Source: an uncultured Bacteroidia bacterium (GTDB lineage: Bacteria > Bacteroidota > Bacteroidia > Bacteroidales > Prolixibacteraceae). Taken from it: DNA of 43,840 nt. How positions within the stretch are numbered: the first letter of the stretch is position 1; every line of letters starts with the position of its first letter. The position numbers were made by a program, and so were the translations under genes. Positions 1 to 43,840 of this stretch are shown here, piece after piece. Under the pieces are notes generated by a model. The model was not told where the DNA came from. It searched no databases and was given only the letters and a program-made list of their open reading frames with translations. Location of the stretch: the NCBI GenBank assembly GCA_903897145.1, contig CAIUAN010000004.1, positions 1-43,840 on the forward strand. The letters run 5' to 3'.

Positions 1-1368
1 GGAAGAATATCTGAGCCTGCATCTAAGGGAATTACGGAGCAATTGGTTTCTAAGGGCTTTTTGGCTGGCAGGATGAAAACTGGAACTCCAGTTCGGATCG
101 ACAAGAGAACGATCGATTTTGACCGTCTAATTCGTCAGGATGGCGATGAAGTAACGAATCAATTTAGCTTCCTTCCAAAGTCAAGTGAAGAGCTCCCTAA
201 GCTCCCTTGCTATATTACTTATACGAATGCAAAGGTTCATGCTATAATCGAAACTGGGTTCAAGGATAGTCCACTTTTTGATGGGACGATCCAAGGGTTA
301 GGCCCGCGCTATTGTCCAAGCATCGAAACTAAATTAATTACGTTCGCCGACAAGGATCAACATCAATTGTATTTGGAACCTGAGGGTGTTGATTCATTAG
401 AGTACTATTTGAACGGGTTCTCCTCTTCCTTAAGTTGGAGGGTTCAAAACGACGCCATACATGCTATTCCTGGGTTAGAGAATTCTAAAATTATGAAGCC
501 GGGTTATGCGATCGAATACGATTACTTTATCCCTACTCAGTTAAATCATACCTTAGAGACTAAATTAGTCCATAATTTATTCTTTGCTGGTCAAATAAAT
601 GGCACTACTGGTTATGAAGAGGCAGGTGCTCAAGGGATTATGGCTGGAATCAATGCACATCTTAAGATAAATAATCTAGATCCATTGGTACTTTCTCGAA
701 GCGAGGCCTATATCGGAGTATTGATTGATGATTTGGTAACCAAAGGTGTTGATGAGCCCTATCGAATGTTTACTTCCCGGGCTGAATATCGTTTGCTCTT
801 AAGGCAAGACAATGCCGATGAGCGCCTCACTCCTATCGGACATAGAATTGGATTGGCGACAGATGAGCGACACGATCGTCTTATTCGTAAGGTGGCATTA
901 AAAGATAATCTGGTTAGCTTTTGCAAGAATTTCTCTGTGAAGCCCGATTTAATTAATGAGTTTTTGGGTTCCAAAGGATCTAGTCTTTTGCGACAAAACA
1001 TAAAATTAGATGCTCTTATCAAGCGTCCTCATATTGATATTTTTGAACTAGTAGCCGTGATTAAACCTCTTCAAGATATACATGACTCCTTGGAGTTATC
1101 TTTGCAACGTGAAGTGTTTGAATCTGCAGAAATTCTAATCAAATATTCGGGCTATATTGAACGAGAAAATATCGTGGCAGAAAAATTACAGCGATTAGAA
1201 AACGTTCAAATTTTGGAGAAGTTTAATTACAATTCAATCGAATCTTTGTCAACCGAGGCGCGTCAGAAATTAGAGAAGGTTAAACCAAAAACCATTGGTC
1301 AGGCCGCTCGAATTCCAGGGGTCTCTCCTAGCGATATTAATGTGCTTTTGGTGCTGATGGGCAGATGA
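1..1368 (+). CDS. mnmG: tRNA uridine-5-carboxymethylaminomethyl modification enzyme MnmG (5' end missing)
   Basis: MnmG (GidA) is the FAD-dependent partner of MnmE that builds the cmnm5 group on the wobble uridine of some tRNAs in the cytoplasm. The frame is open from base 1, so the gene starts outside the window. About 455 of the usual 620 or so residues are visible, and the N-terminal dinucleotide-binding Rossmann motif is missing. Both family signatures are present: GPRYCPSIE at visible residues 101-109 and GQINGTTGYEEAGAQG at 197-212. The C-terminal helical domain is complete and ends at a TGA whose last base touches the parS-like palindrome. An internal TTG at base 43 is not a plausible start because the conserved sequence continues upstream of it. 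The identification is secure. Confidence 0.96.
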   Translation, partial: GRISEPASKGITEQLVSKGFLAGRMKTGTPVRIDKRTIDFDRLIRQDGDEVTNQFSFLPKSSEELPKLPCYITYTNAKVHAIIETGFKDSPLFDGTIQGLGPRYCPSIETKLITFADKDQHQLYLEPEGVDSLEYYLNGFSSSLSWRVQNDAIHAIPGLENSKIMKPGYAIEYDYFIPTQLNHTLETKLVHNLFFAGQINGTTGYEEAGAQGIMAGINAHLKINNLDPLVLSRSEAYIGVLIDDLVTKGVDEPYRMFTSRAEYRLLLRQDNADERLTPIGHRIGLATDERHDRLIRKVALKDNLVSFCKNFSVKPDLINEFLGSKGSSLLRQNIKLDALIKRPHIDIFELVAVIKPLQDIHDSLELSLQREVFESAEILIKYSGYIERENIVAEKLQRLENVQILEKFNYNSIESLSTEARQKLEKVKPKTIGQAARIPGVSPSDINVLLVLMGR

Positions 1369-1384
1369 TGTTCCACGTGGAACA
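1369..1384. promoter_or_regulatory. parS-like ParB-binding palindrome
   Basis: TGTTCCACGTGGAACA is a perfect 16-bp palindrome, and the flanking A and T extend it to 18 bp (1368-1385). It fits the chromosomal parS consensus TGTTnCACGTGnAACA bound by ParB/Spo0J. It starts directly after the mnmG stop codon, between mnmG and apt. gidA/mnmG is classically close to the origin and to parAB in many bacteria, which adds weight. ParA and ParB are not in the window, so the function is inferred from sequence alone. Confidence 0.8.
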
Positions 1385-1411
1385 TTTTGAATTTTTCTAA
1401 AATTATAATCT

Positions 1412-1936
1412 ATGGATCTCGCTTTTGTAAAGCTGTCGGTTCGCAATATCCCCGATTATCCAAAGCCGGGAATTAATTTTAAAGATGTCTCTTCCGCCTT
1501 TCGGGATGGCGAAATATTCCATTTTATATCAACGTCGATTGCCGATCATTATTTGAATCTGGGTATTACGAAGGTGCTAGGAATCGAGTCCAGAGGTTTT
1601 ATTCTGGGCGGAAGTCTAGCCGATCGATTAGGCGCTGGATTTGTTCCAATTCGCAAATCAGGTAAATTACCTGCAGCTGTATTTTCCCAATCCTTCGATT
1701 TAGAATATGGGTCCGATACGTTGGAGATTCATCAAGATGCCTTGTCTTCAGATGACGTGGTTTTGATCCATGACGATATCTTGGCTACCGGCGGTACTAT
1801 GGGAGCTGCGATAAGTCTTGTCCGCCGTTTTGGCATCTCCAACATCTATGTGAATGCATTTATTGAACTTGATTTTTTAGGCGGTAAAGAGAGTTTAGAT
1901 CCCACAGTACCTGTTTGGTCATTGATTCATTTTTAG
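1412..1936 (+). CDS. apt: adenine phosphoribosyltransferase
   Basis: Apt salvages adenine by joining it to PRPP to give AMP and pyrophosphate, in the cytoplasm. The 174 residues match the compact length of the family (about 170-183). The type I phosphoribosyltransferase PRPP loop is clear at residues 116-129 (VVLIHDDILATGGT). The N-terminal region with RNIPDYPKPGINFKD (11-25) and the LEYGSDTLEIHQDA segment (97-110) are typical of Apt. The ATG at 1412 lies 27 bases after the parS-like palindrome. uvrC follows 9 bases after the stop, so the two are probably co-transcribed, and mnmG-apt-uvrC is a familiar Bacteroidia order. Confidence 0.95.
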   Translation: MDLAFVKLSVRNIPDYPKPGINFKDVSSAFRDGEIFHFISTSIADHYLNLGITKVLGIESRGFILGGSLADRLGAGFVPIRKSGKLPAAVFSQSFDLEYGSDTLEIHQDALSSDDVVLIHDDILATGGTMGAAISLVRRFGISNIYVNAFIELDFLGGKESLDPTVPVWSLIHF

Positions 1937-1945
1937 ATCAACGGT

Positions 1946-3754
1946 ATGAACTCTCCGAAATTATTCTCCGAACATCTGCGCGAATTGGTCTCCTTGCTGC
2001 CCGAATTGCCAGGTGTTTATCAGTATTATAATTCGGAGGGAAAGATCATCTATGTTGGGAAGGCAAAAAATTTGCGCAAGCGCGTAGCCTCCTATTTCAC
2101 CAAACATCACGACAGTCAAAAGACCGTTATTCTGGTTCGCAATATTGCCGATATAAAGCATATCGTGGTCGATAGCGAGGAAGATGCTTTGCTATTGGAG
2201 AATAACCTAATTAAGAAATACCAACCCAGGTATAATGTGCTTCTGAAGGATGATAAATCATTTCCTTGGATTTGTATCAAAAATGAGCCATTCCCTCGAG
2301 TCTTTTTTACCCGTAATGTGATTCGCGATGGTTCTCAGTATTTTGGTCCCTATACCTCCACGGTTATGGTGCGAACATTATTGGATGTTGTTAAACGACT
2401 CTATCCAATTCGGAATTGTAACTTAAATTTATCACCCTCATCAGCTGACAAAAATAAATTTAAAGTTTGTTTGGAATATCAAATAGGGAACTGTATGGGC
2501 CCATGCGAAGGTCATCAAACTTCGGAAGACTATCTCGAAGGAATAGCACAAATTAAGGATATTCTGAAGGGAAATCTTTCCGCCGTTGTCGCTCATTTGT
2601 CCAAAAAAATGACTTTAGCTGCAGAAGAATATAAGTTCGAATTGGCTGATAAAATAAAAAATAAGCTATTTATACTTGAAAATTACAAGAGTAAATCCAC
2701 AATTGTAAGTTCCTCGATTACAAATGTAGATGTATTTTCATTGGACGAAGATGAGCATTATGCCTACGTGAATTTCTTAAGAGTCGTAGACGGAGCAATT
2801 ATACAAGCCCATACTTTAGAGATCAAAAAGCGACTTGCGGAATCAAAAGAGGAGCTACTAGCATTGGGTATTATTGAGATTAGACAGAAATTCTTTTTGA
2901 ATTCGAAAGAGATCCTGCTCCCCTATTTATTAGACATCGAATTGAAAGATGTGAAAATGATTGTTCCACAGATTGGGGATAAGCGAAAACTATTAGAGCT
3001 CTCAGAGAGAAATGTTAAGTATTATAAATTAGATAAAAATAGGCAACAGTCGTTGCGAACTCCGATGGATCGGACCGATCGGTTGCTAAAACAAATGCAA
3101 CAAGATTTAAGATTGAAAGAGTTGCCGCGACGAATTGAGTGCTTTGATAACTCAAATATTCAGGGCGCTTATCCGGTCGCTGCCTGTGTGGTTTTTATAA
3201 ATGGGAAGCCCGCAAAACGAGAGTACCGACATTTTAATATTAAAACCGTTGAAGGCCCAGATGACTTTGCATCTATGGAAGAGGTTATCTTTCGGAGATA
3301 TCAGCGCGTGTTAAATGAAGGGACTGAGCTTCCACAGCTAATCTTAATTGATGGAGGCAAGGGTCAGTTAAGTTCCGCCATAAATTCATTGGAGAAATTA
3401 AATCTTAGAGGCACAATTCCAGTCGTCGGAATTGCAAAAAGATTGGAAGAGTTGATGTATCCCGATGATCCAATTCCGCTTTATTTGGATAAAAATTCTG
3501 AAACTCTTCGAATTCTACAACAGCTCAGGAATGAGGCACACAGATTTGGAATTACCTTCCACCGGGATAAGCGATCTAAGGCGTTTATCTCAAATGAGCT
3601 TTCTAATGTCGTTGGAATAGGTGAAAAGACGATTGAATTGCTTATGCAGAAGTTTAAATCAGTCGCACGATTAAAAGTTACACCCGTTGAAAAAATAGCC
3701 GGAGTTGTTGGGAAAGATAAAGCGGAAAAGATTTCGGACTATTTTAAAATTTAG
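1946..3754 (+). CDS. uvrC: excinuclease ABC subunit C
   Basis: UvrC makes the dual incisions in nucleotide excision repair after UvrA/UvrB damage recognition. The 602 residues are standard length. In order: an N-terminal GIY-YIG nuclease domain (GVY at 23-25, YVG at 36-38, for the 3' cut); four cysteines around residue 155-190 that resemble the Fe-S motif reported in UvrC; a UVR segment around 205-240; the RNase H-like 5' nuclease domain with CFDNSN (D401) and IDGGKGQ (D469); and a C-terminal helix-hairpin-helix region (about 550-600, VVGIGEKT). All domains are intact. The gene ends with TAG, which shows that amber is an ordinary stop here. It converges with lplA. Confidence 0.97.
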   Translation: MNSPKLFSEHLRELVSLLPELPGVYQYYNSEGKIIYVGKAKNLRKRVASYFTKHHDSQKTVILVRNIADIKHIVVDSEEDALLLENNLIKKYQPRYNVLLKDDKSFPWICIKNEPFPRVFFTRNVIRDGSQYFGPYTSTVMVRTLLDVVKRLYPIRNCNLNLSPSSADKNKFKVCLEYQIGNCMGPCEGHQTSEDYLEGIAQIKDILKGNLSAVVAHLSKKMTLAAEEYKFELADKIKNKLFILENYKSKSTIVSSSITNVDVFSLDEDEHYAYVNFLRVVDGAIIQAHTLEIKKRLAESKEELLALGIIEIRQKFFLNSKEILLPYLLDIELKDVKMIVPQIGDKRKLLELSERNVKYYKLDKNRQQSLRTPMDRTDRLLKQMQQDLRLKELPRRIECFDNSNIQGAYPVAACVVFINGKPAKREYRHFNIKTVEGPDDFASMEEVIFRRYQRVLNEGTELPQLILIDGGKGQLSSAINSLEKLNLRGTIPVVGIAKRLEELMYPDDPIPLYLDKNSETLRILQQLRNEAHRFGITFHRDKRSKAFISNELSNVVGIGEKTIELLMQKFKSVARLKVTPVEKIAGVVGKDKAEKISDYFKI

Positions 3755-3780
3755 ATTTTGTGATTTTGTGATTTTTTTGT

Positions 3781-4761
3781 TTAAAATAATTGCGCACAGA
3801 AATGGTCTACGTTAAGGGCTAAATGAGGGGCTCCTTTTTTAGCCTTCTCAATAGCCTCTGTTACCAATTTAAAATCATGTGGAGTTTTAAAGAGTGAATT
3901 CTCCAGTGCACTGAAAAACTCTTTGTGGTTTGAGTTCTTCTCAAATTTTGCGTTTTGGATAACCCCTTTTTCAATTGATAAAATAGCCGTCACCGAATCA
4001 TCGCCAAACTGAATTGAATTTTCAAAAACATATTTAGGCGAATAGCCATATATCCAGTCCCAAGTTTCAAATTTATCTTTCGCAATTATATGAATTGCAA
4101 TTTCTTCATCATTGCTAAGTCGTCGCAGGTCAGGATCCTTTTTATCTTTAGTTATTTCAGTGAAAATTCTTCTTGTAAATCCCTCAATCGAAATGGGGGT
4201 CTTTAGATGACCGAGAATGTTCACAACAGGTGATCTAACCGACTTAATCGCCTTGTCTGCATAACGAGAGCGATCATTTTTAAGACTGTCGGAAAGCATG
4301 CTTAAATCGGAATTAAATAGCAAGGTGCCGTGTGATAACACTCTCGATTTATAAATATGCATGGCGTTGCCTGAGACCTTCTTATTATCTATTAAAAGAT
4401 CATTTCTTCCTGAAAATTCGGCGTTTAAACCTAGACTTTTCAGGGCTTCAAGAATGGGATTGGTAAAGATTTTGAAATTTATTTTATCTCGCTCCGGGCA
4501 GTTGTGAATGAAGCTGAAATTTAAATTATTTAGATCTTGGTAAACAGCTCCTCCTCCTGTAATTCGTCGAGCTAGCTTTACTTCATTGGTAAGAACCCCT
4601 TTTAAATTTATTTCAGCTAGCAGATTTTGATGCTTTCCCACTACAATGGATGGCTCATTAAGGTAAAGCAGAAATAATTCTTCGTCCCCATTTTTTAGGA
4701 AATACTCCTCCGTGGCTAAATTAAAATAGGGGTTGTTACTATTGGAGATAATGCATCTCAT
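3781..4761 (-). CDS. lplA: lipoate-protein ligase A
   Basis: LplA activates lipoate with ATP and attaches it to lysines on the E2 subunits of 2-oxoacid dehydrogenases and on GcvH. The diagnostic RRITGGGAVYQD motif lies near residues 65-76, and the lysine-bearing KKVSGNA motif of the BPL/LplA fold near 125. A C-terminal accessory domain with a CNDF-like surface is present. The frame also runs to a TTG at 4773, but the ATG at 4761 begins the family-typical sequence MRCIISNSNNPYFNLATEEY, so 326 residues is preferred. A -7 element at 4803-4796 would give a leader of roughly 30 bases. The gene converges with uvrC. Confidence 0.92.
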   Translation of the reverse strand: MRCIISNSNNPYFNLATEEYFLKNGDEELFLLYLNEPSIVVGKHQNLLAEINLKGVLTNEVKLARRITGGGAVYQDLNNLNFSFIHNCPERDKINFKIFTNPILEALKSLGLNAEFSGRNDLLIDNKKVSGNAMHIYKSRVLSHGTLLFNSDLSMLSDSLKNDRSRYADKAIKSVRSPVVNILGHLKTPISIEGFTRRIFTEITKDKKDPDLRRLSNDEEIAIHIIAKDKFETWDWIYGYSPKYVFENSIQFGDDSVTAILSIEKGVIQNAKFEKNSNHKEFFSALENSLFKTPHDFKLVTEAIEKAKKGAPHLALNVDHFCAQLF

Positions 4762-4795
4762 TTGCGTTTCCAAATAATGAAGTTAAGTTCTGCTG

Positions 4796-4803
4796 CAAAG
4801 ATA
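4796..4803 (-). promoter_or_regulatory. candidate -7 promoter element for lplA
   Basis: On the reverse strand this reads TATCTTTG, an exact TAnnTTTG match to the Bacteroidota primary sigma -7 element. It lies 35 bases upstream of the lplA ATG and downstream of the tRNA terminator, so lplA would have its own promoter. I see no good TTTG at the -33 position. Confidence 0.45.
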
Positions 4804-4851
4804 AACGTTCTTTGGTAATATTTTTATCTGATTGGCTGTTTGTATTTAAGT

Positions 4852-4886
4852 AAAAACCCCTGTAAGAGTTTGACTTACAGGGGTTT
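4852..4886 (-). terminator. Rho-independent terminator after tRNA-fMet
   Basis: Two 13-base arms (4854-4866 and 4874-4886, AAACCCCTGTAAG and its complement) enclose a 7-base loop. In the reverse-strand transcript the stem is followed by a short U-run. It sits 4 bases beyond the 3' end of the tRNA, as expected for a single-gene tRNA unit. Confidence 0.88.
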
Positions 4887-4890
4887 CTTG

Positions 4891-4963
<73 letters not shown>

Positions 4964-5007
4964 ATATATCTTTGTACTTAAATGAACGTTGTTGCTTTCT
5001 GAGGGTA

Positions 5008-5038
5008 CAAATCTAAGGAGAATTCCCCGGAATTCAAA
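5008..5038 (-). promoter_or_regulatory. promoter of tRNA-fMet
   Basis: On the reverse strand a TTTG (5038-5035) is followed after exactly 19 bases by TAGATTTG (5015-5008). This is a perfect match to the Bacteroidota -33/-7 promoter consensus (TTTG, about 19 bases, TAnnTTTG). Transcription would begin near 5001-5003, about 40 bases upstream of the mature tRNA 5' end. Confidence 0.82.
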
Positions 5039-5188
5039 GGAATCTGGGATAAAAATCATATGCAATTGTATTCCAGTTAGATAACGAATTATTAGTCTGG
5101 ACCTCTTTTGTTTAATTTGACCTTAATAAATTCATACTTTTTCTATAAATAGGTTAACTTTATTAAATCATTAACATTAATCTAAAAG

Positions 5189-5220
5189 TTTTAACCTTGA
5201 AAAGGATTAAGTTAACTTTG
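5189..5220 (+). promoter_or_regulatory. promoter of the alpha-glucan phosphorylase gene
   Basis: TTTT at 5189-5192 lies 20 bases upstream of TAACTTTG (5213-5220), which matches the TAnnTTTG -7 consensus exactly. The 5' leader would be about 60 bases. The same GTTAACTTT word also occurs about 60 bases upstream near 5153-5161. The divergent tRNA promoter is 5008-5038; the rest of the 4964-5286 gap holds no other feature I can support. Confidence 0.6.
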
Positions 5221-5286
5221 TTAGCTTAGAACAAGAGCAAAGCACTTTTTAAGTGCGCTAATTTCAGAATTTAGAATCTTAAAGAA

Positions 5287-7878
5287 ATGGAAAATCAAAT
5301 CCCTAACATAAGACAAGTTGAGAACCTTGGGCCAACTTGGAAGAAAATTATTGTTGAATCAAATGTTCCAGACGAACTTTTACCACTGCGTGAAATTGCT
5401 AGAAATATTTGGTGGGTTTGGAGCGACCAGGCTAGATCATTGTTTAATGAAATAGATCCTATCATCTGGGAAAACTGCCAACATAATCCGATTGTTCTAT
5501 TAGAAGAGACTAGCCTTAGTCGTTATGATGCTCTAAAATCAGATACAACATTTGTTCAACGTATGAAATCAGTTGAGCAGCAGTTAAAAAATTACATCGC
5601 TGATAGACAGGTTCTTAGAGGTCCTAGCATTGCCTATTTTAGCATGGAGTTTGGATTGCATAGCAGTTTAAAGATTTATTCTGGCGGGCTGGGAATTTTA
5701 GCAGGCGATTTTTTAAAGGAAGCAAGCGATTCTAAAGTTAACATGACGGGTATCGGTCTATTGTATCGATTCGGTTATTTTAAACAAATTATATCAGGTC
5801 AAGGAGAGCAGATTGCTCAATATGACGCGGAGCATTTTTCTAAGATTCCTATCCAGCCTGTCATGGATAGTGATGGTTCGTGGATTACCATTGCCATTGA
5901 CATGCCTGGACGAATCGTATATGCCCATGCTTGGTCTGTAAAAATTGGTAGCATTACCCTTTATCTTTTAGATACTGATCTTGATGTAAATCAGGATTTA
6001 GACCGTTTTATCACGCACCATTTATATGGTGGGGATAATGAAAATCGTTTAAAACAGGAGATGGTGCTTGGCTTAGGCGGGATCAAATTACTTGAAAAGC
6101 TAGGTCTGCAAGCTGAAATATACCATTGCAATGAAGGGCATGCCGCTTTTATTGGCTTAGAAAGAGTTAAGAACCTCATGGAATATTCAGGTCTTACATT
6201 TGCTCAGGCTCATGAGATTGTTCGGGCATCAACGCTGTTTACAACCCATACCCCAGTGCCGGCAGGTCACGACTCTTTTCATGTTGATCTATTTAAGCTC
6301 TACATGGGAAACATGGCTGCTAAAATGAAAATTTCTTTGGATGAGTTTTTATTTCTTGGTAAGGCTACAACACAAGATGACCATTTTAATATGAGCTACT
6401 TAGCATCAAATATGTCGCAAGAGATTAACGGCGTTAGCATGTTGCATGGTAAAATTAGTAAGAAAGTCCTTTCTGATTTATATAAAGGATTTCTTCCTGA
6501 AGAACTGGATAATATTGGGTATGTAACCAACGGTGTTCACTATCCAACTTGGGCAGCTCCAGAATGGAAAATTATTCATGAAAAGTTCTTAGCACCTGAA
6601 AATCTGCCTGTTGATATTCATGAATACGAACAAGAGGAAGAGGTACAAGCTTGGAGTAAAGTTTATAAAGTAGAGGATGACGTAATTTGGGAAACAAAAT
6701 CTCAACTTCGTGAAAAACTTGTTCGCTATGTTAAACAACGTTTCTCTGATACGCATATTCAACGGAATGAAAGTCCAAAATATATTTCAGAAGCAACTTC
6801 AAAATTAAATCCCCAAGCACTTACCATCGGTTTTGCACGTCGATTTGCCACCTATAAAAGGGCTCATTTATTATTCCGGAATCTGGATCGGCTAGCAAAG
6901 ATTGTAAATAACCCGGATCGACCAGTTCAATTTTTATTTGCTGGGAAAGCCCATCCTGCCGATAAGGCCGGACAAGATTTGATTAAATTCATCTTTGAGA
7001 TTTCTAAAAGGCCAGAGTTTATTGGACGAATTTTATTCATTCAAAATTACGATATGAACCTAGCAAAGATGCTCGTTCAAGGTTGTGATGTTTGGATGAA
7101 CACCCCTACTCGACCGCTTGAAGCTTCTGGTACGTCAGGTGAAAAGGGCGTTATGAATGGGACGCTCCATTTCTCTGTTCTCGATGGCTGGTGGGTCGAA
7201 GGGTATAAAAAAGATGCTGGATGGTCGCTCCCTCTTGAGCAAACTTTTGATAATGACGAGCTACAGGACGATTTAGATGCCGAGGCTATCTACTCAATTT
7301 TTGAAAATGAGATTGTCCCAGCTTATTACTATCGGAATGAAAAAGGACTTCCAATCTTATGGATTGACTTTATAAAAAATACATTCGCTGAAGTGGCACC
7401 TAATTTTACCACCAAACGAATGATGAAAGATTATTTCAACCGCTACTATATCCCATTAGCAGCGCGACTTGGTAGATTGAAGGATAATAATTTCCTTAAA
7501 GCCAAAGAGATTTCAGCCTGGAAAGACAAAGTGTTAAAGGTCTGGGATCAAATAGAGGTGGTAAGTATTCAGTTGGCTGATGGTATAACGAATACCTATA
7601 CCATGGGTAAGACGTATGAAGCTCATCTCGTCCTAGATAACAAAGGTCTCTCTTCTGATGAGATTGGCGTTGAAGTGGTTATTGCAACAGGAACTGAAAA
7701 TCCGCAATATGTTGAAAAGCATGAGTTTGTAGCCGGTAAAACGGAGAATGGATTAACTCACTACTCCTTAGAGTTAACACTCACAAAACCAGGGGCCTAT
7801 AATTATGGCGTTCGGATTTACCCCAAAAATGAGGCGTTGCCTAATCGACAAGATTTTAGAATTCTTAAATGGATTTAA
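5287..7878 (+). CDS. glgP: alpha-glucan (glycogen/starch) phosphorylase, GT35 family
   Basis: This enzyme releases glucose 1-phosphate from the non-reducing ends of glycogen or maltodextrins, using pyridoxal phosphate. The 863 residues and the N-terminal DUF3417-like segment (about 30-80, REIARNIWWVWSDQARSLF) place it in the shorter, ancient alpha-glucan phosphorylase branch, not the MalP/GlgP branch. The PLP region EASGTSGEKGVMNGT puts the cofactor lysine at about K620. YFSMEFGLHSSLKIYSGGLG (about 115-135) and the HTPVPAGHDSF segment are well preserved. It is likely cytoplasmic glycogen turnover. The stop is followed after 3 bases, in the same frame, by the ATG of a broken small reading frame. 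The symbol glgP is by family, not proven orthology. Confidence 0.93.
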   Translation: MENQIPNIRQVENLGPTWKKIIVESNVPDELLPLREIARNIWWVWSDQARSLFNEIDPIIWENCQHNPIVLLEETSLSRYDALKSDTTFVQRMKSVEQQLKNYIADRQVLRGPSIAYFSMEFGLHSSLKIYSGGLGILAGDFLKEASDSKVNMTGIGLLYRFGYFKQIISGQGEQIAQYDAEHFSKIPIQPVMDSDGSWITIAIDMPGRIVYAHAWSVKIGSITLYLLDTDLDVNQDLDRFITHHLYGGDNENRLKQEMVLGLGGIKLLEKLGLQAEIYHCNEGHAAFIGLERVKNLMEYSGLTFAQAHEIVRASTLFTTHTPVPAGHDSFHVDLFKLYMGNMAAKMKISLDEFLFLGKATTQDDHFNMSYLASNMSQEINGVSMLHGKISKKVLSDLYKGFLPEELDNIGYVTNGVHYPTWAAPEWKIIHEKFLAPENLPVDIHEYEQEEEVQAWSKVYKVEDDVIWETKSQLREKLVRYVKQRFSDTHIQRNESPKYISEATSKLNPQALTIGFARRFATYKRAHLLFRNLDRLAKIVNNPDRPVQFLFAGKAHPADKAGQDLIKFIFEISKRPEFIGRILFIQNYDMNLAKMLVQGCDVWMNTPTRPLEASGTSGEKGVMNGTLHFSVLDGWWVEGYKKDAGWSLPLEQTFDNDELQDDLDAEAIYSIFENEIVPAYYYRNEKGLPILWIDFIKNTFAEVAPNFTTKRMMKDYFNRYYIPLAARLGRLKDNNFLKAKEISAWKDKVLKVWDQIEVVSIQLADGITNTYTMGKTYEAHLVLDNKGLSSDEIGVEVVIATGTENPQYVEKHEFVAGKTENGLTHYSLELTLTKPGAYNYGVRIYPKNEALPNRQDFRILKWI

Positions 7879-7881
7879 ATC

Positions 7882-8058
7882 ATGGAAGAGCAATCTAAAC
7901 CTTCACAGGATTAGAATTCCAAGCCTTATCCCTATCAAAACGTGGAACGAAGGGAGGAGATCAAAAAAGGCTTGGAAGAGGTGCAGGAAGCATCGAAGGA
8001 TCACGTTCCGTTTCGCGACCGGAAGAAGAAAAAGGTTCTTCAGTTTAGGGTTGACTAA
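7882..8058 (+). pseudogene. small reading frame interrupted by an in-frame TAG
   Basis: Starting 3 bases after the glgP stop and in the same frame, an ATG reads MEEQSKPSQD, then TAG (7912-7914), then a further 47 sense codons to TAA at 8056. The second part begins NSKPYPYQNVERREEIKKGL and ends in a very basic stretch (FRDRKKKKVLQFRVD). It has the look of a small charged protein: Lys/Arg/Glu-rich, with no stops after the amber codon. TAG is an ordinary stop elsewhere in the window (uvrC, TSUP gene), so this is best read as a gene broken by a point mutation, or as a shorter gene starting downstream, for example at GTG 7942. I do not recognise a family. Confidence 0.4.
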
Positions 8059-8060
8059 TT

Positions 8061-8148
8061 TCAAAGCCATTTGCTTAAACTTACATCGATGATGATTGGT
8101 ATTTTGGTATATTTCTCATCTTTGTAAAAAAAAGGCAAATGGCTTTGA
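8061..8148. repeat. 14-bp inverted repeat spanning the tsaB start codon
   Basis: TCAAAGCCATTTGC (8061-8074) is the exact reverse complement of 8135-8148, with 60 bases between the arms. The right arm contains the tsaB ATG (8139-8141). In a transcript that reads through from glgP the start codon would sit inside a 14-bp helix. A transcript starting from the putative promoter inside the loop would lack the left arm. Confidence 0.7.
8096..8124 (+). promoter_or_regulatory. candidate tsaB promoter
   Basis: TTG (8096-8098), an 18-base spacer and CATCTTTG (8117-8124, one mismatch to TAnnTTTG). The predicted start near 8130 would give a very short leader before the ATG at 8139. It lies in the loop of the inverted repeat. 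Confidence 0.35.
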
Positions 8149-8858
8149 TTTTAAATATTGATACCTCAACAGAAGTCTGTTCTGTGGCTTTAGCGCAGGA
8201 TGGAAAAATTATTTGCATTCGAGAGAATACCACAGGACAAAATCATTCAACTCTACTAACGACTTTTATCAGCGAGCTACTTGATGAGGCATCCATTGCG
8301 GTCAGTCAGTTGGATGCCGTTGCTATATCGGGTGGACCTGGCTCTTACACTGGTCTTCGAATAGCCGTTTCAGTTGCAAAGGGTATCTGTTATGGAGCTA
8401 GTCTTCCACTGATCGCCATCTCCTCGCTAGAATCAATGGCAAATGAAGTTATAAAGTCCCATTTGCCTCACTATTCAACTCCAGAAAAAAAGGTATTGCT
8501 TTGCCCAATGCTTGATGCTCGCCGCATGGAAGTATATTCTGCGTTTTATGATCATCAAGGAGTGCAGGTTCGGGAAATTCAAGCCGTTATCATTGATAAT
8601 TCGTCCTTCTCCATGCTGCTCGAAAATAGCAAGATCCTTTTTTTCGGAAATGGTGCCGAAAAATGCAAGGATGCTATTGCCCATCCGAATGCTGTCTTTG
8701 TCAATGATATACTTACCTTAGCAAGCTATCTGGTGCCTCTTTCAGAAAGAGCTTTCGCCGCAAAGAGTTTTGTGGATGTGGCCTATTATGAGCCACTTTA
8801 TCTTAAGGATTTTGTCGCAGTCGCACCAGTAAAAAATATCTTTCATAGCCCGAAATAG
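8139..8858 (+). CDS. tsaB: tRNA threonylcarbamoyladenosine biosynthesis protein TsaB
   Basis: TsaB is the inactive ASKHA-fold partner that dimerises with TsaD (and TsaE) to make t6A at position 37 of ANN-decoding tRNAs. The 239 residues fit the family. The N-terminal ASKHA beta-hairpin LILNIDTSTEVCSVALAQDG (3-22) and the strong motif VAISGGPGSYTGLRIAVSVAKG (about 64-85) are diagnostic. The C-terminal half is divergent, as usual for TsaB, and ends in the typical P(x)YLKDF segment. The ATG is inside the right arm of the inverted repeat. The next gene, a glycosyltransferase, begins 66 bases downstream and is probably a separate unit. Confidence 0.93.
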   Translation: MALILNIDTSTEVCSVALAQDGKIICIRENTTGQNHSTLLTTFISELLDEASIAVSQLDAVAISGGPGSYTGLRIAVSVAKGICYGASLPLIAISSLESMANEVIKSHLPHYSTPEKKVLLCPMLDARRMEVYSAFYDHQGVQVREIQAVIIDNSSFSMLLENSKILFFGNGAEKCKDAIAHPNAVFVNDILTLASYLVPLSERAFAAKSFVDVAYYEPLYLKDFVAVAPVKNIFHSPK

Positions 8859-8924
8859 GGATAGCTATTCTCCATTTTAGGTCATAGTTAACAGTCATAA
8901 TTCGTTGTATTTTCGCTTTACTGC

Positions 8925-10226
8925 ATGAAAAAAGTCCTAATCATAACCTACTATTGGCCGCCAAGCGGTGGCGCAGGTGTTCAGCGCTGGGTTAAATTTG
9001 CGAAATACCTCCGCGAATTTGGTTGGGAACCTATTATCTATACTCCGTTAAACCCTGGCTTCTCAATTACAGACCAAACGCTGTTGCGCGATGTTCCAGA
9101 AGGTATTACAGTGCTTAAAACTCCTATTTGGGAGCCATATGAGGCCTATCAGCGACTTATGGGGAAGAAAACAGCTCCAAGCATCACAGATCATGCTGCT
9201 GCTAAAAAAAGCACAACTTCTCTCCTGCATAAATTATCGGTCTGGGTTAGGGGCAACCTGTTTATTCCAGATGCCAGAAAGTTTTGGATTAAGCCGTCGG
9301 TGAAGTTTCTAAAGAAATACTTGGCTGAAAATCCTGTTGACGCCATCGTATCAACGGGACCGCCGCATTCGATGCACCTTATTGCACTCCAGTTAACCCG
9401 TATGCAAAAAATCCCTTGGGTCGCTGATTTTCGGGATCCTTGGACCGATATTGACTACTATAAAGAGATGAATATCTCTGGGTTTGCTGATAGAATACAT
9501 AAAAAATTAGAGCTAAATACGATCACGTCTTGTGATGCATTAGTGGTTGTCGGTCGCGAGATGAAAGCGAATTATGAGGCTTTGGGAGCGACTAATGTGA
9601 AATTGATAACCAATGGATTCGATCCACACGATATGGATGTAGTTGATCTAGTGATGGATTCTAAATTTTCAATTTCCCATATTGGAACGCTGCCCCCAAG
9701 TTTTAATATGGTTCATTTGTGGCAAGTACTTGCGGAATTAGCGATGACCGATCCTGAATTTAAGCGTAATCTCGAAATTAAACTGGTCGGTAAGGTGCAA
9801 GGAGCCGTTCTTAACGACATTAAAAGCTATGGTTTATTGGATCATCTGAATGCGATGGGATATGTTTCTCATGATGCTGTTCCACGTATCATGAAACAAT
9901 CAGCCGTCTTGGCCTTGATTATTAATCGGGATAGTCCTAATTCGACAGGGATTCTAACCGGCAAAATCTTTGAATATATGGCTTCAGGAAGGCCAATTCT
10001 CGCATTAGGACCGGTACAGGGCGACCTTGCTAAAATTCTCAACGAAACTGGCACAGGCACGATTGCAGAGACCAATGATCATGATGAGATTAAAGCAAAT
10101 ATCTTAAATCTCTATCAAAAATATTGTGATAAGAAGTTGAATTCTAGTCCATCAGCTGTCACAAAATATACCCGCCAAAATCTAACCAAAGAGTTGGCAA
10201 ATGTCTTGAATCAACTTGTCGACTAA
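8925..10226 (+). CDS. GT4-like glycosyltransferase (GT-B fold)
   Basis: A 433-residue glycosyltransferase of the GT-B type, expected on the cytoplasmic face of the inner membrane. The N-terminus ITYYWPPSGGAGVQRWVKFAKYL (6-28) has the glycine-rich acceptor-side loop of GT4-type enzymes. A STGPPHSMHLIALQL segment lies near 141-155, and the C-terminal nucleotide-sugar half includes LIINRDSPNSTGILTGKIFEYMASGRPILAL (about 325-355), with the conserved glutamate before the YMASG turn. It is the first gene of the polysaccharide cluster. The sugar donor and acceptor cannot be read from the sequence. Confidence 0.85.
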   Translation: MKKVLIITYYWPPSGGAGVQRWVKFAKYLREFGWEPIIYTPLNPGFSITDQTLLRDVPEGITVLKTPIWEPYEAYQRLMGKKTAPSITDHAAAKKSTTSLLHKLSVWVRGNLFIPDARKFWIKPSVKFLKKYLAENPVDAIVSTGPPHSMHLIALQLTRMQKIPWVADFRDPWTDIDYYKEMNISGFADRIHKKLELNTITSCDALVVVGREMKANYEALGATNVKLITNGFDPHDMDVVDLVMDSKFSISHIGTLPPSFNMVHLWQVLAELAMTDPEFKRNLEIKLVGKVQGAVLNDIKSYGLLDHLNAMGYVSHDAVPRIMKQSAVLALIINRDSPNSTGILTGKIFEYMASGRPILALGPVQGDLAKILNETGTGTIAETNDHDEIKANILNLYQKYCDKKLNSSPSAVTKYTRQNLTKELANVLNQLVD

Positions 10227-10237
10227 AGATATTTTCA

Positions 10238-10254
10238 TTCGTATTTGATACGAA
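10238..10254. repeat. short perfect inverted repeat
   Basis: TTCGTAT, a 3-base spacer TTG, then ATACGAA, 12 bases after the glycosyltransferase stop. It has no following T-run, so it is either a weak hairpin at the transcript end or an operator-like site in the gap before the aminotransferase gene. Confidence 0.4.
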
Positions 10255-10310
10255 CTCCCCCTATTGGTGTTATTCGACCCTTTTATTGTGCAGACTAATG
10301 AAATTATTAG

Positions 10311-10318
10311 CAAATTTG
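10311..10318 (+). promoter_or_regulatory. candidate -7 element before the wbpE homologue
   Basis: CAAATTTG differs from TAnnTTTG at one position. If it is used, transcription starts a few bases downstream of the ATG at 10320, so translation would have to begin at the ATG at 10341 or 10359. It therefore bears on the choice of start for the aminotransferase gene. The -33 part is weak. Confidence 0.3.
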
Positions 10319-10340
10319 TATGGTAGAACTAAATGAGAAT

Positions 10341-11474
10341 ATGGGACACTCGATAAAAATGGTTGATCTTCATGGGCAATACCTAAAGATTAAAGAAGAG
10401 GTTGATCAGGCTATTCAAGTCGTTATCGATAGCACTTCTTTTATCAGTGGGGAATCTGTGTCTGCCTTTGGTTCTGATCTCGCTTCTTACCTGGGCTCAT
10501 CCTATGTTATTCCCTGTGCAAATGGAACAGATGCTTTGCAGATTGCCTACCAAGCGCTAGACTTAAAAGCGGGAGACGAAGTTATAATGCCTACTTTTAA
10601 TTATGTTTCTTCAGCTGAGGCTGCATCATTATTAGGACTAAAGCCTGTTTTTATCGATGTTTGGGAAGATACCTTTAACCTAAACGAGAATCTTATTGTT
10701 TCAAAGATCACCTCAGCAACGAAGGCTATCGTGGTGGTGCATCTATTTGGTCAATCGGCCAACATGGAGCCGATATTGCGAATTGCGAGTCAATATGGAT
10801 TAAAAGTTATTGAAGATACGGCTCAGTCGCTAGGTGCTGAATATATTTTTAGCTCCGGAATTACCAAAAAAACGGGTACAATGGGTGATCTAAGTATTCA
10901 TTCATTTTTCCCAACTAAAAATTTAGGCTGTTTTGGTGATGGTGGGGCAATAGCCACCAATTCATTAGAACTGGCTAATCGGGCAAAGATGCTTACTCAT
11001 CACGGGCAAGGGAAACAAAAATATGTGTATGAAATGATAGGGTGTAATTCGAGGCTCGACACCTTGCAGGCAGCTATCTTGCGCGTTAAATTAAAATATC
11101 TGGATAGCTATCTTTCTAGTCGGATGAAGGCAGGAGACTATTACTCGCTGCAATTTAAAGATACAACAAGTCTTATTGTTCCTGCACGAAGCTCGTTTGC
11201 AAAGCATACTTTTAACCAATATGTGGTGAAAATCGATAGGCGCGATTTATTGCAGGATAAGCTAAAAGTTGCAGGTATACCAACCATGATCTACTATCCA
11301 AGCCCGCTGCATCTTCAGCCAGCTTTTAAATATTTAAACTATCAAATTGGAGATTTTCCAATTTCTGAAAAGTTATGCCTCCAGGTTTTGGCTCTGCCAA
11401 TGCATACCGAACTTACACTCTCCGAACAGGACTATATCTCAAGTACTATTCACCAATTAAATAATTCGTTATGA
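10341..11474 (+). CDS. DegT/DnrJ/EryC1 sugar aminotransferase, WbpE-like
   Basis: A PLP-dependent nucleotide-sugar aminotransferase. Similarity to WbpE/WlbC and the WbpD- and WbpB-like neighbours suggest that it transaminates the 3-keto group of UDP-2-acetamido-2-deoxy-3-oxo-glucuronate. The DegT core is complete: KMVDLHGQYLKIKEEVDQAI at the N-terminus, PCANGTDAL for PLP phosphate binding, and SFFPTKNLGCFGDGGAI with the cofactor lysine at about K193. The frame opens at ATG 10320. The ATG at 10341 is preferred because homologues begin close to MVDL and because of the promoter position. Its stop overlaps the next gene's ATG by four bases (ATGA), showing translational coupling. Confidence 0.88.
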   Translation: MGHSIKMVDLHGQYLKIKEEVDQAIQVVIDSTSFISGESVSAFGSDLASYLGSSYVIPCANGTDALQIAYQALDLKAGDEVIMPTFNYVSSAEAASLLGLKPVFIDVWEDTFNLNENLIVSKITSATKAIVVVHLFGQSANMEPILRIASQYGLKVIEDTAQSLGAEYIFSSGITKKTGTMGDLSIHSFFPTKNLGCFGDGGAIATNSLELANRAKMLTHHGQGKQKYVYEMIGCNSRLDTLQAAILRVKLKYLDSYLSSRMKAGDYYSLQFKDTTSLIVPARSSFAKHTFNQYVVKIDRRDLLQDKLKVAGIPTMIYYPSPLHLQPAFKYLNYQIGDFPISEKLCLQVLALPMHTELTLSEQDYISSTIHQLNNSL

Positions 11475-12046
11475 TAAAGTATACTGCGCATTCTACTGCT
11501 ATTGTTGACGATAAAAGTGAAATTGGAGCTGGCACTACGATCTGGCATTTTAGTCATATTATGACTGAATGCAAAATTGGCGAACGCTGTAACATTGGTC
11601 AGAACGTGGTTGTTTCGCCTTTTGTGGTGCTAGGAAACAATGTAAAAGTTCAGAATAACGTCTCCATTTATACGGGCGTTATTTGTGAAGATGATGTTTT
11701 TCTTGGCCCATCGATGGTTTTTACAAATATTTTAAATCCTCGAAGTGCAATTATCCGCAAGGATGAATATTTAAAGACCGTGGTTCGCAAAGGGGCTTCA
11801 ATTGGTGCTAATGCAACCATAATTTGCGGCAATGAGATTGGCGAGTATGCGATGATCGGTGCAGGAGCTGTGATCACGAAAGCTGTTAAACCATACGCAC
11901 TAGTTTATGGTAATCCTGCGCAGCAAATGGGCTGGGTGAGCGAATATGGACACACCTTAAATTTTGACAAATCGGGGTCTGCAACATGCTGGGAAAGTGG
12001 TGAGAAATATGAGCTAAAAAACAATCATGTTTCTAAGATTAATTGA
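11471..12046 (+). CDS. UDP-2-acetamido-3-amino-2,3-dideoxy-glucuronate N-acetyltransferase, WbpD-like
   Basis: A left-handed beta-helix (hexapeptide repeat) acetyltransferase of 191 residues that would put the 3-N-acetyl group on the UDP-sugar using acetyl-CoA. The hexapeptide repeats run through residues 8-150. The segment CEDDVFLGPSMVFTNILNPRSAI followed by RKDEYLKTVVRKGASIGANATI is characteristic of WbpD/WlbB and separates it from generic hexapeptide enzymes. Co-occurrence with WbpE- and WbpB-type genes supports the call. Translation is coupled to the aminotransferase by an ATGA overlap. The stop lies in the loop of an inverted repeat. Confidence 0.88.
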   Translation: MIKYTAHSTAIVDDKSEIGAGTTIWHFSHIMTECKIGERCNIGQNVVVSPFVVLGNNVKVQNNVSIYTGVICEDDVFLGPSMVFTNILNPRSAIIRKDEYLKTVVRKGASIGANATIICGNEIGEYAMIGAGAVITKAVKPYALVYGNPAQQMGWVSEYGHTLNFDKSGSATCWESGEKYELKNNHVSKIN

Positions 12047-12070
12047 ATATCACTCCATTAATCTTAGAAA
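12030..12070. repeat. 14-bp inverted repeat at the 3' end of the wbpD homologue
   Basis: TTTCTAAGATTAAT (12030-12043) and its exact complement (12057-12070) enclose a 13-base loop that begins with the wbpD TGA. There is no T-run on either side, so it is not a classical terminator. It could attenuate or protect the transcript between the wbpD homologue and the following FkbM gene. Confidence 0.65.
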
Positions 12071-12094
12071 TCAAAATACAGCTAATTCGTAAAT

Positions 12095-12871
12095 ATGTTT
12101 ATCAAACAGTTGTTATACCGTATTTTAGGTGTTAAAAATTACTTAATTGTCGTCAGTCGATTTTTTTTCCTTTCCTATAATTTCGGTATTCTAAAAAGAA
12201 ATAAAATCTTTGATTGTCATTACTTCGTGCGTCATTTAATTCAAAAAGGTGATCATATTATCGATATTGGTGCAAATCTAGGGTACTATTCTCGGATTTT
12301 TTCAAGTCTGACGGGCTCTAAAGGGAAGGTTTATTGTGTTGAGCCTGTGACCTTATTTCGAGAAGTTTTAGCCGTTAATCTTAAGGGCTCCAAAAACTCA
12401 ACGATTATCCCTTACGCCTTAGGAGATGAGGATGATAAACCCATCGTGATGGGGATTCCGAAAAGCAATAAGTATCTACGACATGGATTAACACGCGTCT
12501 TAAATGAGAATGAGACAGGCGCTTTTGAATTTACCTTTACGGAGAAAATGGTTACACCGCTCACTTTATTTGGTCAATTTGAGCGGTGCGATTATATTAA
12601 ATGTGATGTTGAAGGATTTGAAATTCATATCATTCCGCAGCTTGAATTTCTTCTAAAACCATTTACGCCGATTATTCAAATTGAGATTGAAGCGCGAAAT
12701 AGAAAGCTTATTTTTGACTTTTTAAGTAACTATAACTATCAATCTTTTAGCTTTGTAGGAGGAATACTTTCTCCCGTCGATGCGCACATGGATGTTGAAG
12801 GCGATTTTTTCTTTTTTCCGGAACACAAACTGGAATTTATCAAACCTTTTTTGAATAACAGAAATAACTAA
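12095..12871 (+). CDS. FkbM family methyltransferase
   Basis: A 258-residue SAM-dependent methyltransferase of the FkbM family, which O-methylates sugars or polyketides. The SAM-binding loop is IIDIGANLGYYSRIF (D57 to N61 region), followed by the acidic motif VYCVEP about 20 residues later and the family hallmark IKCDVEGFE near residue 170. The hydrophobic N-terminal 30 residues may associate with the membrane. Its position inside the uronic acid gene set suggests that it methylates the polysaccharide or one of its precursors. One base separates it from the next gene. Confidence 0.85.
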   Translation: MFIKQLLYRILGVKNYLIVVSRFFFLSYNFGILKRNKIFDCHYFVRHLIQKGDHIIDIGANLGYYSRIFSSLTGSKGKVYCVEPVTLFREVLAVNLKGSKNSTIIPYALGDEDDKPIVMGIPKSNKYLRHGLTRVLNENETGAFEFTFTEKMVTPLTLFGQFERCDYIKCDVEGFEIHIIPQLEFLLKPFTPIIQIEIEARNRKLIFDFLSNYNYQSFSFVGGILSPVDAHMDVEGDFFFFPEHKLEFIKPFLNNRNN

Positions 12872-12872
12872 T

Positions 12873-13847
12873 ATGAAGAATTTTGCATTAATGGGTGCGG
12901 CAGGATATATTGCGCCAAGGCACATGAAGGCTATTAAAGAAACTGGTAATAAGCTTGTTGCAGCTTACGATCCTTATGATGGCGTTGGAGTCATTGATAG
13001 CTATTCTCCAGATACTAAATTCTTTGTCGAGTTTGAACGATTTGATCGGTATCTCGAGAAGTTGAAATACGAACAAGGGGTGAATATTGATTTCATCAGT
13101 ATAACATCGCCCAATTATCTTCACGATGCGCATATCAGGGTGGCTCTGCGACGTGGTGCTCACGCCATCTGCGAAAAACCATTGGTTTTAAATCCTTGGA
13201 ATATCGATCCATTGAAAAAGGTGGCTCAAGATACCGGCAAGAAAATTTATACGATTCTGCAGCTGCGACTTCATCCAGTTATCATCGCCTTAAAAGAGCG
13301 GATAAAAGGGTCTCCTAAAGATAAGATTTATGATATCGACCTCACCTATATCACTTCACGTGGTAACTGGTATTATACCTCTTGGAAAGGGGACATTTCA
13401 AAGTCTGGTGGTATAGCAACGAATATCGGAATTCATTTCTTCGATATGCTAACCTGGATCTTTGGCGATGTGAAGGAGAATATTGTGAATTTACATACTC
13501 ACGATAGAGCTGCGGGAGTCTTAGTTCTTGAGAAAGCTAGAATTCGTTGGTTCTTAAGTATTAATAGTGACACCTTGCCTTCAGAGGTAAAAGATCAAGG
13601 CAAAACAACTTATCGTTCTATCACCGTTGAAGGGGAAGAGATTGAGTTTAGCGAAGGATTCACCGATCTGCATACGCGCAGTTACGAAGAGATTTTAAAT
13701 GGAAATGGATTCGAAATTGAGGAGGCCAGAAAATCAATTGAACTGGCATATGAAATTCGAAACCAATCCCCAATTGGCGTCACTAATGATTGTCATCCAT
13801 TTGCTTTAAAGCCGCTTTCTAATCATCCATTTACGCGGATTGAGTAA
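12873..13847 (+). CDS. UDP-N-acetyl-2-amino-2-deoxyglucuronate dehydrogenase, WbpB/WlbA-like (Gfo/Idh/MocA)
   Basis: An NAD(H)-dependent oxidoreductase of 324 residues that would oxidise C3 of UDP-GlcNAcA before transamination. The Rossmann start is MKNFALMGAAGYIAPRHMKAI, which differs from generic Gfo/Idh proteins and matches the WbpB/WlbA subgroup. The conserved EKP is at 101-103, preceded by SITSPNYLHDAHIRVAL, and the C-terminal domain contains GGIATNIGIHFFDML with the expected histidine. With the WbpE- and WbpD-like proteins it makes three consecutive steps; in that pathway 2-oxoglutarate is used to recycle the cofactor. Confidence 0.9.
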   Translation: MKNFALMGAAGYIAPRHMKAIKETGNKLVAAYDPYDGVGVIDSYSPDTKFFVEFERFDRYLEKLKYEQGVNIDFISITSPNYLHDAHIRVALRRGAHAICEKPLVLNPWNIDPLKKVAQDTGKKIYTILQLRLHPVIIALKERIKGSPKDKIYDIDLTYITSRGNWYYTSWKGDISKSGGIATNIGIHFFDMLTWIFGDVKENIVNLHTHDRAAGVLVLEKARIRWFLSINSDTLPSEVKDQGKTTYRSITVEGEEIEFSEGFTDLHTRSYEEILNGNGFEIEEARKSIELAYEIRNQSPIGVTNDCHPFALKPLSNHPFTRIE

Positions 13848-13861
13848 TATTTAGACTAGAG

Positions 13862-14863
13862 ATGCGCAAGAAAAAATTGCTCTTTGTTTATGTCGACTAC
13901 TCCACTTTTGTAAAAACGGATTACGAAATCTTGGCCTCTTCAGCCGAGGTGGTTCGGTATCAATTTGCCCCAGGAAAAGGAGTTTTTAGTACCGGACTTA
14001 AACTGCTTAAACAATTTTTCTTCTTGATTTTAAATAGCTGGCGCTTCGATACAATCTATGTCTGGTTTGCCGATTACCACTCCCTCTTGCCTGTTCTCTT
14101 TGCGAAGCTACTTCGAAAAAAATCGTTGGTTGTTATTGGTGGTTATGATATTTGCCGTGATCGATCGTTGAAATATGGGTCATTTTGTTCTCCAATAAGA
14201 GGTTTTTTTACGGCACAAACAATTCGGAATAGCTCTCTTAATTTAACGGTTTCAAAATATGTCGACCGAAAGGTAGGCTTTGTTTTCCCAGCTGTAAAAC
14301 ATCACCTAATCTATAATTGTATTGCCATTGAGGCACCTCAAGATCAAATTGTTGCGAAGGAGAAATTGGTTCTTTGCGTGGCGCTTCTGGATTCGAAAAA
14401 AACCTATCTACGCAAAGGGATTGACACTTTTTTGAGCCTCTCTTCACTTTTGCCAGATTATGAGTTTATCCTCATCGGTCCTTCTAAGTCGGCGATGTCT
14501 CTGTTCCCAGAAGCTCTTCCTGCAAATGCTTTAATTCTTGAGCGGGTACCGCATCCTCAGCTAATCAACTATTTTCAGAAAGCTACGTATTATTGTCAAT
14601 TATCTCGCATCGAGATTTTTGGCGTGGCCATTGGTGAGTCGATGCTCCATCGGTGCATCCCATTTGTAACCAACGAAGGTGGAATGCCTGAAGTTGTTGG
14701 CGAAGATGGTGAGATTGTTCCACGAAATGCGGAGGCTATTGCGAATCGAATGCGACAATTAGAGGCTGAGGAGACTACACAAAAAAGGGAAGATTGTCGG
14801 CAGCGTGTGCTCACTTATTTTAGTGTCGCGAATCGACAAGAGGCAATATATCAAGTTCTTTAA
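13862..14863 (+). CDS. glycosyltransferase, GT4-like
   Basis: A 333-residue GT-B glycosyltransferase. The N-terminal half is basic and hydrophobic, with VWFADYHSLLPVLFAKLLRKKSLVVIGGYD near 61-90, an arrangement seen in membrane-associated polysaccharide glycosyltransferases. The donor half contains RKGIDTFLSLSSLLPDYEFILIG (about 180-205) and QLSRIEIFGVAIGESMLHRCIPFVTNEGGMPEVVGEDG (about 242-280), the usual E-x7-E-type region. It begins 14 bases after the dehydrogenase gene and is probably in the same operon. The donor sugar is unknown. Confidence 0.85.
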   Translation: MRKKKLLFVYVDYSTFVKTDYEILASSAEVVRYQFAPGKGVFSTGLKLLKQFFFLILNSWRFDTIYVWFADYHSLLPVLFAKLLRKKSLVVIGGYDICRDRSLKYGSFCSPIRGFFTAQTIRNSSLNLTVSKYVDRKVGFVFPAVKHHLIYNCIAIEAPQDQIVAKEKLVLCVALLDSKKTYLRKGIDTFLSLSSLLPDYEFILIGPSKSAMSLFPEALPANALILERVPHPQLINYFQKATYYCQLSRIEIFGVAIGESMLHRCIPFVTNEGGMPEVVGEDGEIVPRNAEAIANRMRQLEAEETTQKREDCRQRVLTYFSVANRQEAIYQVL

Positions 14864-14880
14864 TCCGTTGTTGAATCGGA

Positions 14881-15900
14881 TTATTTGTACGACTCATTGC
14901 CAATTAGCTTAGCAAGCCACTCGATATCCATCCTGAAAAAGCTAAAGAATATCCCTACTGCAGATCTTAGTTTCCAAACCGGCTGAGTCCATCCATAATG
15001 GGTGATAGAATGGATATAATCTTTGCGTGCACCTTTAAAATCTTTTCGAATTAGCTTATACCTCCCCGATCGCGAATAGCTTATGACCAGTCTATTCCGG
15101 AAATGATCTGCCATAATTTCTGGTGTTAGTCCTTGCGATGCAAAAAGCTCGGGGAACCGTTGCATAATCGATTGGATAAGGGCATAATAGCTGGTGGTCA
15201 TCTGACCGGTATAGGTCTTGGTGGCTTGATTTGGATAGATTCTCCAGCTCCCCAAGGGTTCATCGATGTAGGCAAATGGACCTCTCATCAGCAATTCGAG
15301 AGTTGTTGGGATATCGATTAATGGCAATCCAAAACCTTGAATAAATCCTCCAATCGCATCTAAATCTTTCCGTCGAATAACGATGGTGAGCGCTGGTATA
15401 ACTGTTTTGTAGATAAATTCTTTGAGAAATATCCCTTTCGGATTATTGAAAAATAATTGGTGATCAATATTTGCCGAGGGGGCTAAGGAATAATTAAATG
15501 AAAGATCGATAGAGGTTAAGTAGGCTTTACCCCACGATAAAACACATTCGGGATTTGCCTCTAGTGCTGCTACCTGAAGGGTTAACTTTTCGGGTAACCA
15601 GATATCATCACACTCAAGGATGGCAATATACTCCCCTTTGCAATGTTTTAAGGCAAAATTATACGATTCGCCAAGTCGAAAAATTCCAATATTCTTTTGT
15701 GTAAAAGGCTTTATTCGGCTATCCTTTTTAGCATACTCTAGGGCAATATTGTAGGTTCCATCTGTGCTCCCATCGTCAATGATGATCATCTCCCAATTGC
15801 TATAACTTAGAGCCAACACCGATTCAATACAGTCCGCAATAAACTTCTCGTGATTGTATGTTGGCGATATTATGGATACCAGTGGTGTTGATTGATTCAT
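14881..15900 (-). CDS. GT2 family glycosyltransferase
   Basis: A GT-A-fold family 2 glycosyltransferase on the opposite strand to its neighbours. LVSIISPTYNHEKFIADCIESVL (7-29), the donor motif DDGSTDGT (42-49) and the metal-site region LECDDIWLPEK (D98/D99) are all present. The open frame extends 44 codons further to a TTG at 16032, but the ATG at 15900 sits just before the canonical first strand, so 339 residues is preferred. The gene is convergent with the GT4 gene and divergent from the flippase gene, so it is a separate transcript inside the cluster. Confidence 0.87.
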   Translation of the reverse strand: MNQSTPLVSIISPTYNHEKFIADCIESVLALSYSNWEMIIIDDGSTDGTYNIALEYAKKDSRIKPFTQKNIGIFRLGESYNFALKHCKGEYIAILECDDIWLPEKLTLQVAALEANPECVLSWGKAYLTSIDLSFNYSLAPSANIDHQLFFNNPKGIFLKEFIYKTVIPALTIVIRRKDLDAIGGFIQGFGLPLIDIPTTLELLMRGPFAYIDEPLGSWRIYPNQATKTYTGQMTTSYYALIQSIMQRFPELFASQGLTPEIMADHFRNRLVISYSRSGRYKLIRKDFKGARKDYIHSITHYGWTQPVWKLRSAVGIFFSFFRMDIEWLAKLIGNESYK

Positions 15901-16090
15901 AGTTAACGAAGCCTCAGCAAGATTAGGATGTTTAAATATTAGATACGGCTTAAAAGTATAACTTTTTCTATTAAAAATTCGCGCAAGAATCGATAGAATA
16001 AAGTATAGATATTGTCTGAATTGGACAGGCAAAAAGATTGACCTTAGAAAATTTGTTTAATTTAGCACGGTATTGATAGCCTAAATCTTG

Positions 16091-17566
16091 ATGGGTATAA
16101 GCACTTTAAAGCGAAAAGCAGTAAACGGATTTTTCTGGAGCATGCTAGAAAGCATTCTTAGTCAAGGACAAGGGATGATTTTTGGCATTTTCCTTGCTCG
16201 CATGCTTTCCCCGGGTGAGTTTGGACTGGTTGGCATGATCACCATTTTTGTCTCTATTGCTCAAGTTTTTGTCGATAGTGGATTAAGTCAAGCATTAATT
16301 GGCAAAAAAGAGTGTACGAAGGTCGATTATAGTACCATATTCTGGGCCAATATAGGGATTGGAATTTTTGCATATGGAGTGATCTGGCTTTGTGCCCCGA
16401 TGATTGCCGACTTTTACCAAAAGCCAGAATTAATTCAGCTTACACATCTTTCAGCTCTTGCGATCTTAATAGGTTCGGCAACCCTTATTCAGCAAACCAT
16501 TCTAACGAAAGAGGTCGATTTTAAAACGATCACCAAAATCTCAACAATAAGCACATTTATCTCAGGGGTTATTTCCTTGATTTTAGCCTATTATGGGTAT
16601 GGCGTGTGGAGCTTAGTTTGGCGCTCGCTTATCAATCAGTTCCTTCGAACAATACTGATGTGGAGACACAATAAATGGCTGCCTCAGTGGGTATTTAGCA
16701 AGCGCGTTTTTACCGAGTTATTCTCATTCGGCTCAAATATATTATTCATTTCTGTTATTGCAGTTCTCTATAAAAGTGTTTATAATTTTATCATCGGGAA
16801 AAATTATTCCAATACTGTTCTTGGCTATTATACCAATGCCGATCAGTATAGCGCAATTCCTTCAAGTACACTTACGAACATTACAAGTCGGGTTAGCTAT
16901 CCTGTATTGGTTGAGATGCAAGATGATGATCATCGGCTTCGGACGAGTATCAGCAAGCTAATCAAGACGGTGATGTATGTCTCCTTTATCGTGATGTTTG
17001 GATTAGCAGCAATCGCAACTCCACTATTTTCGGTTTTATTTGGAGAAAAATGGCTCCCTTCTGTCCCTATTTTTCAGGCGCTATGCTTGGCTTATGCCAT
17101 CTCACCCATGCATGTTATTAATCATAATATTCTAAAAGTCAAGGGACGCTCAGACCTCTTCTTAAAAACTGAATTAATTAAGTATATCCTCTTTACTCCA
17201 CTCTTAATTCTTGGAATTCTCTATGGACTTCAAGTTCTAGTCGCGGGGATTATTTTCTTTTATTGGATGGGATTTTTTATCAATGCAATGTATTCAAAAC
17301 AACTGATCGGCTTCTCTATTTGGATGCAGGTGTACAATATCATCCCTATTCTAATTCTAATGGGACTTCCAGCTATTGGCGCATGGGGATTAGGGTTTTT
17401 ATCCCTTAGCGCCTTCCCTTTGTTGCTCCTTCAAATCGTCATTTATTCGGGCATTACGCTTGGACTATCGCTTCTATTTAAAGTAGAAGCTCTGACTGAG
17501 ATTTTTGCTATTTTCCGAACTAAATTTACGGTTAATAATATGATCAATACTTTTAAAAATACCTAA
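16091..17566 (+). CDS. polysaccharide flippase, Wzx-like (MOP superfamily)
   Basis: A 491-residue inner-membrane protein with about 12-14 hydrophobic segments. The N-terminus (about residues 13-53: a FFWSMLESIL helix, an FGIFLARMLSPGEFGLVGM segment, then VFVDSGLSQALIGK) is typical of the Polysacc_synt_3/WzxC group that flips undecaprenyl-linked oligosaccharide units across the inner membrane. A TTG three bases upstream (16088) also extends the frame, but the ATG at 16091 is the natural start. The final A of its stop codon is the first base of the next gene's ATG. No Wzy-type polymerase or Wza/Wzc export genes are visible nearby. Confidence 0.88.
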   Translation: MGISTLKRKAVNGFFWSMLESILSQGQGMIFGIFLARMLSPGEFGLVGMITIFVSIAQVFVDSGLSQALIGKKECTKVDYSTIFWANIGIGIFAYGVIWLCAPMIADFYQKPELIQLTHLSALAILIGSATLIQQTILTKEVDFKTITKISTISTFISGVISLILAYYGYGVWSLVWRSLINQFLRTILMWRHNKWLPQWVFSKRVFTELFSFGSNILFISVIAVLYKSVYNFIIGKNYSNTVLGYYTNADQYSAIPSSTLTNITSRVSYPVLVEMQDDDHRLRTSISKLIKTVMYVSFIVMFGLAAIATPLFSVLFGEKWLPSVPIFQALCLAYAISPMHVINHNILKVKGRSDLFLKTELIKYILFTPLLILGILYGLQVLVAGIIFFYWMGFFINAMYSKQLIGFSIWMQVYNIIPILILMGLPAIGAWGLGFLSLSAFPLLLLQIVIYSGITLGLSLLFKVEALTEIFAIFRTKFTVNNMINTFKNT

Positions 17567-18465
17567 TGAATATTGTCCATCGCACTTGGCAAAAAATAGT
17601 CCCCTATCCTTTATTAGTATGGGTTCGATTTATCCTTGAACCAAAAAATCTGAAAGAAAGAAGATTAAAAGTGTTGGCCCATTTTGATCAACAAGATCAA
17701 AAATCGTTAGCACCTGAAATCTTAGAAGGGATAAAATACCTCCGTTCGCATAAATTTGCTTCCTTCCCTTTTCGTTGGACTCAAAAATACGATACGTTTA
17801 TGCCAGAAGTCCACAAAGACCCATTAAACAGCCATTATTATGTTGTTTTTGAGAATAAGCGAATGTATTTCCCTAAAGGGTATAATGAAACCAAAGCGAT
17901 CTGGTCATATCGAAGCATTCTAAAAGAGCAAGATGCTGAATCGCCGCATTTATACTTGAACAAGGAGTTTGATGTGGAGCAGGATAGCATCGTTATAGAT
18001 GCCGGTGTTGCAGAAGGAAATTTCGCCTTATCTGTTGTTGAGCGGGCTAAAAAATTATTCCTAATAGAGTGTGAATCGGAATGGATAGAAGCTCTGCGAC
18101 TAACTTTTGAGCCTTGGAAAGAGAAGGTTGTTTTTGTTCAGAAATTCATGTCTGATACTGAAGGGGATGATACTGTTTCCATAGATAGTCTGGTTAGCCC
18201 TTTAAAAGGGGAAAAATATTTTGTCAAGTTGGATATAGAGGGATTTGAGCAAAAGGCACTCGCAGGGATGAAAAATCTTGTCGCATCCGGCAATCCAATA
18301 AAATTAGATGTCTGCACCTATCATCAGCCGGAAGCATTTGATGAAATCTCGGCTTTAGTTGAGAAATATGGCTTCAGATGGAATGTTACCAAAGGATTTG
18401 TACTGTTTTTTCAACCTGCGGAGGTCCCTTCATTTCGAAAGGTCCTTATTCGAGCTGAGAAATAG
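17566..18465 (+). CDS. FkbM family methyltransferase (second copy)
   Basis: A 299-residue FkbM-type SAM-dependent methyltransferase. The SAM loop is VIDAGVAEGNFALSV (D145 onward), with FLIECESEW as the acidic strand and VKLDIEGFEQKAL (D223) as the family motif. It is only distantly similar to the FkbM protein at 12095 and has about 140 extra N-terminal residues, which may contact an acceptor. It overlaps the flippase gene by one base and so should be translated with it. It closes the polysaccharide cluster. Confidence 0.83.
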   Translation: MNIVHRTWQKIVPYPLLVWVRFILEPKNLKERRLKVLAHFDQQDQKSLAPEILEGIKYLRSHKFASFPFRWTQKYDTFMPEVHKDPLNSHYYVVFENKRMYFPKGYNETKAIWSYRSILKEQDAESPHLYLNKEFDVEQDSIVIDAGVAEGNFALSVVERAKKLFLIECESEWIEALRLTFEPWKEKVVFVQKFMSDTEGDDTVSIDSLVSPLKGEKYFVKLDIEGFEQKALAGMKNLVASGNPIKLDVCTYHQPEAFDEISALVEKYGFRWNVTKGFVLFFQPAEVPSFRKVLIRAEK

Positions 18466-18535
18466 TTCAAATTTTCGGAGTTAAATTTCTAAACTATTGG
18501 GTCGGCAGAAGGTATTTCTAGCACCTAAAAAAAAT

Positions 18536-18543
18536 TACTTTTG
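18536..18543 (+). promoter_or_regulatory. candidate -7 element for the YfhO-like gene
   Basis: TACTTTTG fits TAnnTTTG exactly and lies 25 bases upstream of the ATG at 18569. No convincing TTTG lies 19-21 bases further upstream. Confidence 0.4.
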
Positions 18544-18568
18544 TAGATAATCTGTTAAAGCAACTATT

Positions 18569-21043
18569 ATGGTTAAGTTCTCATTCAAGAAGAGTATTCC
18601 ACATCTTACTGCACTCATTCTTTTTCTTGTTATCCCAATAATATATTTTTCACCTGTCTTAGAGCATAGGCAATTGAATCAGCATGATTCGATGACTTAC
18701 ATTGGGATGTCAAAGGAGACTGTCGATTACAATAAAAAGGGAGACGACTTAGCGCTTTGGTCGAATTCGATGTTTGGAGGGATGCCTTCGTACCTAATTT
18801 CGCTTCCCACAACAACGGCTATGACCTCACTTTATACCGTTACTAATCTGTATAATTGGAGGCCTATAAATTTTGTTTTTCTATATTTAATAGGTTTTTA
18901 TCTGGCTTTGCTGCTATTTGGCGTTAGTCCTTGGCTCGCCTTGGTTGGGGCATTGGCTTTTGCTTTTAGCTCCTATAACTTTATCATTATTGCCGCTGGG
19001 CATGCTTCAAAAGCAATTGCCATTGGTTATATGGCGCCTGTTATTGCCGGCTTTTATTACGCCTTAAAAAGAAATACCTTCGTGGGAAGTGCGATCTTGT
19101 CGATTGCATTAGCACTTGAGATTTATACCAATCATCCACAAATAGCGTATTACACTTTTCTAGTTCTTGGGATAATGGCCGTAGTTGAGATCTGGCTCGC
19201 CATCAAAGAAAAGACAATTGCAGAGCTGTCTAAAAAATTGCTGATAGTTGGTCTATTCGCATTTCTTGCAGTAGCTTCAAACGCAAATAAACTTTTAACG
19301 ACTTATGAATACGGCAAGTATTCTATGCGTGGTCAGTCTGATCTAACCAATGATAAGGCGAATAAAACAACAGGCCTCGACAGGGATTATGCAACTGGTT
19401 GGAGTTATGGAATTAGCGAAACATTAACGTTCTTAATCCCAAATTTTAATGGAGGCTCATCGTCTATTGGGTTCTCTGAAGATTCAGAAACCGTCAAAGC
19501 TCTTAATAGTAATAATGTTCCAAATGCAAATTCGGTGGTTAAGCAACTTCCAGGTTATTGGGGTAGTCAACCGATGACTTCTGGTCCGGTTTACTTTGGC
19601 GCCATCATCTGTTTCTTATTTGTCTTAGGTCTATTTGTTTTGAAAGGGGCAATCCGCACTTGGGTTGTGGCGGTTACCATCCTTTCGGTGGCGCTGGCTT
19701 GGGGGCATAATTTTATGACTTTGACCGACCTGTTCCTCGATTATTTCCCGGGTTATAATAAATTTCGAACGGTCACTATGATTTTAGTAATTGCTGGTTT
19801 TACCTTTCCCTTGTTGGCATTTCTTACCTTGCAGAAAATTTTCAATGGGGAATTTGATAGCATAACTTTAAAAAAGCCATTGCTTTGGAGCGTTGGCTTA
19901 ACTGCTGGCTTGTCTTTCGTTTTTGTCTTGCTGCCTGGTTTAGCTGGATCTTTTGTCTCTTCGGTAGATAGTCAAATGCCAAACTGGTTACAAGCGAGTT
20001 TGATTGCAGATCGACAATCTCTTTTACGTAGTGATGCATTTCGTTCCGGCCTTTTTATTCTCTTAGGAGCAGGAGTTATCTGGGCTTTAGTTGTGCAAAA
20101 GTTAAAGTCGAATACGGCACTTGTTCTTTTGGCTGGTTTGATATTGGTCGATATGTGGGGTGTTGACAAACGCTATTTAAATGATGGACTCTTTGTCTCA
20201 GATCGGGAAGCTCAAAACCCCTATAAAGCAACACAGGCCGATCTCGATATCTTAAAAGACAAAGGCGATTATCGCGTGCTCAATATGGCTGTTAGTACGT
20301 TTAACGATGCGAGCACCTCCTATTTTCATCAATCTATTGGGGGTTATCATGGAGCTAAGATGCGCAGATATCAAGAATTAATAGATTTTCATATTGGTTC
20401 TGAAATGAATTTAATTAGTGAGCGATTGGGTAAAATTAAGACTGAAGCAGGAATGGATTCATTGTTTCTTGGTCTTAATACCTTGAATATGCTTAACACT
20501 AAATATTTGATCTATAATCCTCAGGCCGCTCCTCTAGAAAATAAACATGCTTTAGGCAGCGCTTGGCTCGTTAGCAAGGTTAAACTTGTTGATAATGCCG
20601 ATCAAGAGATGGCAGCATTAAAAAATAATAATCCGGCCACCGAAGTTGTAATTTCAAAAAAATACCAAGAACAACTTGCTGGATTCTCTGAAAAGGAAGA
20701 TGCGAGTGCGAAAATCTCCTTGGTCTCGCGATCAGCTAATCAAATGACTTATTGTTATCAAGGAAATGAGAGTCATTTAGCGGTGTTCTCATCCATTTAC
20801 TATCCCAAAGGCTGGAATGCCTATGTTGGGGGCAAGATTGTGCCGCATTTCCAGGCTAATTATGTATTAAGAGGAATGTTGTTGCCGAAAGGAAATTATG
20901 AAGTGGTATTTAAATTTGAGCCAAGCTCATTTGTAATAGGTCAGCGAGTATCCTTCTGGAGCTCGCTAATACTTGTTTTAATTGTTCTTGGCTTATTGGG
21001 TAGAGGTTTTCTATCTCTAAAACAAACTAGTTCAAGTCTTTAA
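18569..21043 (+). CDS. YfhO family integral membrane protein
   Basis: An 824-residue multispanning membrane protein with about a dozen hydrophobic helices up to residue 520, a soluble region of about 250 residues, and a last helix near the C-terminus. The opening (an N-terminal helix, then FSPVLEHRQLNQHDS), the LWSNSMFGGMPSYLI segment and LIGFYLALLLFGVSPWLALVGALAFAFSSY are typical of the YfhO/GT-C-like family, whose members are thought to add sugars to lipid or teichoic-acid carriers. The PKGWNAYVGGK segment near 745 is also characteristic. The exact substrate is unknown. ftsX starts 9 bases later. Confidence 0.85.
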   Translation: MVKFSFKKSIPHLTALILFLVIPIIYFSPVLEHRQLNQHDSMTYIGMSKETVDYNKKGDDLALWSNSMFGGMPSYLISLPTTTAMTSLYTVTNLYNWRPINFVFLYLIGFYLALLLFGVSPWLALVGALAFAFSSYNFIIIAAGHASKAIAIGYMAPVIAGFYYALKRNTFVGSAILSIALALEIYTNHPQIAYYTFLVLGIMAVVEIWLAIKEKTIAELSKKLLIVGLFAFLAVASNANKLLTTYEYGKYSMRGQSDLTNDKANKTTGLDRDYATGWSYGISETLTFLIPNFNGGSSSIGFSEDSETVKALNSNNVPNANSVVKQLPGYWGSQPMTSGPVYFGAIICFLFVLGLFVLKGAIRTWVVAVTILSVALAWGHNFMTLTDLFLDYFPGYNKFRTVTMILVIAGFTFPLLAFLTLQKIFNGEFDSITLKKPLLWSVGLTAGLSFVFVLLPGLAGSFVSSVDSQMPNWLQASLIADRQSLLRSDAFRSGLFILLGAGVIWALVVQKLKSNTALVLLAGLILVDMWGVDKRYLNDGLFVSDREAQNPYKATQADLDILKDKGDYRVLNMAVSTFNDASTSYFHQSIGGYHGAKMRRYQELIDFHIGSEMNLISERLGKIKTEAGMDSLFLGLNTLNMLNTKYLIYNPQAAPLENKHALGSAWLVSKVKLVDNADQEMAALKNNNPATEVVISKKYQEQLAGFSEKEDASAKISLVSRSANQMTYCYQGNESHLAVFSSIYYPKGWNAYVGGKIVPHFQANYVLRGMLLPKGNYEVVFKFEPSSFVIGQRVSFWSSLILVLIVLGLLGRGFLSLKQTSSSL

Positions 21044-21052
21044 ACTATCAAT

Positions 21053-21934
21053 ATGACAAGCGAAAAAGTTCAAGAAGGAAAAGATAAGCGCCTAGTCGGA
21101 CCTTATTTTTCAACCACTATAAGTATTGCAATGATTCTTTTCCTATTCGGATTATTGGGATTATTACTTGTTAATGCCCAGCGTCTTTCTGAATTTATGA
21201 AAGAAAATATTGGGGTTACCTTAATTTTAAAGGATACCGCCAATGAATCTGATGTTATGAAGCTTCAAAAAACATTAGAAGCCAATGCCTTTATAAAATC
21301 AACCAAATTTGTGGGTAAAGATCATGCAGCCGCTGAACTTAAGAAGGATCTAGGCGAAGATTTTATCGATTTCTTAGGTTATAATCCTTTGTTATCCTCC
21401 ATTGATCTTAAAATTAACGCAGCATACGCTAATCCTGACAGCCTAGCAAAGCTGGAGACTCGACTCATGGTTTATCCGGAGATCCAGGAAGTTTATTATC
21501 AGCGGACTTTGGTCAGTCAGCTAAGTCATAATGTTGAGAAGCTTAGTTTGATACTGCTCTCCTTAACTATTTTGATGCTCGTTATTTTTGTCGCTTTAAT
21601 TAACAATACAATTCGGGCATCAATTTATTCGAAAAGATTTCAAATTAATACCATGCAGTTAGTCGGCGCCACGCAGTCGTTTGTAAAACGACCATTTTTA
21701 GTTAAAAGTGCTTTGAATGGTGTGTATGGAGCATTGATTGCGTGTGGTATGTTTTTACTGCTCTATATCGGATTTCAGAACGAGTTAAAAACCTTCATTG
21801 AATTCCAAAATCCGACTTCCATTATTCTGCTAGGAGGTGGCATGTTTTTCATGGGAATATTTATATCGCTAATATCCACGGAGTTAGCGGTGAATAAATT
21901 TTTGAGAATGAATTTTGATCAGCTCCATTATTGA
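21053..21934 (+). CDS. ftsX: cell division protein FtsX
   Basis: FtsX is the membrane subunit of the FtsEX complex that activates peptidoglycan hydrolases at the septum. The 293 residues show the standard layout: a cytoplasmic N-terminus, a transmembrane helix at about 20-42, an extracytoplasmic domain (about 45-165, with GVTLILKD and VGKDHAAAELKKDLGEDF), and three C-terminal helices (about 170-285). The segment INNTIRASIYSKRFQINTMQLVGATQSFVKRPF is the typical coupling region for FtsE. FtsE is not in the window. Together with the DUF3098 protein, truB and queA it forms a conserved Bacteroidota block. Confidence 0.93.
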   Translation: MTSEKVQEGKDKRLVGPYFSTTISIAMILFLFGLLGLLLVNAQRLSEFMKENIGVTLILKDTANESDVMKLQKTLEANAFIKSTKFVGKDHAAAELKKDLGEDFIDFLGYNPLLSSIDLKINAAYANPDSLAKLETRLMVYPEIQEVYYQRTLVSQLSHNVEKLSLILLSLTILMLVIFVALINNTIRASIYSKRFQINTMQLVGATQSFVKRPFLVKSALNGVYGALIACGMFLLLYIGFQNELKTFIEFQNPTSIILLGGGMFFMGIFISLISTELAVNKFLRMNFDQLHY

Positions 21935-21969
21935 GCTATCTTCGTAGGTTAGAAATAATATGTTTTAAA

Positions 21970-22224
21970 ATGGCCTTAAACACCGAAAATAAGGGGGAGA
22001 AACAGTTTGCTTTAGGCAAAGAAAATCTTCGTCTTTTAGTTATAGGATTTGGGATAATCATTCTCGGATTTTTGTTGATGGTTGGTGGTGGGACCACTGA
22101 TCCAGCAGTGTTCAACAAAGAAATTTTCAGTTTTCAAAGAATTACCCTTGCTCCAATTGTTGTTATGATTGGGTTTGTTTTTGAGATTTATGCCATTATG
22201 AAGAAACCTGGCTCTGAAAAATAA
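21970..22224 (+). CDS. DUF3098 small membrane protein
   Basis: An 84-residue protein with two hydrophobic helices (LLVIGFGIIILGFLLMVGG and ITLAPIVVMIGFVFEIYAI) joined by a loop containing TTDPAVFNKEIFSFQR, which is the hallmark of the DUF3098 family found next to ftsX in Bacteroidota. The open frame reaches upstream to a TTG at 21931 that overlaps ftsX, but the ATG at 21970 gives the family-typical start before KQFALGKEN. Its function is unknown; the location suggests a link to division or envelope synthesis. truB starts 14 bases downstream. Confidence 0.88.
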   Translation: MALNTENKGEKQFALGKENLRLLVIGFGIIILGFLLMVGGGTTDPAVFNKEIFSFQRITLAPIVVMIGFVFEIYAIMKKPGSEK

Positions 22225-22238
22225 ATTCAGGATCTTTC

Positions 22239-22934
22239 ATGACGCAACCTGCTGATTTAGCTTACGATTTTCATGCTGGAGAGATCCTTGTTTTTGACAA
22301 GCCTCTTGATTGGACCTCATTTGATTTAGTTCATAAGGTTCGGATGATTATCTGTAAAAATTTAGGAATTAAGAAATTAAAAGTCGGTCATACTGGAACA
22401 TTAGATCCTAGGGCGACTGGAATATTAATCCTTTGCACTGGGAAGGCGACCTCTAAGATAGAGAGCCTTCAAACCGACGAAAAGGAGTATATAGCAACTT
22501 TAAAATTTGGTGCAACAACGCCATCTTTTGATCGGGAGAGTGATGAAGATCATCAGTTTGAGACTGGCCATATTACGAAAGAGCTTTTAACAGAAGTCTT
22601 ACTTCAGTTTATTGGGACAATACATCAAATTCCGCCAGAATATTCAGCGGTAAAGATTAATGGGAAACGGGCTTATGAGTATGCCAGAAGTGGTGTTGCC
22701 GTTGAGATTAAATCAAAAGTATTAGAAGTTAAAGAGATCGAAATTTTAACTTTTGATCTTCCAGAGGTAAAGCTGAGGGTCGTTTGTGGAAAGGGAACCT
22801 ATATTCGGGCTTTAGCGCGTGATATTGGGGTAGCCATTAAGAGCGGAGCCTATTTAACCGGATTGCGTCGAACACGAGTAGGGACATTTGATCTTAGTCA
22901 GGCTTTAGTTTTAAATGATTTTTTAAAGACGTAG
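22239..22934 (+). CDS. truB: tRNA pseudouridine-55 synthase
   Basis: TruB isomerises U55 to pseudouridine in the T-loop of nearly all tRNAs. At 231 residues this is the short form, without a PUA domain. The catalytic motif VGHTGTLDPRATGILILCTG contains the aspartate at D56. YIATLKFGATTPSFDRES and PPEYSAVKINGKRAYEYAR (the conserved K-x-x-G-x-R-A-Y) follow, and the C-terminal CGKGTYIRALARDIG is diagnostic. It lies directly behind the DUF3098 gene; the undecaprenyl-diphosphatase gene (uppP) that often sits between them in Bacteroidota is absent here. Confidence 0.95.
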   Translation: MTQPADLAYDFHAGEILVFDKPLDWTSFDLVHKVRMIICKNLGIKKLKVGHTGTLDPRATGILILCTGKATSKIESLQTDEKEYIATLKFGATTPSFDRESDEDHQFETGHITKELLTEVLLQFIGTIHQIPPEYSAVKINGKRAYEYARSGVAVEIKSKVLEVKEIEILTFDLPEVKLRVVCGKGTYIRALARDIGVAIKSGAYLTGLRRTRVGTFDLSQALVLNDFLKT

Positions 22935-23003
22935 TCAATAAATGGGGCAATGCGTGAGTTTTGCACCTGATCTATATTAACATTTGCATAAATGTAATTA
23001 TCT

Positions 23004-24053
23004 ATGAAGCTTTCAAAATTTAAGTACACTTTACCTGAGGAGCTAATTGCTCTTCACCCAACTCAAAACCGTGACGAATCGCGTTTGATGGTTCTTAACC
23101 GCAAAACTGGCGAGATCGAACATAAGGTTTTCAAGGATATTGTAGACTATTTCAGCGACCAGGATATCATGGTCTTTAATAATACAAAGGTTTTTCCAGC
23201 TCGTTTGTATGGCAATAAAGAAAAAACGGGAGCTCAAATAGAGGTGTTTTTATTAAGAGAACTAAATCGGGAACAACGTCTTTGGGATGTCTTAGTTGAT
23301 CCTGCTCGTAAGATCCGAATCGGTAATAAACTTTATTTTGGCGAAGATGACCTTCTTGTTGCGGAGGTCATTGACAACACAACCTCTCGAGGACGTACCT
23401 TGCGTTTCCTTTTTGATGGGACCTATGAAGAATTTAAAGAGACACTTTATAGCTTAGGAGAAACTCCACTACCTAAATTTATTAATCGTCCTGTAGAAGA
23501 AGAGGATGCACTGCGCTATCAAACTGTTTATGCGAAACATGAAGGTGCCGTGGCCGCTCCAACTGCTGGATTACATTTTAGTCGAGAATTACTTAAAAGG
23601 CTCGAAATTAAAGGGATTAACTTTGCCGATATTACTCTTCATGTAGGTCTTGGGAATTTCAGAAGCGTGGATGTTGAAGATTTAACAAAGCATAAAATGG
23701 ATTCTGAACAAATCTGGATCCGCGATGAGGCAGTTGAAATCGTAAATAATGCGAGGACAAATAAACAGCATATCTGTGCAGTAGGAACTACTGTTATGCG
23801 TACTCTTGAGAGTTCTGTATCGACCAATGGAATGCTTAAGCCGTATGAGGGATGGACGAACAAATTTATCTTCCCACCGTATGAATTTTCTGTTGCTGAT
23901 AGCATGGTTTCAAACTTCCATTTGCCACTTTCTACCTTATTAATGATGGTTGCTGCTTTTGCTGGATACGATAAACTTATGAATGCCTATAAGGTTGCAA
24001 TCAAAGAAAAGTACCGCTTTGGCACCTATGGTGACGCGATGTTGATCATCTAA
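23004..24053 (+). CDS. queA: S-adenosylmethionine:tRNA ribosyltransferase-isomerase
   Basis: QueA transfers and isomerises the ribosyl group of SAM onto preQ1 in tRNA to give epoxyqueuosine at position 34. The 349 residues are full length. The family signature [24 protein letters not shown] opens the protein, followed by [15 protein letters not shown] and the active-site motif APTAGLHFS near 186-194. [23 protein letters not shown] and the C-terminal [15 protein letters not shown] are also typical. An imperfect promoter-like stretch with a short palindrome (ACATTT GCAT AAATGT, 22980-22995) lies just upstream. A strong hairpin follows the gene. Confidence 0.95.
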
Positions 24054-24070
24054 GCTTGAGGATTACTTTT

Positions 24071-24105
24071 CATAACAAAGGCCGGTATTACCGGCCTTTG
24101 TTATG
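24071..24105. terminator. bidirectional terminator between queA and efp
   Basis: A perfect 16-bp stem (24071-24086 with 24090-24105, GC-rich core GGCCGGT/ACCGGCC) with a 3-base ATT loop lies in the gap between the convergent queA and efp genes. The outer arms are A/T-rich, so either strand can provide a U-rich tail. Confidence 0.8.
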
Positions 24106-24121
24106 AAATAGCACGTGCTAA

Positions 24122-24691
24122 TTATTTTTTTACGCGCTCGTAATACGATCTGTCACGAGTGTCTACACGGATAACATCACCTTGATTAATAAACAGAGGA
24201 ACCATAATAATTGCTCCTGACTCAACCGTTGCTTGCTTAAGCGCTGTCGAAGAGGCCGTATTCCCACGATCGCCCGACTCAGTATAGGTAATCTCAAGCT
24301 CGATAAACTGTGGAAACTCAACTGTTAGAGGTGTTTCTGTTTCAGCATGATACATAATCTCAAGTACCATACCTTCTTTCATTAAGTCTGCATTCTCTAC
24401 AAGCTCGCTGCCAATAGATACTTGCTCAAAAGTCTCGGCATTCATAAAATTATACCCCATCTCATCTTTATAGAGATATTGGTATGGCCTGCGCTCGATT
24501 CGAACTGTATTGATCTTGGTTCCAACTGAGAACGTATTATCAATTACTTTGCCGCTCTTTAGATTCCTTAATTTTGTTCTTACGAATGCGGGACCTTTAC
24601 CTGGTTTTACATGCTGAAACGTTACAACTTGAAAAAGTTGATCGTTAAATTCGATACATAGTCCGTTTCTAATCTCTGCCGTAGTTGCCAT
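24122..24691 (-). CDS. efp: elongation factor P
   Basis: EF-P enters the ribosomal E site and relieves stalling at consecutive prolines. The 189 residues contain the three beta-barrel domains. The N-terminal domain I loop reads HVKPGKGPAF with K32 at the tip, so this is a lysine-type EF-P and not the arginine type that is rhamnosylated by EarP. The C-terminal signature RVDTRDRSYYERV is complete. No EpmA or EpmB gene is in the window. A promoter and a short palindrome lie upstream, and transcription ends at the shared hairpin with queA. Confidence 0.96.
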   Translation of the reverse strand: MATTAEIRNGLCIEFNDQLFQVVTFQHVKPGKGPAFVRTKLRNLKSGKVIDNTFSVGTKINTVRIERRPYQYLYKDEMGYNFMNAETFEQVSIGSELVENADLMKEGMVLEIMYHAETETPLTVEFPQFIELEITYTESGDRGNTASSTALKQATVESGAIIMVPLFINQGDVIRVDTRDRSYYERVKK

Positions 24692-24728
24692 TGAACTTAG
24701 ATATTTGGTATATTAATAAACTATTGAA

Positions 24729-24779
24729 ACCCAATAGGGAATTGGGTGCAAATTTAGACAAAACGATGAAAACTACTAA
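24729..24779 (-). promoter_or_regulatory. efp promoter with adjoining palindrome
   Basis: On the reverse strand TTAG (24779-24776), a 19-base spacer and TAAATTTG (24756-24749, exact TAnnTTTG). Immediately downstream is an inverted repeat, ACCCAAT, 5 bases, ATTGGGT (24729-24747), which would form a hairpin at the very 5' end of the efp mRNA or serve as an operator over the start site. Confidence 0.6.
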
Positions 24780-24887
24780 GAAAGTTTGCATTACGCATTG
24801 GATAATTCAGCTAATAAAACTCAATTGCTTGACAATTAGATCTTTATATAATTTGGTCTTGCGTGTGACTAACGACTAATTTTAATT

Positions 24888-24895
24888 TAAATTTG
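24888..24895 (+). promoter_or_regulatory. candidate -7 element for the TSUP permease gene
   Basis: TAAATTTG matches TAnnTTTG and lies 26 bases before the ATG at 24922. The -33 region is poor, so the call is tentative. Confidence 0.4.
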
Positions 24896-24921
24896 AACCC
24901 AAATCTATTTTGATCGCTTAA

Positions 24922-25680
24922 ATGATTGGATTTATAATACCTATTAATCTTTCTGCCTTAAATTGGCTTCTTATCGGACTTTGTGCATTGCTTGTTGGCA
25001 TGTCTAAAACTGGCGTTCCAGGAGTCTCAATGATCGTTGTTCCAACGTTAGCTTTAATATTTGGCGGGAAACAGAGTACAGGCGTATTGCTCCCTATTCT
25101 AATTATGGCAGATGTTTTTGGTGTTATTTATTACCATCGTCACGCGCAATGGAAACACCTTTTACGTGCACTCCCTTGGGCTCTTGCTGGACTAATCTTA
25201 GCTTTATGGGTTGGAAATCAGGTAAATGACGACCAGTTTAAACGATTGATTGCAATCGTTGTGTTTGTAAGCGTGGGACTTATGCTTTGGAAAGATTATG
25301 GTATCAAACGTGAATATACTCCCGATCATTGGTTTTTTGCTGCATTCTTAGGTGTCATGGGTGGATTCGCGACTATGATCGGAAATGTCGCAGGTCCTAT
25401 TTTTGCTATTTATTTGCTAGCGATGCATCTTAATAAACAAAGTTATATCGGTACCACAGCTTGGTTTTTCTTTATTATTAATGTCTCAAAGCTTCCTCTT
25501 CAAGCTTTCGTTTGGAATAACATTACTTGGAATACACTAACAATTGATCTTTTCGTTCTTCCCGCTATCGCTCTTGGCGCCTGGCTTGGGATACTTCTTG
25601 TCGATAAAATTTCAGAAGCAAACTATAAATGGCTGGTCGTGGTGATTACTGTTTTTTCTGCATTCCTTATTTTTCTGTAG
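24922..25680 (+). CDS. TSUP (TauE/SafE) family membrane transporter
   Basis: A 252-residue inner-membrane protein with about eight hydrophobic helices. It shows the two-fold repeat of the TSUP family: LLIGLCALLVGMSKTGVPGVSMIVVPTLALIFGGKQSTGVLLPILIMADVFGVIYYHR in the first half and FLGVMGGFATMIGNVAGPIFAIYLLAMHLNKQSYIGTTAWFF in the second. Members move sulfite, sulfonates or other organic anions; the substrate here cannot be assigned. It is probably monocistronic: it ends in TAG and a 182-base gap follows in which I see no further feature. Confidence 0.87.
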   Translation: MIGFIIPINLSALNWLLIGLCALLVGMSKTGVPGVSMIVVPTLALIFGGKQSTGVLLPILIMADVFGVIYYHRHAQWKHLLRALPWALAGLILALWVGNQVNDDQFKRLIAIVVFVSVGLMLWKDYGIKREYTPDHWFFAAFLGVMGGFATMIGNVAGPIFAIYLLAMHLNKQSYIGTTAWFFFIINVSKLPLQAFVWNNITWNTLTIDLFVLPAIALGAWLGILLVDKISEANYKWLVVVITVFSAFLIFL

Positions 25681-25862
25681 GCTTTGTCCTACTGAACAAT
25701 CACTTATTATATTTTCAGAGATTGAGTTTTAGTTCCAATTCGTATGGGGGAAAGTGCGAAACAAGCTTCTTCATTTGTTGAAATTTGATTAATTTTATAC
25801 CCACCTTATATACCTGACTTAAAATAGAATTTTCGGTATTTCGATAACTATTTTAATTTATC

Positions 25863-27101
25863 ATGAATAATACAAAGCAGCGAATATTTATTTGCTCGAT
25901 TTTAGGAATAGTCGTTCTTGTTGCCTTAATCCTGTTTTCTTGCCAGACGGCTCCTCGCGCATTAAAATTGGAAGATTGCATAGTTTTAGAGGTGGAGAAA
26001 GGGCCAGTTTTTCAAATAATTGAGGCTACAGGAATAGCAGTAGCTGAGAATGAAGTTTTAATACGGGTGCCATATCCAGGAATGCTCAAGCAAATTTATA
26101 AGGAGCCAGGAAGTCGAGTACAAAAAGGCGATGTTATTCTCGCTCTCGATGATACTCCAATTAAAACTGAGATTGATCATATTAGGGATCAGCTTGAACT
26201 AAAAAAGAATTCGATCGAAAAGAATAAACTCAACGAGGCGAGTGCTACCGTTGACCTGAATTACAGCGAAGAAGTTAAAAATATGGCGATTAAGTCGTTG
26301 CGCTCTCGCTTAGCGGACGAGGTTCAGCTTCTTGATGTGGGCGGTATATCTCCTGCGAAGATTGAAAAAACAAAAGAGGAAATTTCTTTAGCGGAGAAGG
26401 ATTTGTTAATGCTGAAGCAGAAGAATGCAATTCGAATAAAGCAGTTAAAGGCTGAAGAACAGGGGCTTGTTTTGGGCATTCAAATACAGGAGAAGGAGCT
26501 TGCAGATAAGTTTCATTTTCTCAGTTTAATGCGAATTGAGGCGCCATCGCCAGGGATTATTCTTTCCATATCCAATAAAGTAGGTGAGTATGTGAATGCG
26601 GAAATTTCGCTATCGTCTGTTTTAGTCCGAATGTCAGATCTCTCCTCTTTTAAGATTATGGGATCAGCAGAGGACAAATATGCGGAGCATATTAAAACTG
26701 GGACAAAGGTATTTGCAACCATTGATAATGAGCGCGTTTCTGGAGCTATTGGAATTGTTAATCCAATGATTGAAGGAGGTAGGATCAAATTCAATGTTCA
26801 TCTCGATGATAAACACGATCTAAAGCTAATTTCAAATCAGAAAATTGCGATAGATATTGTTGGCTCCGAATTAGGAAATGCCGTTCGAATAAAGCATATT
26901 AAATCCCTGTCCAGTGAAAATCTCACGACCTTATATTCGTTTGAAAAGGGATATGCAGTAAGACGAGCTATCACTATTGGACTTGTAAATTCTGATTATA
27001 TTCAAATTGTTTCTGGCTTAGAGCCGGGAGAGAAAATCATTATTCCCAAAAAGGGTATCTCGGTTTTTCATAACAACACGAGCATACTAATCAATAATTA
27101 A
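25863..27101 (+). CDS. HlyD/MacA-type periplasmic adaptor lipoprotein
   Basis: A 412-residue membrane-fusion protein that would bridge an inner-membrane exporter and the TolC-type channel encoded next. The N-terminal helix ends in a lipobox, LFSC, with C27 as the predicted lipidated residue. A lipoyl-like half (VPYPGMLKQIYKEPGSRVQKGDVILALDD, about 70-98) and its partner (IEAPSPGIILSISNKVGEYV, about 222-241) flank a long alpha-helical hairpin rich in K, E and L (about 100-215). A beta-barrel and membrane-proximal domain follow. TolC starts 3 bases later. No ABC or RND permease gene is adjacent. Confidence 0.85.
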   Translation: MNNTKQRIFICSILGIVVLVALILFSCQTAPRALKLEDCIVLEVEKGPVFQIIEATGIAVAENEVLIRVPYPGMLKQIYKEPGSRVQKGDVILALDDTPIKTEIDHIRDQLELKKNSIEKNKLNEASATVDLNYSEEVKNMAIKSLRSRLADEVQLLDVGGISPAKIEKTKEEISLAEKDLLMLKQKNAIRIKQLKAEEQGLVLGIQIQEKELADKFHFLSLMRIEAPSPGIILSISNKVGEYVNAEISLSSVLVRMSDLSSFKIMGSAEDKYAEHIKTGTKVFATIDNERVSGAIGIVNPMIEGGRIKFNVHLDDKHDLKLISNQKIAIDIVGSELGNAVRIKHIKSLSSENLTTLYSFEKGYAVRRAITIGLVNSDYIQIVSGLEPGEKIIIPKKGISVFHNNTSILINN

Positions 27102-27104
27102 ATC

Positions 27105-28625
27105 ATGCGCCTAAGCTTTTTATACCCTGCGATACTTATAGTTTGCTTGGTCGCGGCACCTTCTATAGCCCAAGAAAAAAAGGGAGATGAAAAGCTCAAG
27201 AATATCAAGATGTCCCTAAGTCTGAATGATATTGTAGACTTAGCGATTAAAAAATCATCAGCGGTGCGTTACGTTCAGAATACGGACCTTAACTCCTATT
27301 GGCGCTGGAAAAATTTTCAAAAAACTTTTCTTCCAAACCTTGTTGTGGCAGGCACCGTGCCTAGCTTTAATAAAGCAACGGTCCCAGTTACTCAGCCAGA
27401 TGGAAGCATTCAGTTTAAGGCCGTATCAAATCTTATGGCCTCAGCAAACTTATCCCTAAACCAATACGTCCCGTTAGCTGGAACTTATATTTATGCTTCT
27501 ACTTCGGCAAATAGGGCTCAGGATTTTTACCAAAAACAAACCACTTTCTCTGGTAATCCAATTTCTTTTGGATTCTATCAGCCCATTTTTGCATACAATT
27601 GGATGAAATGGTCTAAGAAATTAGAACCCATGATTTATAATGAGTCGCAGAAAAACTTTATTCAAGCAATTGAAGCCATCGCCTATACGGCGACAGCTCA
27701 TTTTTTCAATTACTTACGTATTCAAACAGATTACAAATTGGCGGAAAGTGCCTTGAAAAATAGCAATGATAATTTGCGTATTGCTAAAACAAAGCAGAAG
27801 ATTGGTCAGATCTCGGAGAATGATTATTCAAGAATTGAATTGTCGGTATTGAATGCTCAGAAAGCGTTGAACTCTGCAGGTATGTTATTGAAGAATTCCG
27901 ATTTTACCCTAAAGTCATATGTCGGGATTGACCAAAATCAAGAGATCGATCTGCAGATGCCACTGAATATTACCTTATTTGATATTGATTCTAAAAAGGC
28001 GCTCGCTGAGGCCAAGATTAATCGACCTGAGACGATTAATTTTGAAAGACGCTTAGTCAATGCAGATCAATCTTTAACCGCAGCTAAACGAGCCTCTGGA
28101 TTAGTCGCTACGCTATCTGGAAGTTATGGTCTATCAAATAGTGGAGTTTCACTGTCTGGGATTTACGATAATCCGCAAAAATCAGAAGTTCTTCAGTTAA
28201 CGGTTAGCATCCCAATCCTCGACTGGGGAAGAGCTGCATCCGCAGTAAAAATGGCGGAATCACAGCGCGACTTAGCTGAATTTGACGTACAGAAAGCACG
28301 AGAAGATTTTGACCGAAGCGTCATCGTTCAAGTTGAACAGTTTAGCCTCTTGAGAGGTCAGCTGATCACGGCAAAAGAGGCTGATCGCGTAGCCGAAAAT
28401 GGGTATAAGATTGCGCTAAAAAGATTTCAAAATGGGGAGATTAGTATTACTGACCTCAATATCGCTTTATCTGAACGCGAGAGTGCAAAGCGCGACTATA
28501 TTGGCTCCCTATCGACCTATTGGCTGGCCTATTATAATCTAAGAATTCTTACGCTGTATGATTTTGAAACCGACCAAAAAATAAAATACGAAAATCCACG
28601 CCTTCCTTCTGATACGAATAAGTAG
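27105..28625 (+). CDS. TolC family outer-membrane efflux protein
   Basis: A 506-residue outer-membrane factor. The signal peptide is clear (about residues 1-22, ending APSIAQ). The two-repeat helical barrel is visible in long amphipathic segments (about 45-260 and 290-480), including EAIAYTATAHFFNYLRIQTDYKLAESALKNS and its second-half counterpart QVEQFSLLRGQLITAKEADRVAENGYKIALKRFQNGEISITDLN. SIPILDWGRAASAVKMAESQRDLA is typical of the family. With the upstream adaptor it makes two parts of a tripartite exporter; the pump must be encoded elsewhere. Confidence 0.88.
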   Translation: MRLSFLYPAILIVCLVAAPSIAQEKKGDEKLKNIKMSLSLNDIVDLAIKKSSAVRYVQNTDLNSYWRWKNFQKTFLPNLVVAGTVPSFNKATVPVTQPDGSIQFKAVSNLMASANLSLNQYVPLAGTYIYASTSANRAQDFYQKQTTFSGNPISFGFYQPIFAYNWMKWSKKLEPMIYNESQKNFIQAIEAIAYTATAHFFNYLRIQTDYKLAESALKNSNDNLRIAKTKQKIGQISENDYSRIELSVLNAQKALNSAGMLLKNSDFTLKSYVGIDQNQEIDLQMPLNITLFDIDSKKALAEAKINRPETINFERRLVNADQSLTAAKRASGLVATLSGSYGLSNSGVSLSGIYDNPQKSEVLQLTVSIPILDWGRAASAVKMAESQRDLAEFDVQKAREDFDRSVIVQVEQFSLLRGQLITAKEADRVAENGYKIALKRFQNGEISITDLNIALSERESAKRDYIGSLSTYWLAYYNLRILTLYDFETDQKIKYENPRLPSDTNK

Positions 28626-28672
28626 ATCGTTCGAATGATATATTTTACCTATTTTTATCCGTATAATCTTAC

Positions 28673-29320
28673 ATGCGAAATTTCATGAACCGAATCATTC
28701 AATATCTAAGTATCTTTTTCGTTCTATTTTTGTTCGCATGTGGCTCATCTCTGACAAAAAAAACAGCAGATAATTTAAAAGTCGCGTTGAATAATGAGCG
28801 AACTGCCTCAGAAAAGTATACAAAGTATGCGCAGGTGGCTATGAGCGAAGGCTTTGATACGCTTGCTCAATTGTTTTCTGCCGTTTCGAACTCTGAAAAA
28901 ATTCATGCCACGAATCATGAGCGCATGCTTCATAAATATGGGGGCAATTCAGATAATCCTGAAATTGCCGCCTATCAGGTAAAAACAACAAAAGAAAACT
29001 TAGATGCAGCGATTAAAAGCGAAATGCTTGACATGCAATCTTTGTACCCTGGTTTTATAAAAACGGCTGAGATTGAAACAGCCCCAGATGGAGCGACCGC
29101 TTTTACTTGGGCTTTAAATGGAGATAAACGGCATCTTAATTTTTACCGAAAAGCCGCTTCTAGTATCTTAAGCGGAAATGAGTCCGGAATCTCTTATCTT
29201 TGGTATGTCTGTCCTAGATGTGGCAACATCTACAACCCAGATGATTCTAAGGCACTTTGTGAGATATGTCTTGAGAAACAAGAAAATTTTATTGGATTTG
29301 TCAAAATTGATTCAAAATAA
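28673..29320 (+). CDS. rubrerythrin-like protein with a lipoprotein signal
   Basis: Rubrerythrins reduce peroxide with a non-haem di-iron site and a rubredoxin-like centre, and are normally cytoplasmic. This 215-residue protein begins with a signal peptide whose lipobox LFAC ends at C23, so it should be exported and lipidated. The ferritin-like domain (about 30-165) has ligand candidates E42, E75-x-x-H78 and D151-x-x-H154; the last is usually ExxH. The C-terminal zinc-ribbon/rubredoxin part has C180/C183 and C196/C199. An ATG at 28685 is an alternative start but also keeps the signal. It converges with tpx, the other peroxide-removal gene. Confidence 0.87.
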   Translation: MRNFMNRIIQYLSIFFVLFLFACGSSLTKKTADNLKVALNNERTASEKYTKYAQVAMSEGFDTLAQLFSAVSNSEKIHATNHERMLHKYGGNSDNPEIAAYQVKTTKENLDAAIKSEMLDMQSLYPGFIKTAEIETAPDGATAFTWALNGDKRHLNFYRKAASSILSGNESGISYLWYVCPRCGNIYNPDDSKALCEICLEKQENFIGFVKIDSK

Positions 29321-29356
29321 ACTAGAGAAGAGTAATTATTTCTCTTCTCTAGTTTA
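29318..29356. terminator. bidirectional terminator between the rubrerythrin gene and tpx
   Basis: A 15-bp stem (29318-29332 with 29342-29356) around the loop TAATTATTT. The left arm includes the rubrerythrin stop codon. Purine-rich on one arm and pyrimidine-rich on the other, it gives a hairpin in transcripts of both convergent genes. Confidence 0.75.
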
Positions 29357-29363
29357 ATCGAAT

Positions 29364-29873
29364 TTAAATCCCCTTTACTGCAGCTAATGCACTTCGGTAA
29401 TCAGGCTCCTGAGTGATCTCACTCACATATTCTACATAGCGAATGATTCCCGCTGGATCAACAATCACTGTTCCTCTTCCAAGAAGTCTTAGCTCTTTGA
29501 TAACAAAACCATACTTGCCTCCAAAATCTAACTCTTTGTGATCCGAGATGGTTTTAATATTATCTAATCCTTCGGCAGCACAAAATCGACTCTGCGCAAA
29601 AGGTAAATCGCAAGATATGGATAATACCACAACGTTTTCAAGCTCGCTAAGCTCCGTATTAAAGCGTCTGTTTTGGGCCGCACATACGGGTGTGTCAACG
29701 GAAGGATAGACTGCTATGATAACTGTCTTTCCTGCAAAATCGGATAACTTTACAGGTGCTAAACCTGCGCCAACAGCTTCAAATTCTGGCGCCTTTTCTC
29801 CTACTTTTACTTCATTCCCTAACAAGGTTAATGGATTCCCAGAGAATGTAATTTTTACGGAACTTTCTTTCAT
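29364..29873 (-). CDS. tpx: thiol peroxidase, Tpx type
   Basis: An atypical 2-Cys peroxiredoxin that reduces hydroperoxides with thioredoxin. The 169 residues are full length. The peroxidatic cysteine is C64 in PSVDTPVCAAQNRRF and the resolving cysteine C98 in LPFAQSRFCAAEGL; the spacing of 34 equals that of C61 and C95 in Escherichia coli Tpx. The extra C88 precedes the second motif. The 285-base divergent gap to the ribulokinase gene is AT-rich; I find no convincing promoter match, only a weak TTCAAT/ATTGAA hairpin near 30070-30093. Confidence 0.94.
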   Translation of the reverse strand: MKESSVKITFSGNPLTLLGNEVKVGEKAPEFEAVGAGLAPVKLSDFAGKTVIIAVYPSVDTPVCAAQNRRFNTELSELENVVVLSISCDLPFAQSRFCAAEGLDNIKTISDHKELDFGGKYGFVIKELRLLGRGTVIVDPAGIIRYVEYVSEITQEPDYRSALAAVKGI

Positions 29874-30158
29874 ATTTTTTTAAATTAAATGATTTGCAAA
29901 TTAACAATTTCTAAGATTACAATCTAAGTGTTTATTTGTTTGAATTTTCATCCTAAATTTCTCAAATATTACCAGCTTAATTTGTAGGTGCTCGTAATTA
30001 TTTTCATCCCTCCACTTAAATTATTCAGTCAACTATTGATCGTTAAGTGTGATTTTAGTAGTTTTAAAATGTTCAATTCTTTAATTATTGAAGACTGAAC
30101 TGTCTTGAGACCGATACTGTATTCAACTATATAACAACTGATTAAAGACATTTTGGCG

Positions 30159-31823
30159 ATGAGAAATTATGTAATAGGCATTGATTACGGCACCGATTCT
30201 GTTCGTGCAATAATTGTTAATGCGGTGAATGGCGATGAGGTGGCTACAGCTGTTAAAGCTTATCCACGTTGGGCAACTGGCAAATTTTGTGATTCAGCGA
30301 AAGATCAATATCGTCAACATCCGTTAGACTATGTCGAGTCGATGGAATTTGTCGTCAAAGAGGCGCTTAGAATAGCAGGTACTGAAGTGGCTAAAAATAT
30401 TGCGGGCATCTCTTTTGATACGACCGGGAGCACGCCAGTTTTGGTTGATCCCTCAGGCACACCACTGGCATTAACCGCAGGTTTTGAGGATAACCCAAAT
30501 GCGATGTTTATTTTGTGGAAAGATCATACCTCTAATCGTGAGGCGAACGAGATCAATCAGCTTTCTAAAAACTGGGAAATCGATTATACCAAATTCGAAG
30601 GTGGTATTTACTCATCAGAATGGGTCTGGGCGAAGGTTTTACATGCCCTTCGAGCTGATGAGAAAGTCCGAAAGGCTGCTTATTCATGGATAGAGCATTG
30701 CGACTGGATGCCAGCTCTTCTAACCGGAACTCTCTTGCCTAGTAAAGCTTTACGTAGCCGATGCGCTGCTGGACATAAATCGATGTGGCACGAAGGGTGG
30801 AATGGTCTACCTTCAGAATTATTTTTGAGCACCCTTGACCCTTTGTTGACAGGCTATCGTGCTCGACTTTACGATAAAACGTATACAAGCGATGTGAAGG
30901 TTGGAACTTTAACATCAGAATGGGCTGTTAGGCTGGGCTTATCAACAGATGTTGCCGTTGGCGTAGGTGGTTTCGACTGTCATTTTGGGGCAGTTGGTGG
31001 CGAGGTGGCTCCCAATGTTTTAGCTCGTTCTATTGGCACCTCAACGTGCGATATTATGATCGCTTCATATGATCAGGTTGGCGATAAATTAATTCCGGGT
31101 ATCTGCGGACAGGTTGATGGCTCTGTTATTCCTGGATATGTCGGACTTGAGGCTGGACAGTCGGCTTTTGGTGACATTTATGCTTGGTTTAAGAAAGTTG
31201 TCGCTTGGCCTGTTGAAGAGATCTTGGCTAAATCTAATTTAATTGATGCCGACACGCGCGAGAAGCTTCTTGCCGAAACACTGGATCGTATCATTCCCGA
31301 ACTATCGAATCAAGCTGCATTAATTCCCATCGAAGAGTCTACGATTGTAGCTGTTGACTGGATGAATGGTCGTCGGACTCCAGATGCTACCACGGAAGTT
31401 GCTGGAGCCATTACAGGCTTAAAACTAGGTTCATCTGCACCCCGAATCTTCCGAGCATTGGTTGAGGCTACTGCATTTGGCTCTCGCGCCATAGTTGATC
31501 GTTTTAAACGCGAAGGGGTAGTGATCAGTGAGATTATAGGCCTAGGTGGTGTTGCGAAAAAGTCCCCTTTTGTGATGCAGACACTTGCCGATGTTTTGAA
31601 TATGCCTATTAAAGTTGCTCGTACAGAGCAGACTTGTGCTTTTGGCGCTGCGATGTTCGCTGCGGTGGTGGCAGGTGTTTATTCCAAGGTTGAGGATGCG
31701 CAAAAAGCAATGGGACAAGGATTTGAAAAAACCTACTACCCTAATGCTGCCAATGCCAAGAAATATGAGGCTATTTATCAAAAGTATTTAAAAGTTGGTA
31801 TTTTTATAGATCAGGAGCTTTAA
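30159..31823 (+). CDS. araB: ribulokinase
   Basis: AraB phosphorylates L-ribulose to L-ribulose 5-phosphate in arabinose catabolism. The 554 residues are close to the usual 560-570. The FGGY ATP-binding start is VIGIDYGTDSVRAIIVNA, and the FDTTGSTPVLVD, GIYSSEWVWAKVLH and WIEHCDWMPALLTG segments are characteristic of ribulokinase in contrast to xylulokinase or glycerol kinase. FDCHFGAVGGEV and SIGTSTCDIM form the substrate and hinge region. The frame opens two codons earlier at a TTG, but the ATG at 30159 is preferred. No araA, araD or arabinose transporter is adjacent. Confidence 0.92.
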   Translation: MRNYVIGIDYGTDSVRAIIVNAVNGDEVATAVKAYPRWATGKFCDSAKDQYRQHPLDYVESMEFVVKEALRIAGTEVAKNIAGISFDTTGSTPVLVDPSGTPLALTAGFEDNPNAMFILWKDHTSNREANEINQLSKNWEIDYTKFEGGIYSSEWVWAKVLHALRADEKVRKAAYSWIEHCDWMPALLTGTLLPSKALRSRCAAGHKSMWHEGWNGLPSELFLSTLDPLLTGYRARLYDKTYTSDVKVGTLTSEWAVRLGLSTDVAVGVGGFDCHFGAVGGEVAPNVLARSIGTSTCDIMIASYDQVGDKLIPGICGQVDGSVIPGYVGLEAGQSAFGDIYAWFKKVVAWPVEEILAKSNLIDADTREKLLAETLDRIIPELSNQAALIPIEESTIVAVDWMNGRRTPDATTEVAGAITGLKLGSSAPRIFRALVEATAFGSRAIVDRFKREGVVISEIIGLGGVAKKSPFVMQTLADVLNMPIKVARTEQTCAFGAAMFAAVVAGVYSKVEDAQKAMGQGFEKTYYPNAANAKKYEAIYQKYLKVGIFIDQEL

Positions 31824-31879
31824 ATTAGGACTTATGCTAGGTTTGAGATTCGAATTTTAGACCGACTTAAATCGTTAAA

Positions 31880-31910
31880 TTTTTTTTAACGGATATTTTT
31901 TATATATTTG
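31880..31910 (+). promoter_or_regulatory. promoter candidate upstream of the leader RNA
   Basis: TTTT (31880-31883), a 19-base spacer and TATATTTG (31903-31910, exact TAnnTTTG). Transcription would start near 31916, about 180 bases upstream of the next start codon, leaving room for a structured leader or separate small RNA. Confidence 0.55.
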
Positions 31911-31915
31911 GCAAG

Positions 31916-32071
31916 CGCCATTTTATGCAGTATCAATTCGATCCCTTCATTTGGAACTGTATGATTATAGCCACTGACTTCACACGGACATTCCAACCAT
32001 TGTTCTTATGGGAGTTTTAAGCACCTCGGAATTATAGAATCATCCAAATTGGACTGATTTGCCGAGTTTTT
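31916..32071 (+). ncRNA. candidate structured leader or small RNA
   Basis: The segment between a good promoter and a terminator-like hairpin contains no plausible reading frame. A long imperfect hairpin can be drawn: TCCC (31942-31945) with GGGA (32010-32013) and TTGGAA (31951-31956) with TTCCAA (31991-31996). ATTTGGA (31949-31955) can instead pair with TCCAAAT (32043-32049) inside the terminator stem. It is either an attenuating 5' leader of the 79-residue protein gene or an independent RNA. I could not match it to a named RNA family by eye, and the conserved SRP-RNA motif is absent. Confidence 0.35.
32025..32071 (+). terminator. terminator-like hairpin in the leader of the 79-residue protein gene
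   Basis: CTCGG (32025-32029) pairs with CCGAG (32062-32066), followed directly by TTTTT. Inside, AATCATCC (32038-32045) pairs with GGA and TGATT (32051-32059, one bulged C). It stops 26 bases short of the next ATG. Confidence 0.55.
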
Positions 32072-32097
32072 ATATAATGATCAATAAATTTTAAATT

Positions 32098-32337
32098 ATG
32101 GGTAGGCCACCAACAAGAGCAAAAGAATATAGAGATGGTTTTTATATTGAGGTTCGTAATAAAGGATCTTTGACTGGTATAAAGATCATCCGTAAAACAA
32201 AGGAAGAGATGATGTTGGCCATTAAAGAGTATGAAAAATCGAAAGAGGTTATCATTCTTGGCGAGTCAAAAAATGGCAAGTGGGCTAATAAACCAGAGGC
32301 TTATCATCGGGTGGACACTATCGAACATTCCAGTTAG
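32098..32337 (+). CDS. small conserved-looking protein of unknown function
   Basis: A 79-residue soluble, basic protein starting MGRPPTRAKEYRDGFYIEV. It contains a compact alternating pattern suggestive of beta strands (GFYIEVRNKG, GIKIIRK), then a helix (TKEEMMLAIKEYEKSKEV) and a final strand (VIILGESKNGKW). There is no signal peptide, cysteine pair or helix-turn-helix that I can see. The opening GRPPT and the basic character leave a nucleic-acid-binding role open, but that is speculation. A structured leader with a terminator-like hairpin precedes it. The amino-acid permease gene follows after 36 bases. Confidence 0.7.
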   Translation: MGRPPTRAKEYRDGFYIEVRNKGSLTGIKIIRKTKEEMMLAIKEYEKSKEVIILGESKNGKWANKPEAYHRVDTIEHSS

Positions 32338-32373
32338 CAATAGCTAATTATTTCCTTTTTATAGATCCTTAGG

Positions 32374-33915
32374 ATGAGAATATCTCGATTATTCATTACT
32401 AAACCATTGAATCAGTTGATGGAGCATGCTCAAGAAGAATCGGGCATGCACAGGGCTTTGAGTGCAACAAATCTTACCACTCTAGGTATCGGTGCCATTA
32501 TCGGAGCAGGAATCTTTGTTCTTACCGGACAGGCTGCAGCGCAATATGCTGGCCCAGCGATTGTGATCTCATTTATTATCTCTGGTTTGGCATGTTTATT
32601 CGCAGGCCTTTGTTACGCTGAATTTGCTTCCATGATTCCAATCTCAGGAAGCGCTTATACCTATGCCTATTCAACCCTTGGTGAGTTCATGGCTTGGATC
32701 ATTGGATGGGATCTTATCCTGGAATATTTATTTGCAGCTTCTACCGTCTCAGTAGGATGGTCGGGCTATATGGTTAGTTTCTTGAAAGATTTTGGACTCT
32801 CTATCCCACCTCAATACACTGCTGCATGGAACTCTGTGCTCGTTGATATTCCAAAGATTGGATGGAAACCACTTACCGAACAGCTGTCGGCCTCTTTAAC
32901 AGCCTCAGGCGTTGCTGTAGATTCCTTGCCTCACGTGACTGCGATTTTAAATTTGCCAGCGATGTTTATCATTGCGGCAATTACCATATTATTGGTTATT
33001 GGAATTAAAGAGTCTGCAGGTTTTAATAATGTGATGGTGATTATTAAGGTTTTTGTAATCTTACTTTTTATCGGCATTGGGTTCTTCTTCATCAATAAAG
33101 CTAACTGGCATCCTTTTATACCACCGAATACGGACGAATGGGGCCATTTTGGATGGAGCGGAATACTAAGAGGCTCAGCGGTCATATTCTTCGCTTATAT
33201 TGGATTTGATGCTGTTTCGACTGCTGCCCAAGAAGCAAAGAATCCTCAGCGCGATATGCCTATTGGCATCTTAGGCTCATTGGGAATCTCTACGGTACTT
33301 TATATTTTGGTTGCGATCGTTCTAACAGGCATTGTCAGTTATACATTTTTAAATGTCGCTGATCCAATTGCCGTCGGCGTTGATGCGATGGGAAAGGGTC
33401 TCTTCTGGTTACGTCCGATCATCAAGATTGCCGCTATTGCTGGATTAAGCTCTGTAGTCTTAGTTATGATGCTGGGTCAACCGCGAATATTTTATGCGAT
33501 GTCCAAAGATGGACTTTTGCCTGAGCGATTTGCACGAATTCATCCCCGATTTAAAACCCCTTACTATAGCACGATCCTTACCGGTTCAGTAGCTTTTGTT
33601 TTGGCTGGAATACTTCCTATTAATATTTTAGGTGAGCTTGTTTCAATTGGCACCTTGCTCGCTTTTGCCATTGTATGCATTGGGATTATCTTCTTACGGG
33701 TTAAGCGTCCAGAGTTGAAGCGCCCATTTCGCACCCCCTTTGTTCCACTAGTTCCTATCTTAGGGGCTGGCATCTGCCTGATCCAGATGTACTCTTTACC
33801 CCTTGATACCTGGCTTCGACTGATCATCTGGATGGCTATTGGGATGCTGATCTATTTTACCTATGGCTTGCGTCACAGCAAACTGAAGCATCCTAATCAT
33901 CCTAAAAAAGCATAA
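32374..33915 (+). CDS. APC-family amino-acid permease (cationic amino-acid transporter type)
   Basis: A 513-residue inner-membrane permease with about 12-14 helices. The N-terminal motif TNLTTLGIGAIIGAGIFVLTGQAA (about 33-56) holds the APC substrate-binding GAIIGAGIF. SYLFAASTV-like helix 3 sequences, FFAYIGFDAVSTAAQEAKNPQRDMPIGI (about 270-297, with the conserved glutamate) and MLGQPRIFYAMSKDGLLPERFARIHPRFKTPYYS are typical of the CAT/YhdG branch. The likely substrate is a cationic or branched-chain amino acid, not determined. It is followed by a strong terminator. Confidence 0.9.
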   Translation: MRISRLFITKPLNQLMEHAQEESGMHRALSATNLTTLGIGAIIGAGIFVLTGQAAAQYAGPAIVISFIISGLACLFAGLCYAEFASMIPISGSAYTYAYSTLGEFMAWIIGWDLILEYLFAASTVSVGWSGYMVSFLKDFGLSIPPQYTAAWNSVLVDIPKIGWKPLTEQLSASLTASGVAVDSLPHVTAILNLPAMFIIAAITILLVIGIKESAGFNNVMVIIKVFVILLFIGIGFFFINKANWHPFIPPNTDEWGHFGWSGILRGSAVIFFAYIGFDAVSTAAQEAKNPQRDMPIGILGSLGISTVLYILVAIVLTGIVSYTFLNVADPIAVGVDAMGKGLFWLRPIIKIAAIAGLSSVVLVMMLGQPRIFYAMSKDGLLPERFARIHPRFKTPYYSTILTGSVAFVLAGILPINILGELVSIGTLLAFAIVCIGIIFLRVKRPELKRPFRTPFVPLVPILGAGICLIQMYSLPLDTWLRLIIWMAIGMLIYFTYGLRHSKLKHPNHPKKA

Positions 33916-33934
33916 GCAGGAATACAAAAACTTA

Positions 33935-33968
33935 AAGCTAGGCCTTTCATTATTGAAAGGCCTAGCTT
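33935..33968 (+). terminator. terminator after the amino-acid permease gene
   Basis: A perfect 15-bp stem (33935-33949 with 33954-33968, core AGGCCT) and a TTAT loop, 20 bases after the permease stop. The descending arm ends CTTGTTAAT, a modest T-rich tail. Nothing else is seen up to the end of the phosphoesterase gene at 34068. Confidence 0.72.
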
Positions 33969-34067
33969 GTTAATGGGAATATTGTGAATAACTAAATTGA
34001 TTTGATTCTTGTTATTCTGCGTATTATAATGGTATTTAAGCCATCAATTAATTCATTCGCAATCTTT

Positions 34068-35258
34068 CTAGTATGCCAATGAAATCGTCGAGCTAGTGCC
34101 CCATACGACATCTGCAGAAGGATTCTTAGGATTTGTATTCCATAGACATTCGCGAACGGTCATTGTTTTTGTTTCTGGGTCAATAGTGACAAACTGGAAT
34201 GATAATTTAGTCTCATCCTTTGAGGATACATTTCCCTTCATCGGAGAATCTACTTGAAACGTTTTTAGTGCGATGTCATTATCTGGCCCTTTGTATTCAT
34301 ACATCTTATTCTCATTTTCGTTTCCATTAAAGTAGGCTTTAATATTTGGATGCAACTTTAAAAAGGCAACAAAAGATCGCTGTTCAATTTGGCTCGAATC
34401 TATAATTTTCTGACCGTCTTTAAACACCTCGACTAGTAAGTTCTCGAATTTATCGGTTGAATTTATACTACGTGACCCATTTGGATTAGTGAAATGCTTT
34501 GACTCAACGGAGGGTTGGTCATGAGCAAATAGGATAACTGGCGTGTGATTATCGATATTCTTTAAGTCTTTTGCAAGCCATACGCGCTCACTAGAATCAG
34601 GCCACATATTTATAAAAACAAAGTGAATTCCGGATATATTTTTTGAATAGTGGACTTTATCTGTTTTGTAATTATAGGTTGCAGATGTTTTTGGATGTTG
34701 AGGAAACATGTAATTGTAAATACTTACCAGTGATGTATTATCAGTTAAGGGCTCCATTTTCCGATGAAATCCAATTGCATTGGAAATATCATGATTCCCT
34801 GGCAACAATAGAAAAGTGGTTTTCTTATTCTTGTCATTTCTTAAGGTTATCCCATTTAGATAAATGGAGGTGAATTGATTCCATGAGATGGCGGCACTTT
34901 GAATGCCAAATTCTGAACGATTGGCTATATCTCCAGTATTGATAAGATAATCGATTCCACCTACAAGATTCCCTGCATTTACTCCACCATCCTCAGGTAA
35001 TTTCACTTTGGAAAGGCCATTCATCTTCTCTACCATTGCCGTGTTCACAACATTGGAATAAACATTGGAGTCACCCCTGAAGGTGAGTCTTTTTATCCCA
35101 AGATGCGTGTCTGAAGTGTATATAAACTGAACTGCCTTCAGAGGCTGCTTAGCATTCAAAGTGAGGCAAGTCAATAGCAGCATTGAAAGGAAAAACAATC
35201 CTCTTCCTATTAGATTAGATTTAATCTGAATCCTTATGAAATTTAAACTTGCATTCAT
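34068..35258 (-). CDS. exported calcineurin-like metallophosphoesterase with altered last motif
   Basis: A 396-residue calcineurin-fold phosphoesterase. A hydrophobic segment at 20-36 (LFFLSMLLLTCLTLNA) should be a signal peptide, possibly a lipoprotein one ending at C31. Metal motifs I-III are intact: D50-x-H52 (SDTHLG), GD(I)xxR at 109-114, and GNHD at 154-157. Motif IV is H246 in FAHDQP. Motif V, normally GHxH, reads GNEN (312-315), so two metal-binding histidines are asparagines. The enzyme would act outside the cytoplasm on phosphomono- or diesters if active. It is on the same strand as the receptor and lipoprotein genes but separated from them by a hairpin. Confidence 0.82.
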   Translation of the reverse strand: MNASLNFIRIQIKSNLIGRGLFFLSMLLLTCLTLNAKQPLKAVQFIYTSDTHLGIKRLTFRGDSNVYSNVVNTAMVEKMNGLSKVKLPEDGGVNAGNLVGGIDYLINTGDIANRSEFGIQSAAISWNQFTSIYLNGITLRNDKNKKTTFLLLPGNHDISNAIGFHRKMEPLTDNTSLVSIYNYMFPQHPKTSATYNYKTDKVHYSKNISGIHFVFINMWPDSSERVWLAKDLKNIDNHTPVILFAHDQPSVESKHFTNPNGSRSINSTDKFENLLVEVFKDGQKIIDSSQIEQRSFVAFLKLHPNIKAYFNGNENENKMYEYKGPDNDIALKTFQVDSPMKGNVSSKDETKLSFQFVTIDPETKTMTVRECLWNTNPKNPSADVVWGTSSTISLAY

Positions 35259-35306
35259 ATTGTTTGATTTTATTTAAAATTACTTCTTAGGGTGCTTATT
35301 TAATAA

Positions 35307-35342
35307 AATAACCCCCTGCCGTTCAAGTGCAGGAGGCTATTG
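35307..35342 (-). terminator. imperfect terminator after the beta-helix lipoprotein gene
   Basis: On the reverse strand CCTCCTGC pairs with GCAGGGGG across a 9-base loop, with AATA/TATT extensions and a following TTATTTTATT tail. Mismatches interrupt the outer stem, so read-through into the phosphoesterase gene is plausible. Confidence 0.6.
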
Positions 35343-35366
35343 GCGTTTTTAGTATGAAAAAACGTA

Positions 35367-36788
35367 TTAATGTTGGTTTCCTGTTCCATCCAATTGGAAA
35401 CAACCGATATCTTTTCCTGGAGGAGTAATTTCAGTTGAACCAAAGTTTCTGCTAACTGGCACATTGATGATCGGTGAAAATGTGGTTAATCCTTTCCCAA
35501 CCGCTGGTGAGCTTGCTTGCAAATGGAAATCAAATGCATCTACAGATGCTTGATTTGCAAAGTTCAGGTTTGGTAGCGGATAGTTCACAAATTTTGGGTT
35601 GTTTTGCCCAATCAAGGATGTTCCGTCATAAGCAAATCCTGCTGTATAAGTAGGACCAAGGAATGCAAACATATTCGGGATATCTGTTGGTTGTGGACGA
35701 GTTACAACAGCCTGAGCAATATTTGTTGGTAAGAATTGATTTACCTGTGCTAAGTTGTCACCGTAGAAAAAATTATGACTATAAGCTGTTTTAGTGATCG
35801 GGCCATCAACGTGACTTAAAGTATCAGCTATGTATACTTTGGCTGTTACATTATTACCACCTGCAATGCGGAGACCGAAATTACAATCAACGATCAAGTT
35901 ATTATAGGCTAATGCTCTTGAGTTATTCTCAACCTCGACAGAACCTCCTCTTGCTCCATAGGTACCAGTATTTCTGAAACCTCCGTTTACATAGGTATTA
36001 TTGTACATCGCAATCTGGCACTGTGTAGATCCTGTCGCTGCGTCATTCGCCGATTTTGTTCCGTTCGTTGCACTGCCAATACATAGGTTGTAGGCCATAT
36101 TTCCTTGGGTACCACCTTTGGCATTAAATCCGTCGCCTCCTGTGCCACCAAGTTTCTCAATCGTATTACGCATCACATTGATATGTCCGCCGTAAAAACG
36201 AACTGCATCATCCGGACTACCATACAACCAAGAATCTTCTAGAATAAAGTTTCCATTCGGATTCTGCCAGTAAATAATATATTTGTTACCGGTTGATGGA
36301 CCAGTAAAGGGCGGAGCAACAAGACCTGCACCACCAAAATCAAGATGGGTCCATTTGAGTACCAATAGTGGACAAGTAACATCGCAATAAATACCACCCC
36401 ATCCTCCAACATATGCTGGATCAGTTGCTGCTGATGAATTACCCATGGCTTTAGTTTTTGATGGATCCGTAATTGTAATTGGGGCAAGCTTTGAGCCAAG
36501 ACTTAAAAGTGTTCCCTTAACAATGAAATTTGCTCCATTTGTCATGTTAATTCTAACCCCCTCTTGGATCACCACAGTATCTGTAGCATTGACGATAATG
36601 TCACCTGTTACACTGTAGGTTTGATTGGCAAGAAATGTTCCCTTAATTGTTCCTGATACTGGGGCAGCGTTGCTAACTGGTACTCCCACTTTTAATAGCG
36701 GGATAGATACCACAGCTGAATCTTTCTTTGTGCATGATGCAAACACAAAAATTGAAAATAAGAATAATGCGATTTTTAAATTTTTCAT
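35367..36788 (-). CDS. lipoprotein with right-handed beta-helix
   Basis: A 473-residue lipoprotein: the signal MKNLKIALFLFSIFVFASC ends in a lipobox with C19. From about residue 60 onward it shows repeated short strands with Asn/Gly-rich turns (VIQEGVRINMTNGANFIVKGTL, then the WTHLDFGGAG segment, NVMRNTIEKLGG, AMYNNTYVNGG, ALAYNNLIVDCNFGLRIAGG), the pattern of a pectate-lyase-like parallel beta-helix. No catalytic lyase residues can be assigned. It starts 45 bases after the TonB-dependent receptor gene ends, so it is probably its co-transcribed surface partner, in the position where SusD-like proteins often sit; it is not SusD-like. Confidence 0.8.
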   Translation of the reverse strand: MKNLKIALFLFSIFVFASCTKKDSAVVSIPLLKVGVPVSNAAPVSGTIKGTFLANQTYSVTGDIIVNATDTVVIQEGVRINMTNGANFIVKGTLLSLGSKLAPITITDPSKTKAMGNSSAATDPAYVGGWGGIYCDVTCPLLVLKWTHLDFGGAGLVAPPFTGPSTGNKYIIYWQNPNGNFILEDSWLYGSPDDAVRFYGGHINVMRNTIEKLGGTGGDGFNAKGGTQGNMAYNLCIGSATNGTKSANDAATGSTQCQIAMYNNTYVNGGFRNTGTYGARGGSVEVENNSRALAYNNLIVDCNFGLRIAGGNNVTAKVYIADTLSHVDGPITKTAYSHNFFYGDNLAQVNQFLPTNIAQAVVTRPQPTDIPNMFAFLGPTYTAGFAYDGTSLIGQNNPKFVNYPLPNLNFANQASVDAFDFHLQASSPAVGKGLTTFSPIINVPVSRNFGSTEITPPGKDIGCFQLDGTGNQH

Positions 36789-36833
36789 GATCTTTTAATT
36801 GTTGATTTTAGAATTATTATAATGGTTTATTTT

Positions 36834-39665
36834 TTAGAATTTTACTCGAAATCCAATTGAATACCGTGCATAAAAAAGATCCTTTTCTATGGTGGCATAA
36901 TTAGCATTCTCTTGAATCGGCAATTTATTATTCCCGCTAAATGCCCTATTCGTTTGTTTAACAATTAGTTCATAGGGGGTATTTAATAGGTTATTAATTT
37001 TCATATAAATGATATAGTGTTGTCCAAACTCTTTCTGTGCAGAGAAATCTAGGTTCACCGTTGGTCGCTCCCAGTTATCCAAATCCTTATACATCGAAAG
37101 GGTATTTATTCTCTCGCCAGTGTAAACTAGGGCTAGCTGAGCGTCAACTTTACTTTTTGTGCTTTTTAATAAAAGGGAGAGATTTCCGATGTGTGCGGCC
37201 TGTCCTTGTAAAGGTCTGGCTTGATTAACTTCTATGTTGTGAAAGCTATTATTGGCTGGGTCTATATAATTAAATTTCTTGGTTGAGTTGATCAAGGAGT
37301 AGGTATAGGTGTAATTTCCTGATATTCCAAAAACTCCAAAATATTTTCTAAAAACAGCTTCTAAACCATAATTATGAGCAGTCCCAAAGTTATTTGGCGT
37401 AAGGTTCAGGTCAGCCGCATAGCTGGTTTGAACCAAAGCATACTCAATAGGATTGATGATCGACTTGTAAAAGGCTCCAACTATAAACTGATCAAGTCCT
37501 TTGGGGAATATTTCGTAACGAAAATCAAAATTATTGATCACAGTATGCTGTAAATTTGGATTTCCAATGGTGCCAAAATCGTCCTGTGAAAAACCAGTCT
37601 GATCCCTGTACGGAACAAGATCTGTGTAGGCAGGGCGCAATAATGAGGTAAAATACGATAAGCGCAACGCCTGGTTATTAGAAAGGGAATATTTGGCATT
37701 TAAACTGGGCAAAAAGTCCATGTAGGTAATAGTCGCTGATTTTCCAGCAATCGTTACAGGTAAAGATGAGTTATAAGCCTGGCTTGTATTTTCGACTCTT
37801 AACCCAAAGAGAACATCAAACTGATCTTTTATAAAATATTTAGCCTCTCCATATACCCCTTGAACATTTTCATTAAATGTATATACCCCGGCATTACTAA
37901 AGGCTGTTCCTAATGCATCCGTGTGCGGAAGAAACATAAATTTTGAAGTCTGGATGGATGTGTATTTTTGTTCAACTGAATTTGCATCAGGTGGAGCGCT
38001 CAGACTGTATTGGTTGTCGTAATTATCCCTGCTTTTATGTCTGAACATCCCACCAACGGTAAACAACGATCGATGGTCCATAATCTGGGTATTGTAATGT
38101 AAATTAAAATACCCAGATAGATCTTTATCGGTATTGTGTGACCACTCTCTTTTTTCTGAAAGGACTGCTAATGGACTATATGTTAATGAGGTCGCTGTTC
38201 CTGATGTATTAGGGGTTATCGCTTGGGTTGTACCAAAGGCTGCCATGTCTGGCATTTGTTGACCTGCTCCTGATGATACTAAAGACCAGTCTGCGAAGGT
38301 CTGCTCCGCAAACTTATTTTTGCCGTGAAGGATTATGCTGTATATATTCTGAAGATTCTGTCTTGTCTGAGTCTCATAACTTTGCTGAAAACCACCAATG
38401 TATCCTTGGTAAGAATAATTGCCAAGAAGAAGATCATTGGTCTGCCTAACCCGGTCCTCGTTTAATTGCAAATAAGTGCCGAAAAGACTTATCGAATTAT
38501 TCGCATCAAAATTATAATCAATAGTTGAAATAAGTCCTAATCGATTAGTCAGAGACGAATACTTGCGAGTTAGATACTGGGGAAATACCTGCGTCATTCC
38601 AGCATTTGGTCCTTGTGCAGGGCCTAAGGTTGCATTCTCTACTAATCGCGAGCTATTGTTTCCCGCGTAGGTATTCTGATATGTTCCTGAAAATATGACT
38701 CCTAATTTCTTATCTAAAAATCGATTGCCAGCAGTTAGACTATAGTTGCTGTTTATAGGTGATTTCTTCGTGGAAGTTAGAAGGTTTTGGTATGGGAAAG
38801 CTGATATTTGAGCTTCATTTCCATTTCCAATAATCTCTGCAGGTGATTTCTTGTTAACGCTGGCGGTGCTAAAACTTTCGAAGGGCCTTTGTGAAAATAG
38901 GGTCGAATAGCCTGCACCTATATTGCCTTCTATCCTTAGTTGGTCAGGCGCTGTTTTCATTACTAAGTTGATGACGCCCCCTGAAGCATCCCCCTCCATA
39001 TCGGGAGTTAAGGACTTTGAAACTTCTATCCGCTCAATTAAATCAGAAGGGAATATGTCCAATGGAACATAGCGATTCTTGTTGTCGGGACTTGGGATTT
39101 TTATCCCATTTATTAGTGTGGTATTATACCTCTTATCCATTCCCCTAATAATTGCATGCTGTCCATCTCCTGTATTCCCTCGTTCAACGGAGACCCCTGA
39201 GACTCTAGCTAAAACATTGGCCACCGTAATATCGGGAGATATAGCAATGGAATTTGCGGATACAATGTTTACAATGTTCTCCGCTTTTTGCTCAGCGCGT
39301 TTAGCGTAACCATCCGATTCTTTCCCTCCTTTAGCTGTAACCGTAATCGTACTAATATTCCGACTATTTGATTCGAGGAGGAAATTCAATTTTAAATCAG
39401 CGTTTGCTGGAATTGTAAGGGTTGTGTCAATAGTTTTGTAGCCAAGATAAGCGACCTTAATTTTATATGTCCCCGATTCGATATTATTCAATGTATATTT
39501 TCCGTTAAGCATCGATGCGGAGTTGGCTGATCCGGGTTGTAGAACGATCGTAGCTCCGACTAATTGCTCTCTTCCATTTTTATCGTAGATGAAACCGCTT
39601 AAGGAAGATGCGAAAGACTCTGTTCCTATGAAAAGGAAAATAAGGAAAATAAAGGAATACCTCAT
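36834..39665 (-). CDS. TonB-dependent outer-membrane receptor with CarboxypepD-like N-terminal domain
   Basis: An outer-membrane active transporter of about 943 residues. A signal peptide (RYSFIFLIFLFIGTESFAS) is followed by a CarboxypepD_reg-like domain (about 22-105, GFIYDKNGREQLVGATIVL onward), a TonB-box-like ISTITVTA, the plug (VANVLARVSGVSVERG, RGMDKRYNTTLINGIKIPSPD, FPSDLIERIEVSKSLTPDMEGDASGGVINLVMKT) and a 22-strand-type barrel ending in aromatic FRVKF. The frame also reaches a TTG at 39695, but the ATG at 39665 directly precedes the signal peptide. The ligand is unknown; a beta-helix lipoprotein gene follows and a divergent phosphoesterase-fold lipoprotein gene lies upstream. Confidence 0.92.
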   Translation of the reverse strand: MRYSFIFLIFLFIGTESFASSLSGFIYDKNGREQLVGATIVLQPGSANSASMLNGKYTLNNIESGTYKIKVAYLGYKTIDTTLTIPANADLKLNFLLESNSRNISTITVTAKGGKESDGYAKRAEQKAENIVNIVSANSIAISPDITVANVLARVSGVSVERGNTGDGQHAIIRGMDKRYNTTLINGIKIPSPDNKNRYVPLDIFPSDLIERIEVSKSLTPDMEGDASGGVINLVMKTAPDQLRIEGNIGAGYSTLFSQRPFESFSTASVNKKSPAEIIGNGNEAQISAFPYQNLLTSTKKSPINSNYSLTAGNRFLDKKLGVIFSGTYQNTYAGNNSSRLVENATLGPAQGPNAGMTQVFPQYLTRKYSSLTNRLGLISTIDYNFDANNSISLFGTYLQLNEDRVRQTNDLLLGNYSYQGYIGGFQQSYETQTRQNLQNIYSIILHGKNKFAEQTFADWSLVSSGAGQQMPDMAAFGTTQAITPNTSGTATSLTYSPLAVLSEKREWSHNTDKDLSGYFNLHYNTQIMDHRSLFTVGGMFRHKSRDNYDNQYSLSAPPDANSVEQKYTSIQTSKFMFLPHTDALGTAFSNAGVYTFNENVQGVYGEAKYFIKDQFDVLFGLRVENTSQAYNSSLPVTIAGKSATITYMDFLPSLNAKYSLSNNQALRLSYFTSLLRPAYTDLVPYRDQTGFSQDDFGTIGNPNLQHTVINNFDFRYEIFPKGLDQFIVGAFYKSIINPIEYALVQTSYAADLNLTPNNFGTAHNYGLEAVFRKYFGVFGISGNYTYTYSLINSTKKFNYIDPANNSFHNIEVNQARPLQGQAAHIGNLSLLLKSTKSKVDAQLALVYTGERINTLSMYKDLDNWERPTVNLDFSAQKEFGQHYIIYMKINNLLNTPYELIVKQTNRAFSGNNKLPIQENANYATIEKDLFYARYSIGFRVKF

Positions 39666-39715
39666 TAATTCAAATGAATATAATTTATACAGCAATGTTA
39701 AGCCTGGATTGTTTC

Positions 39716-39731
39716 ATTTTGATGACAAAAT
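39716..39731. repeat. small palindrome in the receptor/EEP divergent region
   Basis: ATTTTG, ATGA, CAAAAT, about 50 bases upstream of the receptor start. It could be an operator. The 210-base divergent region otherwise shows only imperfect -7-like words and no confident promoter. Confidence 0.3.
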
Positions 39732-39875
39732 CATTTCGTGTTATTAATAAAATATTACAAAACGATTAATTGTTTGAGTATACCTCCCCTAAACCTCAAT
39801 ACCCATCAAAAAACGCTAAATCGGTTAGTTGGAAAGAAAATTAAGTTCCTATTTTAGTCCCTTGAAATCTAGTAT

Positions 39876-41057
39876 ATGAGACATATTTTCTTTTTTATTG
39901 TTGCAATATGGACTACATCAATCACCTGGTCTTGTGGGAAAAATTCTCAAACTGATAGTTTAGGAGGGTTAACGAAGACCAATAGTCCTTCAGTGATTGA
40001 CACAATGCCTTTAGCTAACACTGTTTCCAAATATGATACACTTCGAGTGATGACCTATAATATTTTGTATTACGGCGATGGGTGTCAGGGATTACCAGAA
40101 ACTCTTGACCCCTATTTCAAAACGATTATACAGTACGCCCAGCCTGATCTGCTCGGCTGCGTGAAAATAAGTGCCTTCCCACTTACCCTCGGATCAGCTG
40201 GTAATTTGGCTGATGAACTTCTAACCAACGGACTTAATTCGGCTTATCCCGGGCAATATTCCTATGCGCCTACAACCAATAATTGCAATGGAAAGGGTGT
40301 ATCTGTCTTATTTTTTAATAAACGAAAACTGACTTATGTAAAAACACAAATGCTGGTTTCTAATGTTACAGACTTCGACCTATATAAGCTTTATTATAAC
40401 GATATAAACCTCTCTATTACGCACGACACGACTTTCTTATTTGTGGTTCTTAACCATACTAAGTCGGGTTCGCCTAGTACCACACGCGATCTTCAGGTAA
40501 CTCAAGAGATGAGTGCCCTACGAGCAAAATTTCTGACTTTCCCCAATTTAATTAACATGGGTGATTTTAATACAGCGAATAGTTTAGAAGCTGGTTATCA
40601 GTCTATTATTTCGGGAACTGATAGCACTACTCAAATGAGCGATCCTCCTTATTACCCTGATAAATTAGTAACTTACCCCGGCAATTGGGAGATTGTGCCC
40701 AATACGGTTTCTTCGTATCTGACCACTTCGACCAGGATGTCAGCCAGCATACCGAACACCTGTGGAACATCAGGTGGTGCAAAACTTTGGTTTGATCATA
40801 TACTTTTATCTCCTTGGCTTATCAGTGGATCGAATTATATGAAATATGTTAAAGGGTCATACAAAACAATCGGTAATGATGGGAATCGCTTGGGGATTGA
40901 CATCAATAACAATTCTCAGGTTGTGAACGCTTCAGTGCCTGCACCTGTGATTGAAGCCTTGTTTCAGTTTTCCAATAAATATCCTGTCATGTTGAAAATC
41001 GCAGTGAAGACAAACAGGAATGCCATTAGCCCATCAGATCCGATAGCAAGAAACTGA
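39876..41057 (+). CDS. endonuclease/exonuclease/phosphatase-fold lipoprotein lacking key catalytic residues
   Basis: A 393-residue exported protein of the EEP (DNase I-like) fold. The signal peptide ends SITWSC with C20 as the likely lipidated residue. Fold motifs are readable in order: VMTYNILYYG (N62), PDLLGCVKI (91-98), VLNHTKSG (H194), NMGDFNTAN (D230, N232), WFDHILLS (D307, H308) and SNKYPVML (366-373). In active members the second is normally LQE and the last SDH. Here the metal-binding glutamate is K97 and the terminal Asp-His is N367-K368. It is thus probably a non-catalytic or re-purposed member. It diverges from the TonB-dependent receptor gene. Confidence 0.78.
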   Translation: MRHIFFFIVAIWTTSITWSCGKNSQTDSLGGLTKTNSPSVIDTMPLANTVSKYDTLRVMTYNILYYGDGCQGLPETLDPYFKTIIQYAQPDLLGCVKISAFPLTLGSAGNLADELLTNGLNSAYPGQYSYAPTTNNCNGKGVSVLFFNKRKLTYVKTQMLVSNVTDFDLYKLYYNDINLSITHDTTFLFVVLNHTKSGSPSTTRDLQVTQEMSALRAKFLTFPNLINMGDFNTANSLEAGYQSIISGTDSTTQMSDPPYYPDKLVTYPGNWEIVPNTVSSYLTTSTRMSASIPNTCGTSGGAKLWFDHILLSPWLISGSNYMKYVKGSYKTIGNDGNRLGIDINNNSQVVNASVPAPVIEALFQFSNKYPVMLKIAVKTNRNAISPSDPIARN

Positions 41058-41157
41058 TCACACCTTTTGGTCCTGCAACCTTATTTTTCGGTCTCTAAAT
41101 TAGTATCTAATCGTCTTTAAATAAAAGATTTTAATCAGGGACTAATCTAGGCTATGC

Positions 41158-43464
41158 TTATTTAACCCGAAATAGTTTTGTTTGAGCTTGATTTAAATGA
41201 ATTGTGACCTTATTATGCTCAATAACGGGCCTCTCGGAATTCCATATTTCAATGATATCCTTTGTTTCTTGGCTATTTATCTGCGGAAGATTGAAAATGG
41301 TTTGAACGGATTGATTTGCCGTGTGATTGATCCCCTCCTCCATGTTCCCAGCAAGTACCATTAAACTTCCATCCTCTTTCTGCCATGCAGCAATAGGCAA
41401 AGGGGAATATGGTTCGATTTGGTCTACTGAAACGAATCCCCCTTTTTTCGTCATTTGGTTGATCTGCCTCGCTGTTAACACAAATGGGATCGGACTACCT
41501 AATAATTGATCGAGAGATTTGCCATAGCTGCCTGGATCATTCAGGAGATTTTTGGAAAACTCAGGTGCATTCCAAAAGATTACATTTTTCCCACCCACTC
41601 CATTATAGGTCAGGCATGGAGAATCAAATACCGAATAGATCGTTTGATTGTCGGGTGTTATGTTATTTTTTGAGTAGGGTTGAAATAGGGGAAATGTATT
41701 GGGTATTGACTCAAATATCCCTTGAGTTTGATAATTGGTCGTGCCAATATATTTCGTTTCGGATGAGCTTTTATCGCGGGTAGAAATACCAAGAAGAGAT
41801 GAAATATCGCTGTCTAATCCGCCCGCAGGACTAGCAAAAACAGCGGCGGGCTTGCCCGAACTTAAGGTGCTCAGGATATTGCTTTTCTCCGATTCCTTCA
41901 GATGTACAGGCGTTTGAAAGATCAGCAGATCGCTTTCAATTCGCGGAAGATACTCTGAACGGGTGATTGACAAGATGGGAATCGACCATTTCATCAAAGT
42001 CCCCGCTTGCTCATCGATCCATTCCCCGATGGCTTCACTTGGTTTGTTTGCCGATTGCCATTCCATTGCACTGCGACAATAAACAAGGGTTGGACCCATA
42101 ATTTTTGTCGTTTTGCTTGCATCTGTGAAGGCGGCATTACTTGTTTCGCTCAAGAATTTCACATCATCTTCAGATAGTAAGTTCTTCCCTTTGTTGCCCC
42201 AAGAGATATAACTTCCTCTGGGCATTTTTAACCCATCCGGTTTCTTGACTGTGGCATGAGCAAAGGCCCAGATGCCCCATCTTAAACGTTCCGTGGCATT
42301 GTGAATAATGTCCCATGACTCCCAAGCATCAAAGGTTTCAATTAAAAAATAATGGTGGACTTTGGTATCCGCAAGAATTGCTGCATGACCTAGCAAATAA
42401 CTCAACTGATAGGTCCATCCCAACAACTGATTGTTCCAGAAACCTTCAGGTCGTTGACCCACTTCATTCCATGCGCCAGCCCATGTTTGGTCGATCCAGC
42501 CATCGAGATAGCCCTCTTTTGCAATGGTTTCTAGATCGAAACAGTTAACGCGCCAATCGGCTACTGCGCTTGCTGCATTTGAATAACCGATCACCAACCC
42601 TTTTGGATTCGCGATCTTGGATTGTTTCACTAAGTCGCCAGTGGCTAGACTCCAATTTTTCACTAATTCTGGATCTGGAGAAGCACTTTTCCCAAAAGGG
42701 CCTCTTTTCCCATAGATCCCAACTCCCATATAACTATCCCTTAGAATAATAAAGTCAAGGTCAGTAGCTTTTGAAAGGCTTCCCCATTGTTTCCCAAAAA
42801 ATTCAGTAAAGAGCGTCCCTTCTTCAATTCCGTTGGGGAATGCGCCGTATTTTGTGTTGTCAGCTTCAAGTTTGGCAATAAGGTTTGGGGCATTGTTGAG
42901 GTAGGCATTTTGATGTTTTATAGAAAACTGAGTCTTCTCTCCATCGTAAATACTCTCAAACCCAACAACAAAGGTCCCGACCATAACATTCTCTAATTGG
43001 AACTTCTTCGAGGCCGTTTTCTTTAATAGGATTGACAATTTTTTTAAGTCGGCATAAGACCAAGGTTCAAAATTTATTATTTCAGGTTTATCGGCCTTGT
43101 TAAAGCGTGTTTTCCATTGTTTCATTCGCTCAATTGAATTCCCTTTTAGTTTTTCTTGGTCCTTGAACCATGGATACTTTTTCATGTTTTTGGGCAATTG
43201 AATTGTCTCTTTCAGATTTCCATGCCATTCGAAGAGGTAGTCACTAGTCCATCCGACATTAAGGACAATACCTCTCCACCCATCGATACCTTGAAATAGA
43301 GGATTAAATCGTTCCCAAAACTGATTGACAGATTGCTCCATATTTTTTTGCTCAAACCAACAAAGATCAATCTCAAGCCATCGATCGGTCTTCAATTGCT
43401 CGCTTGCCTTGCTGGCTATTGGTGGCACAAAAAGTAAAAGGCAGATCAGGGTAACTAGTTTCAT
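41158..43464 (-). CDS. large secreted protein, possible glycoside hydrolase
   Basis: A 768-residue protein with a clear signal peptide (KLVTLICLLLFVPPIASKAS). The N-terminal 400 residues are rich in Trp, Tyr and acidic residues with barrel-like strand motifs (IDGWRGIVLNVGWTSDYLFEW, TDLDFIILRDSYMGVG, GYLDGWIDQTWAGAWNEVG, HHYFLIETFDAWESWD), suggesting a (beta/alpha)8 barrel of the glycoside hydrolase kind. The middle part (about 455-560: PTLVYCRSAMEW, SDLLIFQTPVHL, KPAAVFASPAGG) resembles the amidotransferase-like domain found in some beta-galactosidases, and the C-terminus is beta-rich. I do not recognise the family with certainty; catalytic acids cannot be assigned. Confidence 0.6.
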   Translation of the reverse strand: MKLVTLICLLLFVPPIASKASEQLKTDRWLEIDLCWFEQKNMEQSVNQFWERFNPLFQGIDGWRGIVLNVGWTSDYLFEWHGNLKETIQLPKNMKKYPWFKDQEKLKGNSIERMKQWKTRFNKADKPEIINFEPWSYADLKKLSILLKKTASKKFQLENVMVGTFVVGFESIYDGEKTQFSIKHQNAYLNNAPNLIAKLEADNTKYGAFPNGIEEGTLFTEFFGKQWGSLSKATDLDFIILRDSYMGVGIYGKRGPFGKSASPDPELVKNWSLATGDLVKQSKIANPKGLVIGYSNAASAVADWRVNCFDLETIAKEGYLDGWIDQTWAGAWNEVGQRPEGFWNNQLLGWTYQLSYLLGHAAILADTKVHHYFLIETFDAWESWDIIHNATERLRWGIWAFAHATVKKPDGLKMPRGSYISWGNKGKNLLSEDDVKFLSETSNAAFTDASKTTKIMGPTLVYCRSAMEWQSANKPSEAIGEWIDEQAGTLMKWSIPILSITRSEYLPRIESDLLIFQTPVHLKESEKSNILSTLSSGKPAAVFASPAGGLDSDISSLLGISTRDKSSSETKYIGTTNYQTQGIFESIPNTFPLFQPYSKNNITPDNQTIYSVFDSPCLTYNGVGGKNVIFWNAPEFSKNLLNDPGSYGKSLDQLLGSPIPFVLTARQINQMTKKGGFVSVDQIEPYSPLPIAAWQKEDGSLMVLAGNMEEGINHTANQSVQTIFNLPQINSQETKDIIEIWNSERPVIEHNKVTIHLNQAQTKLFRVK

Positions 43465-43666
43465 AAAGCGGGTTAGGTTAGCGATTAATTTTCTTTGAGG
43501 TTTGTTTTTTGGCGGCTGTCTTGGATATGGGCACGACTTCTAGGGTGTGAGGATAAAAATACAATTTAATCGCAATCGATATGAATAGCATGAAAATTCA
43601 AATGGTCTTAAACAGTTTTTAATAAAGCGCAATCGGATTTTTAAGGGAGGTGGATTAATAGGACGG
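43465..43666. other. gene-free gap before the terminal repeats
   Basis: Upstream region of the large secreted protein gene. I see no convincing promoter, RNA gene or reading frame here. The last 25 bases (GGAGGTGGATTAATAG) resemble the sequence preceding the second repeat copy (GGAGGGAATAATGG), so the repeat homology probably fades into this stretch. Confidence 0.4.
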
Positions 43667-43734
43667 ATTACTTTCAGTGATCCGGTTTTGGGGGTCCTAT
43701 CAACTAATCCCAGCGGTGCTCGCATCCTCATTGA
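43667..43734. repeat. direct repeat, copy 1 (68 bp)
   Basis: Runs from ATTACTTTCAGTGATCCGG to CCTCATTGA. It differs from copy 2 by one T in a T4/T5 run and by T instead of C in CATCC/CACCC. It contains a small hairpin GGTG-CTCG-CATC (43715-43726) with a G-U pair where copy 2 has G-C. It is followed by a spacer with the inverted repeat CAAACG GTCAG CGTTTG (43735-43751). Confidence 0.88.
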
Positions 43735-43771
43735 CAAACGGTCAGCGTTTGCATGGAGGGAATAATGGCGA

Positions 43772-43840
43772 ATTACTTTCAGTGATCCGGTTTTTGGGGG
43801 TCCTATCAACTAATCCCAGCGGTGCTCGCACCCTCATTGA
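43772..43840. repeat. direct repeat, copy 2 (69 bp, reaches window end)
   Basis: Second copy of the repeat, starting 105 bases after copy 1 and running exactly to the last base of the window, so the true length and copy number are unknown. The hairpin GGTG-CTCG-CACC (43821-43832) is perfectly paired here. Confidence 0.88.

Follow-up and report, generated by a model that had tools for sequence, protein, structure and literature searches.

A predicted chromosomal parS site directly after the mnmG stop codon in an uncultured Prolixibacteraceae bacterium, and its place beside mnmG in many Bacteroidota

What is the perfect palindrome that begins where mnmG ends in the genome of an uncultured Bacteroidia bacterium of the Prolixibacteraceae? 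The window analyzed here is a stretch of 43,840 nucleotides that is contig C4 from its first base. Its initial annotation had proposed an 18-bp ParB recognition site between mnmG and apt, in the origin-proximal domain of the chromosome. Our comparisons predict that the palindrome is very probably a chromosomal parS. We give a probability of roughly 0.9 to the fuller reading, in which the site is an origin-proximal parS that is anchored to mnmG in many Bacteroidota independently of where parAB and dnaA lie. The features concerned are as follows.

1..1368, plus strand: mnmG (gidA), 3' part (ORF 43-1368; TIGR00136, 546.1 bits against a cut-off of 524.85)
1369..1384, no strand: parS-like 16-bp palindrome TGTTCCACGTGGAACA, predicted from its sequence, its uniqueness and a position kept in relatives
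1412..1936, plus strand: apt, adenine phosphoribosyltransferase (ORF and profile match)
1946..3754, plus strand: uvrC (ORF and profile match)
4890-4963, minus strand: tRNA-Met (cat)

The first base of the palindrome directly follows the TGA stop codon of mnmG. The gap from this stop to the start of apt is 43 bases, 27 of which separate the 16-mer from the apt start codon. The 18-bp version (1368-1385, ATGTTCCACGTGGAACAT) includes a flanking A...T. Base 1368, its outer A, is the A of the stop codon (1366-1368) in the mnmG frame, and its outer T is lost among relatives. For these two reasons the conserved unit is, on the sequences compared, the 16-mer and not the 18-mer.

The window opens within mnmG, and the 5' part of the gene sits on contig C9. 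Positions 1-531 of C9 overlap positions 1-531 of the window with 93.4% identity, so the contig break inside mnmG is probably due to strain variation. Among the best 80 of 589 named MnmG matches, the closest were from Mariniphaga (63%), Alistipes (61%) and Marinilabiliaceae (58%), which makes Bacteroidales the most likely order.

The proposed fit to the ParB consensus was borne out: the 16-mer has 0 mismatches to TGTTYCACGTGRAACA, and it is the sole match at up to 1 mismatch in the whole genome (G000; 2,805,095 bases in 69 contigs, 97.28% complete). A scan of the 69 contigs with the CC..GG form likewise returned this site as the sole match at up to 1 mismatch, and its one 2-mismatch match (C6:36074) is about the number expected by chance. 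Within the window the 16-mer is the sole match at up to 3 mismatches; shuffled windows gave a mean of 0.10 matches at this threshold, with one match in 10 of 100 shuffles. Under a composition model (61% A+T), 0.0004 exact copies are expected in 2.8 Mb.

To see how far the site is kept, we assembled a near-relative set of 61 genomes, the present one and 60 relatives, with mnmG assembled in 54. At least one site with up to 1 mismatch to TGTTYCACGTGRAACA was found in 54 of the 61 genomes; six of the seven siteless genomes also lack mnmG in the assembly, and only G037 has mnmG but no site. In the genus, the site lies no more than 5 bases after the mnmG stop in all 16 genomes with mnmG, directly abutting it in 14. 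In the rest of the family it lies at -1 to +8 of the stop in 16 of 17 (11 directly abutting), so that in genus and family together 32 of 33 genomes have it no more than 8 bases from the stop, 25 of them abutting. In the rest of the order it lies within 300 bases of the stop in 17 of 21. Several genomes without the CC..GG form, which is the parS form in Pseudomonas, have either the canonical TT..AA form or a mixed one in the same spot.

Over all genomes with mnmG, our own included, the site thus holds the same position in 49 of 54. The five exceptions are G037; G028, a member of the same family whose one site (1 mismatch) lies 2.6 kb past the mnmG stop, beyond uvrC; G053, in which the mnmG match is incomplete and the one site match is on another contig; and G038 and G056, where site matches exist at positions that are not among the matches listed. 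Random scatter of such matches around the chromosome, which the initial annotation had named as a result that would count against it, was not what we found. The 61 genomes hold 99 site matches in total, compared to 11 (in 10 genomes) for the reversed pattern, and 92 of the 99 could be placed: 73 lie no more than 10 kb from mnmG, and 19 are on other contigs. Five of these 19 are a second site, TGTTCCACGTGAAGCA, which is described below. The other 14 are without explanation and are about as many as the matches of the reversed control, with exact or near-exact matches among them in G022, G010 and G053.

At the level of the phylum, we examined 80 named mnmG loci. These are the best 80 of 589 MnmG matches, a set from which very near records may be missing. 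With up to 1 mismatch, and with "at stop" defined as -20 to +300 of the mnmG stop, the site was at the stop in 40/80 loci, just upstream of the start in 31 of 75 testable loci, at either place in 58/80, inside mnmG in 12/80 and anywhere in the fetched stretch in 65/80; the remaining 15/80 had no match. Allowing 2 mismatches raised the number with a site near the stop to 48/80. By comparison, each of 30 shuffled palindromes gave 0/80 at the stop, and a scan of the 80 loci with the reversed consensus produced one match in total.

Genomes of one or two contigs gave a similar picture. In 12 of these (G028 from the family and 11 from the class), mnmG was at most 5 kb away for 26 of 29 matches, which were spread over 11 of the 12 genomes, and the reversed pattern gave 5 matches. 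The matches not within 5 kb were both of those in G062, which has no site near mnmG, and one in G175. A set of 14 genomes from more distant parts of the phylum had mnmG in at least 10, and in 7 of those 10 a site lies at most 5 kb away from it. No site was found in G189 and G241, and G204 has three, 12-18 kb from mnmG. As far as these sequences indicate, parS in many Bacteroidota is anchored to mnmG, being found at the stop, at the start or up to a few kb away. What our comparison adds to the first reading is that parS commonly resides at mnmG in this phylum, with parAB and dnaA elsewhere. The element is of a standard kind, as the initial annotation had rightly read it, in a notable and widely conserved place.

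A palindrome at the end of a gene could also act at the RNA level. Read as an intrinsic terminator stem for mnmG, it would have 8 pairs, an ACGT loop and a T-rich tail, and a terminator scan did flag it, with the tail TTGAATTTTT; the scan gave 2 such sites in 1.2 kb, compared to 1.0 (sd 0.9) in shuffles. However, at 44 stop sites of the named loci the 10 bases after the site contain no more Ts than those on the other side (mean 3.36 vs 4.09). The variable pair at these 44 sites, read on the mnmG strand, is C.G in 20, C.A in 10, T.A in 8 and T.G in 6; the pair-breaking C.A is no rarer than T.G, which keeps a wobble pair. Because the variation does not keep RNA pairing, the palindrome behaves as a DNA site and not as a terminator, and the pattern fits a site that would be read by a symmetric dimer. 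Equivalent sites upstream of mnmG, inside it or beyond uvrC also argue against a terminator, which we regard as very unlikely.

Alternatively, the resemblance to parS could be accidental and the palindrome the operator of a regulator of mnmG-apt-uvrC, in keeping with its position in the 43-base gap before apt. Yet the site stays at mnmG in loci with no apt match within 1.5 kb (L006, L007, L009 and L021) or no uvrC match (L007 and L009). Other named loci have it at the start of mnmG or inside the gene, and the TT..AA form that replaces it fits the ParB consensus too. An operator is therefore highly improbable. Pure chance has nothing in its favor except the small size of the palindrome. With 0.0004 exact copies expected and the same position in 49 of 54 mnmG-bearing genomes, a chance palindrome is ruled out by conservation, and we give it practically no weight. 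This leaves the parS reading, under which a partner protein would be encoded in the same genome.

A ParB homologue, the presence of which the initial annotation had treated as essential, is indeed encoded, on contig C5. It is the one protein in the genome over the family cut-off (TIGR00180, 190.3 bits vs 58.45). A ParA-like ATPase frame directly precedes it, making a single parA-parB pair that is on neither C4 nor C9. The ParA-like protein resembles several ParA-family models; its name reflects resemblance and position, since it was over no NCBIfam cut-off among the 25 matches listed.

The ParB has the CTP-binding motifs GERRxRA and ENIQRE. Four positions that distinguish ParB from Noc, and their meaning, have been described (PMC7383237). 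With residue numbers assigned by motif and not by alignment with the Caulobacter protein, our ParB has R and G at positions 173 and 201, as in ParB, where Noc has Q173 and R201. These residues, together with N178, K171, Q162, R204 and GERRxRA, are kept in 30 of 30 ParBs (our own and those of 29 relatives). All 30 have K instead of S at position 172. Position 184, which is described as variable among ParBs (PMC7383237), is K in 12, as in Noc, and R in 18. Judged by its sequence, our ParB is parS-type rather than Noc-type at the two most diagnostic positions.

A Noc-binding site has a related protein family and a palindrome in common with our site, and it was considered as a candidate. Our ParB aligned to ParB/Spo0J and to Noc structures with nearly equal quality, and K184 is common to Noc. 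We rejected this candidate on the R and G at two of the four specificity positions and on the Noc model, which scored 248.8 bits, under its cut-off of 315.

From the known biology of ParABS systems we infer how the site may work. The CTPase ParB, encoded beside parA on C5, would recognize the 16-mer palindrome, load there with CTP and close as a clamp. The clamp would then slide into the flanking DNA, over mnmG and apt-uvrC. The ParB-loaded site would serve as a handle for ParA, which would move the newly copied origin region. Loading of SMC at the site is not assumed, because no prokaryotic SMC (TIGR02168) was over cut-off in the 97% complete genome, which has three weak partial matches only. 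Two gut Bacteroidetes are likewise described as having no known condensin (PMC10197239).

Does the site lie near the replication origin? We sampled GC skew in four complete relatives, using 20 stretches of 20 kb each in G255, G191 and G227, which are related at class level, and 39 in G028, the one complete genome from the family. Sampling in 20-kb stretches sets the resolution at about 0.1-0.3 Mb. The origin was fitted with a two-switch model in which the terminus was constrained to lie 30-70% of the circle away from the origin. In three of the four genomes the skew origin was at mnmG and parS, not at dnaA: 1.43-1.58 Mb with parS at 1.55 Mb in G255; 1.59-1.76 Mb with parS at 1.59 Mb, the edge of the interval, in G191; and 0.99-1.21 Mb with parS at 1.00 Mb in G227. 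Taken as the origin, dnaA scored -0.020, -0.026 and 0.018 in G255, G191 and G227, compared to best scores of 0.052, 0.068 and 0.054.

Gene-strand bias placed the origin of G191 where skew did. It placed those of G255 and G227 at 1.77-1.93 Mb and 1.23-1.43 Mb, at least 0.2 Mb from parS in both, with parS in the 85th and 94th percentiles, respectively. The best skew origin of G028 was 3.08-3.26 Mb while parS is at 3.99 Mb, ranking in the 82nd percentile by skew but only the 41st by gene strand; a local change of skew sign about 8.5 kb from the site depends on a single 2-kb bin. The skew of G028 is thus ambiguous, and its gene-strand bias gives no support for an origin at parS.

In our own contigs, G exceeds C in every 2.5-kb bin of the first 27 kb of the window. 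On C9, read in the same orientation, C exceeds G from 2.5 to 15 kb left of mnmG, and between about 4 and 15 kb most genes are on the opposite strand. The G minus C count amounts to +831 for the window and -311 for C9, so the local skew flips near mnmG, although the flip may mix strains, given that C9 and the window share only 93.4% identity in their overlap. The proposed origin-proximal domain is supported by the skew of three of the four complete relatives and by this local flip, while G028 leaves it ambiguous.

The initial annotation had also proposed plotting the matches against dnaA. The site is 0.4-1.8 Mb from dnaA in 11 complete or two-contig relatives, never closer than 0.42 Mb, and our own dnaA is on another contig. 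A dnaA-based test of the origin would have misled, because the matches do not cluster there. Exact DnaA boxes (TTATNCACA) occur twice in the window (33983 and 42300) and once in the first 20 kb of C9, with no cluster. Clusters of exact boxes lie 1.7-2.8 kb beyond the mnmG stop in Runella (L176, 12 boxes), Roseivirga (L144, 4) and Lunatimonas (L172, 3), and these are candidates for an oriC beside the parS-mnmG region. In gut bacteria, dnaA does not always coincide with the origin as defined by parS clusters and skew (PMC10197239). Taken together, parS at mnmG probably marks the origin region in many Bacteroidota though dnaA lies elsewhere. The gene dnaA is often used as the origin marker of draft genomes and fails in three complete relatives here; parS together with mnmG would offer a simple way to anchor the origin in Bacteroidota.

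How does the site compare with known systems? Like the reference parS TGTTTCACGTGAAACA used in PMC10197239 and the B. subtilis parS TGTTNCACGTGAAACA tabulated in PMC7022226, it is a 16-bp palindrome with a CACGTG core and GTT/AAC arms, and unlike the reference it has CC..GG half-sites. As in other chromosomal ParABS systems, the genome encodes ParA and ParB, and the site is origin-proximal by skew in three relatives. Unlike the usual chromosomal parS cluster, there is one good site here, and parAB does not adjoin it.

The genes parA, parB, gidA (mnmG), gidB and others are thought to derive from an ancestral origin cluster (PMC2099444). In line with such a cluster, mnmG is still next to the segregation site, and in three relatives also to the skew origin; unlike it, parAB and dnaA are here on other contigs. 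We consider it fairly likely that throughout Bacteroidota and in some neighbours parS has been fixed to mnmG (at the stop, at the start or within the gene), that it remained at the origin when parAB and dnaA moved away, and that a single site can suffice as the whole centromere and serve as a general origin marker. This would suggest that centromere and origin remain linked over evolutionary time, whereas the genes for their proteins relocate.

Origins at mnmG have been placed by Ori-Finder and skew in two Flavobacteriaceae, Mariniflexile (PMC11278836, explicitly not at dnaA; the legend of a figure labels oriC and ter opposite to the text) and Algorimicrobium (PMC12843772). Both agree with the location seen here, and a parS site goes unmentioned in the available parts of these two papers. 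An earlier description of parS at mnmG in Bacteroidota is possible; the portions of the literature covered by our search contained no such report.

Further sites accompany the one at mnmG in some relatives. The second site TGTTCCACGTGAAGCA is found 6.5-7.2 kb from mnmG, on its other side, in four genomes of the genus (G002, G004, G009 and G014), and the identical letters occur on contigs without mnmG in G007, G008, G011, G012 and G017, giving 9 of 18 genus genomes with our own counted in the 18. The corresponding place on our C9 is between two long frames and carries three changes. The second site is therefore likely to be intergenic, but this is not proven, as stop-to-stop frames on differing strands cover it in the four relatives. 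Given the three changes, our genome may rely on one good parS site, although C9 may derive from another strain; this hints at a ParABS system that could operate from a single such site. Five loci of the same family (L102, L109, L110, L111 and L118) have a further parS-like site 0.2-1.1 kb beyond uvrC.

Two other arrangements were seen among the named loci. In L150, L157, L163, L173 and L180, parS-like sites inside mnmG recur at a position about 280-310 bases before the stop. Arrays of parS-like sites (up to 2 mismatches) extend over about 1 kb upstream of mnmG in Flavobacterium (L166, 12 sites) and Terrimonas (L184, 9 sites).
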